DNA of 64,000 nucleotides from Rhodothalassiaceae bacterium. GTDB lineage: Bacteria > Pseudomonadota > Alphaproteobacteria > Sphingomonadales > Rhodothalassiaceae. Shown piece by piece: positions 1-64,000 of this stretch (position 1 is the stretch's first letter; every line of letters begins with the position of its first letter). The stretch is taken from assembly GCA_026004935.1 (NCBI GenBank), contig BPKC01000001.1, positions 2,367,381-2,431,380 of the forward strand, written 5' to 3'. The translations under genes and the position numbers were made by a program. The notes beneath the pieces are model-generated. The model was not told the origin of the DNA. It made no database searches and was given only the letters and a program-made list of their open reading frames with translations.

Positions 1-200
1 GGCTCCGGCGTGGCGGCTTCCGCCTGCTCGATACCCAGTTCCTGACCGCGCATCTCGCGCGCTTCGGGGCGGTCGCCGTGCCGCGCGCGCGCTACCACGA
101 GCGGCTCGCCGCGGCGCTCAAGGGCCGCGGCGACTTCTATTCGCTGCCGGAAGGGGTCCCGGGAAGGGAAGTTTTGCAGGCGATCACCCAGACGTCGTAG
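1..200 (+). CDS. aat: Leucyl/phenylalanyl-tRNA--protein transferase, C-terminal end (partial)
   Basis: The reading frame opens at base 3 and runs to TAG at 198-200, so only the last 65 residues are in the window. It reads [20 protein letters not shown], then a tail ending LQAITQTS. The GG-x-L-x-D-x-Q-x-x-T-x-H-L block and the ITQTS-type end match the C-terminus of Aat, the cytoplasmic enzyme that adds Leu or Phe to N-terminal Arg/Lys of proteins for ClpS/ClpAP degradation (family knowledge). The last 64 bases overlap the convergent DUF2155 gene. Identification rests on a short fragment but the motif is distinctive. Confidence 0.85.
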
Positions 201-616
201 ACGGGATGTTCGAGACCGTGCAGAGCCGGCGAGGAGGCGAGCATCCACCCCGAGAACACCTTCTCCCGCCGGCCTTCGCGGTTGTCCCAGATCTCGAGGA
301 AGGCCGCCGTCTCCGGCTCCTCTTCCGGCGGCCGCGACTCGCAGTGGCGGGCGACGATCTCCAGCGTGCCGAAGCGCACCGCCACGCCCTCCGGCAGCTC
401 GACGAGCCGGCTGCGGGCGGTGATCTTGTCCAGCGCGCGCACGACGGTGACGGTGACAGGCAGCGCCGGCTCGCCTGCCGCAGGCGGAGGCGATTGCCGT
501 TGTGGTGCCGGCACCGTCTCCTGCTGCGGGGCGCCCGGCGGAACCATTGCGGCGCCGGCAACGGCCGGCAGCAGCATCGCCGCAAGCAGCACCCCAAATG
601 GCCGGGGCCCGGTCAT
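137..616 (-). CDS. DUF2155 domain exported protein
   Basis: A 159-residue protein with an N-terminal signal-like segment (about residues 8-24), then a Pro/Gln-rich linker and a conserved C-terminal domain from about residue 52. The signature [20 protein letters not shown] followed by DVWVIACK is that of DUF2155, an alphaproteobacterial family of unknown biochemical function. The start codon overlaps the mlaD stop by four bases (ATGA), implying translational coupling. Its 3' end runs 64 bases into aat. The role is not known; the order NDUFA12-mlaD-DUF2155-aat is, to my knowledge, common in the class. Confidence 0.85.
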
Positions 617-1074
617 GAGCCGGAATCGCCGCCGGAGTCGCCCGAATAGACGGCCTTGCGGATCAGCGACCAGAGATCCGTCGGGCTTTCGGTGAATTCT
701 ATCTGGTCACCGGGTTTGAGGACCTCGGGCGAGCCGCCCGGCGAAAGGGAAATGTAGGTGTCGCCCAGCAGGCCGTCGGAGGTGATCGAGGCCGTGGTGT
801 CCTCGGGCAGGGGGATGTCGCTGCGCACCGACAGCCGCACGATGGCCTGGTAGGTCTTGGGGTCGAGCTCCGTGCGGGTGACGGAGCCGACCTTGATGCC
901 GGCGATGCGCACGTCCGCACCCACGGTCAGCCCGTTCACGCGGTCGAAGCGGGCCACATATTCGCTGCCGCCGCGGGTGCCGATGTCGGTGGTCTCATAG
1001 GCGACGTAGAGGAACCCGGCCGCCACCACGAGCACCACCGCACCGATCAGAGATTCGACGATGTTGCCGTTCAT
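613..1074 (-). CDS. mlaD: MlaD family outer-membrane lipid asymmetry protein
   Basis: A 153-residue protein with one N-terminal membrane helix (about residues 6-25) and an MCE/MlaD domain (about 35-115) containing FDRVNGLTVGADVRIAGIKV and GLLGDTYISLSPGG. MlaD forms the hexameric periplasmic ring of the MlaFEDB ABC system that shuttles phospholipids between inner and outer membranes (family knowledge). The mlaE/F genes are not next to it. The C-terminus is Gly/Ser/Asp rich. It is translationally coupled to the DUF2155 gene and lies 42 bases downstream of the NDUFA12 gene. Confidence 0.88.
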   Translation of the reverse strand: MNGNIVESLIGAVVLVVAAGFLYVAYETTDIGTRGGSEYVARFDRVNGLTVGADVRIAGIKVGSVTRTELDPKTYQAIVRLSVRSDIPLPEDTTASITSDGLLGDTYISLSPGGSPEVLKPGDQIEFTESPTDLWSLIRKAVYSGDSGGDSGS

Positions 1075-1116
1075 CCCGTCTCCCTCGCGACAGGCTCCCC
1101 CGGACCACCCCGCAGC

Positions 1117-1521
1117 TCAGGCCGCCCGACCGTCCTCCGGACGCCAGGCTTCGTAATGGGGTTTCGGGGCGGATTTGCGGCGGTCCGGCCGGTTGAGACT
1201 GCCGGGCGGGAAATACGCGTGAGGGGTGCCGGTCGGATTGGGCCGGTGCGGCTTTTCCCACGGCTTGACGACCGGCGGCTTCACGCTCGGCGGCTCGGCG
1301 GCCGTGAAATGGATCCAGCGGTGCCATTCGGGCGGGATTCGCGACGCCTCCGCCAAGCCCTTGTAGATCACCCAGCGCCGGCGGCCGTCCTTGCTCTCGT
1401 AGTAGCGGTTGCCCTGATCGTCGGTGCCGACGAGACGCCCGTGCCGCCAGGTGAACAGCAGGGTGCCGATCGTCGCCCCGTTCCACCAGGTGAAGATCTT
1501 CTGGAAGAGCGTCTTCAGCAT
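1117..1521 (-). CDS. NADH:ubiquinone oxidoreductase accessory subunit, NDUFA12 family
   Basis: A 134-residue protein. I start it at the Met opening MLKTLFQKIFTWWNGATIGT (ATG at 1521, preceded by GAAGG), although the frame is open upstream to 1629; family members begin with this segment. The block GNRYYESKDGRRRWVIYKGL and then PPEWHRWIH is diagnostic of NDUFA12/B17.2, a matrix-side supernumerary subunit of complex I found in mitochondria and Alphaproteobacteria. The Pro/Lys/Arg-rich tail is typical. It sits far from any nuo operon here, which is usual for this subunit. Confidence 0.9.
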   Translation of the reverse strand: MLKTLFQKIFTWWNGATIGTLLFTWRHGRLVGTDDQGNRYYESKDGRRRWVIYKGLAEASRIPPEWHRWIHFTAAEPPSVKPPVVKPWEKPHRPNPTGTPHAYFPPGSLNRPDRRKSAPKPHYEAWRPEDGRAA

Positions 1522-1612
1522 GTTCGCCGCCTTCGCCTGCCCGCCGCGGCCCGGTCCCGGCTCCGGCCCGCCGGGCGCCTTGATAGCATCTTCGCCCGCG
1601 GGCGCAAGCGGG

Positions 1613-2572
1613 TCATTCGCCGGCAACAACCTCGGCGGGCCGGCGCACGGTGGAGGGATCGGCCGCGGCCGCGCGCCGGCGTGCCGCCCAGCGCGCCTTG
1701 ATGACGTCGGTGGTCTCCCCGCCGTCCAGCCGCCAGCCCGGCGGTTTGAAGGGGATGAGGAGCGCCTCCTTCAAAGAGCGGGCCCGCGCCATGTCGCGGA
1801 TCATGCCGATCCATTCGTGGAAGGCCACCTTCAGCGGATTGAAGGTACCGAGCTGCTTGACGATGCCGTAGCGGCAGGGCTCGGCGTCATCCTCCGGCAC
1901 GAAGGTGCCGAACAGCTTGTCCCAGATGATGAACACCCCGGCGTAGTTCGCGTCCAGATAGCGCGGGTTGATGGCGTGATGGACGCGGTGATGCGACGGG
2001 GTGTTGAACACCGCCTCGAACCAGCGCGGCATCCGGCGCACCGCCTCCGTGTGGATCCAGAACTGGTAGATGAGGTTGAGCGCGGCGACGAAGGCGATCA
2101 GCAGCGGATGAAAGCCGACCAGGAACAGCGGCACCCGGAACAGGAAGTTGACCGCCAGCACGCTGGTCCAGGTCTGCCGCAGGGCGGTCGAGAGATTGTA
2201 GTGCTGCGAGGAGTGGTGGATCACATGCGCCGCCCACAGCCAGCGCAGCCGGTGGCCGCAGCGGTGCACCCAGTAGTAGGCGAGATCCTCGCCCACGAAG
2301 GCGAGCACGAAGGACCACCAGGTGAAGGGGATGTCGAGGAGCCGGAAATTGTCCCACACCCACAGCCCGAAGGCGATTATGGCCCCGCTGGTCAGCGCGG
2401 TCGCGACCTGGTTGCCGAGACCCATGATGAGGCTGGTGGCGGTGTCCCGCGGCTCGTAGCGCACCCGGCCCGTCAGCCGTCCGTAGAGCATCTCGAGCAG
2501 AATGAGCGCGACGAAGGCCGGGATGGCGAGCTCTATCGGGTTCGGCAGATCGGGCAGGATGTCCGCATCCAT
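1613..2572 (-). CDS. Sterol desaturase / fatty acid hydroxylase superfamily protein
   Basis: A 319-residue integral membrane protein with a strong ribosome site (GGAGGAAGG just before ATG). It carries the three histidine clusters of the di-iron hydroxylase superfamily: HRCGH (about residue 106), HVIHHSSQHYN (about 118-128) and HHRVHH (about 198). These bind the two irons that hydroxylate or desaturate a lipid C-H bond at the membrane. Several hydrophobic helices surround the clusters. Substrate cannot be assigned; ornithine-lipid, hopanoid and plasmalogen-like relatives all share this fold. A small membrane protein gene ends 15 bases upstream and may be co-transcribed. Confidence 0.88.
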   Translation of the reverse strand: MDADILPDLPNPIELAIPAFVALILLEMLYGRLTGRVRYEPRDTATSLIMGLGNQVATALTSGAIIAFGLWVWDNFRLLDIPFTWWSFVLAFVGEDLAYYWVHRCGHRLRWLWAAHVIHHSSQHYNLSTALRQTWTSVLAVNFLFRVPLFLVGFHPLLIAFVAALNLIYQFWIHTEAVRRMPRWFEAVFNTPSHHRVHHAINPRYLDANYAGVFIIWDKLFGTFVPEDDAEPCRYGIVKQLGTFNPLKVAFHEWIGMIRDMARARSLKEALLIPFKPPGWRLDGGETTDVIKARWAARRRAAAADPSTVRRPAEVVAGE

Positions 2573-2587
2573 GGCCTTCCTCCTCCC

Positions 2588-3040
2588 TCAGGCCGCGCGC
2601 GCGGCGGGGCGGTCCGCCCGCCCTGCGGATGCGGCGAGATCCGCCAGTCTCGCACGGATCCGCGCCGCCGCCTCATCCTCGCCCTCGGCACCGTCCAGAG
2701 CGAAGCGCAGCTTCGGCAGCACGAGATCGTCCAGCCGGATGACGAGCTCCTGCGGGCTTTCCTCTACCGCCTTCACGACGCCGGGCACCAGCCGGCGCGT
2801 CACCGTCCGGTCACCCAGCACGCGCACGAGGCCCAGGGCCTCGTCCCCGGCGAGCAGAAGCAGCGCCACCTGTCGGCGGCCATCCGCCCAGGCCGCCTCC
2901 ACCTTATCGAGAAAATGATCGGCCTCGTAGGCGGCGCGCGCGCGGGCGGCATCGAGCTCCGGCTTCGGCCAGCCGTAGAGCGCCGCCGCGATGGCCACCG
3001 AGAGCGCAACTCCCAGGATGCTCAGCACCCAGATCATCAC
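2588..3040 (-). CDS. Small single-pass membrane protein of unknown function
   Basis: 150 residues, not recognised. One N-terminal hydrophobic helix (about residues 2-22) is followed by a soluble, charged, probably helical region with an acidic segment near 115 and an Ala/Arg-rich end. GAGGAG lies ahead of a double ATG. It precedes the sterol-desaturase-like gene by 15 bases on the same strand, so a shared transcript is likely. The codon pattern (strong G/C in third positions) and the ribosome site support a real gene. Confidence 0.65.
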   Translation of the reverse strand: MMIWVLSILGVALSVAIAAALYGWPKPELDAARARAAYEADHFLDKVEAAWADGRRQVALLLLAGDEALGLVRVLGDRTVTRRLVPGVVKAVEESPQELVIRLDDLVLPKLRFALDGAEGEDEAAARIRARLADLAASAGRADRPAARAA

Positions 3041-3215
3041 CAGCGCTCCTCAGCCCTGCCCTCTTCGCCACCGAGATGGGCGTCATTTTGGGCTTTTGCA
3101 ATCCCGCCCGCAAGCTCCGGCAACCGGGGTGCGGCGGCTCCTGCGGTCGGCGGCTTGCCTTGCGCCGTGTCGTCTGGCAGCCAGAGAAACCGGCAGGGAG
3201 AGGGAGAGACGCGTC

Positions 3216-5072
3216 ATGAAATATCTGCTGTCCATCACACGCCGCCAGAGCCTTGCGGGGCTGATGGCGGCGGGCGGCGCCGTGCTTATGCCGCGGCTCG
3301 GCGCGGGGGCGCCGGCGGCGGGAGAGACCGGATTCACCCATGGTGTCGCAAGCGGCGACCCGGGCACCGATTCGGTCGTGCTGTGGACGCGCTTTCTTCC
3401 TGCCGACACGGCGTCCGCCGCCGAACTCGCCGTCGAAATTTCGCCCGATCCCGGCTGTGGTTCCGATGTCATCCGCCGGAGCCTCGAGGCGCGTGCCGAG
3501 GAGGACTGGTGCGCGCGGATTCGGATCACGGGGCTGGAGCCGGGCCGGCGTTATTACTACCGGTTCCACGGCCCCGGCGGGGCGATAAGCCCCCTCGGCC
3601 GCACGCGCACCCTCCCGGCGGACGGACGGCCGATGCGCATCGCCGTCGTCTCCTGCAGCAACTATCCTTACGGATTCTTCCATGTCTACCGCGAGATCGC
3701 GGCGCGTGAGGACATCGACCTCGTGCTTCATCTCGGCGACTACATCTATGAGTATCCGGCCGGGACCTATGGCGATCCGCGCGTCGTCTCCCGGGGCCGG
3801 CAGGTGAAGCCGGAGGGCGAGCTGTTGACGCTGGCCGACTACCGCACCCGCTACGCCCTCTACCGCACCGATCCCGATCTGCTTGCGCTGCATGCCGCGC
3901 ACCCCCTCGTCGCCATCTATGACGACCACGAGGCCGCAAATGACGCCTGGAGGGACGGCGCCGAAAATCACCACCCCCACGAGGGCGACTGGGCGGTCCG
4001 CAAGCATGCGGCGCTCCGGGCCTGGCGCGAATGGCTGCCCGTGTCCCACGCGCCCGGGGCGCCCGATGACAGCTTCTACCGCCGGATCACGGCGCCGGGC
4101 CTGTTCGACCTCTTCATCCTCGACAGCCGGCTTCGCGCCCGCGACCGGCAGCTGTCCTACCAGGCGGACATGCCGCCGCGGCGCGCCGTTTTCGACCTTT
4201 CGGATCCCGATCATCCGCGCGCGGTGACGAATCCCGACGAGATCGCCCGCATCCCCGCCGCTGCGAGGAAGGAAATCCCGATCCCCTTCGACATGAGGGG
4301 CGAAAAGCCGGTCCCGATCCTGGACTGGGCGCAGATCCGCGCTCTCGACCCGAAGAACCTGCCCGACGGCATCGCCTATCTGCCCGACATCGACGCCTTC
4401 CGGGCGCGACTCGAGAACCCCGGCCGCAGCCTGCTGGGCGAAGAGCAGGAGGCCTGGCTGGCGGACGGGCTTGCCGATTCGGTGGCCGCGCGCACGCCTT
4501 GGCAGCTCCTCGGCCAGCAGGTGGTGATGGGCCGGATCGTCGCGCCGGAGCTCCTCGACATCGCGGATTTCTCGAAGCCCTCGGCCGTCGACCGGAAAAC
4601 GGCGCAGAGCCTGCAGGCGCTGGCACGCGCAGGCCTGCCGCTCAATCTCGATTCCTGGGACGGCTATCCGGCCGCACGCGAGCGCGTCTATGCCATGATC
4701 CGCGAGACTGGTGCGCGGGCGGTGGTGCTGTCCGGCGACAGCCACAACGCCTGGGCCTTCGATCTTGCCGATCGCGACGGCCGCCCCGCGGCGGTGGAAT
4801 TCGCGACGCCGGCCGTCAGTTCACCGGGGCTTGCCCAGTATCTGCCGGTGCCGGCCGAGGAGATGGCGCGGCGCTTCGTGGCGCACAATCCGGAGCTCGT
4901 CTATTTCGAGCCGCGCTGGCGCGGCTGGGTGGAGCTTGCCATGAGCCCCTCCGCGGTCACCGGCCGCTTCCATTTCGTCTCCGAGGTGGCAGAACCCTCC
5001 TACGAACCCGTGGCGGGCGACAGCTTCGCGGTCACGCGCGAGCAGCCGGCACGGCTGACGAGGCTCACCTAA
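3216..5072 (+). CDS. phoD: PhoD-like alkaline phosphatase/phosphodiesterase, Tat-exported
   Basis: A 618-residue protein. The chosen ATG is preceded by GGGAGAGGGAGAG; the frame is open further upstream without support. The N-terminus has a twin-arginine signal (SITRRQSLAGL then an Ala/Gly hydrophobic stretch). PhoD landmarks follow: FTHGVASGDP, VVSCSNYPYGFFHVYREIA, VLHLGDYIYEYP, IYDDHEAAND and, near the C-terminus, LSGDSHNAWAF, which together supply the metal-binding Asp/Asn/His residues of this Ca/Fe phosphoesterase family. It acts in the periplasm on phosphomono- or diesters. It stands alone and its stop overlaps the convergent SDR gene by four bases. Confidence 0.88.
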   Translation: MKYLLSITRRQSLAGLMAAGGAVLMPRLGAGAPAAGETGFTHGVASGDPGTDSVVLWTRFLPADTASAAELAVEISPDPGCGSDVIRRSLEARAEEDWCARIRITGLEPGRRYYYRFHGPGGAISPLGRTRTLPADGRPMRIAVVSCSNYPYGFFHVYREIAAREDIDLVLHLGDYIYEYPAGTYGDPRVVSRGRQVKPEGELLTLADYRTRYALYRTDPDLLALHAAHPLVAIYDDHEAANDAWRDGAENHHPHEGDWAVRKHAALRAWREWLPVSHAPGAPDDSFYRRITAPGLFDLFILDSRLRARDRQLSYQADMPPRRAVFDLSDPDHPRAVTNPDEIARIPAAARKEIPIPFDMRGEKPVPILDWAQIRALDPKNLPDGIAYLPDIDAFRARLENPGRSLLGEEQEAWLADGLADSVAARTPWQLLGQQVVMGRIVAPELLDIADFSKPSAVDRKTAQSLQALARAGLPLNLDSWDGYPAARERVYAMIRETGARAVVLSGDSHNAWAFDLADRDGRPAAVEFATPAVSSPGLAQYLPVPAEEMARRFVAHNPELVYFEPRWRGWVELAMSPSAVTGRFHFVSEVAEPSYEPVAGDSFAVTREQPARLTRLT

Positions 5073-6067
5073 CCGGCGGCGGGGGCGGCACCCGCGGCGG
5101 TCAACTGCGCCAGCCCCTCCTCAACCGGGATGACGGGGGCATAGCCGAGATCCGCCCGCGCCGCATCGAGGCGCAGCACGCAGTCCGCCGCCATCAGCGC
5201 CACCGCCATCCGCGTGATCGGCGGTTCGGCATCCGGCGCGAATCCGCTCCAGAGGGACTCCACCGCTGCGGCGACCGGTCGCAGAACGGATGATGGCAGA
5301 CTGCGAGCCGGCAGCACGATGCCGCGCGTGGCCGCAAGACGGGTCAGGAAATCCTTCATCCGCCGGATCTCGCCGTCGTGAATGAAATACGCCCGCCCGC
5401 CCTCGCCGCGGCTGAACGCAAGCCTGATCGCGTGCAGAAGATTGGCGATGTGGGTCGTGTTGGTGCGCGCGCGGCCGCCGTCCACCCACACGAATCGCCC
5501 GGCCGCCGCCATGCGGGCGATTGTGGGCAGCAGCGTGCGGTCGCCCGGCCCCCAGATCATGCGCGGACGCAGCACGATCGTGCGGAATCCCGTTTCCGGA
5601 TCGTCCGCCGCCCGCACCAGCCGCTCGGCAAGCGCTTTGGTCCGCGCGTAGGCGAAGGGGGAGTGGATGGCGAGGGGGCGGTCGTCCTCGGCGATGTCCA
5701 CGAGCGGTCGGCCGTCGAAGAGTGCGGCCTCGGTGCCGATGTGGATGAAGCGGCGCACGCCGGCCTTGCGGGCCGCATCGAGCAGTCTTGCCGTGCCCGC
5801 CACATTGACACGGTGAAACAGCTCCACCGGCCCCCAGGCGGCTACCCGGGCGGCGGCGTGCACCACGAGCTGCGCACCGGCGAGCTGGTCCGCCGACACG
5901 CTTTCCAGATCGCCCCGTACCGGCGTGCCGCCGAGTGCCGCGATGCGCCCGTCGCTGTCCGGCCCGCGGCAGAGCGCGCACACCCTCATCCCCCGCCGCG
6001 CAAGGTCCCGGACCACCGCCCCACCGACGAAGCCCGAGCCTCCCGTCACGAACGCCGTCACTGCCAT
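5069..6067 (-). CDS. NAD(P)-dependent epimerase/dehydratase (extended SDR)
   Basis: A 332-residue extended short-chain dehydrogenase. It has the N-terminal dinucleotide motif TGGSGFVGG (residues 8-16), a VHAAARVA loop, and the catalytic YxxxK as YARTK (about 140-144). It resembles the 3-beta-hydroxysteroid dehydrogenase/dihydroflavonol reductase branch more than sugar epimerases (RPRMIWGPGDRTLLPTI region). GGAGCG precedes ATG. The substrate is not predictable; an isoprenoid or sterol-like alcohol is one possibility given the relatives, but there is no pathway context here. Confidence 0.8.
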   Translation of the reverse strand: MAVTAFVTGGSGFVGGAVVRDLARRGMRVCALCRGPDSDGRIAALGGTPVRGDLESVSADQLAGAQLVVHAAARVAAWGPVELFHRVNVAGTARLLDAARKAGVRRFIHIGTEAALFDGRPLVDIAEDDRPLAIHSPFAYARTKALAERLVRAADDPETGFRTIVLRPRMIWGPGDRTLLPTIARMAAAGRFVWVDGGRARTNTTHIANLLHAIRLAFSRGEGGRAYFIHDGEIRRMKDFLTRLAATRGIVLPARSLPSSVLRPVAAAVESLWSGFAPDAEPPITRMAVALMAADCVLRLDAARADLGYAPVIPVEEGLAQLTAAGAAPAAG

Positions 6068-6221
6068 CTTTCGCTCCTTGCCCCGGCATTTCCGATTTTG
6101 AGGGTTTTTTTACCATGATCGTTAAGACCGGTTTTACTGACGCGCCGGTATGAGGCGGAAGGATCGCAAAGGGATGCGCGATCGCACGCGGGACGACACA
6201 AGGGACAGAGGATCGGGAGCC

Positions 6222-6593
6222 ATGAGCAGAATCGCCACATGCGCCGCCGCGTTCGTCATGCTGGTCGGCCTGGCCATGACCGGGACACACTCGGCAGCCG
6301 CCGCCGATCTGAGCAGCTGGAAGCGCGAGATCGCGATGGTGATCGCCAAGAAGCAGGTCTACCCCCGCTCGGCGCTGATGCGCGAGATCGAGGGCTCGGC
6401 CAAGGTCAAGGTCACCGTCGATGCGAGCGGCAAGATCGTGAACTACGAGATCATCGAGCCGACGGGCGAGGATGTGCTCGATCGCGAAATCCCGCGGCTC
6501 ATCGAGCGGATCGACCCGCTGCCGAAGCCGCCTGCGGACGCGAATGCGGACGAGCTGACCTTCATCATTCCGCTCGCCTGGCGGCTGCAGTAG
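6222..6593 (+). CDS. Exported TonB C-terminal domain protein
   Basis: A 123-residue protein. I use ATG 6222, preceded by GATCGGGAGC, rather than the in-frame ATG at 6150. A signal peptide (about residues 1-27, ending SAAAADLS) leads to a single TonB-C-like domain: KKQVYPRSALMREIEGSAKV, then VDASGKIVNYEIIEPTGEDV and a C-terminal beta strand. There is no membrane anchor region or Pro-rich spacer as in true TonB, so it is a free periplasmic domain of unknown partner. It sits between unrelated genes. Confidence 0.75.
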   Translation: MSRIATCAAAFVMLVGLAMTGTHSAAAADLSSWKREIAMVIAKKQVYPRSALMREIEGSAKVKVTVDASGKIVNYEIIEPTGEDVLDREIPRLIERIDPLPKPPADANADELTFIIPLAWRLQ

Positions 6594-6779
6594 GCGCCTT
6601 TTCTCCCGCCTCGCGCCCGCGACACCCGGCTGCGCAGCGCGGGCGCGGGCAGCCGGCAGTCCAGTCTCCTTCCTTCTCCGGCGCAGGGCAGGCCCCCGCG
6701 CCACCTTTTTTGTGTTGTCCTTGCGTTGGCCGTGTTGCCGGACCCGCCTTGAATGAGGGGCGTCACCGACGCGTCCGTC

Positions 6780-6808
6780 TTGTCATATCTCTGGCGATAT
6801 CATATATG
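6780..6808 (+). promoter_or_regulatory. Promoter of the toxin-antitoxin operon
   Basis: TTGTCA at 6780-6785 and TATATG at 6803-6808 are separated by exactly 17 bases, a good sigma-70-type promoter. ATATC (6785-6789) and GATAT (6796-6800) form a small inverted repeat inside it. The start site would fall near 6815, inside the downstream palindrome. Confidence 0.6.
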
Positions 6809-6821
6809 TCCACATGTGGAC
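6808..6821. promoter_or_regulatory. Perfect 14-bp palindrome, probable antitoxin operator
   Basis: GTCCACATGTGGAC is a perfect inverted repeat that begins at the last base of the -10 element and spans the predicted start site. Such placement suits repression by the HTH antitoxin encoded 28 bases downstream (inference from autoregulation common in type II toxin-antitoxin operons). Confidence 0.6.
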
Positions 6822-6848
6822 GTTTCGTCTGAAGAAGGGGGACGGCCC

Positions 6849-7358
6849 GTGGAAGCTATCCTGCGCGACCCCGCCCAAGCCTCCCAGCCCGTTTTCTCGC
6901 GGATCGACAGGGCTGACCGCGTCCGGCTCAGCGCGCCGGCTTTACGGACTTTCCGCAATATTGCCGATCAATGGCAGCTTACGGAGAGCGAAAGGCTAGC
7001 TCTGCTGGGGGAGCCTGCCCGTTCCACCTACTACGCTTGGCTGAAGAAGGCTGATCAGGGAAAGAGCCTTGCGCTTGCACTGGACATGCTGCTGCGCATT
7101 TCGGGCGTGCTCGGCATCTTCAAGGCACTGCGCATTCTCTTTCCCATCGCCGAACAGGCGGCTGCTTGGTTCAATTCCCCTCACGCCGGAACCGTTTTTC
7201 ATGGCATGTCCCCGCGCGAGGTCATCGTCCAAGGCGGCCTTGACGGCATTTTGACTGTTCGCCGCTATCTTGACGCTTGGCGGGGCGGACTTTTCGAACA
7301 TGCAGGCGTCGGAGTGGACCTTGCTCCCATAGACGAGACGGATCTTGTCTTCAGCTGA
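6849..7358 (+). CDS. MbcA/ParS/Xre-type antitoxin
   Basis: A 169-residue protein if started at GTG 6849, which has AAGGGGG about eight bases upstream; the open frame reaches back to 6753 but that would place promoter and operator inside the gene. It has an Xre-like N-terminal half (LTESERLALLGEPARSTYYA) and the MbcA/ParS C-terminal domain that holds the toxin, with GMSPREVIVQGGLDGILTVR near the end. Family role: it neutralises the RES toxin and represses the operon. Its TGA overlaps the toxin ATG (TGATG). Base composition looks less GC-rich than neighbouring genes, suggesting acquisition. Confidence 0.85.
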   Translation: MEAILRDPAQASQPVFSRIDRADRVRLSAPALRTFRNIADQWQLTESERLALLGEPARSTYYAWLKKADQGKSLALALDMLLRISGVLGIFKALRILFPIAEQAAAWFNSPHAGTVFHGMSPREVIVQGGLDGILTVRRYLDAWRGGLFEHAGVGVDLAPIDETDLVFS

Positions 7359-8062
7359 TGGCGGGCACGGCTCCACCCCATCTGTCGGACTACCGACAGA
7401 TTCAGGCTCCTGCGGGCACCAGCCGCCTTGTCGCGTCGCGCTTTCCTCCGATCCAGACTTTCGAGGCCGTAAGCACGCCCGAGGACCTCGCAGCCGTCAT
7501 GGAACTGGAGGGCTGGACCAACGATCGACTTGTGCGTGCGCGCCTCGAGCGACTTGACAGGTCCGAATGGGTCTTCGGGAGGCCGAACGCCAGCCTGGTG
7601 ATGGCCGCTTTCCTTCATCCCGCTCTTCGCGGTCAGAGATTTTCGGGGCGCGATCTCGGTGCCTGGTATGCCTCCAGCGAAGTCAAGACGGCCCTTGTCG
7701 AAGTGGCCACCGGCATGCGGCGCGAGCTGGTGTTGTCGGGCATACCGTCGCTTACTCAGACTTGGCGGCAGTACAAAGCGGATCTCCGCGGCTCATACAT
7801 CGACATCTTCGGACTTCATCCGGAGTTCCATGATCCCGATCCCTCCACCTACGGCCGCAGCCAGGCCTTCGGTGAGTCTGTGCGCCGGCTCGGCCCACGC
7901 TTTGGCGTCGCCGGCATCCGGTACGAGAGCGTGCGGCGGCGTGGCCATGAGAACTGGGTGTGCTACCGCCCGCCACTCGTTACCAACGTGGTTCAGGCCG
8001 CGCATTTCGAGATCCGGCTGCGTGCAGAAGGGCCGGTCCACGTCCGCGAACTGACCGTTTAA
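7358..8062 (+). CDS. RES domain toxin (NAD-degrading)
   Basis: A 234-residue protein starting at the ATG that overlaps the antitoxin stop. The RES fold residues are visible: the Arg region [12 protein letters not shown], the Glu region [14 protein letters not shown] and the Ser in [14 protein letters not shown] toxins such as MbcT cleave or phosphorolyse NAD+ and arrest growth unless bound by the cognate antitoxin (family knowledge). The protein is longer than many RES toxins; the extra about 60 residues lie at the N-terminus and after the Glu motif. Gene order antitoxin-toxin is standard. Confidence 0.85.
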
Positions 8063-8178
8063 CAGTCCAGGGTCGGACCGATCTCCTCGGGCCGCCCTTG
8101 CGCCGGTTCCGGCGTCGGTCTAGGCAGAGGCCGGTGCGGACGCCGCGATCGTCCGCGGGGCGAACGGCGGGTCAGGGC

Positions 8179-8973
8179 ATGCGGGTCTACCTCGATCTTC
8201 TGCGACGGATCCTGGACGAAGGCGTAAAGAGCACCGACCGCACCGGCGTCGGAACCTTGAGCATCTTCGGTCACCAGATGCGCTTCCGCCTTGATCAGGG
8301 CTTTCCGCTGCTCACCACCAAGAAGCTGCATGTCAGATCGATCATCACGGAGCTGCTGTGGTTCCTGCGCGGCGACACGAATGTGCGCTGGCTTCAGGAG
8401 CGGGGCGTCACCATTTGGGACGAGTGGGCGGACGAGAACGGTGATCTCGGCCCCATCTACGGGGCCCAGTGGCGGCGCTGGCGCACGGCGGACGGCCGCG
8501 AGATCGACCAGATCGCCCGGGTCGTCGAGGAGCTGAAGCGCAACCCCGATTCGCGCCGGCTGATCGTGAGCGCCTGGAACGTCGGCGAGATCGAGCGGAT
8601 GGCGCTGCCGCCCTGCCACTGCCTGTTCCAGTTCTATGCGCGCAACGGCCGGCTGTCCTGCCAGCTCTACCAGCGCTCGGCGGACGTCTTTCTCGGCGTG
8701 CCCTTCAACATCGCCTCCTACGCCCTGCTCACCATGATGGTGGCGCAGGTGACGGGCCTTGAGCCCGGCGAGTTCATCCACACGCTCGGCGACGCGCATC
8801 TCTACCTCAACCATCTGGACCAGGCGCGCCTCCAGCTCACGCGCGAGCCCCGCCCGCTGCCGCGGATGTGGATCAATCCCGAGGTCCGGGACATCTTCGC
8901 CTTCCGCTATGAGGACTTCCGCCTCGAGGGCTATGATCCGCACCCGCACATCCCCGCACCCGTCGCGGTGTAG
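8179..8973 (+). CDS. thyA: Thymidylate synthase
   Basis: 264 residues, exactly the length of Escherichia coli ThyA. Visible motifs are [40 protein letters not shown], the catalytic Cys in [34 protein letters not shown] and the C-terminal [10 protein letters not shown]. It methylates dUMP to dTMP using methylene-tetrahydrofolate, making dihydrofolate that the next gene product recycles. GTCAGGGC precedes ATG weakly. folA starts 10 bases downstream, forming a two-gene operon. Confidence 0.97.
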
Positions 8974-8982
8974 GAGCGGGCG

Positions 8983-9522
8983 ATGCAGGACCTTGAGCCG
9001 CGGTGCGCCGATGACGAAACGGAGATCGTGCTGGTTGCGGCGCGCGCCCTGAACGGCGTAATCGGTCACCGCGGCAGGATCCCCTGGCACCTTCCGGCGG
9101 ACCTGCGCCGCTTCCGGGAGATCACCTGGGCGCACCCCGTCGTCATGGGGCGGCGCACCTTCGAGTCCCTGCCGAAGCCGCTCCCGGGCCGGCTCAACAT
9201 CGTGCTGTCGACGAGGGAGAACCCGGCGCTGCCCGAGGGCGTGCTGCACGCCCGCGATCCGGAAGAGGCACTGCGGCTGGCCCGCGAGGGTCTGCCGGGT
9301 CGGCCCGTGATGGTGATCGGCGGCGAGGCCGTCTACCGCGCATTCCTGCCCCGGGCCGCACGCCTCGAGCTGACGGAGGTCGCGCTCACGCCGGAAGGCG
9401 ACGCATTCTTTCCCGCCTTTGACGAAGACGCCTTCGCGGAGGTCATGCGCGAGGAACACCCGGCCGAAGGCGACAGGCCGGCCTTCACCTTCCGGCGTCT
9501 GCTCCGGCGCCCGGCGCCGTAA
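8983..9522 (+). CDS. folA: Dihydrofolate reductase
   Basis: 179 residues. DHFR landmarks: the N-terminal strand VLVAARALNGVIGHRGRIPW, HLPADLRRFREITW, VVMGRRTFESLPKPLPGR and VMVIGGEAVYRAFLP. It reduces dihydrofolate made by ThyA to tetrahydrofolate with NADPH. A 14-residue N-terminal extension precedes the usual first strand. Its last 38 bases overlap the convergent Sel1-repeat gene. Confidence 0.95.
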   Translation: MQDLEPRCADDETEIVLVAARALNGVIGHRGRIPWHLPADLRRFREITWAHPVVMGRRTFESLPKPLPGRLNIVLSTRENPALPEGVLHARDPEEALRLAREGLPGRPVMVIGGEAVYRAFLPRAARLELTEVALTPEGDAFFPAFDEDAFAEVMREEHPAEGDRPAFTFRRLLRRPAP

Positions 9523-10135
9523 CCTCGTCCCGTGCTTCGGGGGTGTCGCTTCCGCAGGAGGGCGGCGCGGCCGGCTGCGCGCAGATCCGCTGAAGCGCCG
9601 CCGCCACATAGGCCCGGACCGCCGCGTCCCCCGCCGCCCCGGCCCGCCTGAGCCAGGCGACGGCGGCCTCGAGGTCCGGAGGGCCGTCCTCGCCGGCCGC
9701 CTTCGCCCGCGCGACCAGCAGCATGGCGCGCACGTCGCCCGCCTCCGCCTCGGCCAGCACGGGGTCATCCCCGCCCGCGCCGGCCGCGCAGACGACGGCC
9801 GCATCCTCCCGTCCGCCGCGCCGGTGCGCGAGCATCTCGCAGGCGGGGGCGAACCCGGCCTGCGCCGCCTTCACGAGCCAGCGCAGTGCGGCTTCCGGAT
9901 CGGCCGGCCCGCCCTGGCCCGCCTCGAGCATGAGCGCGAGGCGAAAGGCCGCTTCCGCCTCCCCGGCCTCGGCAAGCGCCCGGAAAGCCGCGCGCGCCTG
10001 CGCGAAGCGCTGCAGCGCATAGAGCGCCTTCGCGTCCCCGAGCGCCGGCGATGCCGCGCCGCCGGCCGAGGCGGGCTGCGGGGCCGGCCCGCCCAACCCC
10101 GCCATCAGCAGAGCAACCATGATGAGCCGCCGCAT
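9485..10135 (-). CDS. Exported Sel1/TPR-like repeat protein
   Basis: 216 residues from ATG 10135, which has GGGAG seven bases upstream; the frame also reaches 10192. A signal peptide (MRRLIMVALLMAGLGG to about residue 24) is followed by helical repeats of Sel1 type, e.g. AEAAFRLALMLEAGQGGPAD followed by PEAALRWLVKAAQAGFAPAC and a later DLEAAVAWLRRAGAAGD. Such repeats form scaffolds for protein contacts in the periplasm. Pro/Gly/Ala rich C-terminus overlaps folA. Specific function unknown. Confidence 0.75.
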   Translation of the reverse strand: MRRLIMVALLMAGLGGPAPQPASAGGAASPALGDAKALYALQRFAQARAAFRALAEAGEAEAAFRLALMLEAGQGGPADPEAALRWLVKAAQAGFAPACEMLAHRRGGREDAAVVCAAGAGGDDPVLAEAEAGDVRAMLLVARAKAAGEDGPPDLEAAVAWLRRAGAAGDAAVRAYVAAALQRICAQPAAPPSCGSDTPEARDEVTAPGAGADAGR

Positions 10136-10366
10136 GCTTCGGCTCCCGGATCCTGCTTCCTTCCAGCGATTCGCACCGCTCTTCTGCCGCACCCGGCCAT
10201 GCCGGCCGGTTAAGGATTGCGGCGGATTTTTCGCAATCCGTTCCGAACGATCGGTGATGCGGCCGGTCCGGCGGCCCTTGCCAGGTCGCGATCTCCGGCC
10301 CTAGCCTGTCGCAAAGGCGGAAACCGGCCGATGGCGCCGGTCGCCCGGAAAGGGAGGAAACGGCAC

Positions 10367-11611
10367 ATGTGGCGACGCTGGCTCGCAATCACCCTGTGGA
10401 AGCGGATCATCGGGGCGCTCGTCGTCGGCGTCGTGCTGGGCGCCGCGTTCAAGGCGGCGGGGCTGGAGGCCTTCGGCGCCGCGCTCGAGCCCGTCGGACG
10501 GCTCTTCATCAACGCCATCAAGATGCTGATGGTGCCGATCGTCTTCGTCACCATCGTCGCCGGCGTCACCGCGCTGCAGGAGGCGACGCGGCTGGGACGG
10601 ATGGCGGTGCGCACGATCTCGCTCTATCTCTTCACCACCGCCTGCGCCGTGACCATCGGCCTCATCGTGGCCAACCTCATCGGCCCGGGTTACGGCATCA
10701 CTCTCCCGGAGGCCGGCGAGGCGACGCAGAAGACGCTTTCGCTTTCGGATGTCATCGTCGGCCTCATCCCCGCCAATCCCGTGGCCGCCATGGCGAACGG
10801 CGAGGTGCTGCCGATCATCGTCTTCGCGATCCTCCTGGGCCTTGCGATCAACGCCGCCGGCCGCCCGGCCCAGCCGCTCAAGGAGCTGTTCGATGCCGCC
10901 AATGCGGCGATCATGAAACTCGTCCATTTCGTGATGGAGGCGGCGCCCTTCGGGATCTTCGCGCTGGTGCTCTGGGTGGTGGCCGAGCTGTCGGTGGCGG
11001 AGCTTGCGCGGCTGGTGCTCGTCGTCGTCACCCTCTACGCCGCCTGTCTGATCCAGATCGGCGTCGTCTACACCGGGCTGCTCACCGTTCTCGGCCGGCT
11101 GCCGGTGCGCCGCTTCTTCCAGGGCATCATCGACGCCCAGGCGGTCGCCTTCACGACCTCCACAAGCGCGGGGACGCTGCCGGTGACGATGGCCAACGTC
11201 GAGGAGAACCTGGGGGTCTCGCGCAAGGTGGCGAGCTTCGTGCTGCCGCTCGGGGCGACGATGAACATGGACGGCACCGCGATCTACATGGGGATTGCGG
11301 CCGTCTTCACCGCCCAGGCCCTGGGCATCGATCTGACGGCCGCGCAATACGCGACCGTCGTGCTGACCGGCACCCTCGCCTCCATCGGCGCCGCCAGCAT
11401 ACCGAGCGCGGGGCTCATCATCATGCCGGTCGTGCTCTCCTCCGTGGGCCTGCCGCTCGGGGCGATCGCGCTGTTCTTTCCCATCGACCGGATCATGGAC
11501 ATGATGCGCACCCTCACCAATGTGACGGGCGATGCGGTAGTTTCCGTTCTGGTCGCCGATGCCGAAGGCGAGCTCGACCGCAAGCGCTTCGCCGCCGCAC
11601 CGGTGGCCTAG
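10367..11611 (+). CDS. Dicarboxylate/amino acid:cation symporter (DAACS family)
   Basis: 414 residues from ATG 10367, which has AGGGAGGAAACGG just upstream. Multi-pass membrane protein with the DAACS/GltP/DctA signatures: serine-rich hairpin TTSTSAGTLPVTMANVEENL, the sodium/substrate motif LGATMNMDGTAIYMGIAAVF and the second hairpin GTLASIGAASIPSAGLIIMP. It imports glutamate, aspartate or C4-dicarboxylates with Na+ or H+. Substrate cannot be separated between DctA- and GltP-like by eye. It is monocistronic, followed by the repeat array. Confidence 0.92.
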   Translation: MWRRWLAITLWKRIIGALVVGVVLGAAFKAAGLEAFGAALEPVGRLFINAIKMLMVPIVFVTIVAGVTALQEATRLGRMAVRTISLYLFTTACAVTIGLIVANLIGPGYGITLPEAGEATQKTLSLSDVIVGLIPANPVAAMANGEVLPIIVFAILLGLAINAAGRPAQPLKELFDAANAAIMKLVHFVMEAAPFGIFALVLWVVAELSVAELARLVLVVVTLYAACLIQIGVVYTGLLTVLGRLPVRRFFQGIIDAQAVAFTTSTSAGTLPVTMANVEENLGVSRKVASFVLPLGATMNMDGTAIYMGIAAVFTAQALGIDLTAAQYATVVLTGTLASIGAASIPSAGLIIMPVVLSSVGLPLGAIALFFPIDRIMDMMRTLTNVTGDAVVSVLVADAEGELDRKRFAAAPVA

Positions 11612-11654
11612 GAGGGCGCGTGCTTCTCTTTCCGCGCCCGCCGCCAAACTTTCT

Positions 11655-12412
11655 TCGTCATCCGCCGGCTTGATCGGCGGATCCGGCCCACTCCCTCGTC
11701 ATCCGCCGACTTGATCGGCGGATCCGGCCGACAGCCGGGCCGCCCGCCAGCACGCCGATCGCCTTCTCCGCCTGCTGGATTCGCCGCTTTCGCGGCGAAT
11801 GACGAGAAAGGAGAGCGTCACCCGCCGGCACTCTTTCTTCGTCACCCGCCGTTCCTTTCTTTTCGTCATCCGCCGACTTGATCGGCGGATCCAGCCGGCG
11901 GCCGGGCCGTCCACCAGCATCGGGGCTGCCGTCACCGCTGCATGGGTTCGCCGGTCAAGCCGGCGAACGACGCGAGGGGGCAAGAAGCGTCACCCGCCGG
12001 TGCGCCCTCCCCGACGTCGGACGGGAGGTTGACCGGCAGGCCCGTATCCCCTGCCTCACCCGCCGGCCTGACCGGCGGATCCAGCCGCCCCTCCCTGCGT
12101 CACCCGCCGGCTCGACCGGCGGGTCCAGCGGACGGCGGGGCCGTTCGCCGGCGCCGGAGTCGTCACCATCGCCGCTGGATTCGCCGCTTTCGCGGCGAAT
12201 GACGAAAGAAAAGAACGTCACCCGCCGTTACCATCTCTTCGTCACCGGACGGCTTGACCGGCGGGTCCAGCCCACTTCCTCGTCATCGGCCGACTTGATC
12301 GGCGGATCCAGCGGTCGGCGGGGATTGATCTCTTGCGGCGGGGCAGCCTCCTCCGTCGGCCGTGTTCGCCGGTCGGGCCGGGGAACGATGTATCGGTATA
12401 TCGGTTATCGGT
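11655..12412. repeat. Array of intergenic palindromic repeats (cluster 1)
   Basis: About 750 gene-free bases made of hairpin units. At least seven units read GTCAYCCGCCG-nnTTGAYCGGCGG-RTCC (near 11657, 11698, 11866, 12055, 12098, 12241, 12282). Two identical opposite-facing units, CTGGATTCGCCG + CTTTCG + CGGCGAATGACG, lie at 11775-11804 and 12175-12204, and related ones near 11943 and 12363. Between them recur CGTCACCCGCCG tracts with pyrimidine-rich joints, and TATCGGT occurs three times at 12391-12412. The pattern resembles the widespread GTCATTCCCGC...GCGGGAATCCAG family of proteobacterial palindromes. Open frames crossing it are repeat translations, not genes. Confidence 0.85.
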
Positions 12413-12519
12413 CGTCCCGCATCAGCCGCCGGCGGCCGGAGCGGGGAGCGTTCGCGCCCGCCCGTCCCCGTCGCCGACGAATGGTGACGGATGCCCGATG
12501 ACCGCGCGCGGACGCCCGG

Positions 12520-12942
12520 TCAGTCGTCGCGGTAGACCTTCTCCATCTTTTCGTGGAGCTCCTGCGCCTCCACCGTCATGGTGGCGATGGGGCGCGCGTC
12601 GAGCCGCGCAAGCGAGATCGGCTCGCCGGTCACCTCGCAGTAGCCGTACTCGCCCGTCTCGATGCGTCTGAGCGCCGCGTCGATCTTGGCGATCAGCTTG
12701 CGCTGGCGGTCGCGCGCGCGCAGGTGGATCGCCCAGTCGGTCTCCGAGCTCGCGCGGTCGGTCAGATCCGGCTCGCGCAGGTTCGCCTCTTGAAGATGCT
12801 TCAGCGTCTCGCGCGCCTCCTTCAGGATCTCTTCCTTCCACGCCAGCAGCTTGCGCCGGAAGTATTCGCGCTGCAGCGGGTTCATGAACTCTTCGTCGGG
12901 AGAAGGACGGTAACCGGGCGGCAACTCGATGCGTTCGGACAT
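12520..12942 (-). CDS. dksA: DksA/TraR family RNA polymerase-binding protein, zinc-ligand-poor type
   Basis: 140 residues from ATG 12942 (MSERIELPPGYRP); GAGG lies close upstream, and the open frame to 12975 lacks support. The coiled-coil region (about 30-95) carries DRASSETDWAIHLRARDRQR with the acidic tip expected to enter the polymerase secondary channel. The zinc-finger region reads YGYCEVTGEPISLARLDARP, keeping one of the four cysteines, as in other alphaproteobacterial DksA proteins. It acts with ppGpp on transcription initiation. fliX lies upstream on the same strand. Confidence 0.92.
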   Translation of the reverse strand: MSERIELPPGYRPSPDEEFMNPLQREYFRRKLLAWKEEILKEARETLKHLQEANLREPDLTDRASSETDWAIHLRARDRQRKLIAKIDAALRRIETGEYGYCEVTGEPISLARLDARPIATMTVEAQELHEKMEKVYRDD

Positions 12943-13140
12943 GCCTCGAACCACTCCCCACATGACGCGCAACACGGGTCACTCGCGCACATGCCGCGGG
13001 TCGCCTGGCGTTTGCGCAATTTTATTGCGCGACCCTCGGCGAGGCGCTTTATAATGATTTGGGAAGCGGCGGGCAAGCGGGGAAATGTCCGTCCGCCCGA
13101 TCACCTTCAGCGCTTTCGAGACGGTGACCAGGAGGGACGC

Positions 13141-13596
13141 TCAGGGACCTTCCTGCGCGGCGCGTTCGCGCTCGAGCTTGGCGAGCTCGACCTCGGCGCG
13201 CAGCTCGATTTCGGCGAGAATCTCGGTGAGACGCGGGTCGGTAAACCGCTGTCCCTCGCGCGCCCGCGCAAGGTCGGCGAGCCGGCGCAGCGTCGCCTCC
13301 GGGATCACGCCGAGCAGAATGCCCCGCCGCACCTCGTCCAGGAGATCAAGAAGCTGGTGGCCGCGCGCCAGCGCCTGACGGCGGCCCTCGCCCTCCTCGT
13401 CCGAAACGCCCTGGAGCGCAAGAAGCGCCTCGATCGCGGCGACGGGCGCCGCGCCCGCGACGGCCTTCGGCCCTTGGGGCTCCCTGCCGCCGCTCTCGAG
13501 CGCGCGGGCGAATGCCCCGCCGTCGGCCCCCGGCTTGCGCTGGGCCTTCTTCGTGCTGGCCGCGGCACCCGGCTTGATCGGCCCCGTGATCTTCAT
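13141..13596 (-). CDS. fliX: Flagellar assembly protein FliX
   Basis: 151 residues starting MKITGPIKPG at ATG 13596; the upstream open frame is not supported. The N-terminal KITG motif, a disordered middle, then the helical block QLLDLLDEVRRGILLGVIPE and LADLARAREGQRFTDPRLTE are those of FliX. In Caulobacter FliX couples early flagellar assembly to the activity of the sigma-54 activator FlbD. No other flagellar gene is in the window; adjacency to dksA is the only link. Presence implies the organism is, or recently was, flagellated. Confidence 0.85.
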   Translation of the reverse strand: MKITGPIKPGAAASTKKAQRKPGADGGAFARALESGGREPQGPKAVAGAAPVAAIEALLALQGVSDEEGEGRRQALARGHQLLDLLDEVRRGILLGVIPEATLRRLADLARAREGQRFTDPRLTEILAEIELRAEVELAKLERERAAQEGP

Positions 13597-13827
13597 GCGC
13601 CCAAGATAGAGCGCGCCGCCCGCACAGACAAGGCGCACGGATCCAACGCAAAGGCGGAGCCGCCCGCAACCCTTTCCCGCACGAAGATCACCGCGCCGCA
13701 TGCGATACGTATGGTTGTGATACATGTAAAATATCTAAAGTTAAGGTAGACTCTCCCGCTGAAAGATTGATACAAGTGATTCGCGCGTGATTGTGCGCGC
13801 ATTCAACCAACCAAATGGAGAACAACG
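13597..13827. other. Divergent intergenic region between fliX and the small Cys-rich ORF
   Basis: The stretch 13705-13765 is conspicuously AT-rich for this genome, so promoters for one or both genes are likely. On the minus strand TTTACA, 17 bases, then TATCGC can be read near 13705-13733, but the -10 is weak. For the rightward gene only the ribosome site GGAG, seven bases before ATG 13828, is clear. No RNA gene seen. Confidence 0.4.
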
Positions 13828-14079
13828 ATGGCTACGGCTCCAAGCTTCGACGAACGCAGAATTCAGGAAGCCCTGGATACGGCACGGGCGCACCATGAAA
13901 AGCTTGCTCTGGAAGTCTCTCCCGCAGGCCTGCCCCAGGATACGGGCGAACTGGCGGTTAGCGCGGGATGCGTTTCCATCACCGTGGAGAACAATCAGGT
14001 GTGTCTCAATCTTCCTCTCGGGATCGGCCATTACTGTCTCCCGATTCCCGTTTCGATCCCGAACGGCACGGCTGCGTAG
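13828..14079 (+). CDS. Small Cys-containing protein, ends at an in-frame amber codon
   Basis: ATG 13828 has GGAG seven bases upstream. The 83 codons to TAG encode a charged helical first half and a hydrophobic second half: VENNQVCLNLPLGIGHYC followed by LPIPVSIPNGTAA. I do not recognise a named family. The frame continues without another stop for 34 more codons (to TGA at 14182-14184) that look fully coding, so this is either the 5' part of a gene broken by a nonsense change or a product made with read-through. There is no transport signal at the N-terminus. Confidence 0.55.
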   Translation: MATAPSFDERRIQEALDTARAHHEKLALEVSPAGLPQDTGELAVSAGCVSITVENNQVCLNLPLGIGHYCLPIPVSIPNGTAA

Positions 14080-14184
14080 GCCTGCATCAGCATCTGCACC
14101 ACCTTCGGCATACCGACCGGTTTCAAGCTGACGATCTCGGCGCTGGGCCATGTCATCATCCAGAAATCTTTCCTGAAGTGCTGA
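14080..14184 (+). pseudogene. In-frame continuation of the small ORF beyond its amber codon
   Basis: Directly after TAG (14077-14079) the same frame reads ACISICTTFGIPTGFKLTIS then ALGHVIIQKSFLKC and stops at TGA. Of its 34 codons 29 end in G or C, the bias of real genes here. The hydrophobic, Cys- and Gly-rich character matches the sequence before the stop. A single C-to-T change in a CAG Gln codon would produce the TAG. No ribosome site or ATG opens this part by itself. Confidence 0.6.
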
Positions 14185-14240
14185 CAAGGCCCGTCCAAAG
14201 GGGCAAGGCTCTCTCGCCCCCGCCGGGCTTCTCAACCCGT

Positions 14241-14273
14241 CATCGCCGCCTGCATCCGATGCGGGCGGCGATG
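14241..14273. terminator. Hairpin terminator between convergent genes
   Basis: CATCGCCGCC (14241-14250) pairs perfectly with GGCGGCGATG (14264-14273), and the inside adds GCATC/GATGC. The trailing TCTTGAT is only moderately T-rich. It lies between the small ORF and the 3' end of rlmI, so it can serve both strands. Confidence 0.6.
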
Positions 14274-14364
14274 TCTTGATGGCCCAGCCGGGGAGGCCGG
14301 CGCCGCAACCGCGACAGGAGAGGCGCCGGTCCCACCGGCGACCGGAGATGAGGAAGGTGGCAAC

Positions 14365-15576
14365 CTAGTCCAGCGCGAAGAACAGCATCGCGAGATACCG
14401 GCTTTCGGGAAGCGCCGGCAGCAGGGGATGGTCGACGTCCGCACCGCCCGCATGGATGAGCCGCGCCTGCCGGCCGGCGCCGCGCAGGCCGCGGGCCGAG
14501 GCTTCGAGCAGCGCCTCCTCGCTCACATGGTGGCTGCAGCTCGCAAGCGCGAGGAGGCCTCCTTCCGCCACGACCCGCGCCGCGTCGTGGGCAAGGCGGG
14601 CATGCGCCTTCAATGCACCCGGCACGTCCCGGCGCACGCGCGCAAAAGGCGGCGGATCCGCCACGACGATGTCGAAACGTTCACCCGCGCCGGCAAGCTC
14701 CTTGAGCGCGCGCCGCACGTCCGCGCGCAGGAAACGCGCGCACCCGGAAAGGCCGTTCTCTTCGGCCGCGCGTTCCGCCAATGCGAGAGCGGGTGCGGCG
14801 GTATCGATCCCCAGCGCCTCGCGTGCACCGGCCGCCGCCGCTCTCAGCGCGAACCCCCCGCCGTGGCAGCAGAGATCCAGCACCCGCCGGCCCGCGGCCC
14901 AGCCCGCGACGAGATCGCGGTTGCGGCGCTGGTCGAAGTACCAGCCCGTCTTCTGGCCGCCTGCCAGATCGGCGAAGAAACGCACGCCGCCTTCCGGCAC
15001 CGCGACGACCGGATCGGGCAGGTCGCCGATCACCTCGGGTTCCGCAAGCTCCAGCCCCTCCTGCCGGCGCACGGGCGCATCGCGGCGCAGCACGACGGCC
15101 GCAGGCTTAAAAGCCCGCCGCAACCCCGCCAGCAGCACGCCGGCCAGCATCTCCGCGCCCGCCGTGTTGAGCTGGACGACGAAGACGTCGCCGAAACGCT
15201 CGACCACGATTCCCGGCAGACCGTCCGCCTCCCCATGGGCGAGACGGTAGAAGGGCCGGCCCAGCAGCCGCTCGCGCAGCCGCGCGGCCGCCCCAAGCCG
15301 GGCGGCGAAGAACGCGGCGTCCACGACCGTCTTCGGCGACTCCGCGAGCCGGCGCGCCGCGATCAGCGAATGGCGGTTGAAGGTCGCAAGCCCCATCGCC
15401 TCGCCCTTGTCGGATACCAGTGAAACCAGCGCGCCGGGCGGCAGTCCGTCGGGGGATCCGGTCTCGAGAATCTCGTTGGCGTAGACCCAGGGGTGACCAC
15501 GCCCCAACCGGGCCACGGCGCGCGCCGCGATCACCAGCCGGCCGGCCGGTTCGATGCGTCGATCGGGCTCCGTCAT
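14365..15576 (-). CDS. rlmI: Class I rRNA large-subunit methyltransferase, RlmI family
   Basis: 403 residues from ATG 15576, preceded by AAGGAG; the longer open frame is unsupported. An N-terminal PUA domain (GRLVIAARAVARLGRGHPWV, then EILETGSPDG) leads to an EEHEE domain and a Rossmann methyltransferase with AdoMet motif VLDLCCHGGGFALRAAAAGA and catalytic motif VVADPPPFAR. RlmI methylates C5 of 23S rRNA C1962 using AdoMet. FFADLAGGQKTGWYFDQRRN is a family hallmark. Adjacent genes are unrelated. Confidence 0.9.
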   Translation of the reverse strand: MTEPDRRIEPAGRLVIAARAVARLGRGHPWVYANEILETGSPDGLPPGALVSLVSDKGEAMGLATFNRHSLIAARRLAESPKTVVDAAFFAARLGAAARLRERLLGRPFYRLAHGEADGLPGIVVERFGDVFVVQLNTAGAEMLAGVLLAGLRRAFKPAAVVLRRDAPVRRQEGLELAEPEVIGDLPDPVVAVPEGGVRFFADLAGGQKTGWYFDQRRNRDLVAGWAAGRRVLDLCCHGGGFALRAAAAGAREALGIDTAAPALALAERAAEENGLSGCARFLRADVRRALKELAGAGERFDIVVADPPPFARVRRDVPGALKAHARLAHDAARVVAEGGLLALASCSHHVSEEALLEASARGLRGAGRQARLIHAGGADVDHPLLPALPESRYLAMLFFALD

Positions 15577-15790
15577 CACCCGGGTCTCCTTCCGCCTTGC
15601 ACATGCCGTCCGCCAGGGACCGCCGGGCGGCGGCCTGCGGGGTGCATATCCTCTCCCGCCTTCGGGCGAAAGAGGCCCGCGGTGCGAAGGCGGGCCGCAT
15701 GGCTCATGAATTGCGCAGCTTGCAAGCGGCCGCGCGCTTGCGGCAGGCTGGCCGCGGATCTCGCAACGGACGGATCGGGGAGGAATGCCG

Positions 15791-16198
15791 ATGACGACGC
15801 CCGCCACGCTTCTTGCGGCCTCGCTGCTCGGGATCCTGCTGCTCGTTCTGGGGGGGCGCTGCGTCGCGCTGCGCCAGGCGCTCGTGAAAGCCGGCGAGGA
15901 TGCCGAGGCACGGGCGCGCATCGAGGCGGCCCTCGCCCACCGCATGCGGGTGATGGCCAATTTCGCCGAATACGTGCCGTTTGCGCTCGTGCAGCTGGCG
16001 GCCATCGAGCTCGTCGTCCACAAGACGCTGCTCGCCTTCGCGCTGGCGGCGCTGCTGGTGGTGGCCCGGGTGCTGCACGCCTGGGGCTACTCGCGCTCGG
16101 AAGGGCGCAGCGCGGGGCGCTACTGGGGCACGCTGCTGACCTGGATCGTCATCGCCGCCCAGTCGCTGATCGGGCTTTATGCCGTGCTCATGGGCTGA
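15791..16198 (+). CDS. MAPEG family membrane protein
   Basis: 135 residues, using ATG 15791 with GGGAGGA about seven bases upstream; ATG 15785 lies too close to that site. Four hydrophobic helices. The MAPEG signature is the segment around HRMRVMANFAEYVPFALVQL, with later VVARVLHAWGYSRSEG. MAPEG proteins (glutathione transferase/leukotriene synthase-like) sit in membranes and act on hydrophobic electrophiles; bacterial members mostly lack a defined substrate. Confidence 0.85.
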   Translation: MTTPATLLAASLLGILLLVLGGRCVALRQALVKAGEDAEARARIEAALAHRMRVMANFAEYVPFALVQLAAIELVVHKTLLAFALAALLVVARVLHAWGYSRSEGRSAGRYWGTLLTWIVIAAQSLIGLYAVLMG

Positions 16199-16207
16199 CG
16201 GCTGCCC

Positions 16208-16237
16208 TTGACCTTGCTCCGGTGCTTCGTGTAGGGG
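16208..16237 (+). promoter_or_regulatory. Probable promoter of rpsD
   Basis: CTTGACC (TTGACC at 16208-16213) is the strong -35 typical of alphaproteobacterial housekeeping promoters; 18 bases later TAGGGG (16232-16237) is a poor -10, so the call rests mainly on the -35. It gives a leader of about 130 bases before rpsD, long enough for S4 autoregulation, which I cannot see directly. Confidence 0.4.
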
Positions 16238-16372
16238 CGCGTCTCGCGAAAGCGAACGGGCGGCACAGCGGTCCGCCGTCCACGCAGGCCGTACCCGGAC
16301 GCGCCGGGTGCGCAAAGGCGCGTGAAGCCCCGCCTGCGGCGCAAGGCATGAGAGAAAGGACGCGGTTCGACC

Positions 16373-16984
16373 ATGACGAAGCGGATTCGTGCGAAATACA
16401 AGATCGATCGCCGGATGGGCGAGAACATCTGGGGCCGGCCGAAGAGCCCCGTCAATGTCCGCCCCTACGGCCCCGGCGAGCATGGGCAGGCCCGGCGCGG
16501 GAAGCTCTCCGACTACGGCATCCAGTTGCGCGCCAAACAGAAGCTCAAGGGCTACTACGGCAACATCACGGAAAAGCAGTTCCGGCGCTACTATCAGGAG
16601 GCCGTGCGCATGCGCGGCGATTCCGGTCAGAATCTGATCGGTCTGCTGGAGCGCCGGCTCGATGCCGTGGTCTACCGGGCGAAGTTCGTGCCGACCGTCT
16701 TTGCGGCGCGCCAGTTCGTCAACCACGGCCATGTGCTGGTGAACGGCCGCCGGGTGACCATCCCGAGCTATCTCGTCAAACCCGGCGACGTCATCGAGGT
16801 GCGCGAGCGCTCGCGCGAGATCCCAATGGTCTTGGAAGCGCGCGAAAGCGCCGAGCGGGACGTGCCGGACTACATCCAGGTCGACGGCTTCAAGGCGGTG
16901 TTCCTGCGCGTGCCGACTCTCGACGAGGTGCCCTATCCGGTCACCATGGAACCCAACCTCGTCATCGAGTTCTACTCGCGCTGA
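16373..16984 (+). CDS. rpsD: 30S ribosomal protein S4
   Basis: 203 residues. N-terminal segment [20 protein letters not shown] and [20 protein letters not shown], then [20 protein letters not shown], and an S4 RNA-binding domain with [20 protein letters not shown] and [21 protein letters not shown]4 nucleates assembly of the 30S body by binding 16S rRNA. The four N-terminal zinc cysteines of some S4 proteins are absent (a C-minus form). In Alphaproteobacteria rpsD commonly stands apart from the alpha operon, as here. Confidence 0.98.
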
Positions 16985-17060
16985 CCGTTTGATCCCGGTC
17001 CGGCTTTCCGGTTAGCCTTTCTCCTGTTCGGCTTGTGATCGAAGCAGGGGGAGGCGCGTG

Positions 17061-17624
17061 ATGGCCGACCGCCCGGACCGTGGTCAGCCGCGCCCGCGCG
17101 GGGCGAACGAGTCCGCGTGCTCGGCAATGGGGAAACTTGTGCTGCGCGAGGGAACGGATGCCGATGCGGCGGACGTCATCGCGCTCATCGATCGCTGCTT
17201 TTCGCAGTACCCGGGCTGCGTGATGGACCTGCCCGGGCTCGACCGCGACCTGCCGCAGATTGCCAGCCATTTCGCCGGTCGGGGCGGTCGCTTCTGGGTC
17301 GTCGAGAACCGTGCGGGGGCGCCGGCACGGATCGTCGCCTGCTGCGGCGTCGTGCCGGGTGCGGGAGGAGAGACGGCGGAGCTGAAGCGTCTCTACGTCC
17401 ACCCTGGCGCCCGGCGCAGGGGACTCGCGCGTCGGCTGGCGGCCCTCGTCGAATCCTGGGCGCGGGCCCACGGCGCGCGGCGGATCGAGCTGTGGTCGGA
17501 TACCCGCTTCACCGAGGCGCACGCCTTCTACCTCGCCAGCGGCTATCGCCGCACCGGGCGCACCCGGCAACTGAACGACCCGTCCAACACGACCGAATAT
17601 CATTTCGAAAAAATTCTGTCCTAG
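17061..17624 (+). CDS. GNAT family N-acetyltransferase
   Basis: 187 residues. ATG 17061 follows GGGGGAGGCGCGTG; a GTG directly before it is also possible. After a polar extension of about 25 residues comes a GNAT fold: strand region REGTDADAADVIALIDRCF, acetyl-CoA site LKRLYVHPGARRRGLARRLA and C-terminal motif EAHAFYLASGYRRTGRTRQL. It transfers an acetyl group to an amine whose identity is unknown. It is between rpsD and the pseudokinase gene on the same strand. Confidence 0.85.
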   Translation: MADRPDRGQPRPRGANESACSAMGKLVLREGTDADAADVIALIDRCFSQYPGCVMDLPGLDRDLPQIASHFAGRGGRFWVVENRAGAPARIVACCGVVPGAGGETAELKRLYVHPGARRRGLARRLAALVESWARAHGARRIELWSDTRFTEAHAFYLASGYRRTGRTRQLNDPSNTTEYHFEKILS

Positions 17625-17761
17625 GCGGCCGCGTCCTGCGGCATCGGGCCGCAGAAGGCCGCGGCGCGGGTTTACCCCCCATTAAGCGATTCCCGACATG
17701 CTGAGCGGCAAACCATGCGCGCAAAAGCGCGAGGTGCGGCTTCTTGCAAAGGGAGCGGGCG

Positions 17762-19876
17762 GTGGACGATCAGGTTTCCACCATGGAGCAGCGTGCCCCG
17801 CCGCAGCCGACAACCAAAGATCATGTCGAGGAGCGCGGCGGAACGGGCGCGGACGCCGGGCGGCCGGGCGGGACCGCGAGCCAGGCGCCGCCCCTGGTGG
17901 TCGCGGGACGCTACGCCGTCGATCTGAAGAAGCCGGAGCCGGCATTCGCCCGCGCCGGCGGCCAGGCCTATTCCGCTCAGGACCTGAAGGACCCGGGCCG
18001 GCGCGTCTATGCGCTCGTCCAGCGCAAGGCGGTGCCGCAGCGCAGCGACATCTACCGCGCGCTTCTGGGTGACCCCGTATCCAATCTCCTCAATCCGCTG
18101 GCCCAGGGCGTCTACCGGCTCGGGCCACAGGGGCCGGCGCGGCTCGTCACCATCGTCGAGGCGCCGGCCGGTCCCTCTCTTGGTGGGGCGCTCAAGGGCC
18201 ATCCCATCTCGCCGCAGATCCTGCGCAAGCTCGTCGTGCCGGCGGCGGTGCGGATGCTGGGCGGACTGCACGCCCGCAAGCTGACGCATCGGGCTATCTT
18301 CCCAGAGAATCTGTTCTTCGCCAATACGGAAGGCGGCGAAATCGTCTTCGGTGAGTGCTTTTCCGGCCCGCCGGGCATCGATCTCGCCCCCTGCTACGAG
18401 CCGATCGAGCGCGCCATGGCGGACCCGACCGGGCGCGGGCCCGCGGGCCCGGAGGCGGATCTTTTCGCGCTGGGTGCGACATTGCTGGCGCTCTACCTGG
18501 GCCGTCCGCTCGGCGGCCGCCGCGACCCCGACAGCCTTCTGCGCGCACGCATCGCGCAAGGGTCTTTCTGGGCGCTGTCGGGTGGCGAGGAGATCCCCGG
18601 GCTGCTCGGCATGCTGCTGCGCGGCCTGCTCAACGACGATCCGGAAGAGCGCTGGACCCTCGCGGATGTGGAGGCCTGGACGGAGAACGCGGCCCGCCCC
18701 CGCCGGGTGCTGAACTTGAGCTGGACCTTTGCGCGGCCCGTCAGCTTCATGCGCCAGAGCTTCTCCGACCGCCGGGTTCTGGCCCAGGAGCTCGCCCGCC
18801 ATCCGCTCGAGGCGGCCCGCTGGCTGCGCGGAATCGACTTCAATCTCTGGATGCAGACATATCTGACCGCCGAGACGCTCAGCGAAAAGATCGAAAAGCA
18901 TCTCAATCTGCATGCCGATCCGGATCTGTCGGCGACCCACCACGGAGACCATGCCCTCGTCTGCCGGTTCTGCGCCCTGCTCGATCCCTTCGGCCCGCTG
19001 CGCTGGCGCAGCCGCCAGATCATGCCGGATGCGGTCGGCCCCGCGCTGGTCGGCGCCTTCGCCGAGCGGGACGAGCAGGCGATCGAGGACATGCGCCACT
19101 TCTTCGATCAGGGCGTCATGCCGGCGGCGGTCGAGATCATGGGTGAGCGCAACGGGGCGGTCCAGAAGATCGCCTTCGACCTTGCGCAGCTCGCCCAGCT
19201 CGTGCGCTCCTCGGACCCGGACAAGGGGCTCGAGCGCGCCCTCTACGAGCTCAATCCCGCCCTGCCCTGTCTCAGCCCCGCTTTTCAGGGCATGTGGGTC
19301 GGCTCGACCGAAGGACTGATGGAGGCGCTCGACCGGATGTGCGAGAAGGCGGGCGATCTGTTCAAGCTCATGGATGCGCATGTGCTCGCCTTCATCGCCG
19401 CGCGCGAGCGGGCCGCCGCCCGCATGGCGGCGGCGGTGCGGGCGACACCGAAGGACCAGCGCCGCACGCTGGCTGCGATCATCGCGCTTCTCGCCTTCCT
19501 GCAGGAAAAGGCGCAGATCGAGAAGCTTCCGCACCTCACGCGCCGCCTGGGCGACATGCTGCGCCCCGAGCTGTCGCGGCTCAAGGGCCGGCAGCGGCGC
19601 GAGAAGGCGCTGGAACTGCTCAAATCCGTTGCGGAGGGCGGATCGGTGCCGAAGCTCGCGAAGATATTCGACCTCGTGGCCATTTCACGCGCGGATGCGG
19701 AAGGCTTCCGGCAGGCGCGCTGGCGGTATCGGAGGCTGGAGCAACGCCGGCAGCATCTCAGCCGCAAGGTGATGCCGAGCGATCCCGAAGCCCGGGCGCT
19801 CGGCTACAGGGCGGCCAGCGTGATCGCCGTCATCGCCGTCATGCTGACGGCGGTGGTCGTCTTCCTGGGACCATAG
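17762..19876 (+). CDS. Tail-anchored protein with a degenerate protein-kinase domain (pseudokinase)
   Basis: 704 residues from GTG 17762, which has GGGAG six bases upstream. Residues about 45-320 follow the Ser/Thr kinase fold: a catalytic-loop equivalent LTHRAIFPENLFF (HRD is HRA, near 176), a DFG equivalent reading GEC (near 197), YEPIERA for APE, EADLFALGATLLALYLG, and DDPEERWTLADVEAW. The catalytic Asp and the metal-binding Asp are both missing, so phosphotransfer is unlikely. The remaining about 360 residues are helical with no named domain, ending in a membrane helix (last 22 residues, AASVIAVIAVMLTAVVVF), which would hold the kinase-like domain in the cytoplasm. The next gene encodes a membrane protein 33 bases on. 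Confidence 0.75.
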   Translation: MDDQVSTMEQRAPPQPTTKDHVEERGGTGADAGRPGGTASQAPPLVVAGRYAVDLKKPEPAFARAGGQAYSAQDLKDPGRRVYALVQRKAVPQRSDIYRALLGDPVSNLLNPLAQGVYRLGPQGPARLVTIVEAPAGPSLGGALKGHPISPQILRKLVVPAAVRMLGGLHARKLTHRAIFPENLFFANTEGGEIVFGECFSGPPGIDLAPCYEPIERAMADPTGRGPAGPEADLFALGATLLALYLGRPLGGRRDPDSLLRARIAQGSFWALSGGEEIPGLLGMLLRGLLNDDPEERWTLADVEAWTENAARPRRVLNLSWTFARPVSFMRQSFSDRRVLAQELARHPLEAARWLRGIDFNLWMQTYLTAETLSEKIEKHLNLHADPDLSATHHGDHALVCRFCALLDPFGPLRWRSRQIMPDAVGPALVGAFAERDEQAIEDMRHFFDQGVMPAAVEIMGERNGAVQKIAFDLAQLAQLVRSSDPDKGLERALYELNPALPCLSPAFQGMWVGSTEGLMEALDRMCEKAGDLFKLMDAHVLAFIAARERAAARMAAAVRATPKDQRRTLAAIIALLAFLQEKAQIEKLPHLTRRLGDMLRPELSRLKGRQRREKALELLKSVAEGGSVPKLAKIFDLVAISRADAEGFRQARWRYRRLEQRRQHLSRKVMPSDPEARALGYRAASVIAVIAVMLTAVVVFLGP

Positions 19877-19909
19877 ACCGCGGCGCGCGGGCGCAACAGG
19901 GACACGCGA

Positions 19910-20416
19910 ATGGCGAAGAAGCAGGACACACCGGCGGCGGCAGGGAGAACAGCGGCGGGCGCCCAGGCCGCGTCCCGGTCGGGGCGCGGCGTCCGCCAGG
20001 TGCTGCTTTTTCTCGGCTACCTGCTCTTCGGCATCCTGCTGCTGTTCGAGCCGAGCATCGCGGCCCTCATCGTCGTAGGGCTGGCGCCGTCTCTCGTCGC
20101 CCTCTTCTTCGACCACGGCGCGTTCCGGCGCCCCCGCCTGATCACCCTGTCCTGCTTCAATTTCGCGGGTTTCCTGCCCTATTTCGCGGAGCTGCTCGAG
20201 GCGCGGGACCGGGTCGCGACATTCTTCTCGATGATCACGGACATCTACGTCTGGGCCGTGATCTACGGCAGCGCGGCTCTCGGCGCGGGCCTGCTGTGGA
20301 TCGGACCCTTCCTTGCCGCCATCGTGCTTCAGGCCATCAATGATGAACGCGTGAAGACGGTGGAAAAGCAGCAGCTCAAGCTCGTCCAGGAATGGGGCCC
20401 CGAGGTGAAGGAATGA
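19910..20416 (+). CDS. Multi-pass membrane protein, partner of the pseudokinase gene
   Basis: 168 residues, no named family recognised. A basic/Ala-rich cytoplasmic start (about 1-28) is followed by four hydrophobic segments: LLFLGYLLFGILLLFEPSIA, ALIVVGLAPSLVALFFD, the ITLSCFNFAGFLPYFAELL region and WAVIYGSAALGAGLLWIGPF. The C-terminus is charged and probably helical (VKTVEKQQLKLVQEWGPEVK). It starts 33 bases after the pseudokinase gene with ACAGGGACA upstream, so the two are almost certainly one operon and may act together at the inner membrane. Confidence 0.7.
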   Translation: MAKKQDTPAAAGRTAAGAQAASRSGRGVRQVLLFLGYLLFGILLLFEPSIAALIVVGLAPSLVALFFDHGAFRRPRLITLSCFNFAGFLPYFAELLEARDRVATFFSMITDIYVWAVIYGSAALGAGLLWIGPFLAAIVLQAINDERVKTVEKQQLKLVQEWGPEVKE

Positions 20417-20425
20417 AGCCGGATC

Positions 20426-20680
20426 CTAGCCGCGCCTCAGCCGCAGGACGAGCAGGCGCAGCAGCAGGATCGGCCCCACCACCGCCGCACCGATCGCGAA
20501 CCAGCGCAGCACCCGACCGCCATGGGTCCAGACCAGCTGGACGGCTCTCTCGATCCTGGCCCAGATGCCGCGCCAGAGATCGAGCGGGGTGATCGCCAGC
20601 ACGTCGAGGAGGAAACCGACGAGGACGCTGGCGACGAGAAAGAGGACGATGTTGCGCAGGAGCTCGTTGCGCCGGCTCAT
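20426..20680 (-). CDS. Small two-helix membrane protein, DUF6460-like
   Basis: 84 residues with a helix near 10-29 (IVLFLVASVLVGFLLDVLAI), the middle motif TPLDLWRGIWARIERAVQLV and a second helix near 58-78 (WFAIGAAVVGPILLLRLLVL), ending in arginines. This layout resembles the small alphaproteobacterial family DUF6460, whose function is unknown; the family match is from memory. It is convergent with the preceding gene (9 bases apart) and downstream of bacterioferritin. Confidence 0.65.
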   Translation of the reverse strand: MSRRNELLRNIVLFLVASVLVGFLLDVLAITPLDLWRGIWARIERAVQLVWTHGGRVLRWFAIGAAVVGPILLLRLLVLRLRRG

Positions 20681-20743
20681 CGCTTCCCCTTCCCGCCCGC
20701 CGCGTCAGCCGCCCCCGCGCGCGGGGCGCCCCGGCTCAAAGGG

Positions 20744-21220
20744 TCAGTCGGCATCGGCCATCTGTTTCTGGAGATAGTTCTGGAGACCGACCTCCTCGAT
20801 GAGCCCGAGCTGCGTCTCCAGCCAGTCGATATGATCCTCCTCGGATTCGAGGATGTCCTCGAGGAGCTCGCGCGAGACGTAGTCGCGCACCTCCTCGCAA
20901 TACGCGATCGCCTCTTTCAGATCCTTCAGCGCCTCGTGCTCGAGCTCGAGATCGCCCTTGAGCCGCTCGGGCACGGTCTCGCCGATCCGCAGCCGGTCGA
21001 GCTGCTGCAGATTGGGCAGCCCCTCGAGGAACAGGATCCGCTCGATCAGCCGGTCGGCGTGCTTCATCTCGTCGATCGACTCGTCGTACTCGCGCTTGGC
21101 GAGGGCCTCGTAGCCCTCGTTCCGGAACATGCGGCTGTGCAGGAAATACTGGTTGATGGCGGTGAGCTCGTTCTTCAGGATCCTGTTGAGCCAGGTGACG
21201 ACCTTGGGATCGCCCTTCAT
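20744..21220 (-). CDS. bfr: Bacterioferritin
   Basis: 158 residues, the same length as Escherichia coli Bfr, when started at [26 protein letters not shown] is nine bases before this ATG, whereas an in-frame ATG nine bases upstream abuts it. Di-iron ligands are in place: Glu18 ([17 protein letters not shown]), Glu51/His54 with the heme Met52 in [20 protein letters not shown], and Glu127/His130 in [19 protein letters not shown]. It stores iron as a 24-mer with heme at subunit interfaces. No 2Fe-2S Bfd ferredoxin gene is adjacent. Confidence 0.96.
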
Positions 21221-21271
21221 CTTTCCCATCCTTCCAAATGTTGCATGGATCCCGGCCGGGGCGGCCGCCGG

Positions 21272-21703
21272 TCAGCCCGTGCGGATGTAGTCGCTCAAGG
21301 CCTCGGCCGTGCGCTCCACCTCCGCCAGCCGATACTTGACGACGTCGCCGATCGAGATGATGCCGAGCAGCCTGCCGTCCTCGCCCAGAACCGGCAGATG
21401 GCGGAAGCGGCGCTCGGTCATCAGCCGCATGATGTCCACCAGCCGATCCTCCGGCCGGGCGGTGACGACGTCGGCCGTCATGAGCCTCGTGACCGGGGAG
21501 TCGAGCACCTCGGCGCCCGCCGTGCCCAGTCCGCGCACGATGTCGCGCTCGGACAGGATCCCCATGATCCGGTCGCCGCTCATCACGAGCACGGCGCCGA
21601 TCCGCCGCTCGGCGAGCACGCGCGCGGCCTCGATCACCGGCGTGTCCGGCCCGACGGAAATCACGTGACCGCCCTTGTCCTGAAGAATGCGCGCGACCAG
21701 CAT
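21272..21703 (-). CDS. Tandem CBS domain protein
   Basis: 143 residues from ATG 21703 (MLVARILQDKGGHVISV), with GGGAG eight bases upstream. It is a single Bateman module: CBS1 about 8-62 (AARVLAERRIGAVLVMSGDR, IMGILSERDIVRGL) and CBS2 about 72-130 (VTARPEDRLVDIMRLMTERR, HLPVLGEDGRLLGIISIGDV). Such stand-alone pairs bind AMP, ATP or similar ligands and regulate partner proteins. It is 51 bases upstream of bfr on the same strand. Confidence 0.9.
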   Translation of the reverse strand: MLVARILQDKGGHVISVGPDTPVIEAARVLAERRIGAVLVMSGDRIMGILSERDIVRGLGTAGAEVLDSPVTRLMTADVVTARPEDRLVDIMRLMTERRFRHLPVLGEDGRLLGIISIGDVVKYRLAEVERTAEALSDYIRTG

Positions 21704-21863
21704 GGTCCGTTCTCCCGCATGCGCCGGGCCTCCCGCAACGGCCCGGCCCGGCCCGCGCCCACACGATAGTGCACTTGCGGGCAATCCGGCAGGGCCAGTA
21801 TGATGCCGCCGGCGGATGCTGGCAAGACGCTTGCCGGGAGCATCAACGGGGAGGGATCGCAGG

Positions 21864-22667
21864 ATGAACACGACCGCCGCGTCTCGCTCGCCCGGGGGAC
21901 TGCTCGCCATTCTCGCCTTCGTGGTGGCGGATCTGGCGGCCATCGCCGCCCTCGTCGCGGGCCCGCTTTATGCCGAAAACCTTCTCGAGCTGCGGCAGGC
22001 CTTCCTGCTTCTGCGCTGGGCCTTCTTCGGTGCGGCGGCGGCGGGTGTGCTGGCACTGCTGCTGGTGGTGGCGAAAAGAGCGCTGAAATGGGACACGCCG
22101 ATGGGACTGCTGCTTGCGGCCTTTCTTGTCGCGCTGGCCACCGCGGTGGCCCTTTATGGCCTCTACCGCAATGCGCGCAGCGTGCCGCCGATCCATGACG
22201 TGACCACCGATCTCGACGATCCGCCGGCCTTCACGGTGCTCAAACCCCGTGCGGACGAGGCCGAGCCGCGGGTTCCCGCGGGCGGACGTGCGGATCTTGC
22301 GCCGCTGTCGCCGCGCGAGCGCTGGCGCGTCTATCATGAGGAAGCCTATGGCGACCTGAAGCCGCTCGTCCTTTCGGGCAGCGTCGAGGACGTCACGCGG
22401 CTCGCCGAACGGGTTGCGCGCGCGATGGGCTGGCAGATCGCGCTTTCCGACCCGGCGGCCGGCCGGCTGGAGGCGACGGCGACCACCCGCTGGTTCCGCT
22501 TCAAGGACGACGTCGCGGTGCGGGTGACGCCGCTGGACGGCGAGCCGGGACGGGTGCGGGTGGATGTCCGCTCGGTCTCGCGCATCGGCATCAGCGATCT
22601 CGGCGCCAATGCCAAGCGCATCCGGGCGTTCCTGGCTGCGCTGCAGAAGGCCGCCGAAAGAAGCTGA
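21864..22667 (+). CDS. DUF1499 membrane protein
   Basis: 267 residues from ATG 21864, with GGGGAGGG and AGG upstream. Three N-terminal membrane helices (about 8-30, 45-65, 75-95) lead to a DUF1499 domain starting PPIHDVTTDLDDPPAF and ending RVDVRSVSRIGISDLGANAK, with a helix RIRAFLAALQ at the end. DUF1499 proteins are widespread and uncharacterised. It is the first of a rightward run but separated by 200 bases from the channel gene. Confidence 0.85.
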   Translation: MNTTAASRSPGGLLAILAFVVADLAAIAALVAGPLYAENLLELRQAFLLLRWAFFGAAAAGVLALLLVVAKRALKWDTPMGLLLAAFLVALATAVALYGLYRNARSVPPIHDVTTDLDDPPAFTVLKPRADEAEPRVPAGGRADLAPLSPRERWRVYHEEAYGDLKPLVLSGSVEDVTRLAERVARAMGWQIALSDPAAGRLEATATTRWFRFKDDVAVRVTPLDGEPGRVRVDVRSVSRIGISDLGANAKRIRAFLAALQKAAERS

Positions 22668-22766
22668 GCGGAGCCGCACGCGCCCCGCGCTCACGGGTCC
22701 GCCGGGGGAGAGCGGCCCGTCACCTGACGCATCGTCGCCTCGGCTCGCTTTCCGCATTTTTCGCAA

Positions 22767-22795
22767 TTGGACGCAGGCGCCCCGATCCGCTATGA
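22767..22795 (+). promoter_or_regulatory. Probable promoter of the mscS-thioesterase operon
   Basis: TTGGAC (22767-22772), 17 bases, CTATGA (22790-22795). The rest of the 22668-22870 gap shows no other feature. The leader to the channel ATG would be about 70 bases. Confidence 0.45.
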
Positions 22796-22870
22796 GCGGC
22801 GGCGCGGCCGCCGGCGCTGCTGTGTGCACGGCTGCCCGGCCGTGGGAGAACGGGCGAACGAGAGGAGAAG

Positions 22871-24049
22871 ATGGAGCTCGACCGGTTGCAGCAGTACTGG
22901 GATCTCGTGCGGGAGGTCTGGAAGACCGGCGTGGCCGGAGTGGACATCGGCACGCTGGTGCTGGCTTTCGTCGTCTTCCTGTTCTTCTATGCGCTGCGCG
23001 GGCTTTTCACGCGTTTCGTGCTGAGCGGGATGCGCCGCGCGGTGGCGCGTACGAAAACGGGCGTGGATGACGAGATCGTCGAGGCCCTCGCCGAGCCCGT
23101 CCGCTTCGTGCCGATCGCGATCGGCATCTTCCTCGTCTCGACCATCCTGCCGCTCGAGGGCCCGGCCGGCGCGTTCGCCGCCAAGCTCAACCGCTCGCTC
23201 GTCGCCTTCATCATCTTCTGGGCACTGGCCCGCGCCGCAGGACCGATGGGGCTGGCGCTGGAGCGGCTGGAAGGCGTGCTGACGCGCCCCATGATCGACT
23301 GGATCGTCAAGATCACCCGCGTCGCCTTCATCGCGCTGGGTGCAGCGGCCATTCTGGAGATCTGGGGCATCGCGGTCGGGCCCATCATCGCGGGCCTCGG
23401 GCTGTTCGGCGTGGCGGTGGCGCTGGGCGCCCAGGACCTCTTCAAGAACCTTATCGCGGGCCTGTTCGTGCTGGGCGAGCGGCGCTTCGAGCCGGGCGAC
23501 TGGATCCTCGTGGATGGCGTCGTGGAGGGCACGGTGGAAGCCATCGGGTTCCGCACGACCACCGTGCGCCGCTTCGACAAGGCCCCGGTCTACGTGCCCA
23601 ACAGCCAGCTCGCCGACCGTGCGGTCACCAACTTCTCGCGCATGACCTTCCGGCGCATCTACTGGATGCTGGGACTCGAATACGGCAGCAGCATCGCGCA
23701 GCTGCGCGAGGTGCGCGACCGGATCGAGGCCCTGCTCAGAAGCGATCCCGCCATCGTCCAGCCGCCGGAGGCACCGCTGTTCGTGCATGTCGACCGCTTC
23801 GGCGATTCCTCGATCGACCTGATGCTCTACTGCTTCACCCGCACCACGAACTGGGGCGAGTGGCTGGCCATCAAGGAACGGCTTGCGCTGGAGATCAAGC
23901 GCATCGTCGAGGAGGCGGGCACCGGCTTCGCCTTCCCCAGCCGCTCGCTCTACATCGAGACCTGGCCGGCCGGTGCCGAGCCCTTTCCTCTTCCCGCGCG
24001 GGGCGCAGCCGGTGAGGACCAGGGCGAAGCGAAAGGATCCGACGCATGA
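22871..24049 (+). CDS. MscS family mechanosensitive ion channel
   Basis: 392 residues; GAGAGGAGAAG precedes ATG. Four to five hydrophobic helices, then the pore helix equivalent GPIIAGLGLFGVAVALGAQD and the beta-domain LGERRFEPGDWILVDGVV, with FRTTTVRRFDKAPVYVPNSQ, all typical of MscS. The channel opens on membrane tension to release solutes during hypo-osmotic shock. The C-terminus past 375 is polar. Its stop overlaps the thioesterase start (ATGA). Confidence 0.93.
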   Translation: MELDRLQQYWDLVREVWKTGVAGVDIGTLVLAFVVFLFFYALRGLFTRFVLSGMRRAVARTKTGVDDEIVEALAEPVRFVPIAIGIFLVSTILPLEGPAGAFAAKLNRSLVAFIIFWALARAAGPMGLALERLEGVLTRPMIDWIVKITRVAFIALGAAAILEIWGIAVGPIIAGLGLFGVAVALGAQDLFKNLIAGLFVLGERRFEPGDWILVDGVVEGTVEAIGFRTTTVRRFDKAPVYVPNSQLADRAVTNFSRMTFRRIYWMLGLEYGSSIAQLREVRDRIEALLRSDPAIVQPPEAPLFVHVDRFGDSSIDLMLYCFTRTTNWGEWLAIKERLALEIKRIVEEAGTGFAFPSRSLYIETWPAGAEPFPLPARGAAGEDQGEAKGSDA

Positions 24050-24459
24050 CGGCAGCGATCTCCGGGCGCGAGCCCGTGATCCGCACCACCCCGCAGCTCG
24101 CCGACCTCAATCTGAACGGCCATATCTTCGGCGGCTGGATCCTGAGCCAGATGGACATCGCCGGCGGCATCACCGCCGCGCGGCGCGCGAACGGACCGGT
24201 GGCGACCGTCGCGATCCATGCCATGAAGTTCCACCGCCCCGTCCATCCGGGCGATCTGGTCAGCTGCTATACCGATATCGTCAAGGTCGGCCGCACCTCG
24301 ATCCATGTGCACATCGAGGTCTGCGTCTCGCGCCGCGAGGAGCCGGAGGAGATCATGGTCACAGAAGGCGTCTTCGTCTTCGTCGCGGTGGACAAGCAGG
24401 GCCGCCCGCGTCCCGTCGATCCGGAGCATGCCGGCATGGAATCGGCGGACCGGGATTGA
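24046..24459 (+). CDS. Acyl-CoA thioesterase, YciA-like hotdog fold
   Basis: 137 residues, coupled by ATGA to the channel gene. Hotdog-fold landmarks are PQLADLNLNGHIFGGWILSQ with catalytic-type Asn/His/Asp (NGHIFGGWILSQMD), ITAARRANGPVATVAIHAMK and FHRPVHPGDLVSCYTDIVKV. YciA-type enzymes hydrolyse short to long acyl-CoAs in the cytoplasm. Length matches the family. Link to the channel is positional only. Confidence 0.9.
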   Translation: MTAAISGREPVIRTTPQLADLNLNGHIFGGWILSQMDIAGGITAARRANGPVATVAIHAMKFHRPVHPGDLVSCYTDIVKVGRTSIHVHIEVCVSRREEPEEIMVTEGVFVFVAVDKQGRPRPVDPEHAGMESADRD

Positions 24460-24483
24460 GCGGGACCGCCCGGCGCGCTATAG
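24456..24483 (+). promoter_or_regulatory. Probable promoter of the aldolase-thiE operon
   Basis: TTGAGC (24456-24461) overlaps the thioesterase stop codon; CTATAG (24478-24483) follows after 16 bases (or TATAGC after 17). The leader before ATG 24554 is GC-rich with a self-complementary CGCCGGC/GCCGGCG stretch. Confidence 0.4.
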
Positions 24484-24553
24484 CGCCGGCAGCGCCGCGC
24501 CGCCGGCGCGCGGATGCCCACGCACAAGCCATCACCGTGGAGGAAACGGCACC

Positions 24554-25474
24554 ATGAAACTGACGCGCAAGGTCCGCGAGATCCTGTCCTGGTACGAGTC
24601 GGACAATCCCGGCACCAAGGCCAATCTCGCCCGCATGCTCATGCACGGGCGGCTCGGGGGCACGGGGCGGATGGTGATCCTGCCCGTCGACCAGGGTTTC
24701 GAGCACGGGCCGGACCGCTCCTTCCTGCCGAACCCGCCGGGCTACGACCCGCGCTACCACTTCCAGCTTGCCGTGGACGCGGGGCTCAACGCCTTCGCCG
24801 CGCCGCTCGGCCTGCTCGAGGCGGGCGCCGACAGCTTCGCCGGCCAGATCCCGCTCATCCTCAAGGTCAACTCCTGCAATTCCTGGGCGACGGAGAAGGA
24901 CCAGGCCGTCTACGGCACGGTGGAGGATGCGCTGCGCCTCGGCTGTGCGGCGATCGGATTTACGCTCTATCCGGGTTCGCCGCATTTCAACGAGATGCTG
25001 GAGGAGTTCCGGGAGCTCGCGGCGGAGGCGAAGGCGGTGGGGCTGGCGGTGGTCGCCTGGTCCTATCCGCGCGGCGGCAAGCTCTCCAAGGAGGGCGAGA
25101 CGGCGCTTGACGTCGTCGCCTATGCGGCGCACATGGCGGCGCTTGCGGGCGCCCACATCATCAAGGTGAAGCTGCCGAGCGAATACATCGAGCAGCCCGA
25201 GGCGAAGAAGGTGATCGAGGCGGCGGGCATCGACATCTCGACGCCCGTGGCCCGCGTGCGCCATGTGATGCAGGCGGCCTTCCAGGGCCGGCGCATCGTC
25301 GTCTTCTCCGGCGGCGCGAAGAAGGGCGCGGACCAGGTGTTCGAGGATGCGCGGGCCATCCGCGACGGCGGCGGCAACGGCTCGATCATCGGCCGCAACA
25401 GCTTCCAGCGCCCGAAGGCCGAGGCGCTGGAGATGCTGGCGCGCATCATCCGCATCTACCGCGGCCAGGAATGA
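24554..25474 (+). CDS. fbaB: Class I fructose-bisphosphate aldolase, DhnA/FbaB type
   Basis: 306 residues; GGAGGAAACGG precedes ATG. Motifs of the archaeal/DhnA-type aldolase are [53 protein letters not shown] and the Schiff-base lysine region [20 protein letters not shown], with the phosphate loop [11 protein letters not shown]. It splits fructose-1,6-bisphosphate into two triose phosphates without metal. Start overlaps nothing; thiE overlaps its stop by four bases. Confidence 0.92.
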
Positions 25475-26160
25475 CGACCGCAGGCGGGACACGCTCGGGC
25501 GGAGGCGGCGCCGGTGCGCCGCCCGCCTGCCGGGTCTATCTGATCAGCCCCCCCGCATTCGAGCCGCGGGAGTTTGCCCGCATGCTCGAGCGTGCGCTCG
25601 CCGGCGGCGACGTCGCGGCCTTCCAATTGCGCCTCAAGCCCGCCACGGACGAGGAGGTGCTGGAAGCCGGGCGTCTGCTCATGCCGATCTGCCATGCCCA
25701 TGATGTCGCCTTCATCGTCAACGACCGGCCGGATCTGGCCCTGAAGCTGGGGGCGGACGGCGTGCACATCGGCCAGTCGGATGCCGACGTGAAGACGGCG
25801 CGCCGCATCCTGGGCCACGAGCGCGACATCGGGGTCACCTGCCATGCCTCGCGTCACCTCGCGTATGTGGCGGGCGAGCAGGGGGCCGATTACGTCGCCT
25901 TCGGCGCCTTCTTCCCCTCGCCCACCAAGGATTCCGGTCATCGCGCGGATCCGGAGCTTCTGCGGATCTGGCACGAGACGACGGAGATTCCTTGCGTGGC
26001 GATCGGCGGGATCACGGCGGAGAACTGCGCGCCGCTGGTGGAGGCGGGTGCGGACTTTCTGGCCGTCTCCTCCTGGGTGTGGCGGCATCCGGAAGGCCCG
26101 GACGCCGCCGTCGCCGCCTTGAACCGCGCGATCGCCGAGGCGGTTGACCGGAGGAGCTGA
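25471..26160 (+). CDS. thiE: Thiamine phosphate synthase
   Basis: 229 residues, translationally coupled to the aldolase gene. After a Gly-rich start (1-20) the TIM barrel shows [35 protein letters not shown] with [40 protein letters not shown] and the phosphate-binding [12 protein letters not shown]. It joins the HMP and thiazole phosphate halves to form thiamine phosphate. No other thi gene is adjacent. Some paralogues act in TenI-like roles, but the motif set favours a true ThiE. Confidence 0.88.
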
Positions 26161-26230
26161 CGGGCTGCCGAGCAACGAACGGTGCGAAGCCCCTCCCTCC
26201 GCGCGACGCCAAGCAAGCCCGCCCGGACAG

Positions 26231-27064
26231 TCACTCTTCCACCGCGCGTGCCCTGACCGCCTCCCAGAACAGCCGGCGCATCTGGCCGCGCTCCTTGGCC
26301 GAAAGCTTGCGGCCAAAGCTTTGCCCCGCCGCGGCCAACAGCCGACCGTCGATGTCTCGGGGGATCTCGTTGTCCGCGCTGCGGGCCTGGGCGAGAAGCT
26401 GGCGGTGGACCTCAGGCTCGATCGCCGCGACGACACTCTCGACCAGCCCCTTCAAACCCTTCTGGTCCGATGCGGGTGGCGGCGACGTTCCGCCCACCAT
26501 GGCCCCGCTCTCAGAGATCTCGCTTCGTTCCTGAAGCCATGTCGCCACTTGCTGAGGCGACCATTCAAGGACCGTGTCCGCCTCATCCCTCAGGGTTCGC
26601 GACTGCGAGCCGGCGGCAGGCTGAATGCCGAGCAGATGGACACGGATTCCGAAACTCTGGGCAATCTCGACACCCACGCGCAGATCCTCGTCACCGCTCA
26701 CCAGAATCGCGTCCGTGATGGCCTGATTACGGGCGAGCTCGACGAGATCGGTCACGATCCGGGTGTCGACCCCTTTCTGCCGGCCCGCATTGTTTACATA
26801 GCCAAACCGCATCTTGACGTCGGGAAGAGCGGCGATGGCACTCTGCTCGGCACTCGGACGCCCCGCGATCAGACCGTCGTACCAGTAGATGCGCAGAAGA
26901 TAGGCCTCGGGAACGGCCTGTCGGCCTATCTCCTTGAGCGCGCTGATCACGGCTTCAGGAACGATGCGCAGGTGACGCCGCTCTCTGCGCCGGCCGAGGG
27001 CGCATCTGGAGCCTTCAGCGTATAGATAGCCCGCATCGGCGAAGATCGCGAGCCGGCGCATTTG
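26231..27064 (-). CDS. NYN domain (PIN-like) nuclease family protein
   Basis: 277 residues from ATG 27064 (MRRLAIFADAGYLYAEG), with GGGAGGGGG before it; an upstream in-frame ATG at 27088 is less likely. NYN acidic residues: FADAGY (Asp8), KGVDTRIVTDLVELA, DAILVSGDEDLRVGVEIAQS. These coordinate Mg2+ in PIN-like RNases and LabA-type proteins. The C-terminal third (about 200-277) is a separate helical region, seen with some NYN proteins (WLQERSEIS, then a Lys/Arg-rich end). It stands alone and opposite to thiE; it may be a mobile or defence-associated gene, which I cannot verify. Confidence 0.82.
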   Translation of the reverse strand, partial: QMRRLAIFADAGYLYAEGSRCALGRRRERRHLRIVPEAVISALKEIGRQAVPEAYLLRIYWYDGLIAGRPSAEQSAIAALPDVKMRFGYVNNAGRQKGVDTRIVTDLVELARNQAITDAILVSGDEDLRVGVEIAQSFGIRVHLLGIQPAAGSQSRTLRDEADTVLEWSPQQVATWLQERSEISESGAMVGGTSPPPASDQKGLKGLVESVVAAIEPEVHRQLLAQARSADNEIPRDIDGRLLAAAGQSFGRKLSAKERGQMRRLFWEAVRARAVEE

Positions 27065-27085
27065 CCCCCTCCCGTGCATTGCCCC

Positions 27086-27115
27086 CATATGGTAAGGGCC
27101 CCGTCAGGGGCCCAA
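27086..27115 (-). promoter_or_regulatory. Promoter with embedded perfect palindrome ahead of the NYN gene
   Basis: On the minus strand TTGGGC (27115-27110) and CATATG (27091-27086) are 18 bases apart. The spacer is filled by GGGCCCC-GTCA-GGGGCCC (27096-27113), a perfect 7-bp inverted repeat. A protein bound there would block polymerase. The start site would lie very near the gene (short leader). Confidence 0.4.
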
Positions 27116-27203
27116 ATTAGTCCCACGGGGAACCTTAACGTTACGTTCCGCCCCGTGCGGACAATTGCGATCTAATCCGGCTTGCGCCGGTTGTCAAGCG
27201 CCC

Positions 27204-27232
27204 TTGCGCCTCGTGCTTGCGCTCATTATAAG
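27204..27232 (+). promoter_or_regulatory. Probable promoter of ndk
   Basis: TTGCGC (27204-27209), 17 bases, TATAAG (27227-27232) in a locally AT-richer CATTATAAG context. It gives an approximately 80-base leader before ATG 27318. Confidence 0.5.
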
Positions 27233-27317
27233 CCCGCGCGAAGGCGCGCCCGGCGGCATCCGTCGGGCCGTTTTGCACAGGACGCAGGCAGATCAGAACG
27301 GCAGGGACGACGAACCG

Positions 27318-27740
27318 ATGGCCATCGAACGCACCCTTTCCATCATCAAGCCGGACGCCACGCGGCGCAACATCACCGGCGAGATCATCGCCATGCTCGA
27401 GAAGGCCGGCCTGCGCGTCGTCGCGCAGAAGCGCATCCGGCTCACCCGCGAGCAGGCCGAGGAGTTCTACGCCGTTCACCGCGAGCGGCCCTTTTTCTCC
27501 TCGCTCGTCGAATTCATGACCTCGGGCCCGGTGGTCGTGCAGGTGCTGGAAGGCGAGAACGCCGTCCAGCGCAACCGCGAGATCATGGGCGCGACCGATC
27601 CGGCCAAGGCGGCCGAAGACACCATCCGCCGGCGCTTTGCCGAGAGCATCGAGGCCAACTCCGTCCACGGCTCGGACAGCCCCGAGAACGCGGACCGCGA
27701 GATCCGCTTCTTCTTCTCGGACATCGAGATCGTCGGCTGA
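27318..27740 (+). CDS. ndk: Nucleoside diphosphate kinase
   Basis: 140 residues, the family length. [20 protein letters not shown], the Kpn-loop region [40 protein letters not shown] and the active-site His in [20 protein letters not shown]. It moves the gamma-phosphate of ATP to other NDPs through phospho-His. GCAGGGACGACG precedes ATG. Confidence 0.97.
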
Positions 27741-27916
27741 CCCGGCGCCGCATCCGGCCCCTTGGCACCATTCCTGCGGGCCCGGTTTCCGCCGCGGGCA
27801 CCGGCGCGGGCCCACAGGTCCCGATGCAAGACTTTGCATCGATGCCGTTTTCATGGCATGATGTCGCTCTCTTCCACGGGGGAAGAGCGCGAGCGGATCT
27901 TGCACGGGAACGGCGC

Positions 27917-28417
27917 ATGGCCGGGCCGGATGGGCAGAAGAGAACGGGCGGCGAGGTGGTCGCGTTCACCGACCATCTGGCGCGGCGTCTCTATGACGAT
28001 GCCCTGGCGCTTGCCGTGCGCGCCAAGTGGATCTTCTGGCGTGAGCGGGCCATGAACCGGCACGCGGGCCGGAGGGTCTACGTGGTGGGAGAAATGCCCG
28101 CCTTCGATCGCCAGGCCGCCTACGCCACGGAAACGCTGCGTCTGTCCAGCCGGATCATGCATGTCGTGGCCTTCGCCATGAACCGGCGCGCGCTCGCCGA
28201 TGGCGAGATCGACGAGAAGGAGGCGCTCAGCCCCGAGCGGCGGCTCGGCGGCGCCTCCGTGTGCCTTGCCGAACCGGCGGGAGACCTGGCTGATCTGCCG
28301 CCCGCCGTGCGCACGCTCTGGGAGGAGAGCGCCGCACTCTACCGGCGCGCGCTGCAGCTCGAGCGCATCGCGGCGGCCGCGGCGGCGCGGGCGCCCGCCC
28401 GCGCAAACCTCTCCTGA
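27917..28417 (+). CDS. rcdA: RcdA/DUF1465 family protein (CtrA degradation regulator-like)
   Basis: 166 residues from ATG 27917 with ACGGGAACGG upstream. The helical DUF1465 domain includes LARRLYDDALALAVRAKWIF, AAYATETLRLSSRIMHVVAF and RLGGASVCLAEPAG. In Caulobacter RcdA is an adaptor that, with CpdR and PopA, delivers CtrA to ClpXP at the G1-S transition. Not all DUF1465 proteins have been tested, so the cell-cycle role is inferred. It lies 176 bases after ndk; the gap shows only a GC-rich stretch. Confidence 0.8.
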   Translation: MAGPDGQKRTGGEVVAFTDHLARRLYDDALALAVRAKWIFWRERAMNRHAGRRVYVVGEMPAFDRQAAYATETLRLSSRIMHVVAFAMNRRALADGEIDEKEALSPERRLGGASVCLAEPAGDLADLPPAVRTLWEESAALYRRALQLERIAAAAAARAPARANLS

Positions 28418-28514
28418 CCCCGACATTCCCGATCTGGCATTGAACTTGTAAGGAGCGATCCGTTCGCGGTGCCCCCGCGCGGATCCCGCATGACGAAAGA
28501 AGCGGAACCGTCCC

Positions 28515-29753
28515 ATGCACGACGAAGGACACGACAAGACCTCCGAACCGCCGCGCCGGCTGCTGCTCGGCGCCGGCCCTTCGCCCATTCCCGAAGCGGT
28601 GCGTCGGGCCGGGGCGCGGCCGACCGTCGGGCATCTCGATCCTTGGTTTCAGGAGTTCATGGAGGGCATGAAGGCGCGGCTGCGCGCCGTCTGGCGCACG
28701 GCGAACCGCATGACGCTGCCGTTTTCCGCCCCGGCCTCGGCGGCGATGGAGGCGGCCCTGTTCGCGCTCGCCGACGAGGGTGACGAGATCGCCGTCATCG
28801 TCCACGGCGCCTTCGGGGCACGGCTCGCGGAAATGGCGCGCCGGCAGGGCCTCGTCGTCCACCGCATCGACGTGGCCTGGGGCGAGGCGCCGGAGCCCGG
28901 GGCGCTGGAGGATCTGCTGCGGCGGGAGCCGGGCATCCGTCTTGTCGCCTTCGTGCATGCCGAAACCTCCACCGGTGTCGCCGCTGACGCGGCCGCGCTG
29001 GCCGCGATCGCACACCGGCACGACTGCCTCGTGCTCATGGACGCGGTGACCTCGCTCGCGGGCCAGCCGGTGCTGCCGGACGAATGGGGCATCGACTTCG
29101 CCTATGCCGGCAGCCAGAAATGCCTTTCCGCACCACCGGGGCTCGCACCGGTCACGGTCTCGGAGGCGGCGCTCCGGCGCATGCAGCAGCGTCGGCGCGC
29201 CTGCCGCAGCTGGTTCGGCGACATCCTCGAGATCGCGCGCTACTGGGACGGCCGCGAGGGCCGCAGCTATCACCACACGGCTCCCGTCAATGCGCTCTAT
29301 GCGCTCGACGAGGCGCTCAGAATATTCCTCGCCGAAGGCCATGAAGCCGCCTTCGCCCGCCACCGTCGCGCGCATGAGGCGCTGGTCGCGGGCCTCGAGG
29401 TGCTCGGCCTCACGCTCCTGCCCGCGCCCGAGTGCCGGCTCGCCCAGCTCAATGCGGTCGTCGTCCCGGAGGGCGTCGACGAGGCGCGGCTGCGCGCGGA
29501 CCTGCTCGCCCGCCATGGGATCGAGATCAGCGCCGGCCTCGGATCGCTCGCCGGGCGGATCGTCCGGATCGGTCTCATGGGCGATGGCGCCCGGCTTGCG
29601 AACGTGCTCGCCGTCCTGACCGGCCTGCAGGACGCACTCGCCCGCCAGGGATGGCGCCGTCCCGCGGGCAGCGCCGAGGCGGCCGCGATCGCGGCCCATG
29701 ACCGCGCCGACATGCAGCCGGCGCACGGCCGGCCCGCACGTGCCACCGGCTGA
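28515..29753 (+). CDS. Class V aminotransferase (alanine-glyoxylate/serine-pyruvate type)
   Basis: 412 residues. PLP fold-type I, class V: RRLLLGAGPSPIPEAV and HLDPWFQEFMEGMKARLRAV at the start, FVHAETSTGVAADAAALAAI, the PLP-binding Asp in LVLMDAVTSLAGQPV, and the Schiff-base Lys in YAGSQKCLSAPPGLAPVTVS. YHHTAPVNALYALDEAL is typical of alanine:glyoxylate aminotransferases. A C-terminal tail of about 40 residues past the fold is Ala-rich. ACCGTCCC before ATG gives no good ribosome site. Substrate pair (alanine/glyoxylate, serine/pyruvate) not resolved. Confidence 0.88.
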   Translation: MHDEGHDKTSEPPRRLLLGAGPSPIPEAVRRAGARPTVGHLDPWFQEFMEGMKARLRAVWRTANRMTLPFSAPASAAMEAALFALADEGDEIAVIVHGAFGARLAEMARRQGLVVHRIDVAWGEAPEPGALEDLLRREPGIRLVAFVHAETSTGVAADAAALAAIAHRHDCLVLMDAVTSLAGQPVLPDEWGIDFAYAGSQKCLSAPPGLAPVTVSEAALRRMQQRRRACRSWFGDILEIARYWDGREGRSYHHTAPVNALYALDEALRIFLAEGHEAAFARHRRAHEALVAGLEVLGLTLLPAPECRLAQLNAVVVPEGVDEARLRADLLARHGIEISAGLGSLAGRIVRIGLMGDGARLANVLAVLTGLQDALARQGWRRPAGSAEAAAIAAHDRADMQPAHGRPARATG

Positions 29754-29790
29754 GACGGAAGCCCGTCGCAAGCCTGATCCGCAGGAAAAC

Positions 29791-29820
29791 GGGGAGCGCC
29801 GGATCGCCGCGGCGCTCCCC
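29791..29820 (+). terminator. Hairpin terminator after the class V aminotransferase
   Basis: GGGGAGCGCC and GGCGCTCCCC are a perfect 10-bp inverted repeat around a 10-base loop, 37 bases past the stop. The following TCCATCCT is pyrimidine- but not T-rich. Confidence 0.6.
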
Positions 29821-30104
29821 TCCATCCTGCGTGCGCCCCGGCGTGCGCGAGCGGGTGCGGACGGGACAAAAGAACCCCGCCGGGACCGCTTCCGGCCGCG
29901 GCGGGGGAGGCTTGGGGGATAAAGGCACGTTCCGTTCGGATACTCCGCTCGGAATGAACCGCCATCCGCATCGGGACCGCATGAGCGAGGACCGCTCGAT
30001 CATGATTGGAGCAATTTCCATATCGTCTGTCAAGAGAAAATCGCATCAATCGAACAAACGTGCCAGCAGACGATGATGATTCCTTGCCCCTCTCGGTCCC
30101 ATCG
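29821..30104. other. Gene-free stretch between convergent operons
   Basis: About 280 bases. 29990-30070 is noticeably AT-richer than its surroundings and encodes no convincing protein; a 41-codon frame (from about 29953) has no ribosome site. No terminator hairpin for the leftward SDR gene is evident. Confidence 0.4.
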
Positions 30105-31085
30105 TCAGGCCGCGGATCGCTCGTGCGCCGCAGCCAGCACGGCCCGCAGACCCGACTCGAGGTCAAACCGCGGCCGCCAGTGCCGCAGCAGCTCCGCATC
30201 CATCCTGACGCTCCAATCCGGGTGGCGCAGCTCGGGCAGCTTGTGCGGGGTCAGCATCGCGGGCCGGCCCGTAAGCCGCGCCCAGGCCTGGGCCAGATGC
30301 GCGGCCGCCGTCGTGACCGGGGCCGGAATCGGAACCGGCCGCACCGGCCGGCCCCAGACCGCTGACAGCGCAGCCGCCATCTCTTCCGGGCCGTAGCCGC
30401 CGCGGCCGTCGTCGATCTCCAGCTGGCGTCCGGCGAGCGCCTCGAAGACGGCGTCATCGGCAAGCCGCGCGATGGCCTCCGCAAGATCGGCGACATGAAG
30501 CAGCGCCAGCCTCTGGCTGCGCGGGCCCGGCACTGGCAGAAAACCGCGGCGCGTCGCCAGCAGAAGCGGCAGCAGCTCCCTGTCCTGCGGCCCGTAGAGC
30601 GCGGGGGGGCGCAGGATGATCCAGCGCGCGGGCGGCAGCATCCCGGCCACGGCCTCCTCGCCCGCCCGCTTGGACGCGGCATAGGGGCTCAGATCGGGCT
30701 CGCGGGCGGCGAGGGATGAGACATGGATCACGCGGCAGGCGGGGGCGGCCGCCTCGGCGACGGCGCGCATCAGCCGCCGGGTGCCTTCGGCATTGGCGGC
30801 CATGAAGCCTGCTGCATCGAGGGCCTTCGTCGCACCGGCGATGTGGATGACGAGCCGGCAGCCTTCGACGAGACGGCGCAGCGCCCCGTCATCGCCGAGA
30901 TGGCCGAGAATCCAGGTGACGGGGCCGGCTGCGGCCGCCTCTACGGGCCGGCGCGTGAGGGCGCGGACGGCACCGGCCGCGTCGGTCTGCGCGCCGGCCA
31001 GCCGTGCGAGCACATGCCGGCCGACGAAGCCCGTCGCACCGGTGATCGCCACGGGCAGGGAAAAGGCTGCGGATGCGCCGGGCAT
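30105..31085 (-). CDS. NAD-dependent epimerase/dehydratase (extended SDR)
   Basis: 326 residues. Rossmann start VAITGATGFVGRHVLARLAG (near residues 12-31), VIHIAGATKALDAAGFMAAN, VIHVSSLAAREPDLSPYAAS with YAASK as the catalytic YxxxK, and RPPALYGPQDRELLPLLLA. It is closest to NAD-dependent epimerases acting on nucleotide sugars or lipids. It starts 13 bases after the acyl-AMP ligase stop, so the two form an operon; a lipid-linked substrate is therefore plausible (inference). Confidence 0.85.
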   Translation of the reverse strand: MPGASAAFSLPVAITGATGFVGRHVLARLAGAQTDAAGAVRALTRRPVEAAAAGPVTWILGHLGDDGALRRLVEGCRLVIHIAGATKALDAAGFMAANAEGTRRLMRAVAEAAAPACRVIHVSSLAAREPDLSPYAASKRAGEEAVAGMLPPARWIILRPPALYGPQDRELLPLLLATRRGFLPVPGPRSQRLALLHVADLAEAIARLADDAVFEALAGRQLEIDDGRGGYGPEEMAAALSAVWGRPVRPVPIPAPVTTAAAHLAQAWARLTGRPAMLTPHKLPELRHPDWSVRMDAELLRHWRPRFDLESGLRAVLAAAHERSAA

Positions 31086-31098
31086 GGCCGGCCCGCCC

Positions 31099-32868
31099 TC
31101 AGTCCACTCGGAGCAGAACGGGCAGTTCGCCGGAGAGCACCTGCCGGCGCGCCTTCGAGCGCGAGAGCTTGCCGGAGGATGTGCGCGGCAGGCTGCGCGG
31201 CGGCACCAGCAGCACCGAGCAGGTGATGCCCGCTCCCTGCTGCACCGCCCGCTTGACCGCCTCGGCCAGGGCCCGGCGGGCCTCCTCGTCCCGCACGCGG
31301 CACTGCACCAGCACGGCCGGAACCTCCTCGCCGTCCGGACCCGGCAGCGAGACCGCCGCCGTATCGCCCGAGCGCAGCCCCTCTGCCGTCTCAGCCGCCC
31401 ATTCGAGATCCTGCGGCCAGTGGTTTCGGCCGCGGACGATGATCATGTCCTTCGCGCGGCCCACCACGTAGAGATGGCCGTCGCGGAAATAGCCCATGTC
31501 GCCGGTGTCCAGCCAGCCGTCCTTCAGCGCGCCGCGGGTCGCCTCGGGATCGGCGAAATAGCCGGCCATGATCGACGGCCCGCGCACGAAGATGCGCCCC
31601 ACCGCGCGCTCGCCGAGCGGCCGGCCATGTTCGTCACGGATCTCGACCTCGTGTTCCGGCAGCACCCGGCCGCAGTTGACGACTTCACGCGTGACCAGCA
31701 CGGTGCCCGGCTCGTCCGGCGTCGCATCCTGCATCTCGCGCTCGCCGGAAAGCACGCGCTCATCCACCACATCCACTTCGATGCCGCGGCCGAGCGGCAT
31801 GAAGCTCACCGCGAGCGTCGCCTCGGCCAGCCCGTAGCTCGGCACGAAGGCCTTCGGATCGAAGCCGGCGGGCGCGAAGGTCTCGGCGAACAGGCGCATG
31901 ACGTCGGGCCGGATCATGTCGCCGCCGATGCCGGCGACCCGCCAGCTCGACAGATCGAGCTCCGCGACGTCATCGGCCTTCGCGCGCCGGGCGACGACCT
32001 CGTAGCCGAACGTCGGGCTGTAGCTGATGGTGCCGCGGTTGCGGGAGATCAGCCTCAGCCAGGTGAGCGGCCGGCGTGCGAAGTCCTCCGTCGCAAGATA
32101 GTCGGTGGAAACCTGGTTGACGATCGGGGTCAGCAGCGTGCCGACGAGCCCCATGTCATGATAGAAGGGCAGCCAGGTGACGCAGCGGTCGCCCTCTCTC
32201 AGCCGCACGCCGTCCCGCCCCTGGCCGCGGCAGTTGGCCATCAGCGCACGGTGGGTGACGATCACGCCGTGCGGAAACCGCGTCGAACCCGAGGAATACT
32301 GAAGATAGGCGACATCGTCCGGCTGCGGCAGCCGCACCGGCCCCGGCTTGTGCTCCTGCGCACGGAACTCGGCGAAGCTGCCGACGAAGGCGAGATCCAT
32401 CCCCGCCGCCGCAGCTTCCAGCAGATCGGTCATCCCGGCCGGGCCGACGAGCGCGGCGGGCCGGCAGCTCCTGAGCTGGTTGCGCAGCTGCTCGATGTAG
32501 GCCTCGCGCCCGCCGAAGGTCGTCGGCAGCGGCAGCGGCACCGGCAGCACGCGGGCGTAGGCCGCACCGAGGAAGAAGGCGACGAAATCCGCGCCCGTTT
32601 CCGCGATCAGCGCGATCCGCGCCCCGGCCTCGTAGCCGAGGCCGGTGAGCTGCTGGCCGATGGCGAGCGCCTCGGCGCGCAGGGACTCGTAGGGATGCAC
32701 CGCCATGAGCTCGCCGCGCGGGGAATAGAAGTTGAGGCCGCGGCGCCCCCGCGCCGCATATTCGAGCGCCTCGACGAGCGTGTCGAAATCCCCGAGCCGG
32801 CGTGGAAGCTCGTCATCCGTCGGCGTCGGCACGAGCGTGCTCGCGGTCTGAACGGCCGTCGTCGCCAT
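31099..32868 (-). CDS. Fatty acyl-AMP ligase (FAAL)
   Basis: 589 residues from ATG 32868. Adenylate-forming enzyme with the FAAL form of the core motif, YLQYSSGSTRFPHGVIVTH, then VTWLPFYHDMGLVGTLLTPI, SWRVAGIGGDMIRPDVMRLF, FVPSYGLAEATLAVSFMPLG, DTGDMGYFRDGHLYVVGRAK and the C-terminal Lys in LPRTSSGKLSRSKARR. FAALs activate fatty acids as acyl-AMP and pass them to acyl carrier proteins rather than CoA. No carrier protein or polyketide synthase gene is visible here, so its acceptor is unknown; the SDR gene downstream is the only partner. Confidence 0.9.
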   Translation of the reverse strand: MATTAVQTASTLVPTPTDDELPRRLGDFDTLVEALEYAARGRRGLNFYSPRGELMAVHPYESLRAEALAIGQQLTGLGYEAGARIALIAETGADFVAFFLGAAYARVLPVPLPLPTTFGGREAYIEQLRNQLRSCRPAALVGPAGMTDLLEAAAAGMDLAFVGSFAEFRAQEHKPGPVRLPQPDDVAYLQYSSGSTRFPHGVIVTHRALMANCRGQGRDGVRLREGDRCVTWLPFYHDMGLVGTLLTPIVNQVSTDYLATEDFARRPLTWLRLISRNRGTISYSPTFGYEVVARRAKADDVAELDLSSWRVAGIGGDMIRPDVMRLFAETFAPAGFDPKAFVPSYGLAEATLAVSFMPLGRGIEVDVVDERVLSGEREMQDATPDEPGTVLVTREVVNCGRVLPEHEVEIRDEHGRPLGERAVGRIFVRGPSIMAGYFADPEATRGALKDGWLDTGDMGYFRDGHLYVVGRAKDMIIVRGRNHWPQDLEWAAETAEGLRSGDTAAVSLPGPDGEEVPAVLVQCRVRDEEARRALAEAVKRAVQQGAGITCSVLLVPPRSLPRTSSGKLSRSKARRQVLSGELPVLLRVD

Positions 32869-33184
32869 GATGCACCGCTTCCCACCTGCCGCGCCCCCGA
32901 TCGGAGGCGCATCTGCCGCGACCCTGGCGGGCCCATGCTCCACCCGCGAGCTCGCCGGGCGGATCCGCCGGTCGCCGCGTCTTGCGCGTCTTCCCCGTTC
33001 CGCCCGGTGCGCCGGCATGCCTGTAGCGCTGCGCCGCCCGGGCGTGTTATTTGCCCGATCTCTAAAGGAGAAACCGCCCCGCGCACAACCCCTCCCCTCG
33101 AGGAGGAGTCGCGCGCAAGCGGGCCCTGCCGGCGCTCTTAAGTCCGGCAATTGGGGCGAAAGCGGGGCACGGGTGGAGAAAGGC

Positions 33185-34393
33185 ATGCGGACGGCCGCGC
33201 AGACGCCGACATGGACGGCCGAGGAGATCGCGCGGATGCGCGCCGAGACGCCGGGAGCGAGCCGCCGCATCCATCTGGACAACGCCGGCTCGGCGCTCAT
33301 GCCGGAGGCCGTGGTCCGGCGCATCCGGGACCACCTTGCGCTCGAGGCGGAGGTCGGCGGTTATGTAGCCGAGGAGCGCGTGACGGCCGAGCGCGAGGCG
33401 GTGCGGGCGGCCGTCGCCGAACTCATCCGCGCGCCGGCGCCCGAGGAGGTCGCCTTCCTCGCCAATGCGAGCGACGGGCTCGGGCGGCTCATCGCCTCGG
33501 TGCCGCTGGCACCCGGGCGCACGATCGCGACCGGCTACCACGAATACGTCGGCAATCTGCTGACCATCGCCGCGCGCTGCCGCCGCGCGGGCACGGAGCC
33601 GCTGGTGATCCCCGACCGCGGCGACGGCCGCCTCGATCTGGACCGTCTCCAGCGCTGGATCGCCGACGGGCGCGTCGGCCTCATCGTGCTCAGCCACATC
33701 GCCTCCTCCTCCGGCATCGTCCACGACCTCGCCGCCGTGGGGCGCCTGGCGGCCGCGGCCGGCATCCCCTTCCTCGTGGATGCCGCCCAGTCCTGCGGCC
33801 AGGTGCCGGTGGAGGTGGGCGCGATGGGATGCGACATGCTCGTGGGCACCGCGCGCAAGTTCCTGCGCGGGCCGCGGGGCGTCGGGTTCCTGTGGGTGGC
33901 GGGCGCCCGGCTGCGCGCGCTCGAGCCCTGCTACCTCGTCAACAACAGCGGCGGCATCGGGCCGGACGGCGCGCCGCATCTGCGCACGGACGCGGGCGTC
34001 TTCGAGGCGTGGGAGAAGAATGTGGCGGCGCTGCTCGGCTTCGGCGCCGCGCTCGCCGAGCGGAAGCGCTGGGGCCCTGCGCGCATCATGGCGCGCATCG
34101 CGGATCTGGCGGCGCTGCTGCGGCGGGAGCTGGCGGCGCTCGAGGATGTCCAGCTCGTGGACGCCGGCGCGGCCGAGGGCGCCATCGTCGTCTTCCGCCA
34201 CGCGCGCCTGTCGCCGGAGGAGATCAAGCGGCGCCTCGAGGCGCGGGACATCGCCGTCCAGGTCTCGCGCGCGCTGCACACGCCCTTCGACCTCGGCCGG
34301 CGCGGCATCGAGGCGGCCGTGCGCGTCTCGCCGCATGCCTACAACACCGAGGACGAAATCGCCCGCTTCATCTCCGCCCTCAAGGCGCTGTGA
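33185..34393 (+). CDS. Cysteine desulfurase-like class V aminotransferase
   Basis: 402 residues from ATG 33185 with GGAGAAAGGC upstream. Class V PLP fold: IHLDNAGSALMPEAVVRRIR, VAFLANASDGLGRLIAS, LSHIASSSGIVHDLAAVGRL, the PLP Asp in FLVDAAQSCGQVPVEVGAMG and the Schiff-base Lys in LVGTARKFLRGPRGVGFLWV. This resembles the CsdA/isopenicillin-N-epimerase-like branch rather than IscS: the mobile-loop catalytic Cys is not evident. Divergent from the FAAL gene across a 316-base gap. Substrate unknown. Confidence 0.85.
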   Translation: MRTAAQTPTWTAEEIARMRAETPGASRRIHLDNAGSALMPEAVVRRIRDHLALEAEVGGYVAEERVTAEREAVRAAVAELIRAPAPEEVAFLANASDGLGRLIASVPLAPGRTIATGYHEYVGNLLTIAARCRRAGTEPLVIPDRGDGRLDLDRLQRWIADGRVGLIVLSHIASSSGIVHDLAAVGRLAAAAGIPFLVDAAQSCGQVPVEVGAMGCDMLVGTARKFLRGPRGVGFLWVAGARLRALEPCYLVNNSGGIGPDGAPHLRTDAGVFEAWEKNVAALLGFGAALAERKRWGPARIMARIADLAALLRRELAALEDVQLVDAGAAEGAIVVFRHARLSPEEIKRRLEARDIAVQVSRALHTPFDLGRRGIEAAVRVSPHAYNTEDEIARFISALKAL

Positions 34394-34511
34394 CGCCATG
34401 GCCCGCTCTTGCGACCGGGCGCCCCATTGAATTGCGGCACCGGCATCCCGAACTTCTCTCAGATCGCGCCGCGGGCCGGGGCGATGGGCCGGGTCGAGAA
34501 GGGAGCAGCGG

Positions 34512-34913
34512 ATGTTCCGGTGGGGCGCAGGCGATGCCGCCGACATCGACCGCATCGCCGAGATGGCGGAACGGGCGCTCGCGGAGCTTCCCGAGCCGAT
34601 CCGCTCGGCGATCGACCATGTCGTCTTCCGCGTCGAGGACTGGCCGGACGGCGCGCGGCTGCGGCGCATGGGGCTCACCTCGCCCTGGGATCTCCTGGGC
34701 CTCTACGAGGGTGTGCCGCGGGGCCGGCGATCCATTCACGACAACGCGCGGCTGCCGGACGTCATCCGCCTCTACCGCATGCCGATTTGCGCCTATGCCG
34801 AGCACCACGACCTGCCGCTCGAGGCGGTCGTGCGGCATGTGCTGATCCACGAGATCGGCCACCACTTCGGCCTGTCCGACGAGGAGATGGAGGCGATCGA
34901 GAACGGCCCGTGA
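34512..34913 (+). CDS. Small zincin-like metallopeptidase family protein
   Basis: 133 residues. The C-terminal HEIGHHFGLSDEEMEAIE gives the zinc motif HExxH with a downstream Glu, typical of the 'metallopeptidase family protein' (formerly DUF1025) group. N-terminal half has IRSAIDHVVFRVEDWPD and SPWDLLGLYEGVPRGRRS, also characteristic. Cytoplasmic; natural substrates are unknown. GGGAGCAGCGG precedes ATG. Followed by the second repeat cluster. Confidence 0.88.
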   Translation: MFRWGAGDAADIDRIAEMAERALAELPEPIRSAIDHVVFRVEDWPDGARLRRMGLTSPWDLLGLYEGVPRGRRSIHDNARLPDVIRLYRMPICAYAEHHDLPLEAVVRHVLIHEIGHHFGLSDEEMEAIENGP

Positions 34914-35043
34914 GGAGGCGCCTGCCGCCTCGCCGCCCCCGCCCGTCGAGGCGGCCCCCGGCCGGCCCGCGGAATGGAGCCGCCTGTCAAGCCGGCTGGT
35001 GACACCCCTTTTTCACGTCATTCGCCGCGAAAGCGGCGAATCC

Positions 35044-35118
35044 AGCCGGCGGTGGGGCATCGCCGACGCCGGAGATTGGCTCCGGTGTCTGCTGGATCCG
35101 CCGGTCAAGCCGGCGGAT
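35044..35118 (+). repeat. 75-bp perfect direct repeat, copy 1
   Basis: Identical base for base to 35342-35416, including the inner hairpin and the right-hand palindrome. The flanks differ from the copy (preceded by AATCC here, CGAACCG there). Confidence 0.9.
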
Positions 35119-35195
35119 GACGAAGAGGTGGGCGGCGGGTGACGAAGAGGTGGGCGCCGTGTGACGAAGAGGGGGCCGGCGGGTGACGAAACAGG
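35118..35195 (+). repeat. Tandem 22-bp repeat
   Basis: Three units beginning TGACGAAGAGG at 35118, 35140 and 35162, plus a partial at 35184. Units differ by a few substitutions in the G-rich half. The reverse complement of this unit recurs as CGTCACCCGCCG tracts in cluster 1. Confidence 0.8.
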
Positions 35196-35280
35196 ATGGC
35201 TCGAACGTCGGTGCCGGCGGGTGCCGAGGTAGCAGCTTGGAGGGACAATCGGCCGTGCGGCCAACTCCACGCGCCATTTT

Positions 35281-35315
35281 GATGACTGATGACCGATGAC
35301 CGATCACTGATGCGT
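35281..35315 (+). repeat. 7-bp microrepeat (GATGACY)
   Basis: GATGACT, GATGACC, GATGACC, GATCACT, GATGCGT in register. Comparable short ACCGAT-type repeats (TATCGGT on the plus strand) end cluster 1. Confidence 0.7.
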
Positions 35316-35341
35316 CGTTCGCCGGCTTGACCGGCGAACCG

Positions 35342-35416
35342 AGCCGGCGGTGGGGCATCGCCGACGCCGGAGATTGGCTCCGGTGTCTGCTGGATCCGCC
35401 GGTCAAGCCGGCGGAT
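35342..35416 (+). repeat. 75-bp perfect direct repeat, copy 2
   Basis: Exact duplicate of 35044-35118, 298 bases downstream. Its left palindrome is a different version (GTTCGCCGGCTTGACCGGCG) from that of copy 1. Confidence 0.9.
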
Positions 35417-35475
35417 CGTCTGTTGGGGAGGTGTCAGGATCGGGATGTTCAGCATGATGCGGGCCGGCCATGTCG

Positions 35476-36000
35476 TCACGCCCGCGACGCCTCGCGCAGT
35501 CTTGCCGCGAGCGGGCCGAAGCGGCGGTAGAGCTCCTCGTAGAGCGCGCGCTTGAAGGGCACGATCTGGGCCACCAGCGTCTCGAACGGCATCCAGCGCC
35601 AGCTGCGGAATTCCGGGTGATCGGTCGCATCGAGGCGGATGTCCTCGTCGCGGCCCAGAAACCGCGCGGCGAACCAGATCTGCTCCTGGCCGCGGTAGCG
35701 CCCGCCCCAGACCCTGCCGACGAGCTCGGGCGGCAGATCGTAGCGGATCGGCTCCTCGGTCCGCGCGAGCGGCTCCACCGCCGTCGTGCCGATTTCCTCG
35801 GCAAGCTCGCGCAGGGCGGCCTGCCAGGGATCCTCGTCGTCGTCGCGCCCGCCCTGGGGCATCTGCCAGGCGGGCACCGGGCTGTCGATGCGCTGGCCGG
35901 CGAAGACCTCGCCCGCGTCGTTGAACAGCACGATCCCGACCCCCTTGCGGTAGGGCAGCCGGTCGGCGGCGGACGGCGCGGCGGCCCGCTTCCCGCTCAT
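35476..36000 (-). CDS. rppH: RNA pyrophosphohydrolase (Nudix)
   Basis: 174 residues. [39 protein letters not shown] and [10 protein letters not shown] give the Nudix box (G-x5-E-x7-REUxEExGU); [18 protein letters not shown] and [15 protein letters not shown] are RppH-like. It removes pyrophosphate from 5'-triphosphorylated RNA, starting RNase E decay, or hydrolyses dinucleoside polyphosphates. Its start overlaps the deacetylase stop (ATGA), last gene of the rlmH-to-rppH block. Confidence 0.93.
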
Positions 36001-37151
36001 GGTCCCTCCTCGCCCGTGCGGGCGATCGCGCTCACGGGTGCCAGCACAAAGCCGCGCGCGGCCAGATCCCCGGCCCAGGCGCGGATGCGCGCGATCGAGA
36101 TCGGATAGGGCCGCGCGAGCCCCAGGGCGTAGCCGCGCCGCAGGGCGAGGGTTTCGAGCTCGCGCAGATAGCGGTCGATCTCGCGCGGGTCGGCGATGTT
36201 GTCGATGGTGCGGTCGTTGACGGCCACGGGCAGCCCCGCCTTCAACGCCTCGTCGCCGAGCAGGCTGCGGGCGGTCGAGCGGGCGTCCACCACCATCAGC
36301 CCCCGCCCCGCGAGGTCGGAAATGACGGGCGCGAGCGCCGCCGGGCTCGCCGTAAAGCGCGAGCCCATCTCGGAGACGATGCCGACATGGCCCGTCATCT
36401 TCGCCAGCACCCGGTGCAGCCGGTCGACGTTCTCGGCCGGGGTGAGCGTCGTCATGAGGCCGAGCGGACCCGGGTCGTCGTCGGGGTAGCCCAGGGGCTC
36501 CATCGGCAGCATGAGGAGCACCTCGTGGCCCGCCTGGCGCGCCCTGCGCCCCCAGTCCTCGAGATTGCGGCCGTAGGGGCTGAAGGCGAGAGAGACCTCC
36601 GGCGGCAGCATGCCGATGGCCTCCTCCGTGCGCGCGGCCGCCAGCCCCAGATGGGTGACGAGAATGGCGATCCGCGGCAGCTTCGGATCGCCGACGAAGG
36701 GCCGCTGATAGGCCTGAAAGGGCGTGCGGCCGTCGGCGCTGCGGGTGGGAAGCGGACCATAGGGCGAGGATGCCAGAAGATCGGGATCGGGGCTCTCGGC
36801 CACCACGACGCGCGCAACCGGCTCCTCCCTCGGCCCGCCGGCGGCGCCGGGCGCCGCGGGCTCCTGCGGTTCACCCGTCGATTGCGGGGCGGTCGCAAGA
36901 TCTCCCGCGGGCTCGGCCCGCTTTCTTTGCGCAGCCGGCTCGTCCGCCGCGCCTCGGGGCTCATGGGCGGGCGGGACGGCCTCGGCCGGGAGCGCAAGCC
37001 GTGCGGGCGGGGCCTCCCGGTCCGCCGGGGTCTCGCGCGGCGCGGTCAGATGCAGGACGGCCAGCCCGCCCGCGATAAGGACCAGTGTCGCCCCCCAGAC
37101 GGCCGCAAGCAGGCGCGGCGAGGCCAGAAGACGCGCCAGAGCGGCCATCAT
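35997..37151 (-). CDS. Divergent polysaccharide deacetylase family protein (YibQ-like)
   Basis: About 384 residues from the ATG pair at 37151/37148, with GAGG about nine bases upstream; an ATG at 37160 is also in frame. One N-terminal membrane helix, a Pro/Glu/Ala-rich periplasmic linker (about 40-145), then a divergent NodB-like domain: [55 protein letters not shown] and [13 protein letters not shown]. Relatives are encoded next to envC and ctpA and are thought to act on cell-wall or surface polymers; activity unproven. Confidence 0.88.
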
Positions 37152-37208
37152 CGCGCACATCCTCGGGCCGGCTTGCGCATCCGCCGCACCCCCCTTCGCG
37201 CGCGTCTT

Positions 37209-38585
37209 CTACTTGTGCCCGGGCGCGGCGGGGGCCAGCGCCGCCGTCTGCCGGCCCGCCACGGCCTCGGCCACCCCCTCGATCAGATCGAGCGCGTATT
37301 CGAGCTGGACGTCGCGCTCGAGCATCTCCGGAGCGTCGACGACGTGGGCGCCCTCCTCGGCCGCGCCGTCGGATTCGGGCGCGGCGCCGGATTGCGCGGC
37401 GTCCGGCAGCTGGTCGTTGTGCAGATGGCCATCGAGATCCCGCTCGCGCGCGGGCTTGAAGCGCCGGCCCTTGGCGGGCGCCAGCACCGGGATGTCGGGG
37501 GTCACCCCGAGCTCCTGGATGGAGCGGCCGGAGGGGGTGTAATAGCGCGCCGTCGTCAGCCGCAGCGCCCCGCGACCGGGCCCGAGCGGCAGGATGTGCT
37601 GCACCGTGCCCTTGCCGAAGGTCTGCTCGCCGAGCACCACCGCGCGCCGGTGGTCCTGCAGCGCGCCGGCGACGATCTCGGAGGCCGAGGCCGAGCCGGC
37701 ATTGACGAGCACGACGACCGGCAGGCCCTCGGCCAGATCGCCCGGCGAGGCCTGGAAGCGCTCGTTGTCGCGCTCGTGGCGGCCGCGGACCGAGACGATC
37801 TCGCCGCGTTCCAGGAACTGGTCGGCCACGGCGACGGCCTGGTCCAGCAGGCCGCCCGGATTGTTGCGCAGGTCGAGCACGATGCCGGCCAGATCACGCT
37901 TGTGCGCGGCACGGAACTCCTTGATCGCCCCGGCGATGCCCTTGGCGGTCTGCTCGTTGAAGCTGGCCACCGCGATGTAGCCGATCCGGCCGCGCTCGAT
38001 CCGCGCGTCCACGCTCGGCACCACGATCTTCTCGCGCTGGATCGTGACTTCGATGGGTTCCTCCTCGCCGCGCCGGACCACGGTCAGCCGCACCGTGGTG
38101 CCCACGGGGCCGCGCATCTTCTCGACCGCCTCGTCCAGGGTGAGCCCCAGGACCGGCTTGCCGTCGATATGGGTGATGTAGTCGCCGGCCTTCAGCCCGG
38201 CACGCTCGCCCGGCGTGCCGCGAATCGGCGAGACCACCACCACCACGCCCTTTTCCATCGTCACCTCCAGCCCCAGCCCGCCGTATTCGCCCTCCATCTG
38301 GAACTGCAGCGAGTCGTAGGACTTGGGCGGCAGATAGCTCGAATGCGGATCGAGGGATTGCAGCATCCCCTGGATCGCGCCCTGGAGCACCTTCTTGTCG
38401 TCCACGGGCTCCACGTAATCGGCGCGGATCCGCTCGAACACCTCCATGAGGAGATCCAGCTGCTCGAAGATGTCCGTGCTGTCCGCCTTCTGTGGAAAGG
38501 CCGCGGGTCCCGCGACGATGACGCCGAGGAGAAATGCCGCGATGAGCCCCGCCGCCCGCAGAGCGCGCTGTCGCCAAACCGCCAT
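37209..38585 (-). CDS. ctpA: C-terminal processing peptidase, S41 family
   Basis: 458 residues from ATG 38585, preceded by AAGGAGTGACC. Signal/anchor helix at 8-28, N-terminal helical part with LLMEVFERIRADYVEPVDDK, PDZ domain about 90-180 (GLGLEVTMEKGVVVVVSPI, GERAGLKAGDYITHIDGKPV) and protease core with LRNNPGGLLDQAVAVADQFL, the catalytic Ser in VLVNAGSASASEIVAGALQD and Lys in VVLGEQTFGKGTVQHILPL. A periplasmic Ser/Lys protease that trims envelope proteins and cell-wall hydrolases. EnvC lies upstream in the same operon. Confidence 0.95.
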   Translation of the reverse strand: MAVWRQRALRAAGLIAAFLLGVIVAGPAAFPQKADSTDIFEQLDLLMEVFERIRADYVEPVDDKKVLQGAIQGMLQSLDPHSSYLPPKSYDSLQFQMEGEYGGLGLEVTMEKGVVVVVSPIRGTPGERAGLKAGDYITHIDGKPVLGLTLDEAVEKMRGPVGTTVRLTVVRRGEEEPIEVTIQREKIVVPSVDARIERGRIGYIAVASFNEQTAKGIAGAIKEFRAAHKRDLAGIVLDLRNNPGGLLDQAVAVADQFLERGEIVSVRGRHERDNERFQASPGDLAEGLPVVVLVNAGSASASEIVAGALQDHRRAVVLGEQTFGKGTVQHILPLGPGRGALRLTTARYYTPSGRSIQELGVTPDIPVLAPAKGRRFKPARERDLDGHLHNDQLPDAAQSGAAPESDGAAEEGAHVVDAPEMLERDVQLEYALDLIEGVAEAVAGRQTAALAPAAPGHK

Positions 38586-38694
38586 GTCGGTCACTCCTTG
38601 AAGACCCGCCGCCGGGCCATCCGCATTCCCGCTCATTCCATTCTTGGTGTCTTCATAACGCAACGCAAGCATCTGCACCACAAATGGCCGCCAC

Positions 38695-40035
38695 TCAACT
38701 GCGCCCGGGCGCGGCGCGCGCGAGCCAGGGCACCGGGTCGACCGGCCGATTGCCCTGGCGCAGCTCGAAATAGACCCGCGGCGGCCGGCCGTCCGCCGAC
38801 CGCGCGGGCAGCCGCCCGACGGGCTCGCCCGCCAGCACCCACTGCCCCTCGGTGACCAGCGCCTCCTCGAGCCCGGCAAGGAGGCTGAAATAGCCGTCCT
38901 GATGCGCGATGATCGCGACGACGCCCATCCCGAGGAAAGGTGCGGCATAGACCACCCTTCCATCCCAGGGGGCCACGACGATCGCGCGCGACTCGCCCTC
39001 GAAGGCGACCCCGCGACTGTGGCCGCCCGCCAGCGTCTGCCCGAAGCGCTGGCGCAGCGGGCCGTCCACGGGCGGAACGAGACGGCCGCGCGCGGCCGCG
39101 AAGGCGGTCGTGCCCGGCGGCGGGTCGAAGGCCAGTGCACCCGCCTTCGGCGCGCCCCGCGCCGCCTCCTCCAGCCGCCTCAGAAGATCCTCCAGATCCC
39201 TGGCGCGTGCCGCAAGCTCCTGCGCCGTCTCGCGCGCTTGCGCGGCCTCGGCCGCAAGATCCCGGCGACGCGCCTCGGCGGCGGAGATGGCGCGCGCCAG
39301 CTCCTGCTCGCGGGCCGCGGCCGCCGCGGCGTTCGCCTCTTCGGCGGCGAGCAGGCGCGCGCGCTCGTCGGCAAGCTGGGCAAGCCGCGCGCGTTCGGCC
39401 GCAAGCCGGGCGAGGACGCGGCGCGCGCCCGTCAGGCGCGCGTCTCCCGCGGCGATCGCAAGAAGCGCCTCGTCCGGATCCGGCCCCGCGATCAGCAGCA
39501 GCTCCGGCGGCAGGGCGGACAGGCGCATGAGGGAGGCGAGCTCGCGCGCCGCCGCAATTCGGGTTCGCGCATGGGTCGCCTCCAGCGCGGCGATCTCCTC
39601 GCGCAGCCGCGCCAGCTCGGCGGCGATGGCCGCCCGTTCGGCGGCCAGCGCCCTGATCCGGAGAGCCAGCGCCGCGCGCTCGGCCGCCAGCGCCTTCGCC
39701 TCATCGCCGGCGGCGCGTGCCGCACGCTCCAATTCCTCCGCACGCGCCGCCTCGGCCCGGCGCCGCTCGGCCAGCGCCTTGAGCTCCGCCAGCACGCGCG
39801 CCTGATCGCCGTCACCGGGGCGGCCGGAAGAGGCCCGCTCCGGCCCATCCACCGCTTCCGCGGCCGAGGCCGGCGCTGCGCCGCGCGGCGCCTCCCGCGG
39901 CACCGGCGGTGGTTCGATGAGCGGGGCGCGACGGGTCTGGGCGGCCGACGCCCCGGCATCGGCGGCGAACATGGCCGCCAGCGCGCCCGCCACGAGACGC
40001 AGGCCGGCGGCGCGGGCCGTCCCGACCGTTCTCAT
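38695..40035 (-). CDS. envC: EnvC-like murein hydrolase activator
   Basis: 446 residues. Signal-type N-terminus to about 33, then a long Ala/Arg/Glu-rich coiled coil (about 78-300) and a C-terminal LytM/M23 fold with LRQRFGQTLAGGHSRGVAFE, VVAPWDGRVVYAAPFLGMGV and RVYFELRQGNRPVDPVPWL. The zinc ligands of active M23 peptidases are not conserved (HSRGVAF, IAHQDGYFS), as in EnvC, which activates amidases instead of cutting itself. It acts at the division site in the periplasm. The start overlaps rlmH (ATGA). Confidence 0.9.
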   Translation of the reverse strand: MRTVGTARAAGLRLVAGALAAMFAADAGASAAQTRRAPLIEPPPVPREAPRGAAPASAAEAVDGPERASSGRPGDGDQARVLAELKALAERRRAEAARAEELERAARAAGDEAKALAAERAALALRIRALAAERAAIAAELARLREEIAALEATHARTRIAAARELASLMRLSALPPELLLIAGPDPDEALLAIAAGDARLTGARRVLARLAAERARLAQLADERARLLAAEEANAAAAAAREQELARAISAAEARRRDLAAEAAQARETAQELAARARDLEDLLRRLEEAARGAPKAGALAFDPPPGTTAFAAARGRLVPPVDGPLRQRFGQTLAGGHSRGVAFEGESRAIVVAPWDGRVVYAAPFLGMGVVAIIAHQDGYFSLLAGLEEALVTEGQWVLAGEPVGRLPARSADGRPPRVYFELRQGNRPVDPVPWLARAAPGRS

Positions 40036-40493
40036 GCGCGGGACTCCCGATGATAGGGATGCCCGGCCAGGATGCTCGTCGCGCGAAAGAGCTGTTCGGC
40101 GACCAGCAGCCGCACCAGCGCATGCGGGAAGGTGAGCTTCGAAAGCGACCAGCGCACCGCCGCGCGCGCCAGCACCTCCTGCGGCAGACCTTCCGCATCA
40201 CCGATCACGAAGATGACCGGCGGGCCCGCCGCCATCCACTCCTCGAGCCGTCGCGCGAGCTCCCGGCTCGTCCATTGCGCGCCCCGCTCATCAAGGGCGA
40301 CGACGAGGGCGTCATCCGGAATTCGCGCCAGCATGCGGCGCGCGAAGCTGCGCCGCGCCGCGCCGCCGGGCCCGCGCGGTGCGGGCACGGTCGCAAGCGT
40401 CGCCGGCCAGGGCAGCCGCTCGAGATGCCGGCGCGCAAGGCCGTCGAGCTCCCGCTCCTCGCGGCCGCCGGCAAGGATGTCGATCCTGCGCAT
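40032..40493 (-). CDS. rlmH: 23S rRNA (pseudouridine-1915-N3) methyltransferase
   Basis: 153 residues from ATG 40493 (MRRIDILAGGREERELD). SPOUT-fold motifs: LVVALDERGAQWTSRELARR, VIFVIGDAEGLPQEVLARA and the C-terminal LTFPHALVRLLVAEQLFRAT with GHPYHRE. RlmH methylates pseudouridine 1915 of helix 69 in 70S ribosomes. It heads the operon rlmH-envC-ctpA-deacetylase-rppH. Confidence 0.95.
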   Translation of the reverse strand: MRRIDILAGGREERELDGLARRHLERLPWPATLATVPAPRGPGGAARRSFARRMLARIPDDALVVALDERGAQWTSRELARRLEEWMAAGPPVIFVIGDAEGLPQEVLARAAVRWSLSKLTFPHALVRLLVAEQLFRATSILAGHPYHRESRA

Positions 40494-40613
40494 CCCGGAC
40501 CGGTTACAGGCTGCAACGGGCGGGTGGCAAGCATCGCGTGATAATCTACAAAACAATTGTGTGGATTTGAATTGCCATGCGAGACCACGAAGTCGCAGGA
40601 AGCATCAGACGGC

Positions 40614-40683
40614 ATATTTCACATGTGAAAAATGATATTTCACTCAATTTCCTGTTGGATTCCCGGGTCGTTCTGCGCATAAT
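40614..40683 (+). promoter_or_regulatory. Promoter and palindromic upstream site of the GAF-domain gene
   Basis: TTGGAT (40655-40660), 17 bases, CATAAT (40678-40683) make a good promoter. Upstream lies the perfect palindrome TTTCACATGTGAAA (40617-40630), and ATATTTCAC occurs twice in direct orientation at 40614-40622 and 40635-40643, exactly 21 bases apart (two helical turns). The position ahead of the -35 suits an activator. The whole 40530-40690 stretch is AT-rich. Confidence 0.55.
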
Positions 40684-40739
40684 GGAAAGCGGTCGGGGGT
40701 CGTGCGCGAGGATCACGGGCAAGAGCGCTGGGCGCGGGC

Positions 40740-42029
40740 ATGGGGCTGTACCACCGGATCGATTCGCCTGAACGGCTGAACGCCGTCATCGCCTGTCGCG
40801 AGGTCATCGCCGAATGCCGGCCGGTGATCGACGGCATCCTGAGGCTTGCCGCCGACGAGTTTGGCGTCCCGCATGCGGCCTTGACCCTGGTCGAAGAGCG
40901 GGTCGTCTGTTTTCCCGTCAGCATCGGCGGAGCATTCGCGCCTGTGCCGCGCGAGCATGGCTTCTGCACTCAGGTGGTCGCGCAGGGCGCGGCCGTCGTC
41001 TTTCCCGATTTGCGCGCACATGCGGCGACCGCGCGCAACCCGCTCGTCGCGGGCGAGCCCCATCTTGCGTTCTACGCGGGTGCTCCGGTGCGCGTCGGGG
41101 AAGGGACCGCGATCGGCTCCTTCTGCCTGTTCGCCGACAAGCCGCGGCCGGATTTCGGCCAAAGGGAGCGCGCGCGGCTCGAACGCTATGCGGATCTCGT
41201 CGGCGATCTGCTCGCCTGCGCGCGCGATCGATTCGCGGCGCGCATGGAGCTGCCGGACGCGTTGCGGCAGGAGATCGTGCGGCTGAAGCATGGACTGGCC
41301 AGCCTGCGCACGGAATTCGAACAGGAGATCCTGACACCGCTTCATGCCGCGATCGGATTCGCGCGGCTCATCCACCAGCAGGCCTATGGCAGCATCGACA
41401 ACCCGCTTTACCGCCAGTACGCCCGGCACATCGCCACATCGGTAGAGCGCGTGCTGCGGTCACTCGACCGGCTTGCGCTGCGTGACGATGAACTTGCGGC
41501 CCGCACGGGCCTCAACGACAACGAGTTCGGCGTGGCCCCGGGGGAGGTGCTGAAATCCCTGTTGACGGCCCGCCCGGAGGAAGAGCGCGCCCGTCTCGAA
41601 CTCCGTGCCGGGCCGCAGGCGCGCCTCGTCGCCTCCGCCCGCGGCATCAAACAGGGCATCGACGAGGTGCTGGACTGGTGTCTCGCCCGCGCGCCCGCGC
41701 CGGAGCCGGTGACGATCGCCCCGATGGTCGTGGGCTCCGGCGATCTTGCGCTGCTGTTCGCCCGCGGTACGCCGGGAGAGCTGGAGGAGCGGCTGGCGAC
41801 GGAACCCCCGGGGCCGGAGCGCGACGAGGCGCGCGAGGGTCGTGCCCGCCGCGAGCTGCCGCTGGCCCAGCGCATACTCGCCCGCGAGGAGGGGCGACTG
41901 GAGCTTTTCGCGAAGGCGGACGCGCCGTGGCTCGCGCGCATCGTCTGGCCGGCCTACCGCCTGTTATGGAAGACGGGCGGCGGCGGCGACACCTCCACGC
42001 CGGCCGACAGCGGCGGCACCGGCCTCTGA
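40740..42029 (+). CDS. GAF domain protein with a histidine-kinase-like dimerisation helix lacking the phospho-His
   Basis: 429 residues. A GAF domain fills about 15-160 (ILRLAADEFGVPHAALTLVE, PREHGFCTQVVAQGAAVVFP, PHLAFYAGAPVRVGEGTAIG). Residues 185-250 match a DHp helix pair: TEFEQEILTPLHAAIGFARL, where histidine kinases have H-E-L-R-T-P-L; here Gln195 stands for the His. The C-terminal about 170 residues show no N/G1/G2 ATP-binding motifs. It may be a degenerate kinase or a dimerising sensor; the ligand is unknown. The 3' 76 bases overlap the convergent transporter gene. Confidence 0.75.
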   Translation: MGLYHRIDSPERLNAVIACREVIAECRPVIDGILRLAADEFGVPHAALTLVEERVVCFPVSIGGAFAPVPREHGFCTQVVAQGAAVVFPDLRAHAATARNPLVAGEPHLAFYAGAPVRVGEGTAIGSFCLFADKPRPDFGQRERARLERYADLVGDLLACARDRFAARMELPDALRQEIVRLKHGLASLRTEFEQEILTPLHAAIGFARLIHQQAYGSIDNPLYRQYARHIATSVERVLRSLDRLALRDDELAARTGLNDNEFGVAPGEVLKSLLTARPEEERARLELRAGPQARLVASARGIKQGIDEVLDWCLARAPAPEPVTIAPMVVGSGDLALLFARGTPGELEERLATEPPGPERDEAREGRARRELPLAQRILAREEGRLELFAKADAPWLARIVWPAYRLLWKTGGGGDTSTPADSGGTGL

Positions 42030-42937
42030 ATTTCCGCATCGCCTGCCGGACCTGACCGGGCGGCTGCCTCGGAGCGGGAGGCCGCGCGCGCAAGCTGGCG
42101 CTCGCGGTGGGCGAGATAGACCGATGCGGCAAGGATGATTCCCGCACCCGCGGCCGTCCACGCATCGAGCCTCTCGCCGAACAGCGCGGCGGCGAGCGCG
42201 GAGGCCACGAGCAGCCGCACGAAATCGAAAGGCAGAAGCGCGCTCGCATCCGCCAGGGCGAAGGCGCGGGTCATGGTGATCTGGCCCAGATTGGCGCCGA
42301 TGCCGATGGCCGCCAGCAGCACGAGCTCCCAGGGGCTCGGCCAGCGCCAGAAGAAGAGCGCGACGGCGAAATTGATCGGCAGCGCGACGATGAAGCTGAA
42401 GAGCACGATGGTCTCCGGCCGCTCCGAGCGCGCCAGCAGCTTCACGCAGGTGAGAGAGAACGCCACCATCACCGCCGATCCCAGCGCCAGCCACTCGCCG
42501 AGGAGCGGCATGTGCAGGCCCGGACGCAGGACGAGCAGAACCCCGGCGAAGCCGATGAGCAGGGCCGTCATCCGCCGCGCGCGGATGCGCTCATCCAACA
42601 GGAGAACGGCGGCGACGGTCGCAAAAAGCGGCGTCGCATAGGAGATCGCGACGACATTGGCGAGCGGGGCGAGAGAGACCGCGAAGAAGGTCAGATACAT
42701 CGCCGCCACGCCGCTCAGGCCGCGCAGCAGATGCAGCGGCAGCCGCGCCGTCTTCATCAGGCCGCGGGCGCTGCGGGCGAACAGCGTGCCCATGAACAGC
42801 AGCCCGAAGAGCGTCCGGTAGAAGACGATGAGCGGCGGCGGCAGCGTCTCGGAGGCGTAGCGGATCAGCACCCACAGCACCGCGAAGATCGCGGCGGACA
42901 GCACCTTGAGGGCGATCGCCTTCGGGACGGCCGGCAT
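41954..42937 (-). CDS. EamA/DMT family transporter
   Basis: 327 residues with ten hydrophobic segments in two five-helix EamA halves, e.g. IFAVLWVLIRYASETLPPPL, LLRGLSGVAAMYLTFFAVSL, LIGFAGVLLVLRPGL, and FALADASALLPFDFVRLLVA with LFGERLDAWTAAGAGIILAA. Proteins of this type export or import metabolites (amino acids, S-adenosylmethionine, nucleobases). A polar Pro/Arg-rich C-terminus of about 45 residues lies in the zone overlapping the GAF gene, so part of that tail may be dispensable. Confidence 0.88.
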   Translation of the reverse strand: MPAVPKAIALKVLSAAIFAVLWVLIRYASETLPPPLIVFYRTLFGLLFMGTLFARSARGLMKTARLPLHLLRGLSGVAAMYLTFFAVSLAPLANVVAISYATPLFATVAAVLLLDERIRARRMTALLIGFAGVLLVLRPGLHMPLLGEWLALGSAVMVAFSLTCVKLLARSERPETIVLFSFIVALPINFAVALFFWRWPSPWELVLLAAIGIGANLGQITMTRAFALADASALLPFDFVRLLVASALAAALFGERLDAWTAAGAGIILAASVYLAHRERQLARAASRSEAAARSGPAGDAEIQRPVPPLSAGVEVSPPPPVFHNRR

Positions 42938-43148
42938 CGAAGATCCGCATCATCGCACGGCTGAACGCGGCAGGCGGACTTTCCGCCCGCGCGCATCGAC
43001 CCTAGCCGCAGCCCGCGGACGGGAGCAAGCAGGCGCCATCGGCGGCTTGGCAGCCGCGACGGATTCGTGGCAGGAAGCGGCGCCGACGGGCGGCGCGGGG
43101 GTGCGGCGCCCAGACCGGCGGCGCGGCATCGGAACAGGGAGCGATCGC

Positions 43149-45548
43149 ATGGCGAAGCGGCGCGGGACCGCGATCGGCAGCGCAGCGGGGACCGCGGAAG
43201 GGGCGCGCGCGCCGGCCGGCGACCGGCTGGCGGTGACGGCCGACCTCGCCCGCGCGGTGCGCTGGATCGCGACCTGGACGATCCATCACGCGAACCACAT
43301 CCGCCCCACACGTGACGGCCTCAAGGTGGGCGGCCACCAGGCATCCTCGGCATCTTCGGTGGAAATTCTCTCGGCGCTCTATTTCCTCGAGCTCACGCGC
43401 CACGACCGGGTCGCGGTCAAGCCCCACGCAAGCCCCGCCTATCATGCGATCCAGTATCTGCTGGGCCGGCAGAGCCGCGAGCAGCTCGAGCGCTTCCGGG
43501 CGATGGGCGGCGCGCAATCCTATCCGTCGCGCACGAAGGACCGAGACGACGTCGATTTCTCCACGGGCTCGGTGGGGCTGGGCGGGGCGGTCACCGCCTT
43601 CGCCAGCATGGCCCAGGACTATCTCCTCGCCAAGGGCTGGCTCAAGCCGCAGGAGACGGGGCGCATGATCGCGCTCATGGGCGATGCCGAGTTCGACGAG
43701 GGCAACCTGTATGAGACCATGCTCGAGGGCGCAAAATACGGGCTGCGGAACTGCTGGTGGATCATCGACTACAATCGCCAGTCGCTCGACGCCATCGCGG
43801 GGCCGATGATGAGCGGACGGCTGGCCGAGCTGTTCGCCGCGACAGACTGGGACGTGCACATTCTCAAATACGGCCATGCGCTGGAGGAGGCCTTCGCGCT
43901 GCCGGGCGGCGAGCACCTCAGACGCTGGATCGACAACTGCCCGAACGACCTCTACTCGGCGCTGGCCTTCGAGGGCGGTGCGGCCTTCCGCGCCCAGATC
44001 CTCTCGGACATCGGCAGCAAGCGGGGGGTGAAGGCCCTTCTTGCGCGCTACGATGACGAGGCGCTGCATCATCTGATGACGAATCTCGCGGGCCACGACC
44101 TGGCAGCCCTCGCCGAGGCCTTCGCCGCCGCGCGCGGGCGCGAGCGGCCGCAGGCCTTCATCGTCTATACGCTCAAGGGCTACGGTCTGCCGCTGCAGGG
44201 CCACAAGGACAATCATGCCGGCCTGCTGACCGCGGCCCAGATCGCCGAGCTCAGACAGGCGCTGGGGATCGCCGAAGGTGCGGAATGGGAGCCGCTGGCG
44301 GCCGTGCCCGCCGATCGCCGACCGGCGGCGGAGGCCTTCCTCAGGAGCCATCCCTTCTACCGGCTCCCGGCGCGGCGGCACCGGGCACCGGCGCTCCCGC
44401 TTCCGGAGCGCATCGCCGCTCCGGCGGCCGAGACCATTTCCACCCAGGCCGCCTTCGGCCGGATCATGCAGGAGCTGGCGCGCACGTCTTCGGCCGAGGC
44501 CGAGCGGATCGTGACCTTCTCGCCCGATGTCGCGACCTCAACCAATCTCGGCGGCTGGATCAGCCGGCGCAAGGTCTTCGCCCGTGCACCGCATCCCGAC
44601 ACCTTCCAGCAGCGCCGCATCCCCAGCCCCACCCGCTGGGACCAGGGGCCCGATGGCCAGCACATCGAGCTCGGCATCGCCGAGAACAACCTGTTTCTGG
44701 CCCTGGCGGCCTTCGGGATCGCGGACTCGCTGTTCGGCACGCGCCTGATCCCGATCGGCACCGTCTACGACCCCTTCATCTACCGCGGCCTGGATGCGCT
44801 GAATTACGCCTGCTACATGGGCGCGCGCTTCATCCTGGTCGCGACGCCCTCCGGGATCACGCTTGCGCCCGAGGGCGGTGCCCACCAGTCGATCGGCACG
44901 CCGCTCGTCGGCATGGCGCAGCCCGGGCTCGTGGCCTTTGAGCCGGCGTTTGCGGACGAGCTCGCGGTCATCTTCCGCCATGCCCTGCGTCAGGTGGCCG
45001 ACGACGGGGGCGAGGCGGTGTATCTGCGCCTGTCGACGCGCCCGGTCCGCCAGCCGGCGCGCTCACTGTCGCCGGCGGAAGAGGAGGCGGTGCTGGCCGG
45101 CGGCTACTGGCGCCGCGCACCGGGACCGGACACCCGGCTTGCGATCGCCTATTGCGGCGCCGTCGCGCCGGAAGCGGAAGCCGCAGCCGATCTTCTGGCC
45201 GAGGACCTGCCGGACGTCGCCCTCCTTGCGGTGACCTCGCCGGACCGGCTCTTCCGCGACTGGCAGCAGCGCCGGCGGCGGCGTGCGGAGGATCCGGCGA
45301 CCGCCGATGGCCCGGCGCATGTGGAAGACCTGCTCGCCGCTCTGCCGCCGGGTGCCGGGCTCGTGACGGTCGTGGACGCGGCGCCCGCGACGCTCTCCTG
45401 GCTCGGAGCCGTGGACGGCCGGCCCGTCATCCCGCTGGGGGTGACCGCCTTCGGCCAGTCCGGCGACATCCCGGACCTCTATCATCGCCATGGTCTGGAC
45501 GCCGACGCGATCCTGGACGCGGCGGCCCTTCTTCTCGCGCGCCGGTGA
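43149..45548 (+). CDS. AceE/transketolase-like thiamine diphosphate-dependent E1 enzyme
   Basis: 799 residues from ATG 43149, with GGGAG seven bases upstream. The order and motifs are those of homodimeric 2-oxo acid dehydrogenase E1: HIRPTRDGLKVGGHQASSAS, FSTGSVGLGGAVTAFASMAQ, the ThDP/Mg motif MGDAEFDEGN...NRQSLD, then a transketolase pyrimidine domain (QHIELGIAENNLFLALAAFG, GAHQSIGTPLVGMAQPGLVA) and a C-terminal domain. It is shorter than AceE (about 890) and no E2/E3 gene is near. Substrate (pyruvate, 2-oxobutyrate or other) cannot be told. Confidence 0.82.
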   Translation: MAKRRGTAIGSAAGTAEGARAPAGDRLAVTADLARAVRWIATWTIHHANHIRPTRDGLKVGGHQASSASSVEILSALYFLELTRHDRVAVKPHASPAYHAIQYLLGRQSREQLERFRAMGGAQSYPSRTKDRDDVDFSTGSVGLGGAVTAFASMAQDYLLAKGWLKPQETGRMIALMGDAEFDEGNLYETMLEGAKYGLRNCWWIIDYNRQSLDAIAGPMMSGRLAELFAATDWDVHILKYGHALEEAFALPGGEHLRRWIDNCPNDLYSALAFEGGAAFRAQILSDIGSKRGVKALLARYDDEALHHLMTNLAGHDLAALAEAFAAARGRERPQAFIVYTLKGYGLPLQGHKDNHAGLLTAAQIAELRQALGIAEGAEWEPLAAVPADRRPAAEAFLRSHPFYRLPARRHRAPALPLPERIAAPAAETISTQAAFGRIMQELARTSSAEAERIVTFSPDVATSTNLGGWISRRKVFARAPHPDTFQQRRIPSPTRWDQGPDGQHIELGIAENNLFLALAAFGIADSLFGTRLIPIGTVYDPFIYRGLDALNYACYMGARFILVATPSGITLAPEGGAHQSIGTPLVGMAQPGLVAFEPAFADELAVIFRHALRQVADDGGEAVYLRLSTRPVRQPARSLSPAEEEAVLAGGYWRRAPGPDTRLAIAYCGAVAPEAEAAADLLAEDLPDVALLAVTSPDRLFRDWQQRRRRRAEDPATADGPAHVEDLLAALPPGAGLVTVVDAAPATLSWLGAVDGRPVIPLGVTAFGQSGDIPDLYHRHGLDADAILDAAALLLARR

Positions 45549-45662
45549 CCCGCACGGCGCAGGCGCGCGCAGGGTGCGCAGCCGCGATGAAGCAGACACC
45601 GCCTCGCGCAAGCCTCGGCGGGCGGGCCGGAAAGGGAAGCCGTCAGAGCGCCGGCTGCACCT

Positions 45663-46001
45663 TCAGTCGCCGCTGCCGGGGTTGGGCGAGAAATACTTCT
45701 CGAACTTGCCCTCCTCGCCCTTGTGGGCGTCGGCGTCGGGCAGCGGATCCTTCTTCTGGGTAATGTTCGGCCAGATCTCGGCATACTTGGCATTGAGCTC
45801 GAGCCATTTCTCGAGCCCCTCCTCGGTGTCCGGGAGGATCGCCTCGGCGGGGCACTCCGGCTCGCACACGCCGCAGTCGATGCATTCGTTCGGATTGATG
45901 ACGAGCATGTTCTCGCCCTCGTAGAAGCAGTCCACGGGGCAGACCTCCACGCAGTCCGTGTACTTGCACATGATGCAGGCTTCGGTGACGACGTAGGTCA
46001 T
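45663..46001 (-). CDS. fdxA: Seven-iron ferredoxin FdxA
   Basis: 112 residues. [20 protein letters not shown] then CPVDCFYEG, and [16 protein letters not shown] carry the Cys sets for a [3Fe-4S] and a [4Fe-4S] cluster; the C-terminal extension ([20 protein letters not shown]) is typical of FdxA. It shuttles single electrons in the cytoplasm. It is convergent with the E1-like gene (about 115 bases apart). Its upstream region has a possible promoter. Confidence 0.95.
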
Positions 46002-46112
46002 GGCGATGCTCTCTGATCCTGCTGCGGCGTGGCCTTCGCCGCGGAAGCCGGCGCCGGCAGGAGATCTGCCGCACCCGCCGCGTCCGGTGCCGCGAAGACC
46101 GGTTGCGGGCGA

Positions 46113-46141
46113 CGCTTAGCCCAAGCCGGCGGGCTTGGCAA
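46113..46141 (-). promoter_or_regulatory. Possible fdxA promoter with spacer palindrome
   Basis: On the minus strand TTGCCA (46141-46136), 17 bases, TAAGCG (46118-46113). The spacer contains CCAAGCC-GGCG-GGCTTGG (46121-46138), a perfect 7-bp inverted repeat that could instead be the 3' hairpin of the TerB-like gene upstream; no T-run follows it. Confidence 0.35.
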
Positions 46142-46180
46142 GCGCCTCGCCGGCCACCCGAACCGGCTGCCGCGGACCTC

Positions 46181-46639
46181 TCAGGCGCCGTCGGCGAGAC
46201 GGGCGCGCACGCGCCGGGCGGCCTGTCCGCGTGCGCGGTCGGGGACGTAGAGCAGGCCGGCGACCCGGCGGATCAGCTGATCCTCAAGCGGATCGAGGCG
46301 CCCGTCGGCAAAGGCGACGGCGAAGAGCTGCTCGATGACCGCGACGCGCTCATCGAGCGGCACCCCATCCTTGATCGCACGCGTCCAGGGAAGCAGCTGA
46401 ACCGCATTCGCGACCAGCCGCTCGGCGCGCGCGAACAGCGCCGCCGCCTCCTCCCGCGAACGGCCGCGGCGGGCGAGGAGAGCGATCGCCATCTCGCGCT
46501 CGGCCTCTTCCACCCGGCCGTCCGCACGCGCGGCCTCCGCCAGCAGGCAGGCGAGCGCAACCTCCGGATCCGCCTCCGGATCCAGGTCTCCGGTTCCGGC
46601 GATCATCGCGCCCAATTTGCTCAGCAATCCGCCCGGCAT
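46181..46639 (-). CDS. TerB-like tellurite resistance family protein
   Basis: 152 residues from ATG 46639 with GGGAGCGGAG upstream. A single all-helical TerB domain: VALACLLAEAARADGRVEEA, EREMAIALLARRGRSREEAA and LFAVAFADGRLDPLEDQLIR, with the repeated (D/R)ADGRxxxxE loops that bind metal in TerB/DjlA-like proteins. No other ter gene is present, so tellurite resistance is not implied. Between fdxA and the S4-domain gene. Confidence 0.82.
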   Translation of the reverse strand: MPGGLLSKLGAMIAGTGDLDPEADPEVALACLLAEAARADGRVEEAEREMAIALLARRGRSREEAAALFARAERLVANAVQLLPWTRAIKDGVPLDERVAVIEQLFAVAFADGRLDPLEDQLIRRVAGLLYVPDRARGQAARRVRARLADGA

Positions 46640-46676
46640 TCTCCGCTCCCGGCACCCTCTTCGCCGCGATCTCTGC

Positions 46677-47033
46677 TCAGCCCTGTTCCTTCCACGCCCG
46701 AAGCCGCCGCCGCGCCCGGCCATCGGGACGCCGGGGCGGGCGCGGAGCCGGCGGGCTGCGCGGCGTCTCCTCACGGGCGAGGATTTCGTAGAGCCCGCGG
46801 GCGAGAGCGGGCGACAGCCGCCGCGGGGCGAACCCCGTTACCCGCACGACGACGACCTCATGCGCGCGCGTGATGGTGAGCACCTCGCCGATCCGCAGGG
46901 CCCGCGCCGGTTTGCGGAGCGGCTCGCCCCCCATGCGCACGCGGCCCATGCGGACCATGCGCGCGGCAAGCGACCGGCTCTTGAAGAACCGCGCGACGGC
47001 AAGCCACTGGTCGAGCCGCTGCTCTTCGCTCAC
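46677..47033 (-). CDS. S4 RNA-binding domain protein, HslR-like
   Basis: 118 residues. An S4 domain at 6-65: RLDQWLAVARFFKSRSLAAR, GRVRMGGEPLRKPARALRIG and EVLTITRAHEVVVVRVTGF, followed by a basic Pro/Arg-rich tail. Relatives (HslR/Hsp15) bind stalled 50S subunits carrying nascent chains. Its start overlaps the helicase stop by four bases, and helicase plus S4 protein form a conserved alphaproteobacterial pair (to my knowledge). Confidence 0.88.
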   Translation of the reverse strand: MSEEQRLDQWLAVARFFKSRSLAARMVRMGRVRMGGEPLRKPARALRIGEVLTITRAHEVVVVRVTGFAPRRLSPALARGLYEILAREETPRSPPAPRPPRRPDGRARRRLRAWKEQG

Positions 47034-49816
47034 CAGCCGGCCCTCCTCTTCGCCGACCGCAGCGCATCCTTGCCGCGCGATCCGCCCGGCGCGGCCTGTT
47101 CACGCTCGGCCAGCGCGCGCTTGAGATCGACCAGCACGGCAAAGGGGGAATCCGCCCGAACGTCGTCGCCTGCCCTCCCGCCGCCCTTGCGCCGCGGCCC
47201 GTGCCTCGCCTGCTGCGGCTTGCGATCCGGCGCCGCATCCTGGCGCGCCGGCCGCGAGCGGGCGACCCTGCGGTCCCGGCGCCTTCCGCGCGGGCCATGG
47301 CCTTCCCAGAAGAAGGCGATGCGCTGCGGCGTGCCGGGGGCGGTCTGCCCTTCACCCTCGCGCCCTCCGTCTGCCGCGGCTTCGATCACCCTGTGCCCGT
47401 AGCCCAGCAGCCGCATCACGGCCGGCAGCTCGGCGCGCCGGCAGCCCAGCGTGCTCATCTCGTCCGCCGTGACCTCGAACCAGGCGCCGTTCCGGCCGAA
47501 GGGGCGCAGAAGATCGGCCAGTCTTTCCAGCATGTCGATGCGCACGGCCCGGCCCGGCGCGAAGACGAGATAGCCGAGGGCCGTCACCAGCTCCCGCCCC
47601 GCCCCCTCGGGGACGGTGATGCTGACGTGTCCGGGCGGCGGCAGGAAGACGGCGGCCTGCCGCCCGTGTCCGAGCGCCCAGAGCACGGCCTTGAGACGCT
47701 GCGCGGCGGGTCTGAGCAGCGCGGGGATGTAGACGGCGGTGGCGCCGAAGCGCACGCCGGCGCGGCGCAGCGCCGCGCGGTCATCCGGGGTGAGCGCCTT
47801 CAGCTCCGCTTCCGCGTCCCGGCGCCGGACGACCCCCAGCGACTCCTCGAGGCGAAAGGCCATCGCGCGGCCCGCCGCCGTCAGCGGAGCAGGACTTTCC
47901 GTGCTCCCGGTTTCGGCCCGCCCCGTCCGCTCGGCCGCCTCGCGCAGGGCGCGCAAGGCGAACAGCGGCGCGAGCTCCTGCTCGAGCGTCACCTTGAGCC
48001 AGCGCGCGAGCCGCTCGGCAAGCTGCCTCGCCTGTTCCGCATCGAGCGCGAGATCGGGCAGCAGGCGCACGGCGGGCCGCAGCGGATCGTCGCCGGCCTC
48101 GATCACCGCCAGCGGCGCCCCGCGCCAGAGGATGCGGGCTGGCCGGCCGCCGCCTCCGGCATCAAGCGCCAGCACCTCTTCTCCGAGCGCGAGAAAGGCC
48201 TTGAAGCGGCGGGCGATCTCCGCCTTCACGGGGCCCTGCGCAAGCTTTTCGCGCAGGCGGCGGTCGGGATCCCCGGCACTCGGCAGCGGACGCAACCTCA
48301 GCCCCTCGATCCGCGCGATGGCGGTGCCGTCCACGCGCACGGTGCCGTCCTCGTCGATGTCCACGCTCACCTCTCCCTTCTCGCGCAGCTCCCGCATGAG
48401 CACCGAGGTGCGCCGGTCGACGAAGCGGTCGGCGAGCACGCGGTGCAGCGCGTCCGACAGCCGGTCCTCGACCGCCCGCGCCCGCTCCGCCCAGCCGGCC
48501 GCGTCCACGACCCAGTCGGCACGATGGGTGAGATAGGTCCAGATCCGGATCTGGGCGATGCGCCCGGCGAGCGTGTCGATGTCGCCGGCGACATTGTCGA
48601 TGCGCCGGATTGCGCGGGCGATCCAGTCCTCGGAGATGCGTCCGCGTGCCACCAGCGACAGATACAGACGGCGCACCAGCGCCGCATGCCGGCCCGGCGT
48701 CGTCTGACGGTAGTCGGGCAGCCCGCAGACCTCCCACAGCAGCCTCAGACGTTCGGGGCCGGTGAGCGTCGCCTGGACGTCCGGGTCGGCGAGAAGGAGC
48801 TTGAGGCAGATCTCGTCCAGCGCATCCTCGACCCGCACGAGCTCCGGGCGCGGCGGCGGGGCGGCGAGCGAAGCGAGCAGACGGCGCGGCGAGTGAAAGT
48901 CCAGCGCGACATTGCGCCAGACGAGCCTTCTGATTCTCGGAAACCGGTGCGCCTCCACCCGCTCGATGACGGCCGCGGGTATGGGCGGCGTCGTGTCCGC
49001 CACCGTCGAGAAGCTGCCGTCGTCCATGTAGCGGCCGGCGCGGCCGGCGATCTGGCCGATCTCCGCGGCCGACAGCGGTCGCTCGCGCTCGCCGTCGAAC
49101 TTGTGGAGACTGGCGAAGGCGACATGGGCGATGTTCATGTTCAGCCCCATGCCGATGGCGTCGGTGGCGACGAGGAAGTCCACCTCGCCGCTTTCGAACA
49201 TCTCGGCCTGGGCGTTGCGCGTGCGCGGGCTGAGCGCGCCGAGCACGACCGCCGCCCCGCCGCGGTGGCGGCGCAGGATCTCGGCCAGCGCATACACCTC
49301 CTCGGCGGAGAATGCGACGACGGCGCTGCGCCGCGGCAGGCGCTTGAGGCGTTCGGGCGCCACGTGCCGCAGGGTCGAAAAGCGGCTGCGGCGCTCGATG
49401 GCGATGTCGGGCAGCAGCCGGCGCAGGACGGAAGCGACGCTGTCGCTGCCGAGGAACATCGTCTCCTTCGTGCCGCGCGCATGCAGCAGCCGGGCGGTAA
49501 AGACGTGGCCGCGCTGGCGGTCGGCGGCGAGCTGGATCTCGTCCACGGCCAGAAAGTCCACGGGGGTGCCGACGGGCATCGCCTCCACCGTGGCCACCCA
49601 GTACTGCGGCTGGGGCGGGACGATCTTCTCCTCGCCCGTGACCAGCGCCACGCGCGTCGGCCCCACGCGGGCGGCGACGCGGTCGTAGACCTCGCGCGCG
49701 AGCAGCCTGAGCGGCAGGCCGATCATGCCCGTGCGGTGGGCCAGCATGCGCTCGACCGCGGCGTGGGTCTTGCCGGTGTTCGTCGGCCCCAGGATGGCGC
49801 GGATTCTCTCGGACAC
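47030..49816 (-). CDS. SUV3-like DEAD/DExH-box RNA helicase
   Basis: About 928 residues if started at GTG 49816 (VSERIRAILGPTNTGKTHAA); GTG 49831 is an alternative and the ribosome sites are weak for both. Motif I GPTNTGKTHAA, motif II FLAVDEIQLAADRQRGH, DSVASVLRRLLPDI, then the helicase C core with FLVATDAIGMGLNMNIAHV and QIAGRAGRY. The C-terminal 500 residues include SUV3-type extension and a Lys/Arg-rich tail. Mitochondrial SUV3 unwinds RNA for the degradosome; the bacterial role is inferred. Coupled to the S4 gene downstream. Confidence 0.88.
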   Translation of the reverse strand: MSERIRAILGPTNTGKTHAAVERMLAHRTGMIGLPLRLLAREVYDRVAARVGPTRVALVTGEEKIVPPQPQYWVATVEAMPVGTPVDFLAVDEIQLAADRQRGHVFTARLLHARGTKETMFLGSDSVASVLRRLLPDIAIERRSRFSTLRHVAPERLKRLPRRSAVVAFSAEEVYALAEILRRHRGGAAVVLGALSPRTRNAQAEMFESGEVDFLVATDAIGMGLNMNIAHVAFASLHKFDGERERPLSAAEIGQIAGRAGRYMDDGSFSTVADTTPPIPAAVIERVEAHRFPRIRRLVWRNVALDFHSPRRLLASLAAPPPRPELVRVEDALDEICLKLLLADPDVQATLTGPERLRLLWEVCGLPDYRQTTPGRHAALVRRLYLSLVARGRISEDWIARAIRRIDNVAGDIDTLAGRIAQIRIWTYLTHRADWVVDAAGWAERARAVEDRLSDALHRVLADRFVDRRTSVLMRELREKGEVSVDIDEDGTVRVDGTAIARIEGLRLRPLPSAGDPDRRLREKLAQGPVKAEIARRFKAFLALGEEVLALDAGGGGRPARILWRGAPLAVIEAGDDPLRPAVRLLPDLALDAEQARQLAERLARWLKVTLEQELAPLFALRALREAAERTGRAETGSTESPAPLTAAGRAMAFRLEESLGVVRRRDAEAELKALTPDDRAALRRAGVRFGATAVYIPALLRPAAQRLKAVLWALGHGRQAAVFLPPPGHVSITVPEGAGRELVTALGYLVFAPGRAVRIDMLERLADLLRPFGRNGAWFEVTADEMSTLGCRRAELPAVMRLLGYGHRVIEAAADGGREGEGQTAPGTPQRIAFFWEGHGPRGRRRDRRVARSRPARQDAAPDRKPQQARHGPRRKGGGRAGDDVRADSPFAVLVDLKRALAEREQAAPGGSRGKDALRSAKRRAGW

Positions 49817-49925
49817 GTCGGCGCTCTGCACCTTGGTTGCGAACGGGGCGGCCGCCCTTTGCACGGCAAGACAATAGTGGCAGAATGCCCGCGATCCAAC
49901 CGCGCCGAGGAGGAGGAGCGCAGAA

Positions 49926-52064
49926 ATGATGCGTGCAAGCACCCGCCTGCGAGTGATGCTGGCCGCCCTCTGCGTCACGCTGGGCGGCGCCGTGCAGGAG
50001 CTGTGGAGCCCGGCCTTCGCCCAGGAGGAGGCGCCCATCGTCGGCACGCGGCGCGCGCTCGCGATCACCGACTGGCTGGACTGGGAACGCGCCACCGACG
50101 CCCAGATCTCGCCGGACGGCCGCTGGATCATCTACACGCGGATGTCCATCGACAAGTACAATGACCGCTGGCGCCGCAGCGTCTGGCTGCTCGCGCCCGG
50201 ACGCGGCCGCCATGAGGAGCTCGTCGCCGGCACGGGCGCGCGCTGGTCGCCGGACGGCTCGCTCATCGCCTACATCGGCGTCAATCAGGAGGACGAGGAG
50301 CGCGGCGCCGAGATCTTCGTGCGCCGGATGGACGACAGCGCCACCACCACCCAGGTGACCCACGGCGCGGACCACCCGGGCAACATTGCCTGGTCGCCCG
50401 ACGGCCGCGTCATCGCCTTCCGCGCCCGCGTCCCGCGCGAAGATGAGCGCAAGGCGATCCTGCCGGTACCGGGCCGGCCGGCGGATGCCAAGTGGACGCC
50501 GGAGCCCGACGTGATCGACCGCACGCATTACCGCGTCGATCGCGTCGGCCGGATCACCTGGTATACGCATCTGTTCGTCGTGCCGGTCGACGGCGGCACG
50601 CCGCGCGACCTGACGCCCGGTCCCTACGACGTCGGCGCCCGGGCGGTGGGGGCGATCGACATCGACAGCACGCCCGAGTGGACGCCGGACGCCCGGTTCA
50701 TCCTCTTCGACGGCCAGATCCCGGAACCGGAAGGGGCGGAGCCCGATCCCTTCATCTCGCACATCTACATGGTGCGCGTGGAGGACGGGAAGATCCGCCG
50801 GCTCACCTCCACCCCCGGTTTCTGGACGCACCCGAAGGTCTCGCCGGACGGACGCCTCGTCGCCTATGCCGGATTTCAGGCGGGCGAGGAGAACTACCTG
50901 CCGCGCGAGCTGAGGGTGGTCGAGATCGCAAGCGGGCGCGAGCGGGTGGTGCTCGCCAATCTCGCGGACGATGCCCAGGACCTGTTCTGGGATCCTTCCG
51001 GGCGCGGCATCTATTTCACCATGAACCACGAAGGCCGCACCGACCTCTTCCACACCACGCTTGACGGCCGGCTTGCGCAGGTCACCGAAGGGATGCACCG
51101 CCTGCGGATCGACTCGATGGCGAAGAACGGCGTCGCGGCCGGCGTCGTCACCGGCCCGGAGACCACCCGCAATGTGGCGATCGTCAAGGTCGGCCGCAAG
51201 CGCCCGGCGCAGATCGAGCCGCTGACGGACCTCAACCGCGACATCCTCGCCGGCGTGGAACTGGGCCGCATCCAGGAATTCTGGGCGGATTCGACGGAGG
51301 GTGCGCGGGTGCAGGGCTGGATCATCACGCCGCCCGGCTACGACCCCGACAAGCGCTACCCCATGCTGCTGTCGATCCACGGCGGACCGTGGTCGATGTA
51401 CGGGGTGGACTTCAACTTCGTCTTCCAGGCCTGGGCGGCGCGGGGCTATGTCGTCGTCTACTCCAATCCGCGCGGATCCACCGGCTACGGGCCGGACTTC
51501 GCGATGGCGATCAACGGCCGCTATCCGGGCGAGCGCGACTTCGCCGACCTCATGGCGGCGGTCGACAAGGCGATCACGCTGGCCCCCATCGACCCCGAGC
51601 GTCTGTTCGTCACCGGCTGCTCGGGCGGCGGCGTGCTCACGAGCTGGGTCGTGGCCCACACCGACCGCTTCAAGGCCGCGGCGGCGCTGTGTCCCGTGGA
51701 GGAGTGGATCTCGTTCGCCGGCCGCACGGACATCGTCGCCTGGGCGCATCGGATGTTCCGCAAGCCCTTCTGGGAGGATCCCGGCGACTGGATCGCCCAT
51801 TCGCCGCTGCTGCATGTCGGCAAGGTGAAGACCCCGACGCTGCTGATGACCGGCGAGCGGGACCTGCGCACGCCTCTCGGGGAGGCGGAGTCCTTCTATG
51901 CGGCGCTCAAGATGCGCGGCGTGCCGACGCGGCTCGTGGTGATGCGGCGCGAATGGCACGGCACCACCTCGCGGCCGTCGAATCTCCTGCGCACGATCCT
52001 CTATCTCGATGACTGGTTCCAGCGCTTCGATCCGGCGCGCAAGACCGCGGCCGGGAAGGATTGA
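49926..52064 (+). CDS. Exported S9 family prolyl-oligopeptidase-type peptidase
   Basis: 712 residues; GAGGAGGAGCGCAG precedes ATG. Signal peptide to about 32 (SPAFA-QEE). A beta-propeller with repeated WSPDG/SPDGR motifs (about 45-430) covers an alpha/beta-hydrolase domain: IHGGPWSMYGVDFNFVFQAW, YSNPRGSTGYGPDFAMAING, the nucleophile Ser in VTGCSGGGVLTSWVVAHT, Asp in TGERDLRTPLGE and His in REWHGTTSRPSN. It cleaves peptides, probably in the periplasm. The macrodomain gene follows after 19 bases. Confidence 0.93.
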   Translation: MMRASTRLRVMLAALCVTLGGAVQELWSPAFAQEEAPIVGTRRALAITDWLDWERATDAQISPDGRWIIYTRMSIDKYNDRWRRSVWLLAPGRGRHEELVAGTGARWSPDGSLIAYIGVNQEDEERGAEIFVRRMDDSATTTQVTHGADHPGNIAWSPDGRVIAFRARVPREDERKAILPVPGRPADAKWTPEPDVIDRTHYRVDRVGRITWYTHLFVVPVDGGTPRDLTPGPYDVGARAVGAIDIDSTPEWTPDARFILFDGQIPEPEGAEPDPFISHIYMVRVEDGKIRRLTSTPGFWTHPKVSPDGRLVAYAGFQAGEENYLPRELRVVEIASGRERVVLANLADDAQDLFWDPSGRGIYFTMNHEGRTDLFHTTLDGRLAQVTEGMHRLRIDSMAKNGVAAGVVTGPETTRNVAIVKVGRKRPAQIEPLTDLNRDILAGVELGRIQEFWADSTEGARVQGWIITPPGYDPDKRYPMLLSIHGGPWSMYGVDFNFVFQAWAARGYVVVYSNPRGSTGYGPDFAMAINGRYPGERDFADLMAAVDKAITLAPIDPERLFVTGCSGGGVLTSWVVAHTDRFKAAAALCPVEEWISFAGRTDIVAWAHRMFRKPFWEDPGDWIAHSPLLHVGKVKTPTLLMTGERDLRTPLGEAESFYAALKMRGVPTRLVVMRREWHGTTSRPSNLLRTILYLDDWFQRFDPARKTAAGKD

Positions 52065-52083
52065 GGCGGATCGGGAGACCACG

Positions 52084-52620
52084 ATGGCGAAGGGCGTCGG
52101 GGACACCGCACCTGTCACGGTCGTACGGGGCGACATCACGAAGCAGGAGGTGGACGCCGTCGTGAATGCCGCCAATCCCGAGCTTGCGCCGGGCGGCGGT
52201 GTCAGCGGGGCGATCCATCGGGCTGCCGGACCGCAGCTGTGGCGGGCCTGTCAGCCGCTTGCGCCCTGCCCCACCGGCGAGGCGCGGATCACGCCGGGGT
52301 TCAATCTGCCCGCGCGCTTCGTGATCCACACCGTAGGCCCCGTCTGGCGCGGCGGGCTGGAGGGCGAGGCGGCGGCGCTGGCGCGCGCCTACCAGAACAG
52401 CCTGCGGCTGGCCGCCGAGTACGGCCTCGAATCCATCGCCTTTCCCGCCATCTCCACCGGCATCTACGGCTATCCCCTGGACGAGGCCGCGCGCGTGGCG
52501 GTGGACGCGATCCGGTGCTGGTGGGAGGAAGAGGGGAAGGCGGGCCCCGTCAGGGACATCCGCATCGTCGCCTTCGACGAGCGCACGGCCGCCGCCTTCG
52601 CGCGCGCGCTGGCCGCGTGA
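52084..52620 (+). CDS. Macrodomain protein, O-acetyl-ADP-ribose deacetylase type
   Basis: 178 residues. VTVVRGDITKQEVDAVVNAA, NPELAPGGGVSGAIHRAAGP, FVIHTVGPVWRGG and AFPAISTGIYGYPLDEAARV are the ADP-ribose-binding loops of YmdB-like macrodomains, which hydrolyse O-acetyl-ADP-ribose or remove ADP-ribose from acidic residues. Cytoplasmic. It lies between two exported-peptidase genes on the same strand, 19 bases after the first. Confidence 0.93.
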   Translation: MAKGVGDTAPVTVVRGDITKQEVDAVVNAANPELAPGGGVSGAIHRAAGPQLWRACQPLAPCPTGEARITPGFNLPARFVIHTVGPVWRGGLEGEAAALARAYQNSLRLAAEYGLESIAFPAISTGIYGYPLDEAARVAVDAIRCWWEEEGKAGPVRDIRIVAFDERTAAAFARALAA

Positions 52621-52752
52621 ACGGCGCGGACCCGTGCGGCCGGGTGCGACAAGTCGGCCGCATCCTGATCCAATGTGGGGCTTTTCTCTGCAGAGTCATT
52701 CGCCTATAGCGCGCAAGGACAGTTGCGCACCGGAGGAGAAAGGGGGTCGCAG

Positions 52753-54075
52753 ATGCCGCATCAGGGCGGAAGCCTGCGGAGAATCGCACTCATCGGCACG
52801 GCGCTGCTGCTGGCCGCCTGCCAGCGCAACCCGGGCAAACCCAGCGAGGAGGAAGTGATGGCGAAGGCCCGCGAGCTGGCCGAGCGCTATGTCATCGTCG
52901 ACACCCACATCGACGTCCCCTATCGCCTGGAGGAGGACTGGGAGGACCTCACCGTCCGGGCCGCGCGCGGCGACTTCGACTACGCGCGCGCAAAGGAGGG
53001 CGGGCTCGATGTCGCCTTCATGTCGATCTACACCCCGAGTGCGCTCGAGACCGCGGGCCCCGGCAAGGCCTTCGCCCACGCGAACCGCATGATCGCCCAT
53101 GTGATGGACCTCACCGCGCGCGCGCCCGACAAGTTCATGCTGGTCACCTCGCCCGACGAGGCGCTCAAGGCCCACGAGCTCGGCAGGATCGGGCTGGCCA
53201 TGGGCATGGAGAACGGCGCACCGATCGAGGGGGACCTGAAGAAGCTCAAGTATTTCTATGACAAGGGCATCCGGTACATCACGCTCGCGCACGCGCGTTC
53301 CAACGATCTCGCCGACAGCTCCTACGACGAAAACCGGCCGAACGGCGGGCTGTCGGATTTCGGGCGCCAGGTCGTCAAGGAGATGAATGCGCTGGGGATC
53401 CTCGTTGACGTGTCGCATCTGTCGGACGAGGCCGTGCATGACGTGCTCGAGGTGTCGGCCGTGCCGCCGATCGCCAGCCACTCCTCCGCCCGCCACTTCA
53501 CGCCCGGCTTCGAGCGCAATCTCTCCGACAAGCAGATCCGCGCAATCGCGCGCCGCGGCGGCGTGATCATGATCAACTTCGGCTCCGCCTTCCTGACCAA
53601 GGCGGCGAACGACTGGAACAAGGCTTTCGACGAAGCCTGGAAGCGGCATCTGGAGAAAGACGGCGCGCCGGACACGCCCGAAGAGCGCAAACGCTTCCGG
53701 GCGTCCTACCTGGCGGAACACCCGTATCCCTATGCGACGGTGGAGGACGTCGTGCGCCACATCAACCACATCGTCGGCATCGCCGGCGTGGAGCATGTGG
53801 GGCTCGGCTCTGATTTCGACGGCGTCGGCGACAGCCTGCCCGTGGGGCTCAAGGACGTCTCCCAGTATCCGAACCTCGTCAAGGCGCTGATCGAGGCCGG
53901 CTACTCCGAGCCCGAGATCGAGATGATCCTGGGACGCAACCTGCTGCGGGTATGGCGGATCGCCCAGAACTACGCGGTGAACGTCAAGGGCATGACCGAG
54001 CAGGAGGCTGAAGCGGCCGGCGGTGCCGGCGCCACGACGACGCCGGCCCAAGAAAACGCGCCTACGGAGCCGTGA
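52753..54075 (+). CDS. Membrane dipeptidase (M19) lipoprotein
   Basis: 440 residues from ATG 52753, with GGAGGAGAAAGGGGG upstream. Lipobox LLLAAC gives a lipidated Cys near 22. The M19 barrel has the zinc ligands HxD in VIVDTHIDVPYRL, Glu in GMENGAPIEGDLKK, the ILVDVSHLSDEAVHDVLEV His and PPIASHSSARH, with VGLGSDFDGVGDSLPVGL late. Renal-dipeptidase-type enzymes cut L-D or L-L dipeptides in the envelope. Tail beyond 415 is Ala/Thr/Pro rich. The gap before it (52621-52752) shows a CTATAG that may be a -10. Confidence 0.92.
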   Translation: MPHQGGSLRRIALIGTALLLAACQRNPGKPSEEEVMAKARELAERYVIVDTHIDVPYRLEEDWEDLTVRAARGDFDYARAKEGGLDVAFMSIYTPSALETAGPGKAFAHANRMIAHVMDLTARAPDKFMLVTSPDEALKAHELGRIGLAMGMENGAPIEGDLKKLKYFYDKGIRYITLAHARSNDLADSSYDENRPNGGLSDFGRQVVKEMNALGILVDVSHLSDEAVHDVLEVSAVPPIASHSSARHFTPGFERNLSDKQIRAIARRGGVIMINFGSAFLTKAANDWNKAFDEAWKRHLEKDGAPDTPEERKRFRASYLAEHPYPYATVEDVVRHINHIVGIAGVEHVGLGSDFDGVGDSLPVGLKDVSQYPNLVKALIEAGYSEPEIEMILGRNLLRVWRIAQNYAVNVKGMTEQEAEAAGGAGATTTPAQENAPTEP

Positions 54076-54156
54076 CGACGGCCTGCTCGGGCTGAGGCTG
54101 CGGGGTAAGGGCTGGCGGCTTGGCCCGCGATCACGGATCGGTGTCCGGGCCCGTCG

Positions 54157-54885
54157 TTACTCGGCGGCGGGGCCGGTGCCCGCCATGGCCCGGGCGGCGG
54201 CCAGACAGGCCTCGTCAAGTGGACCGCCCTCGATCTCCCGACACACGCGATTGTCGAGGGCGAGCCGTATGAGCCCCGGCTGGGCGTCGGAGGGCAGATG
54301 CGTAAGATAGCGCCCGGCCCGGTCCATCAGGAAGATGAAGGCCGTGTGCTCCATGAGATAGCCCTCCACGCGCGGGTCCTCGACCTTGCGGAACTCGACG
54401 CCGTATTGCGCCGCCGTGCGCGCGATCGCCTGCGGTGAGCCGGTCAGCATCCGGATTCGCGGATCGAAGTTCTGATGGAACGCCCGCAGCGCCTCGGGCG
54501 TGTCGCGCGCGGGGTCGACCGTGATGAAGACGGGCTGGACGAGGCGCGCGCGCACGGGATCGTCATGCGCGAACATCTCCAGCCCGCGGCTGACGTTGAG
54601 CAGCGTCAGCGGGCAGACGTCGGGACAGGAGGCATAGCCGAAGAACACCAGCATGTAGCGGCCGCGGAAATCGGTGTCGCGCACGGTACGGCCCTGCTCG
54701 TCGACGAGCGTGAAGGGCCCGCCGATCGGCGCGTCGAGGTCGACGCCGGCAAGGGGCCCGCGCTGGAGCCCCGCCAGCGCCATCAGGCGGCCGCGCAGCT
54801 CGGGCACCGCGAGCACGATGCCGACGAGTACGGCCAGCAGCACCGCAAGAGCCGGAATCAGCCGCCCGTCACCGGCCTTCGCCAT
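54157..54885 (-). CDS. SCO1/SenC family copper protein
   Basis: 242 residues. N-terminal membrane helix (about 10-28), then a thioredoxin fold with the copper site complete: CPDVC (Cys87, Cys91 in FFGYASCPDVCPLTLLNVS) and His180 (YLMEHTAFIFLMDRAGRYL), plus FITVDPARDTPEALRAF. SCO proteins deliver Cu to CuA-type cytochrome oxidase subunits or act as thiol reductants. No cytochrome oxidase genes are near; the gene closes the multicopper-oxidase locus, 46 bases after the cytochrome fusion gene. Confidence 0.92.
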   Translation of the reverse strand: MAKAGDGRLIPALAVLLAVLVGIVLAVPELRGRLMALAGLQRGPLAGVDLDAPIGGPFTLVDEQGRTVRDTDFRGRYMLVFFGYASCPDVCPLTLLNVSRGLEMFAHDDPVRARLVQPVFITVDPARDTPEALRAFHQNFDPRIRMLTGSPQAIARTAAQYGVEFRKVEDPRVEGYLMEHTAFIFLMDRAGRYLTHLPSDAQPGLIRLALDNRVCREIEGGPLDEACLAAARAMAGTGPAAE

Positions 54886-54931
54886 GTCGTCCCACCCCCT
54901 TCCATCCGCCGGCGGCCGGCCGTGCCGTCCC

Positions 54932-56695
54932 TCACCCGCCGATCACCACCCAGGGGCTCACCGGCACCGGGATCCGATCCACGGGATCCCAGCGCATGAT
55001 GTAGACCCCGCGCGAGGCGACCCGCTGCTCCGGCCCCAGCTCCGGGTGCGGGAAGGGACCGGGATCGAGGCCGACCTCGGTGATGTGCTCGAGGATCTCG
55101 ATCAGATAGTCGCGGTAGTAGTCGGCCTGCAAGGGCTCCAGCGCATTGTCCACCAGCCTCAGCGCGAAGAATGTCTCGCGCATGAGATTCCAGTCGGGAA
55201 TGGCCAGCCGGCGGGACCGGATCCAGGCCCGGGCGCGATAGGAATCGGGGTGCATGGCCTTGGGATCGTCGAAGCGGCTTGCGATCCGGATGCGCGCCGC
55301 GACCTGCGCCGGCAGTTCGACGCCCTTGAGGGCGGGCATGACGCTTCCCGGCAGATAGACGAGGTCGGGCAGCTCCTCCGGCTTCAGCCGGGCGAGAGCC
55401 GCGATCACCTGTGCTTCCTGACGGCCCGGGAAGACCACGGCCGCCGCACGTCCGGCAAGCGCGCGCAGCGCCCGGCGCCAGGCCCGCTCGCCGCCGACCT
55501 CCTCGCGCGCCGGCGCAGCGGGGGAGCCGGCCGCAGCCCACTCCCCCCCGAAGGCGTCGGCCGCGCGCCGCCCCCAGGGATCCGGCGCCGCGAGAACCGG
55601 CAGCGCGCCTTCGCCGAGCCGGGCCGGGTCCTCGGCCAGATAGCGGGCGAGCCCGCGCGCCTCGCCGACAAGCCCGAGGCTGAGATACAGCACGTAGCCG
55701 CCCTGGTAGCTCTCCTTGAGCGGCGGCAGCTCCACGACGGGAAAGATGCAGGCGAGGCGCTTTTCGTTGCAGAACGCGTCCACGGCATCGAAAGGCCCGT
55801 CCACCGCCCCGCCCAGCACGGCGAAGACGGGCTGGGCGGCGTAGAGATCCTCCAGCTGCGCTCTCCAGGTCTCGGGCGCGCCCTCGAGCCGCCAGTGGTG
55901 GATGGTCCATTTGCGGCGCGTATAGAGCAGATCCGAGCGGTAGAAGGGGCTGAAGCCGGGATGCGCCGTGTCGTTCGAGAAATCCCGGTTGAACCAGCCG
56001 GCGTAGGCGTCCACCAGCTTCTCGTAGGCCTCCGCCCGCTCGGGTGACACGCCGGGGCCGACGATCGTCGCGAAATGGAAGGTGTTGCCGTCCACCCCCG
56101 GATCCGGCGCGGCGCCCAGCCCGCGCAGGAAGGCGATCAGATTGGCGAGATCCGTCGGGCCCAGCCCGTAACGGGGCATGGTGGGATCGAGCGGCCGGCC
56201 GACAGGATCGGTGCCCTGGGTGATGGCGCGTGCGAGGGTCTCGTCGTCATATGCGGGTCTCAGCCGCGGCTTTCTGAGGTCGTCGTAGAAATAGGACGGC
56301 TGGAGCTGCTTGAAGTATTCCATGAAGCGCTCGAGCCTGAGCAGCATGTTGCTCTCGCGCGGCTGGAACAGATAGGGGGCCGCGATCGGCGGCACGTAAC
56401 GCCCGCCTTCGCTGGAACCCATCCCGGAGCGCCGATGGCAGCCGGTGCAGGGCACCTGGTCGCCGCGCACGGGGATGTCGCCCTGGGTGACGGCCTGGAC
56501 CGGCCGGCCGTCTGCACCGATGCCGGTCTCGTAGAGCCGGCGCCCGGCTTCGGGATCACCCGCCGGTCCCGACGGTGAAGGCGCCGCCGTCTCCTGTGGT
56601 GCCATCGCACCCACTGCAGCCGCAGACGGAAGGCCTGCCACCAGCAGGCCCAGGATGCCGAAAGCCGCTGCTGCGCACCGCCGTGGCATGCTCAC
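54932..56695 (-). CDS. Cytochrome c / periplasmic binding-protein fusion
   Basis: 587 residues from GTG 56695, whose GTGA overlaps the stop of the SCO gene upstream; GGAGG precedes it (ATG 56689 is an alternative). Signal peptide to about 28. A c-type heme site C83-TGC-H87 (QVPCTGCHRRSGMG) lies in a domain of about 45-205, with DPTMPRYGLGPTDLANLIAF supplying a candidate axial Met. Residues about 215-560 resemble a type I periplasmic binding protein, e.g. VFAVLGGAVDGPFDAVDAF, VLPVLAAPDPWGRRAADAFG and PDLVYLPGSVMPALKG. There is no transporter gene near, so the binding domain may sense or present a substrate. Confidence 0.75.
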   Translation of the reverse strand: MSMPRRCAAAAFGILGLLVAGLPSAAAVGAMAPQETAAPSPSGPAGDPEAGRRLYETGIGADGRPVQAVTQGDIPVRGDQVPCTGCHRRSGMGSSEGGRYVPPIAAPYLFQPRESNMLLRLERFMEYFKQLQPSYFYDDLRKPRLRPAYDDETLARAITQGTDPVGRPLDPTMPRYGLGPTDLANLIAFLRGLGAAPDPGVDGNTFHFATIVGPGVSPERAEAYEKLVDAYAGWFNRDFSNDTAHPGFSPFYRSDLLYTRRKWTIHHWRLEGAPETWRAQLEDLYAAQPVFAVLGGAVDGPFDAVDAFCNEKRLACIFPVVELPPLKESYQGGYVLYLSLGLVGEARGLARYLAEDPARLGEGALPVLAAPDPWGRRAADAFGGEWAAAGSPAAPAREEVGGERAWRRALRALAGRAAAVVFPGRQEAQVIAALARLKPEELPDLVYLPGSVMPALKGVELPAQVAARIRIASRFDDPKAMHPDSYRARAWIRSRRLAIPDWNLMRETFFALRLVDNALEPLQADYYRDYLIEILEHITEVGLDPGPFPHPELGPEQRVASRGVYIMRWDPVDRIPVPVSPWVVIGG

Positions 56696-57477
56696 CGCCC
56701 CCCTCCAGCCGTCGCATGGCTGGAGCCGGTCTCAAGCATGCCGGCGAAGGCGGCAATCATGCGCTGGCGCGACAGCAGCCGGTCGAATCGCAGCCAGTTG
56801 CCGGCGCGGTCGCGGAAATAGGTGTAGGGGCGGTGATACATCTTGTTGTCGGATCTGAGCAGCGCGTCGAAGGCCGCAATGGTGCGCCGGATCATGGGCT
56901 CCGACCCCGTGAGGAACCGCCAGTTCCCTGACGCATGATAGCGTGCGGCGTAGGCCTTCAGCCGCTCTGGCGTGTCATAGGTCGGATCGATCGAGATCGA
57001 CAGGATCAGCGCGTCCGGCGCGCGGCGCAGCAGCTCGTCCTGGGCGCTGGCGATCCCGGCCGACAGGACGGGACAGATCGTCGCGCAGCTCGTGAAGATG
57101 AACTGCATGACGACGGGCCGCGGCTCTGCAAGCAGCGCAGCGAGCCGCACCGGCCGCCCGTCCTGGTCCACGAGCGTGATGTCGTCCGGCACCCGATAGG
57201 CTGCGCGCTCCGGCTCGAGCGGCCCCGCATCATCGGCGCCCGCTGCGCTCTCATGCATGTAGAAGCGGATTCCGCCGTGCCCCATCTCCATCGGTGCACC
57301 GCGCTCATGCGCGCCATGGTCCGCATGATCGCCTGGGCCCCCGTGATCACCATGGCGCCCATGCCCCCCTTCCTGCGCCGGCGCCACGCCGCCCGCGACG
57401 ACGAGAAAGGCCGGCACGGCCGCAGCGGTGATGACCGCCTTCAGCGCCGTCCGGATTTTGCGCCCGAAGCCCGACAC
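56692..57477 (-). CDS. SCO family protein with His-rich N-terminal segment
   Basis: 261 residues from GTG 57477, with AGGAG six bases upstream. A signal peptide to about 35 is followed by a metal-binding-like His cluster at 38-67 (nine His, e.g. HGRHGDHGG and HADHGAHERG). The thioredoxin fold then has the Cys pair in FIFTSCATICPVLSA (Cys131/Cys135), SISIDPTYDTPERLKAYAAR and His215 in KMYHRPYTYFRDRAG. The His segment may buffer copper for the Cys/His site. First gene after the internal terminator, coupled to the cytochrome fusion. Confidence 0.88.
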   Translation of the reverse strand: MSGFGRKIRTALKAVITAAAVPAFLVVAGGVAPAQEGGHGRHGDHGGPGDHADHGAHERGAPMEMGHGGIRFYMHESAAGADDAGPLEPERAAYRVPDDITLVDQDGRPVRLAALLAEPRPVVMQFIFTSCATICPVLSAGIASAQDELLRRAPDALILSISIDPTYDTPERLKAYAARYHASGNWRFLTGSEPMIRRTIAAFDALLRSDNKMYHRPYTYFRDRAGNWLRFDRLLSRQRMIAAFAGMLETGSSHATAGGGR

Positions 57478-57561
57478 CGCTCTCTCCTCTCATCCCCATC
57501 GGCACGCGATGCAAGAACAGCAGAATGAGACTGCAATTTCAAGATGTTTCACAAAAGGGGA

Positions 57562-57592
57562 CTGCCGGGCCCCGCCATGCGGGACCCGGCAG
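57562..57592 (-). terminator. Rho-independent terminator inside the copper locus
   Basis: CTGCCGGG (57562-57569) pairs with CCCGGCAG (57585-57592), with an inner CCGC/GCGG. Read on the minus strand the hairpin is followed by TCCCCTTTTG. It sits between the 676-residue gene and the His-rich SCO gene, so the locus has at least two transcription units. Confidence 0.7.
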
Positions 57593-57624
57593 CCGGCCTT
57601 CCTATGCGATGGGCATGCGCGCCA

Positions 57625-59655
57625 TCAGTGCACCGACCAGATCGCCACGTTGTGGTGCATCGGGTCGAACTGATAGATCCGCAGCCGCTGCGGCGGGTCG
57701 TGCCGGAAGGTGATCACCACCTCCAGCTCGCCGATCCCGTCCGGCGTGGTGCTCTCGACGGTCTGCTCGGCGAATTCGTCGAACACCGGCAGAATCCCGC
57801 CCTTCGCCTTCCACGCCACCCGCTTCGCGTGCTGGCCGTAGACCGAGGGCAGCCCGAGCCTGCGGCCCTTGCCCTTGCCGCCCGGCCTGTAGTGGCCCTG
57901 GGCGATCAGCGCGAAGATGCTGTCGTCCTCGGGGCGCTCGGCCGCCGGCACCAGCACGGGCGGGAAGATGTTCGGGATCCAGTTGTGGCGCCCGAAGGTG
58001 AACCACGGACCCTGGCCGCCCAGCGGGATCGTGTTGTGGAAGATGTTCTCCCAGCCGCGGGCGCCGCCGAAGTCGATGTTGATGTAGCCGTGCGGGAAGT
58101 AGTCCCCGTTGAACAGCTTCACCTCGAGCGTCGCACCGCGAGTCTGGAACTCGTCCCAGGTCTGCTGGAAGTTGGACGGAATGCCCGGGATGTCCGCGTA
58201 GATCTGGTTGTTGAGGTAGACGAAGGTCTCGTCATAGCCTTCGGCCGGCTGGAAGCCGCGCGGCAGCTTGTTGCGATCCTTCCAGTCGTCGAAGGCCTCC
58301 TCGATCTCGCGGACCAGTGCGCGCAGGACGGGACGCGGCCCGCGGCCGTTCATGTCGCGCAGTGCCCGGAAGGCCTTCCACATGCGCTTGGCGGGTGCGT
58401 AGTCGCCGATCATCGAGATCGCGGCGAGCTTGTTTTCCTCGCTGCCGCGCGGGTCGGGACCGAAGGTCTCCGTCTCCCACTCGATGATGTTCTTCGGCCC
58501 CACCGTCTTCAGACCGTTCTCGACGGCCTGAATGCGCGTCGGGTGGATCCGCCAGCCCCAATGGTAGGTGAGGTTGTAGAACCGCCCGGGCGCATGGTCG
58601 AGCTCGAAGACGTAGCGCTTGCCCTCCTCCATCGGGAAGAAGGTCCCGTCGAAGGAGACGTTGGGCACCGCCGCGCCACCCCGCAGGTTCGGATCGTCGA
58701 AATACATGATCATCGGCGCGAAGTCTTCGTGCCCGCGCTCCGTCACGTCGATCGTGTAGCGGATCTTGAACGGCACGTCGCGCACATCACGCGCCCCCGC
58801 GCATGGGCCGGTCGGCAGCGGGCCCGGGCAGATGTAGGCGGTGTCCGACATGATGTTGCGCCGCGTCCACACCTGGTGGATGTGGAAGACGTTGTTCTCG
58901 TCCGCGTGCTGCACCTGCACGCCCGCCACGTAGTTCAGGACCGGAATCCCGCTGTAGGCGCGGTCGGGCAGCGGATTGCCCTCGAGGATGTCGATGGCCA
59001 TCTGCACGTCGGCGAGATCGATCTGGTTGACAGGATCGGGCAGCGTACCCGCCTCGGGCGGGAAGCGCTCCTCGACGCCCCGGCGCGGATCCGCCGGCAC
59101 GCCCACGCCGCCGCGGAAGAACATCTTCCGGGTCTTCAGCCGGATGATGGGGCTCACCGCCTCCTTCAGCCGCTTGATGATGATCGCCAGATCATCTTCG
59201 GGCCCGTGCTCGGACAGCCCCAGATCCTCCAGATCCGTCACCACCGGATCGGGATGGAGGTTGTAGGGATCCTCCGGCGTGGACGGCAGCGTGTTCGGGA
59301 TCTCGTTGCCCGCCGAGTCCTCCTGGTTGCCGTAAATCGTGGGCAGCAGGTTGGACGGGTTCGTCGCATCCTCGCCGAACGGATAGCTCTGCGGGAAGAG
59401 CGTACCCGGCGTGCGATACTCGAACCGTTTTCCGTCCAGCGTGCAGCGGCAGGGCTCGCCGTTCGGCCCCGGAATGTTCGAGGCCTGCAGGCATTCCGGC
59501 CTGTCGCTCACCACGCACTGGAAAGGCGGGAAGGTGGTCGGCCCCGGCATGGGGGCGAAAGGCTTGCTGGTCTGCGCGTGGGACAGAGCCGTCCCGGCGA
59601 GCAGAGCGGCGGGAACCGCCACCGCCAGCAGCTTGGTCTTGCGTTTCAAGGACAT
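57625..59655 (-). CDS. Large exported protein of unknown function in the multicopper-oxidase locus
   Basis: 676 residues from ATG 59655 with GGAGAGTGACC upstream. Signal peptide ends at AHAQ (about 27). I recognise no domain. A Cys-containing segment at 46-70 (FQCVVSDRPECL, EPCRCTLDGKRFEY) is followed by regions rich in His and aromatic residues: HADENNVFHIHQVWTRRN, YHWGWRIHPTRIQAVENG, FTFGRHNWIPNIFPP and the C-terminal RIYQFDPMHHNVAIWSVH. These could bind metal. Its position between two SCO-related genes and a multicopper oxidase implies a shared periplasmic role. Confidence 0.65.
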   Translation of the reverse strand: MSLKRKTKLLAVAVPAALLAGTALSHAQTSKPFAPMPGPTTFPPFQCVVSDRPECLQASNIPGPNGEPCRCTLDGKRFEYRTPGTLFPQSYPFGEDATNPSNLLPTIYGNQEDSAGNEIPNTLPSTPEDPYNLHPDPVVTDLEDLGLSEHGPEDDLAIIIKRLKEAVSPIIRLKTRKMFFRGGVGVPADPRRGVEERFPPEAGTLPDPVNQIDLADVQMAIDILEGNPLPDRAYSGIPVLNYVAGVQVQHADENNVFHIHQVWTRRNIMSDTAYICPGPLPTGPCAGARDVRDVPFKIRYTIDVTERGHEDFAPMIMYFDDPNLRGGAAVPNVSFDGTFFPMEEGKRYVFELDHAPGRFYNLTYHWGWRIHPTRIQAVENGLKTVGPKNIIEWETETFGPDPRGSEENKLAAISMIGDYAPAKRMWKAFRALRDMNGRGPRPVLRALVREIEEAFDDWKDRNKLPRGFQPAEGYDETFVYLNNQIYADIPGIPSNFQQTWDEFQTRGATLEVKLFNGDYFPHGYINIDFGGARGWENIFHNTIPLGGQGPWFTFGRHNWIPNIFPPVLVPAAERPEDDSIFALIAQGHYRPGGKGKGRRLGLPSVYGQHAKRVAWKAKGGILPVFDEFAEQTVESTTPDGIGELEVVITFRHDPPQRLRIYQFDPMHHNVAIWSVH

Positions 59656-59707
59656 GGTCACTCTCCAGAATTCCTGATCACACATGCGTTCCGGCCGTTG
59701 CGGCGCA

Positions 59708-60367
59708 TCACACATGCGCGCGGTTGCTCCACGGATAGGCGTTCTCGCCCGGCCGCGCGGGACCGGCGCGACGGAACACCTTGGGCTTCGGCTTCGGCAG
59801 GATGGACGCCACCCGCCAGGCGATGTCCTCGGGCCGCGCGTGGGAAGCCACGCTGCCCCAGACCCGCTGGCCGTTCATGGCGTTGCCGTAGAAGATCAGC
59901 CGGCCCATGCCCGCAGGCGCACCGCGGTTGAAGTGGTACATCCGCTGGGCGACGATCGCGGCCTCCAGCCCGCCCATCCGGACGAGCCGCCAGCCGTCGC
60001 GCACGCCGTGCTTCTTCGCATGCTCGGCGAGCGCCTCGACGGTGTCGTTCTCCGGATCGACGGTGATCGAGGTCACGAGGACGTCCCGGCCGACCCGGTC
60101 TCCCAGCGCCTTGACCGCCTTCGCGATCGCGGCCGTCTGGCCGGACGTCTCGTCGTCCTTGATGGAGAAGAAATTGATCAGAAAGATCTTCCCCTCCATG
60201 CAGTCTTCGTAGAACTTGAGCTTGCGCCCGGTGTGATCGACCGCCGTGATGTCCGGCAGACCGCAGCGGACATTGAGGTCGATCTCGTGCACCGAGGTGG
60301 GCGCCAGACCCTCGCCGGCCGCGCAGCTGCGGCGGGCATTGAGGATGTCGCGTCTTGTCGCAGTCAT
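59708..60367 (-). CDS. SCO-like thioredoxin-fold protein lacking the CxxxC motif
   Basis: 219 residues. FLINFFSIKDDETSGQTAAI stands where SCO proteins have FFGYASCxxxCP; the following VLVTSITVDPENDTVEALAE, and the His in AQRMYHFNRG, keep the SCO pattern. So the fold and the His remain but both copper-binding Cys are gone. N-terminal residues 1-30 show no clear signal peptide although MTATRRDILNARRS contains RRDIL and may be a Tat-like remnant. Located 43 bases after the oxidase gene. Confidence 0.7.
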   Translation of the reverse strand: MTATRRDILNARRSCAAGEGLAPTSVHEIDLNVRCGLPDITAVDHTGRKLKFYEDCMEGKIFLINFFSIKDDETSGQTAAIAKAVKALGDRVGRDVLVTSITVDPENDTVEALAEHAKKHGVRDGWRLVRMGGLEAAIVAQRMYHFNRGAPAGMGRLIFYGNAMNGQRVWGSVASHARPEDIAWRVASILPKPKPKVFRRAGPARPGENAYPWSNRAHV

Positions 60368-60410
60368 CGCTTGACTTCCTTTCCTGGCATTCCGTGTCGC
60401 ATCGACGCGA

Positions 60411-62222
60411 TCAGTCGCCCATGCCCGGCTCGACGATGTCCCAGCGGATCATCATCGAGTGGTCCTCATGCACGACATTGTGGCAGTGCATGACGTAGGG
60501 GCCGAACCAGTCGCGCCAGCGGCCGAAGAACTTGATCTGGTCGCCCGGGGCGAGCCGGACCACGTCCTTCTTGGTGTCGCGCACGGCATTGAAGGGTACG
60601 GGCTTGCCGTTGACCTCGTAGATCTGGAACTCCTCCATGTGGGTGTGCACGGGGTGCGCCCAGGAGTCGCCCATGTTCACGAGGGTCCACAGCTCGGCCG
60701 AACCCTGCTCGATGGCCGCATCGACGCGGTTGGGATCCATGAGACGGCCGTTCACGGTGAACAGACCGTTGTCGTAATCCCAGTACCAGACGCGTTCGCG
60801 CCGCACCTCGCGGAAGTCGATGTCGGGCTGCTGGAAGAAGTAGTCGGGAATCCGGCTCGGATCCTCGACATGGCCGCCGACCACGCGGAACTGCATGATC
60901 GGGATGCCCTCGTCGAGCAGCCGCCCCGTCGGACCTTCACCGGTCTCGCGGATGTCGAGCCGGTTGACGAGATAGACGTTGTCGCCCGGATTGAAGTGCG
61001 AGAAGTCGAGGATGACGTCCGAACGGTTGGCCACCCACAGCTCGATGTGGTCGGTCTCGATCGGCGAGGTGTGGAAGTTGCCGTCTTCCGTCAGCATGAT
61101 GAACTTCAGGCCCTTCCTGGCCTTCGGATCCGCGCTGTCGGTGGTCAGCCACAGATCGTAGAGCCGGCTCGGGCCGCCGTTCAGGATGCGGAAGCGGTAC
61201 TTGCGGCGCTTGACCTCCAGATAGGGCTGGATGGTCCGGTTCACCGTCATGGTATCACCCAGCATGCCGAAGGTGGTGTGCTGGAAGGACGGGAACCACT
61301 CGCCGTCGATCTCCTGTGCGGCCGGCGAGAAGAAGTCCCAGACCACCTGACCGTTCTCGTCGAACTGCACGTCGTGCAGGATGAGCGGGATGTCGTATTC
61401 GCCGCTCGGCAGACGATAGGCCCGCGGATTCGGGTCGCGCTCGTTGTCCGAGTCGTACTCGGTGAAGTTGAGCCACATGCCCGAATGGCCCGCGTAGACG
61501 TTGGTCGCCGTGAAGTCGAGCCGGTGGTCGTGGTACCACTTCGTCGTGAGGATCTCCCGCGGGTCGTTGCCGGCGGGGAACATCGCGTAGTGATGATCCC
61601 AGAACTCGCCCGGATCGAAGTAGTCCTGCGGGATGCCGTCCGACTCGGAGGCCGTGTGGAAGTTGTGCAGATGGATCGAGAACGACGACAGCGCCCAGGG
61701 CACATTGCTCTGGCCGAGGGGCGGATGGTCGTTGATCCGCCGCACGAACACCGGCTCGCCGTACCAGGCCTTGTAGGTCGGGCCGGGCGCGATGCCGGTG
61801 AAGTTGTCGGACGAGAACAGGAAGTGCATCGAGCCCTGGTTGTAGGGCGGCTCGGGGTGATAGATCCACCGGCCCTGGTGCAGCCGCTCGTAATAGAATT
61901 TGCGCGGCGGGAACTCGTGCCAGCGCTGATGCCGGTCGGGATCCGGCGGGGTGCCGCCGACGTCCGGATCGAGCAGCCGCGAGGGATGGATCGGCTGCGC
62001 GATCGGCATCCGGAACAGCGGCGCCGTGAACGGCGTCACCTTCGGCGACGGCCGCGAGACCAGTGACGGTCGGAAGTTCTGGGGAAAGACCAGACCAGAC
62101 TGGGGAAATGCCCCAGGCTGACGGTCCAGCTCGTGATTCTTGCCGGCGGACACGTATTTGGCCGCAAGGCCCGCGCCCGCAACGGCAGCACCGAGCTTCA
62201 GTGCGTCACGCCGTTTCAACAT
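60411..62222 (-). CDS. Tat-exported multicopper oxidase
   Basis: 603 residues; AGGAGAGGTCCAC precedes ATG. Tat-type signal (MLKRRDALKLGAAVAGAGLA). The four Cu motifs are complete: HLH (184-186), HDH (231-233, KWYHDHRLDFTATNVYAG), HPVHTH (523-528) and HCHNVVHEDHSM (579-590), whose M590 is the type-1 axial ligand. Three cupredoxin domains. It oxidises one-electron donors (phenols, bilirubin-like compounds or metal ions) and reduces O2 to water in the periplasm. It heads the operon; the long gap upstream must hold its promoter. Confidence 0.93.
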   Translation of the reverse strand: MLKRRDALKLGAAVAGAGLAAKYVSAGKNHELDRQPGAFPQSGLVFPQNFRPSLVSRPSPKVTPFTAPLFRMPIAQPIHPSRLLDPDVGGTPPDPDRHQRWHEFPPRKFYYERLHQGRWIYHPEPPYNQGSMHFLFSSDNFTGIAPGPTYKAWYGEPVFVRRINDHPPLGQSNVPWALSSFSIHLHNFHTASESDGIPQDYFDPGEFWDHHYAMFPAGNDPREILTTKWYHDHRLDFTATNVYAGHSGMWLNFTEYDSDNERDPNPRAYRLPSGEYDIPLILHDVQFDENGQVVWDFFSPAAQEIDGEWFPSFQHTTFGMLGDTMTVNRTIQPYLEVKRRKYRFRILNGGPSRLYDLWLTTDSADPKARKGLKFIMLTEDGNFHTSPIETDHIELWVANRSDVILDFSHFNPGDNVYLVNRLDIRETGEGPTGRLLDEGIPIMQFRVVGGHVEDPSRIPDYFFQQPDIDFREVRRERVWYWDYDNGLFTVNGRLMDPNRVDAAIEQGSAELWTLVNMGDSWAHPVHTHMEEFQIYEVNGKPVPFNAVRDTKKDVVRLAPGDQIKFFGRWRDWFGPYVMHCHNVVHEDHSMMIRWDIVEPGMGD

Positions 62223-63424
62223 GTGGACCTCTCCTGATTGACCTGTTTCAAGGACGAACCCCTGCTCCCGTTGCGGCGGGAACAGACAAGGCCGGCCCGA
62301 TGAGAGCTGCGAAAAGCGTCGGAGGGGCGGATGCCTTCGTCACTCCACGACATGACATCATGCACACCACCGGATCACCGCATTCCTTCCGGGCCTTCAT
62401 CGCCCCGGTGCGCCACGGGTGGCGCCAGCCCCGGTGTCGGCGGGTGATGCGGAAGCGCAGAAGACTCGGGACACCCCGGAAAACACGGAATGTTCGCTTT
62501 CAGGCCTCCCCTGCCCTGCCGGCCCGCGATTCCCGTGACGACGTGCGCCCAATTCAGATGCCGCATTCACGGGTCGCGATGCCGGCCGACGTTCCCCGAT
62601 GAGGGCCTGGCGAACCGCGATGTCTCTCCTCCTTCGCCCCTGCACAACCCCTGTTTGCCGAACCTTGCGATGGCGAGCCTAAACCCATTTCCTACGGGCT
62701 TGCAAGTTTCAATTTGTGACAATTGTGTTGCAGGTGTCACGGCGGCGCATGCCTTGCCCATCGGCGCTTTCCGCAACCCGTTCCCAATACACGACTTTTC
62801 ACGATCGCGTGAGGACGCTCGGGCCGCCCGAATCTCCGGGTCGCCCGCCGCCGGGAAGACTCGCCCGCCCGCCCCTTCTGCCGGCTTGAGAACCGATTCC
62901 CGCCGCCACCCTTGTCGGTCGAGAAATCATTTCTCTTTTTATATCAGAGACATGCATGTGATTTCCGATTCGCGGCAAAATGCCGCGGACCTTGGTGCAC
63001 GATGACGACTCCCCTTGCGCCGCCGTCGGAAGGAGCGCAGCACATCCGCAAATTCATTGCCCCACAGGCATTTCCGCTCACGAACCGGTGAAAAATGTCC
63101 TGTCTCGGCTGGCGTGCCGGCAGGCGGGATTCCCGATTCGGAGCCGGCGGCGCCTTGTCAGACGCGATCTTTTCCTTCAACAGGCGGAAGCACGGGGAAA
63201 GGGACGGCGGAGAAAATCCGGCAAATGATCGTTTCCAACGTTTCGTCATGTATTTCGCGCGCGGCGCGCAGCGGCATTATGTCGCACGCGCACGCGCCGG
63301 CCGCGCGGGCGGCCGGGGCCTGTGCGAGCCGCCCACTCTTCCTTATACTCGAAGCGCGGGCCGGGCCGCCGCCTCGGAAGGCACGCACCGGCCGAGGGAG
63401 CGGTGGCGAGGAGGGGAGGCGGGC
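62223..63424. other. 1.2 kb gene-free intergenic region
   Basis: No frame here has a convincing ribosome site and codon pattern; the longest (62490-63005 plus) has mixed codon use. The divergent promoters of the multicopper-oxidase operon (left) and the GspE-like gene (right) must lie here. Notable marks: GTGACA/TGTCAC inverted pair at about 62716-62740 in an AT-rich tract; CGCGGCA-AAA-TGCCGCG hairpin at 62971-62987; and an AT-rich block at 62925-62970. No tRNA or RNA gene was recognised. Confidence 0.5.
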
Positions 63425-64000
63425 ATGGCCGTGATGGCTCGGAACGGGCGCACAGGGGAGACCGCGCCGATGGAAGACACCGGCGGCGACGGCGACGCGC
63501 TTGCGATGCTCGCGGCCGCGCTGAAGGCGCGCGGGCGCGACGAGGCCGTGCTCGCGCGCGCGCGCCGGGCGGCTGCGGCCTCCGGCGAGCGGCTGGTCAA
63601 GGTGCTGCTAAAGCTCGGCCTCGTCGGCGAGCGCGAGCTCGCCGAGGCGCTCGCCGAGGCCCTGGAGCTGCCCCTCGTCACCGCGGACGGCTTTCCCGAG
63701 ACGCCGCTCTTCGAGGACCGGGTGAGCCCCCGCTTTCTGGCGGAAGAAGGTCTGCTTCCCGTCCGCGAGGAGGAGGGGCGCGTCGTCGTCGCGGCGGTGG
63801 ATCCGACCGCGCACGAGGCGCTCGATGCGCTCGCGCTTGCCCTCGGCCGGCCGGTCGCGCCGGCGGTGGCGCCGCACAGCGAGATCGAGGCGGCGATCGC
63901 CAGGCTCTACGCCGCGGGTTCCCAGCTCGAGACCGAGGCGGCGCTCGAGGAGGAGATGGACGGCGGCGACGCGCTGGCCACCGACATCGAGCGGCTCCGG
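63425..64000 (+). CDS. GspE/PilB-type secretion ATPase, N-terminal part (runs off the window)
   Basis: The frame from ATG 63425 (GAGGGGAGGCGGGC upstream) stays open for 192 codons to the window end. After a short polar start comes a GSPII_E_N/MshEN-type domain: GERLVKVLLKLGLVGERELA, EALAEALELPLVTADGFPE, FLAEEGLLPVREEEGRVVVA and AVAPHSEIEAAIARLYAAGS. In full-length proteins this precedes the hexameric ATPase of type II secretion or type IV pilus assembly; the Walker motifs lie outside the window, so the exact system is open. Confidence 0.8.
   Translation, partial: MAVMARNGRTGETAPMEDTGGDGDALAMLAAALKARGRDEAVLARARRAAAASGERLVKVLLKLGLVGERELAEALAEALELPLVTADGFPETPLFEDRVSPRFLAEEGLLPVREEEGRVVVAAVDPTAHEALDALALALGRPVAPAVAPHSEIEAAIARLYAAGSQLETEAALEEEMDGGDALATDIERLR

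Follow-up and report, generated by a model that had tools for sequence, protein, structure and literature searches.

The locus at positions 54157-62222 of the window (the whole stretch of 64,000 nucleotides analysed here) raises the question of whether six neighbouring genes form one oxidase system and, if they do, what that system oxidises. The original prediction described them as a candidate uncharacterised, O2-reducing periplasmic copper-oxidase system built around a multicopper oxidase (MCO), and listed them as same-strand genes in transcription order. All six open reading frames were indeed found across this span, in that order and on the minus strand. They are listed below in the direction of transcription, followed by a neighbouring secretion operon.

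60411..62222, minus strand: MCO, 603 aa, Tat-type RR start, bilirubin-oxidase/CotA-like, putative catalytic subunit (PF07731, PDB matches, Cu ligands)
59708..60367, minus strand: SCO-fold protein without CxxxC, 219 aa, between the MCO and U676 (PF02630, E 5e-8)
57625..59655, minus strand: U676, exported protein of 676 aa, unnamed family (no family match; 11-member alignment)
57560..57594, minus strand: terminator-like hairpin of 16 pairs, separating U676 from the latter part of the cassette (hairpin scan)
56692..57477, minus strand: canonical SCO, His-rich towards the N-terminus, with CxxxCP and distal His (PF02630, E 2e-19; ligands conserved)
54932..56695, minus strand: cytochrome c (CxxCH)-type I periplasmic binding protein fusion, MofC-like (hhalign; tree)
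54157..54885, minus strand: third SCO, canonical, a family-specific addition (PF02630, E 7e-46)
63095..64000, plus strand: type II secretion (T2SS) operon, divergent, GspE first, candidate export route (the ORF runs past the window end)

Sequences resembling ribosome-binding sites can be recognised by eye upstream of the gene starts. U676 is read from the ATG at 59655, within a longer frame of 696 aa that starts at 59715. The terminator that was proposed after U676 has a counterpart in the 16-pair hairpin at 57594-57560, which carries a short T run, but the six terminator-like sites of the region barely exceed the shuffle mean of 4.7.

The oxidase, the SCO proteins and the cytochrome fusion

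The MCO contains the complete set of type 1, 2 and 3 copper ligands (H184/H186, H231/H233, H523/H526/H528, H579-C580-H581, H585 and M590), all of them invariant in a 17-row alignment. Together with the RR (Tat-like) N-terminus, this agrees with its description as a Tat oxidase with all Cu ligands. It is the only match to PF07731 (Cu-oxidase_2) in the genome (E 2e-16, above the cut-off), while the Cu-oxidase_3 and Cu-oxidase models stay below theirs. The PDB matches are bilirubin oxidase (E 4e-42, aligned over 119-595) and CotA (E 5e-40), which the protein resembles in overall sequence and in all copper ligands. These laccases act as single proteins, however, whereas the cassette MCO comes with linked partner genes and a Tat-type start. 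The best NCBIfam match is to the o-aminophenol oxidase model, with CueO a distant one; the search gave no match to NF041487, and with 603 aa the enzyme is not of the giant MnxG/MofA type.

The three SCO genes of the region are the only ones found in the genome, and each was recovered with the traits ascribed to it. The protein encoded next to the MCO is devoid of CxxxC in all 18 aligned rows, including that of the window. In the His-rich SCO (57477-56692), CATICP and NKMYH are in place, the CxxxC motif and the distal His being conserved. The idea that the SCO proteins metallate the oxidase can be upheld for this canonical SCO, a plausible copper donor, but the Cys-less protein lacks copper ligands in all of its relatives and, judging from these alignments, is therefore unlikely to metallate the MCO. 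No cytochrome oxidase genes occur within the region, as had been pointed out, although COX1-type oxidases are encoded elsewhere in the genome. Since no SCO genes beyond these three were found in the genome, the third SCO may serve those oxidases instead.

The Cys-less SCO has kept an RR motif, and the hydrophobic signal stretch is missing in the window and in some close relatives; the Tat-like signal is fuller in relatives from other lineages. The protein might leave the cell as a hitchhiker, with the Tat-exported MCO as its carrier.

In the fusion, a CxxCH cytochrome c is joined to a Peripla_BP_6 domain. Both parts remain below the Pfam cut-offs but were confirmed by profile comparison, which bears out the cytochrome c-type I binding-protein fusion of the original prediction.

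U676, a protein of an unnamed family

U676 starts with a Sec-type signal peptide (by eye) and found no match in Pfam or NCBIfam and no sequence match in the PDB. It had been called an unrecognised, exported and His/aromatic-rich protein. The first of these labels stands, but the enrichment is just mild (2.8% His; 10.4% Phe, Trp and Tyr combined).

A longer subfamily, with frames of 736-896 aa, was found in Acidobacteriota and in one Nitrosomonadaceae genome (profile comparison, E 8e-30), and apparently has no name. Three of the four divergent loci, namely L066:4435-12501, L068:937-8872 and L069:1590-8559, adjoin giant MCOs. These measure 1566-1782 aa, and MnxG is their top NCBIfam match, though below the cut-off (E 1e-41 to 1e-57). 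At the fourth (L067:8091-10781), no MCO lies within reach. Across both subfamilies H371, H668, H676, Y364, W366, W368, D518, D528 and D664 are invariant, which suggests a possible metal site of three histidines. No Cys is invariant in the family alignments, so that the Cys ligand of type 1 copper is lacking. Relatives of U676 accompany two unrelated kinds of MCO (CotA-like and MnxG-like), and the protein, with its three invariant histidines, therefore has the look of a partner to MCOs in general. By sequence it is not a fragment of MnxG; that candidate was rejected at an hhalign probability of 0.1.

Two AF2 models of U676 reached a pLDDT of 60 and 64, and at values near 60 they were used for the broad fold class alone. 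Foldseek returned MCOs and cupredoxins for nearly all of the best matches (E 6e-5 to 1e-3, TM 0.1-0.2). VIA-align gave Z 5-7 to rusticyanin and CuA domains, a range that common arrangements also reach, and the helix-bundle matches at Z 8-12 derive from the helical parts and are uninformative. From these low-confidence models, which resemble multidomain cupredoxins, U676 probably consists of cupredoxin-like domains with a helical insert. No relative was found in the plasmid collection or in viral contigs; a BFVD search yielded one weak match, a viral copper oxidase.

Distribution and conservation of the cassette

U676 served as bait for relatives, with exact peptide patterns over 84,980 species genomes and with profiles. 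The exact patterns retrieved nine further loci, and the profiles added more; even so, the family is rare. In sampled groups (counts take in the starting genome wherever it belonged to the sample), U676 occurs in 4/6 relatives within the bacterial family of the window and in none of the rest of the order sampled, in 1/385 Alphaproteobacteria (the window's own genome), in 3/398 Pseudomonadota, and in 9/120 genomes from the family to which the Nitrosomonas locus belongs, with a divergent member among the nine.

Four phyla share a cassette made up of MCO, Cys-less SCO, U676, canonical SCO and fusion, the core being found in Alpha-, Beta- and Gammaproteobacteria, Acidobacteriota, Planctomycetota and Bacteroidota. 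The order MCO-SCO-U676 is kept in every locus with enough flank (L009-L013, L015, L016, L064, L065, L070-L075 and L077) and, split over contigs, in L080/L014 and L081/L017. The proposed check for co-occurrence of U676 with the oxidase thus found the two together wherever flanks allowed, and the notion that the six genes are scattered singly elsewhere was rejected. Divergence of the genes is correlated as well (pairwise distances, r 0.75-0.86, 0/2000 permutations). Shared host ancestry explains part of this correlation, so the conserved gene order is the firmer evidence that the genes form a unit. Of the six genes first proposed as the system, five belong to this recurring unit, but the third SCO appears downstream only in L009, L074, L075 and L076, all from the window's family.

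Canonical SCO and fusion come after the core in most loci. In L080, from Planctomycetota, they run divergently to the MCO, and they do not adjoin the core in L012 or in the Nitrosomonas group with CusAB-type genes. In place of the SCO-fusion pair, that group (L016:7272-16374 and L065:6928-17543) has genes for CusB/CusA-type efflux, a DsbA-like protein and a small cytochrome c behind the core. Ferruginivarius sediminum (L010:1-11794) has two tandem MCO-SCO-U676 cores with one SCO-fusion pair between them. L002, where U676 is followed by an MCO at the contig edge, is best read as a tandem core array of the same kind. The window's relative G002, to which L002 and L076 belong, resembles the Ferruginivarius arrangement.

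About 1 kb upstream of the cassette, on the opposite strand, lies a type II secretion cluster with GspE first and F, H, C and D beyond the window. Such a cluster also stands beside the cassette in L009, L074 and L075, and T2SS genes occur near the mnxG-type locus L100 and near L112, but the adjacency was not found at the other cassette loci examined. If the divergent cluster is counted, the system may extend past 54157-62222. The T2SS operon was recorded both at 63095-64000 of the window and as L114.

Relation to the mnxG and mofABC operons

One of the closest known counterparts is the mnxG operon of Pseudomonas putida GB-1, which comprises mnxG, a YVTN beta-propeller, two successive SCO genes, a cytochrome c-ABC binding protein and SurA (PMC11409713, Table 4). 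The flanks of MnxG-type oxidases in the loci collected here match this gene content: they contain a downstream beta-propeller gene (L100-L104), SCO genes (two of them in L100, L102 and L103), a PPIase gene (L100) and a fusion homologous to that of the window. Both fusions align over nearly the whole protein (hhalign 99.9%, E 1.4e-35, 447 columns). With the GB-1 operon, the cassette shares an MCO in first position, SCO-family genes, the homologous fusion and the order SCO-then-fusion; L100 also has T2SS genes alongside, as in the window. MnxG, by contrast, measures about 1,900 aa against 603 aa for the cassette MCO, U676 takes the place of the beta-propeller, and the two SCO genes of the mnxG operon both encode CxxxC, whereas only one of the two SCO-fold genes of the conserved cassette does. 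Neither a YVTN beta-propeller nor a PPIase (SurA) gene is present in the window's cassette.

The mofABC operon of Leptothrix and the OmpB/MofA clusters likewise share an MCO, a SCO chaperone and MofC with the cassette (PMC5566968, PMC8218464), the MofC proteins combining a cytochrome c with a periplasmic binding domain (PMC5566968). However, mofABC includes a giant MofA and the PPIase MofB, which the cassette lacks, and no relative of U676 is mentioned for it (PMC5566968, PMC8218464). MnxEFG of Bacillus is comparable as an MCO that depends on accessory subunits. MCO-type manganese oxidases can need such partners, and MnxEF may hold type 2 copper on three histidines (PMC5622069), as U676 might. 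MnxE and MnxF are far smaller than U676, and no sequence relation to it is claimed.

Long fusions were found in 4/388 Pseudomonadota genomes, in two cassettes, one mnxG-type operon and L112, each time with a SCO gene and an MCO or cupredoxin-like gene. In L112 (L112:5555-11829), a 693-aa protein with a weak cupredoxin match and Big_9/cadherin repeats is followed by a SCO and then by the MofC-like fusion; it is possibly a third oxidase type of such operons. L113 gave a weak match to the cytochrome part of the fusion alone, with no MCO confidently assigned. In the MofC tree the branching order inside the cassette clade is not fixed and, with long branches, the mnx rooting is unsure.

No description of the whole cassette was found in the literature searched, and U676 matches no named family in Pfam or NCBIfam. 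The system is nevertheless not wholly uncharacterised, as the original prediction had it, because its fusion and SCO genes are common to the mnxG/mofABC manganese-oxidase operons. It is kept apart from these operons because the giant MCO, the propeller and the PPIase are absent.

Proposed mechanism and alternatives

We consider it close to an even chance that the cassette encodes a metal-oxidase complex for export, operating in the manner of MnxG/MofA, with Mn(II) as the most likely substrate. The MCO would oxidise the substrate and reduce O2 after being loaded with copper by the canonical SCO. The Cys-less SCO and U676 would be accessory subunits travelling with the MCO, and the three invariant histidines of U676, whose fold is probably that of a cupredoxin, may bind a metal. 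The MofC-like fusion would serve to carry electrons or to prime copper, and the neighbouring T2SS may bring the complex to the cell surface.

This explanation is favoured by the core order, the homology of the fusion, the presence of U676 relatives beside giant MCOs and the T2SS adjacency, and by Mn(II) oxidation being within reach of a CotA-type MCO (PMC3618234). Manganese oxidation in Pseudomonas also needs cytochrome c maturation genes (PMC11409713). On the other hand, the MCO is of a different type, propeller and PPIase are missing, the T2SS is mostly not adjacent, and fusions of the MofC type are found as well with MCOs that have another or an unproven substrate, such as OmpB of Geobacter and the tandem MCOs of Sideroxydans (PMC5566968). 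The literature searched yielded no report in which Mn oxidation by a cassette member had been tested.

The CusA/CusB-type efflux genes after the Nitrosomonas core, joined by a CusA-like gene near L011 (by its sequence start), could point to copper. The MCO would then be a periplasmic, CueO/CopA-like cuprous oxidase of copper tolerance, with the SCO proteins and U676 buffering copper, in line with its being the genome's only Cu-oxidase_2 protein and with the distant CueO match. That match amounts to 120 of 525 bits, however, and the one to CopA to 15 of 479, both far below the cut-offs, and the surroundings of the window's cassette showed no copper efflux gene. A MofC-type cytochrome fusion is not known from cue/cop systems either, and copper tolerance appears unlikely. 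We rate a laccase-type system as a weaker candidate still. In this reading the binding domain of the fusion would capture a small organic substrate for oxidation by the MCO; the original prediction had inferred substrate capture by the fusion or by U676. Amino acids or amides are the usual ligands of Peripla_BP_6 domains, the closest solved MCOs are bilirubin oxidase and CotA, and o-aminophenol oxidase heads the NCBIfam matches. Yet the mnxG-type operons, known to act on Mn(II), use the same fusion, and no recurrent uptake or catabolic genes were seen around the cassette.

In iron oxidisers, clusters of MofC-like, SCO and MCO genes have also been put forward as candidates for extracellular electron transfer (PMC5566968), so that the cassette could function in Fe(II) oxidation or electron transfer at the cell surface, as proposed for OmpB/MofA homologues. 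This seems very improbable, as no multihaem cytochrome or porin was observed recurring beside it. Its hosts include heterotrophs and nitrifiers that are not known as iron oxidisers.

Implications

Manganese oxidation by an exported complex is thus the preferred reading, and it touches on how bacteria other than a few models carry out Mn oxidation and on why MCO-based Mn oxidases need helpers. The cassette is rare yet widely shared, and its U676 was previously unnamed. By combining a small CotA-like oxidase with the SCO/MofC kit of mnxG operons and a new partner family, it offers a tractable test system, and the partner family, common to the cassette and the giant oxidases, provides a marker gene for finding such organisms. 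More speculatively, and on balance rather doubtfully, U676 and its divergent relatives would be metal-binding subunits of oxidases and form a family of their own, a new one, which short CotA-like as well as giant MnxG-like MCOs have recruited and which supplies a metal-substrate or copper site that metal oxidation requires. The cassette would then represent an unrecognised manganese-oxidase system that has spread horizontally, ammonia oxidisers included.
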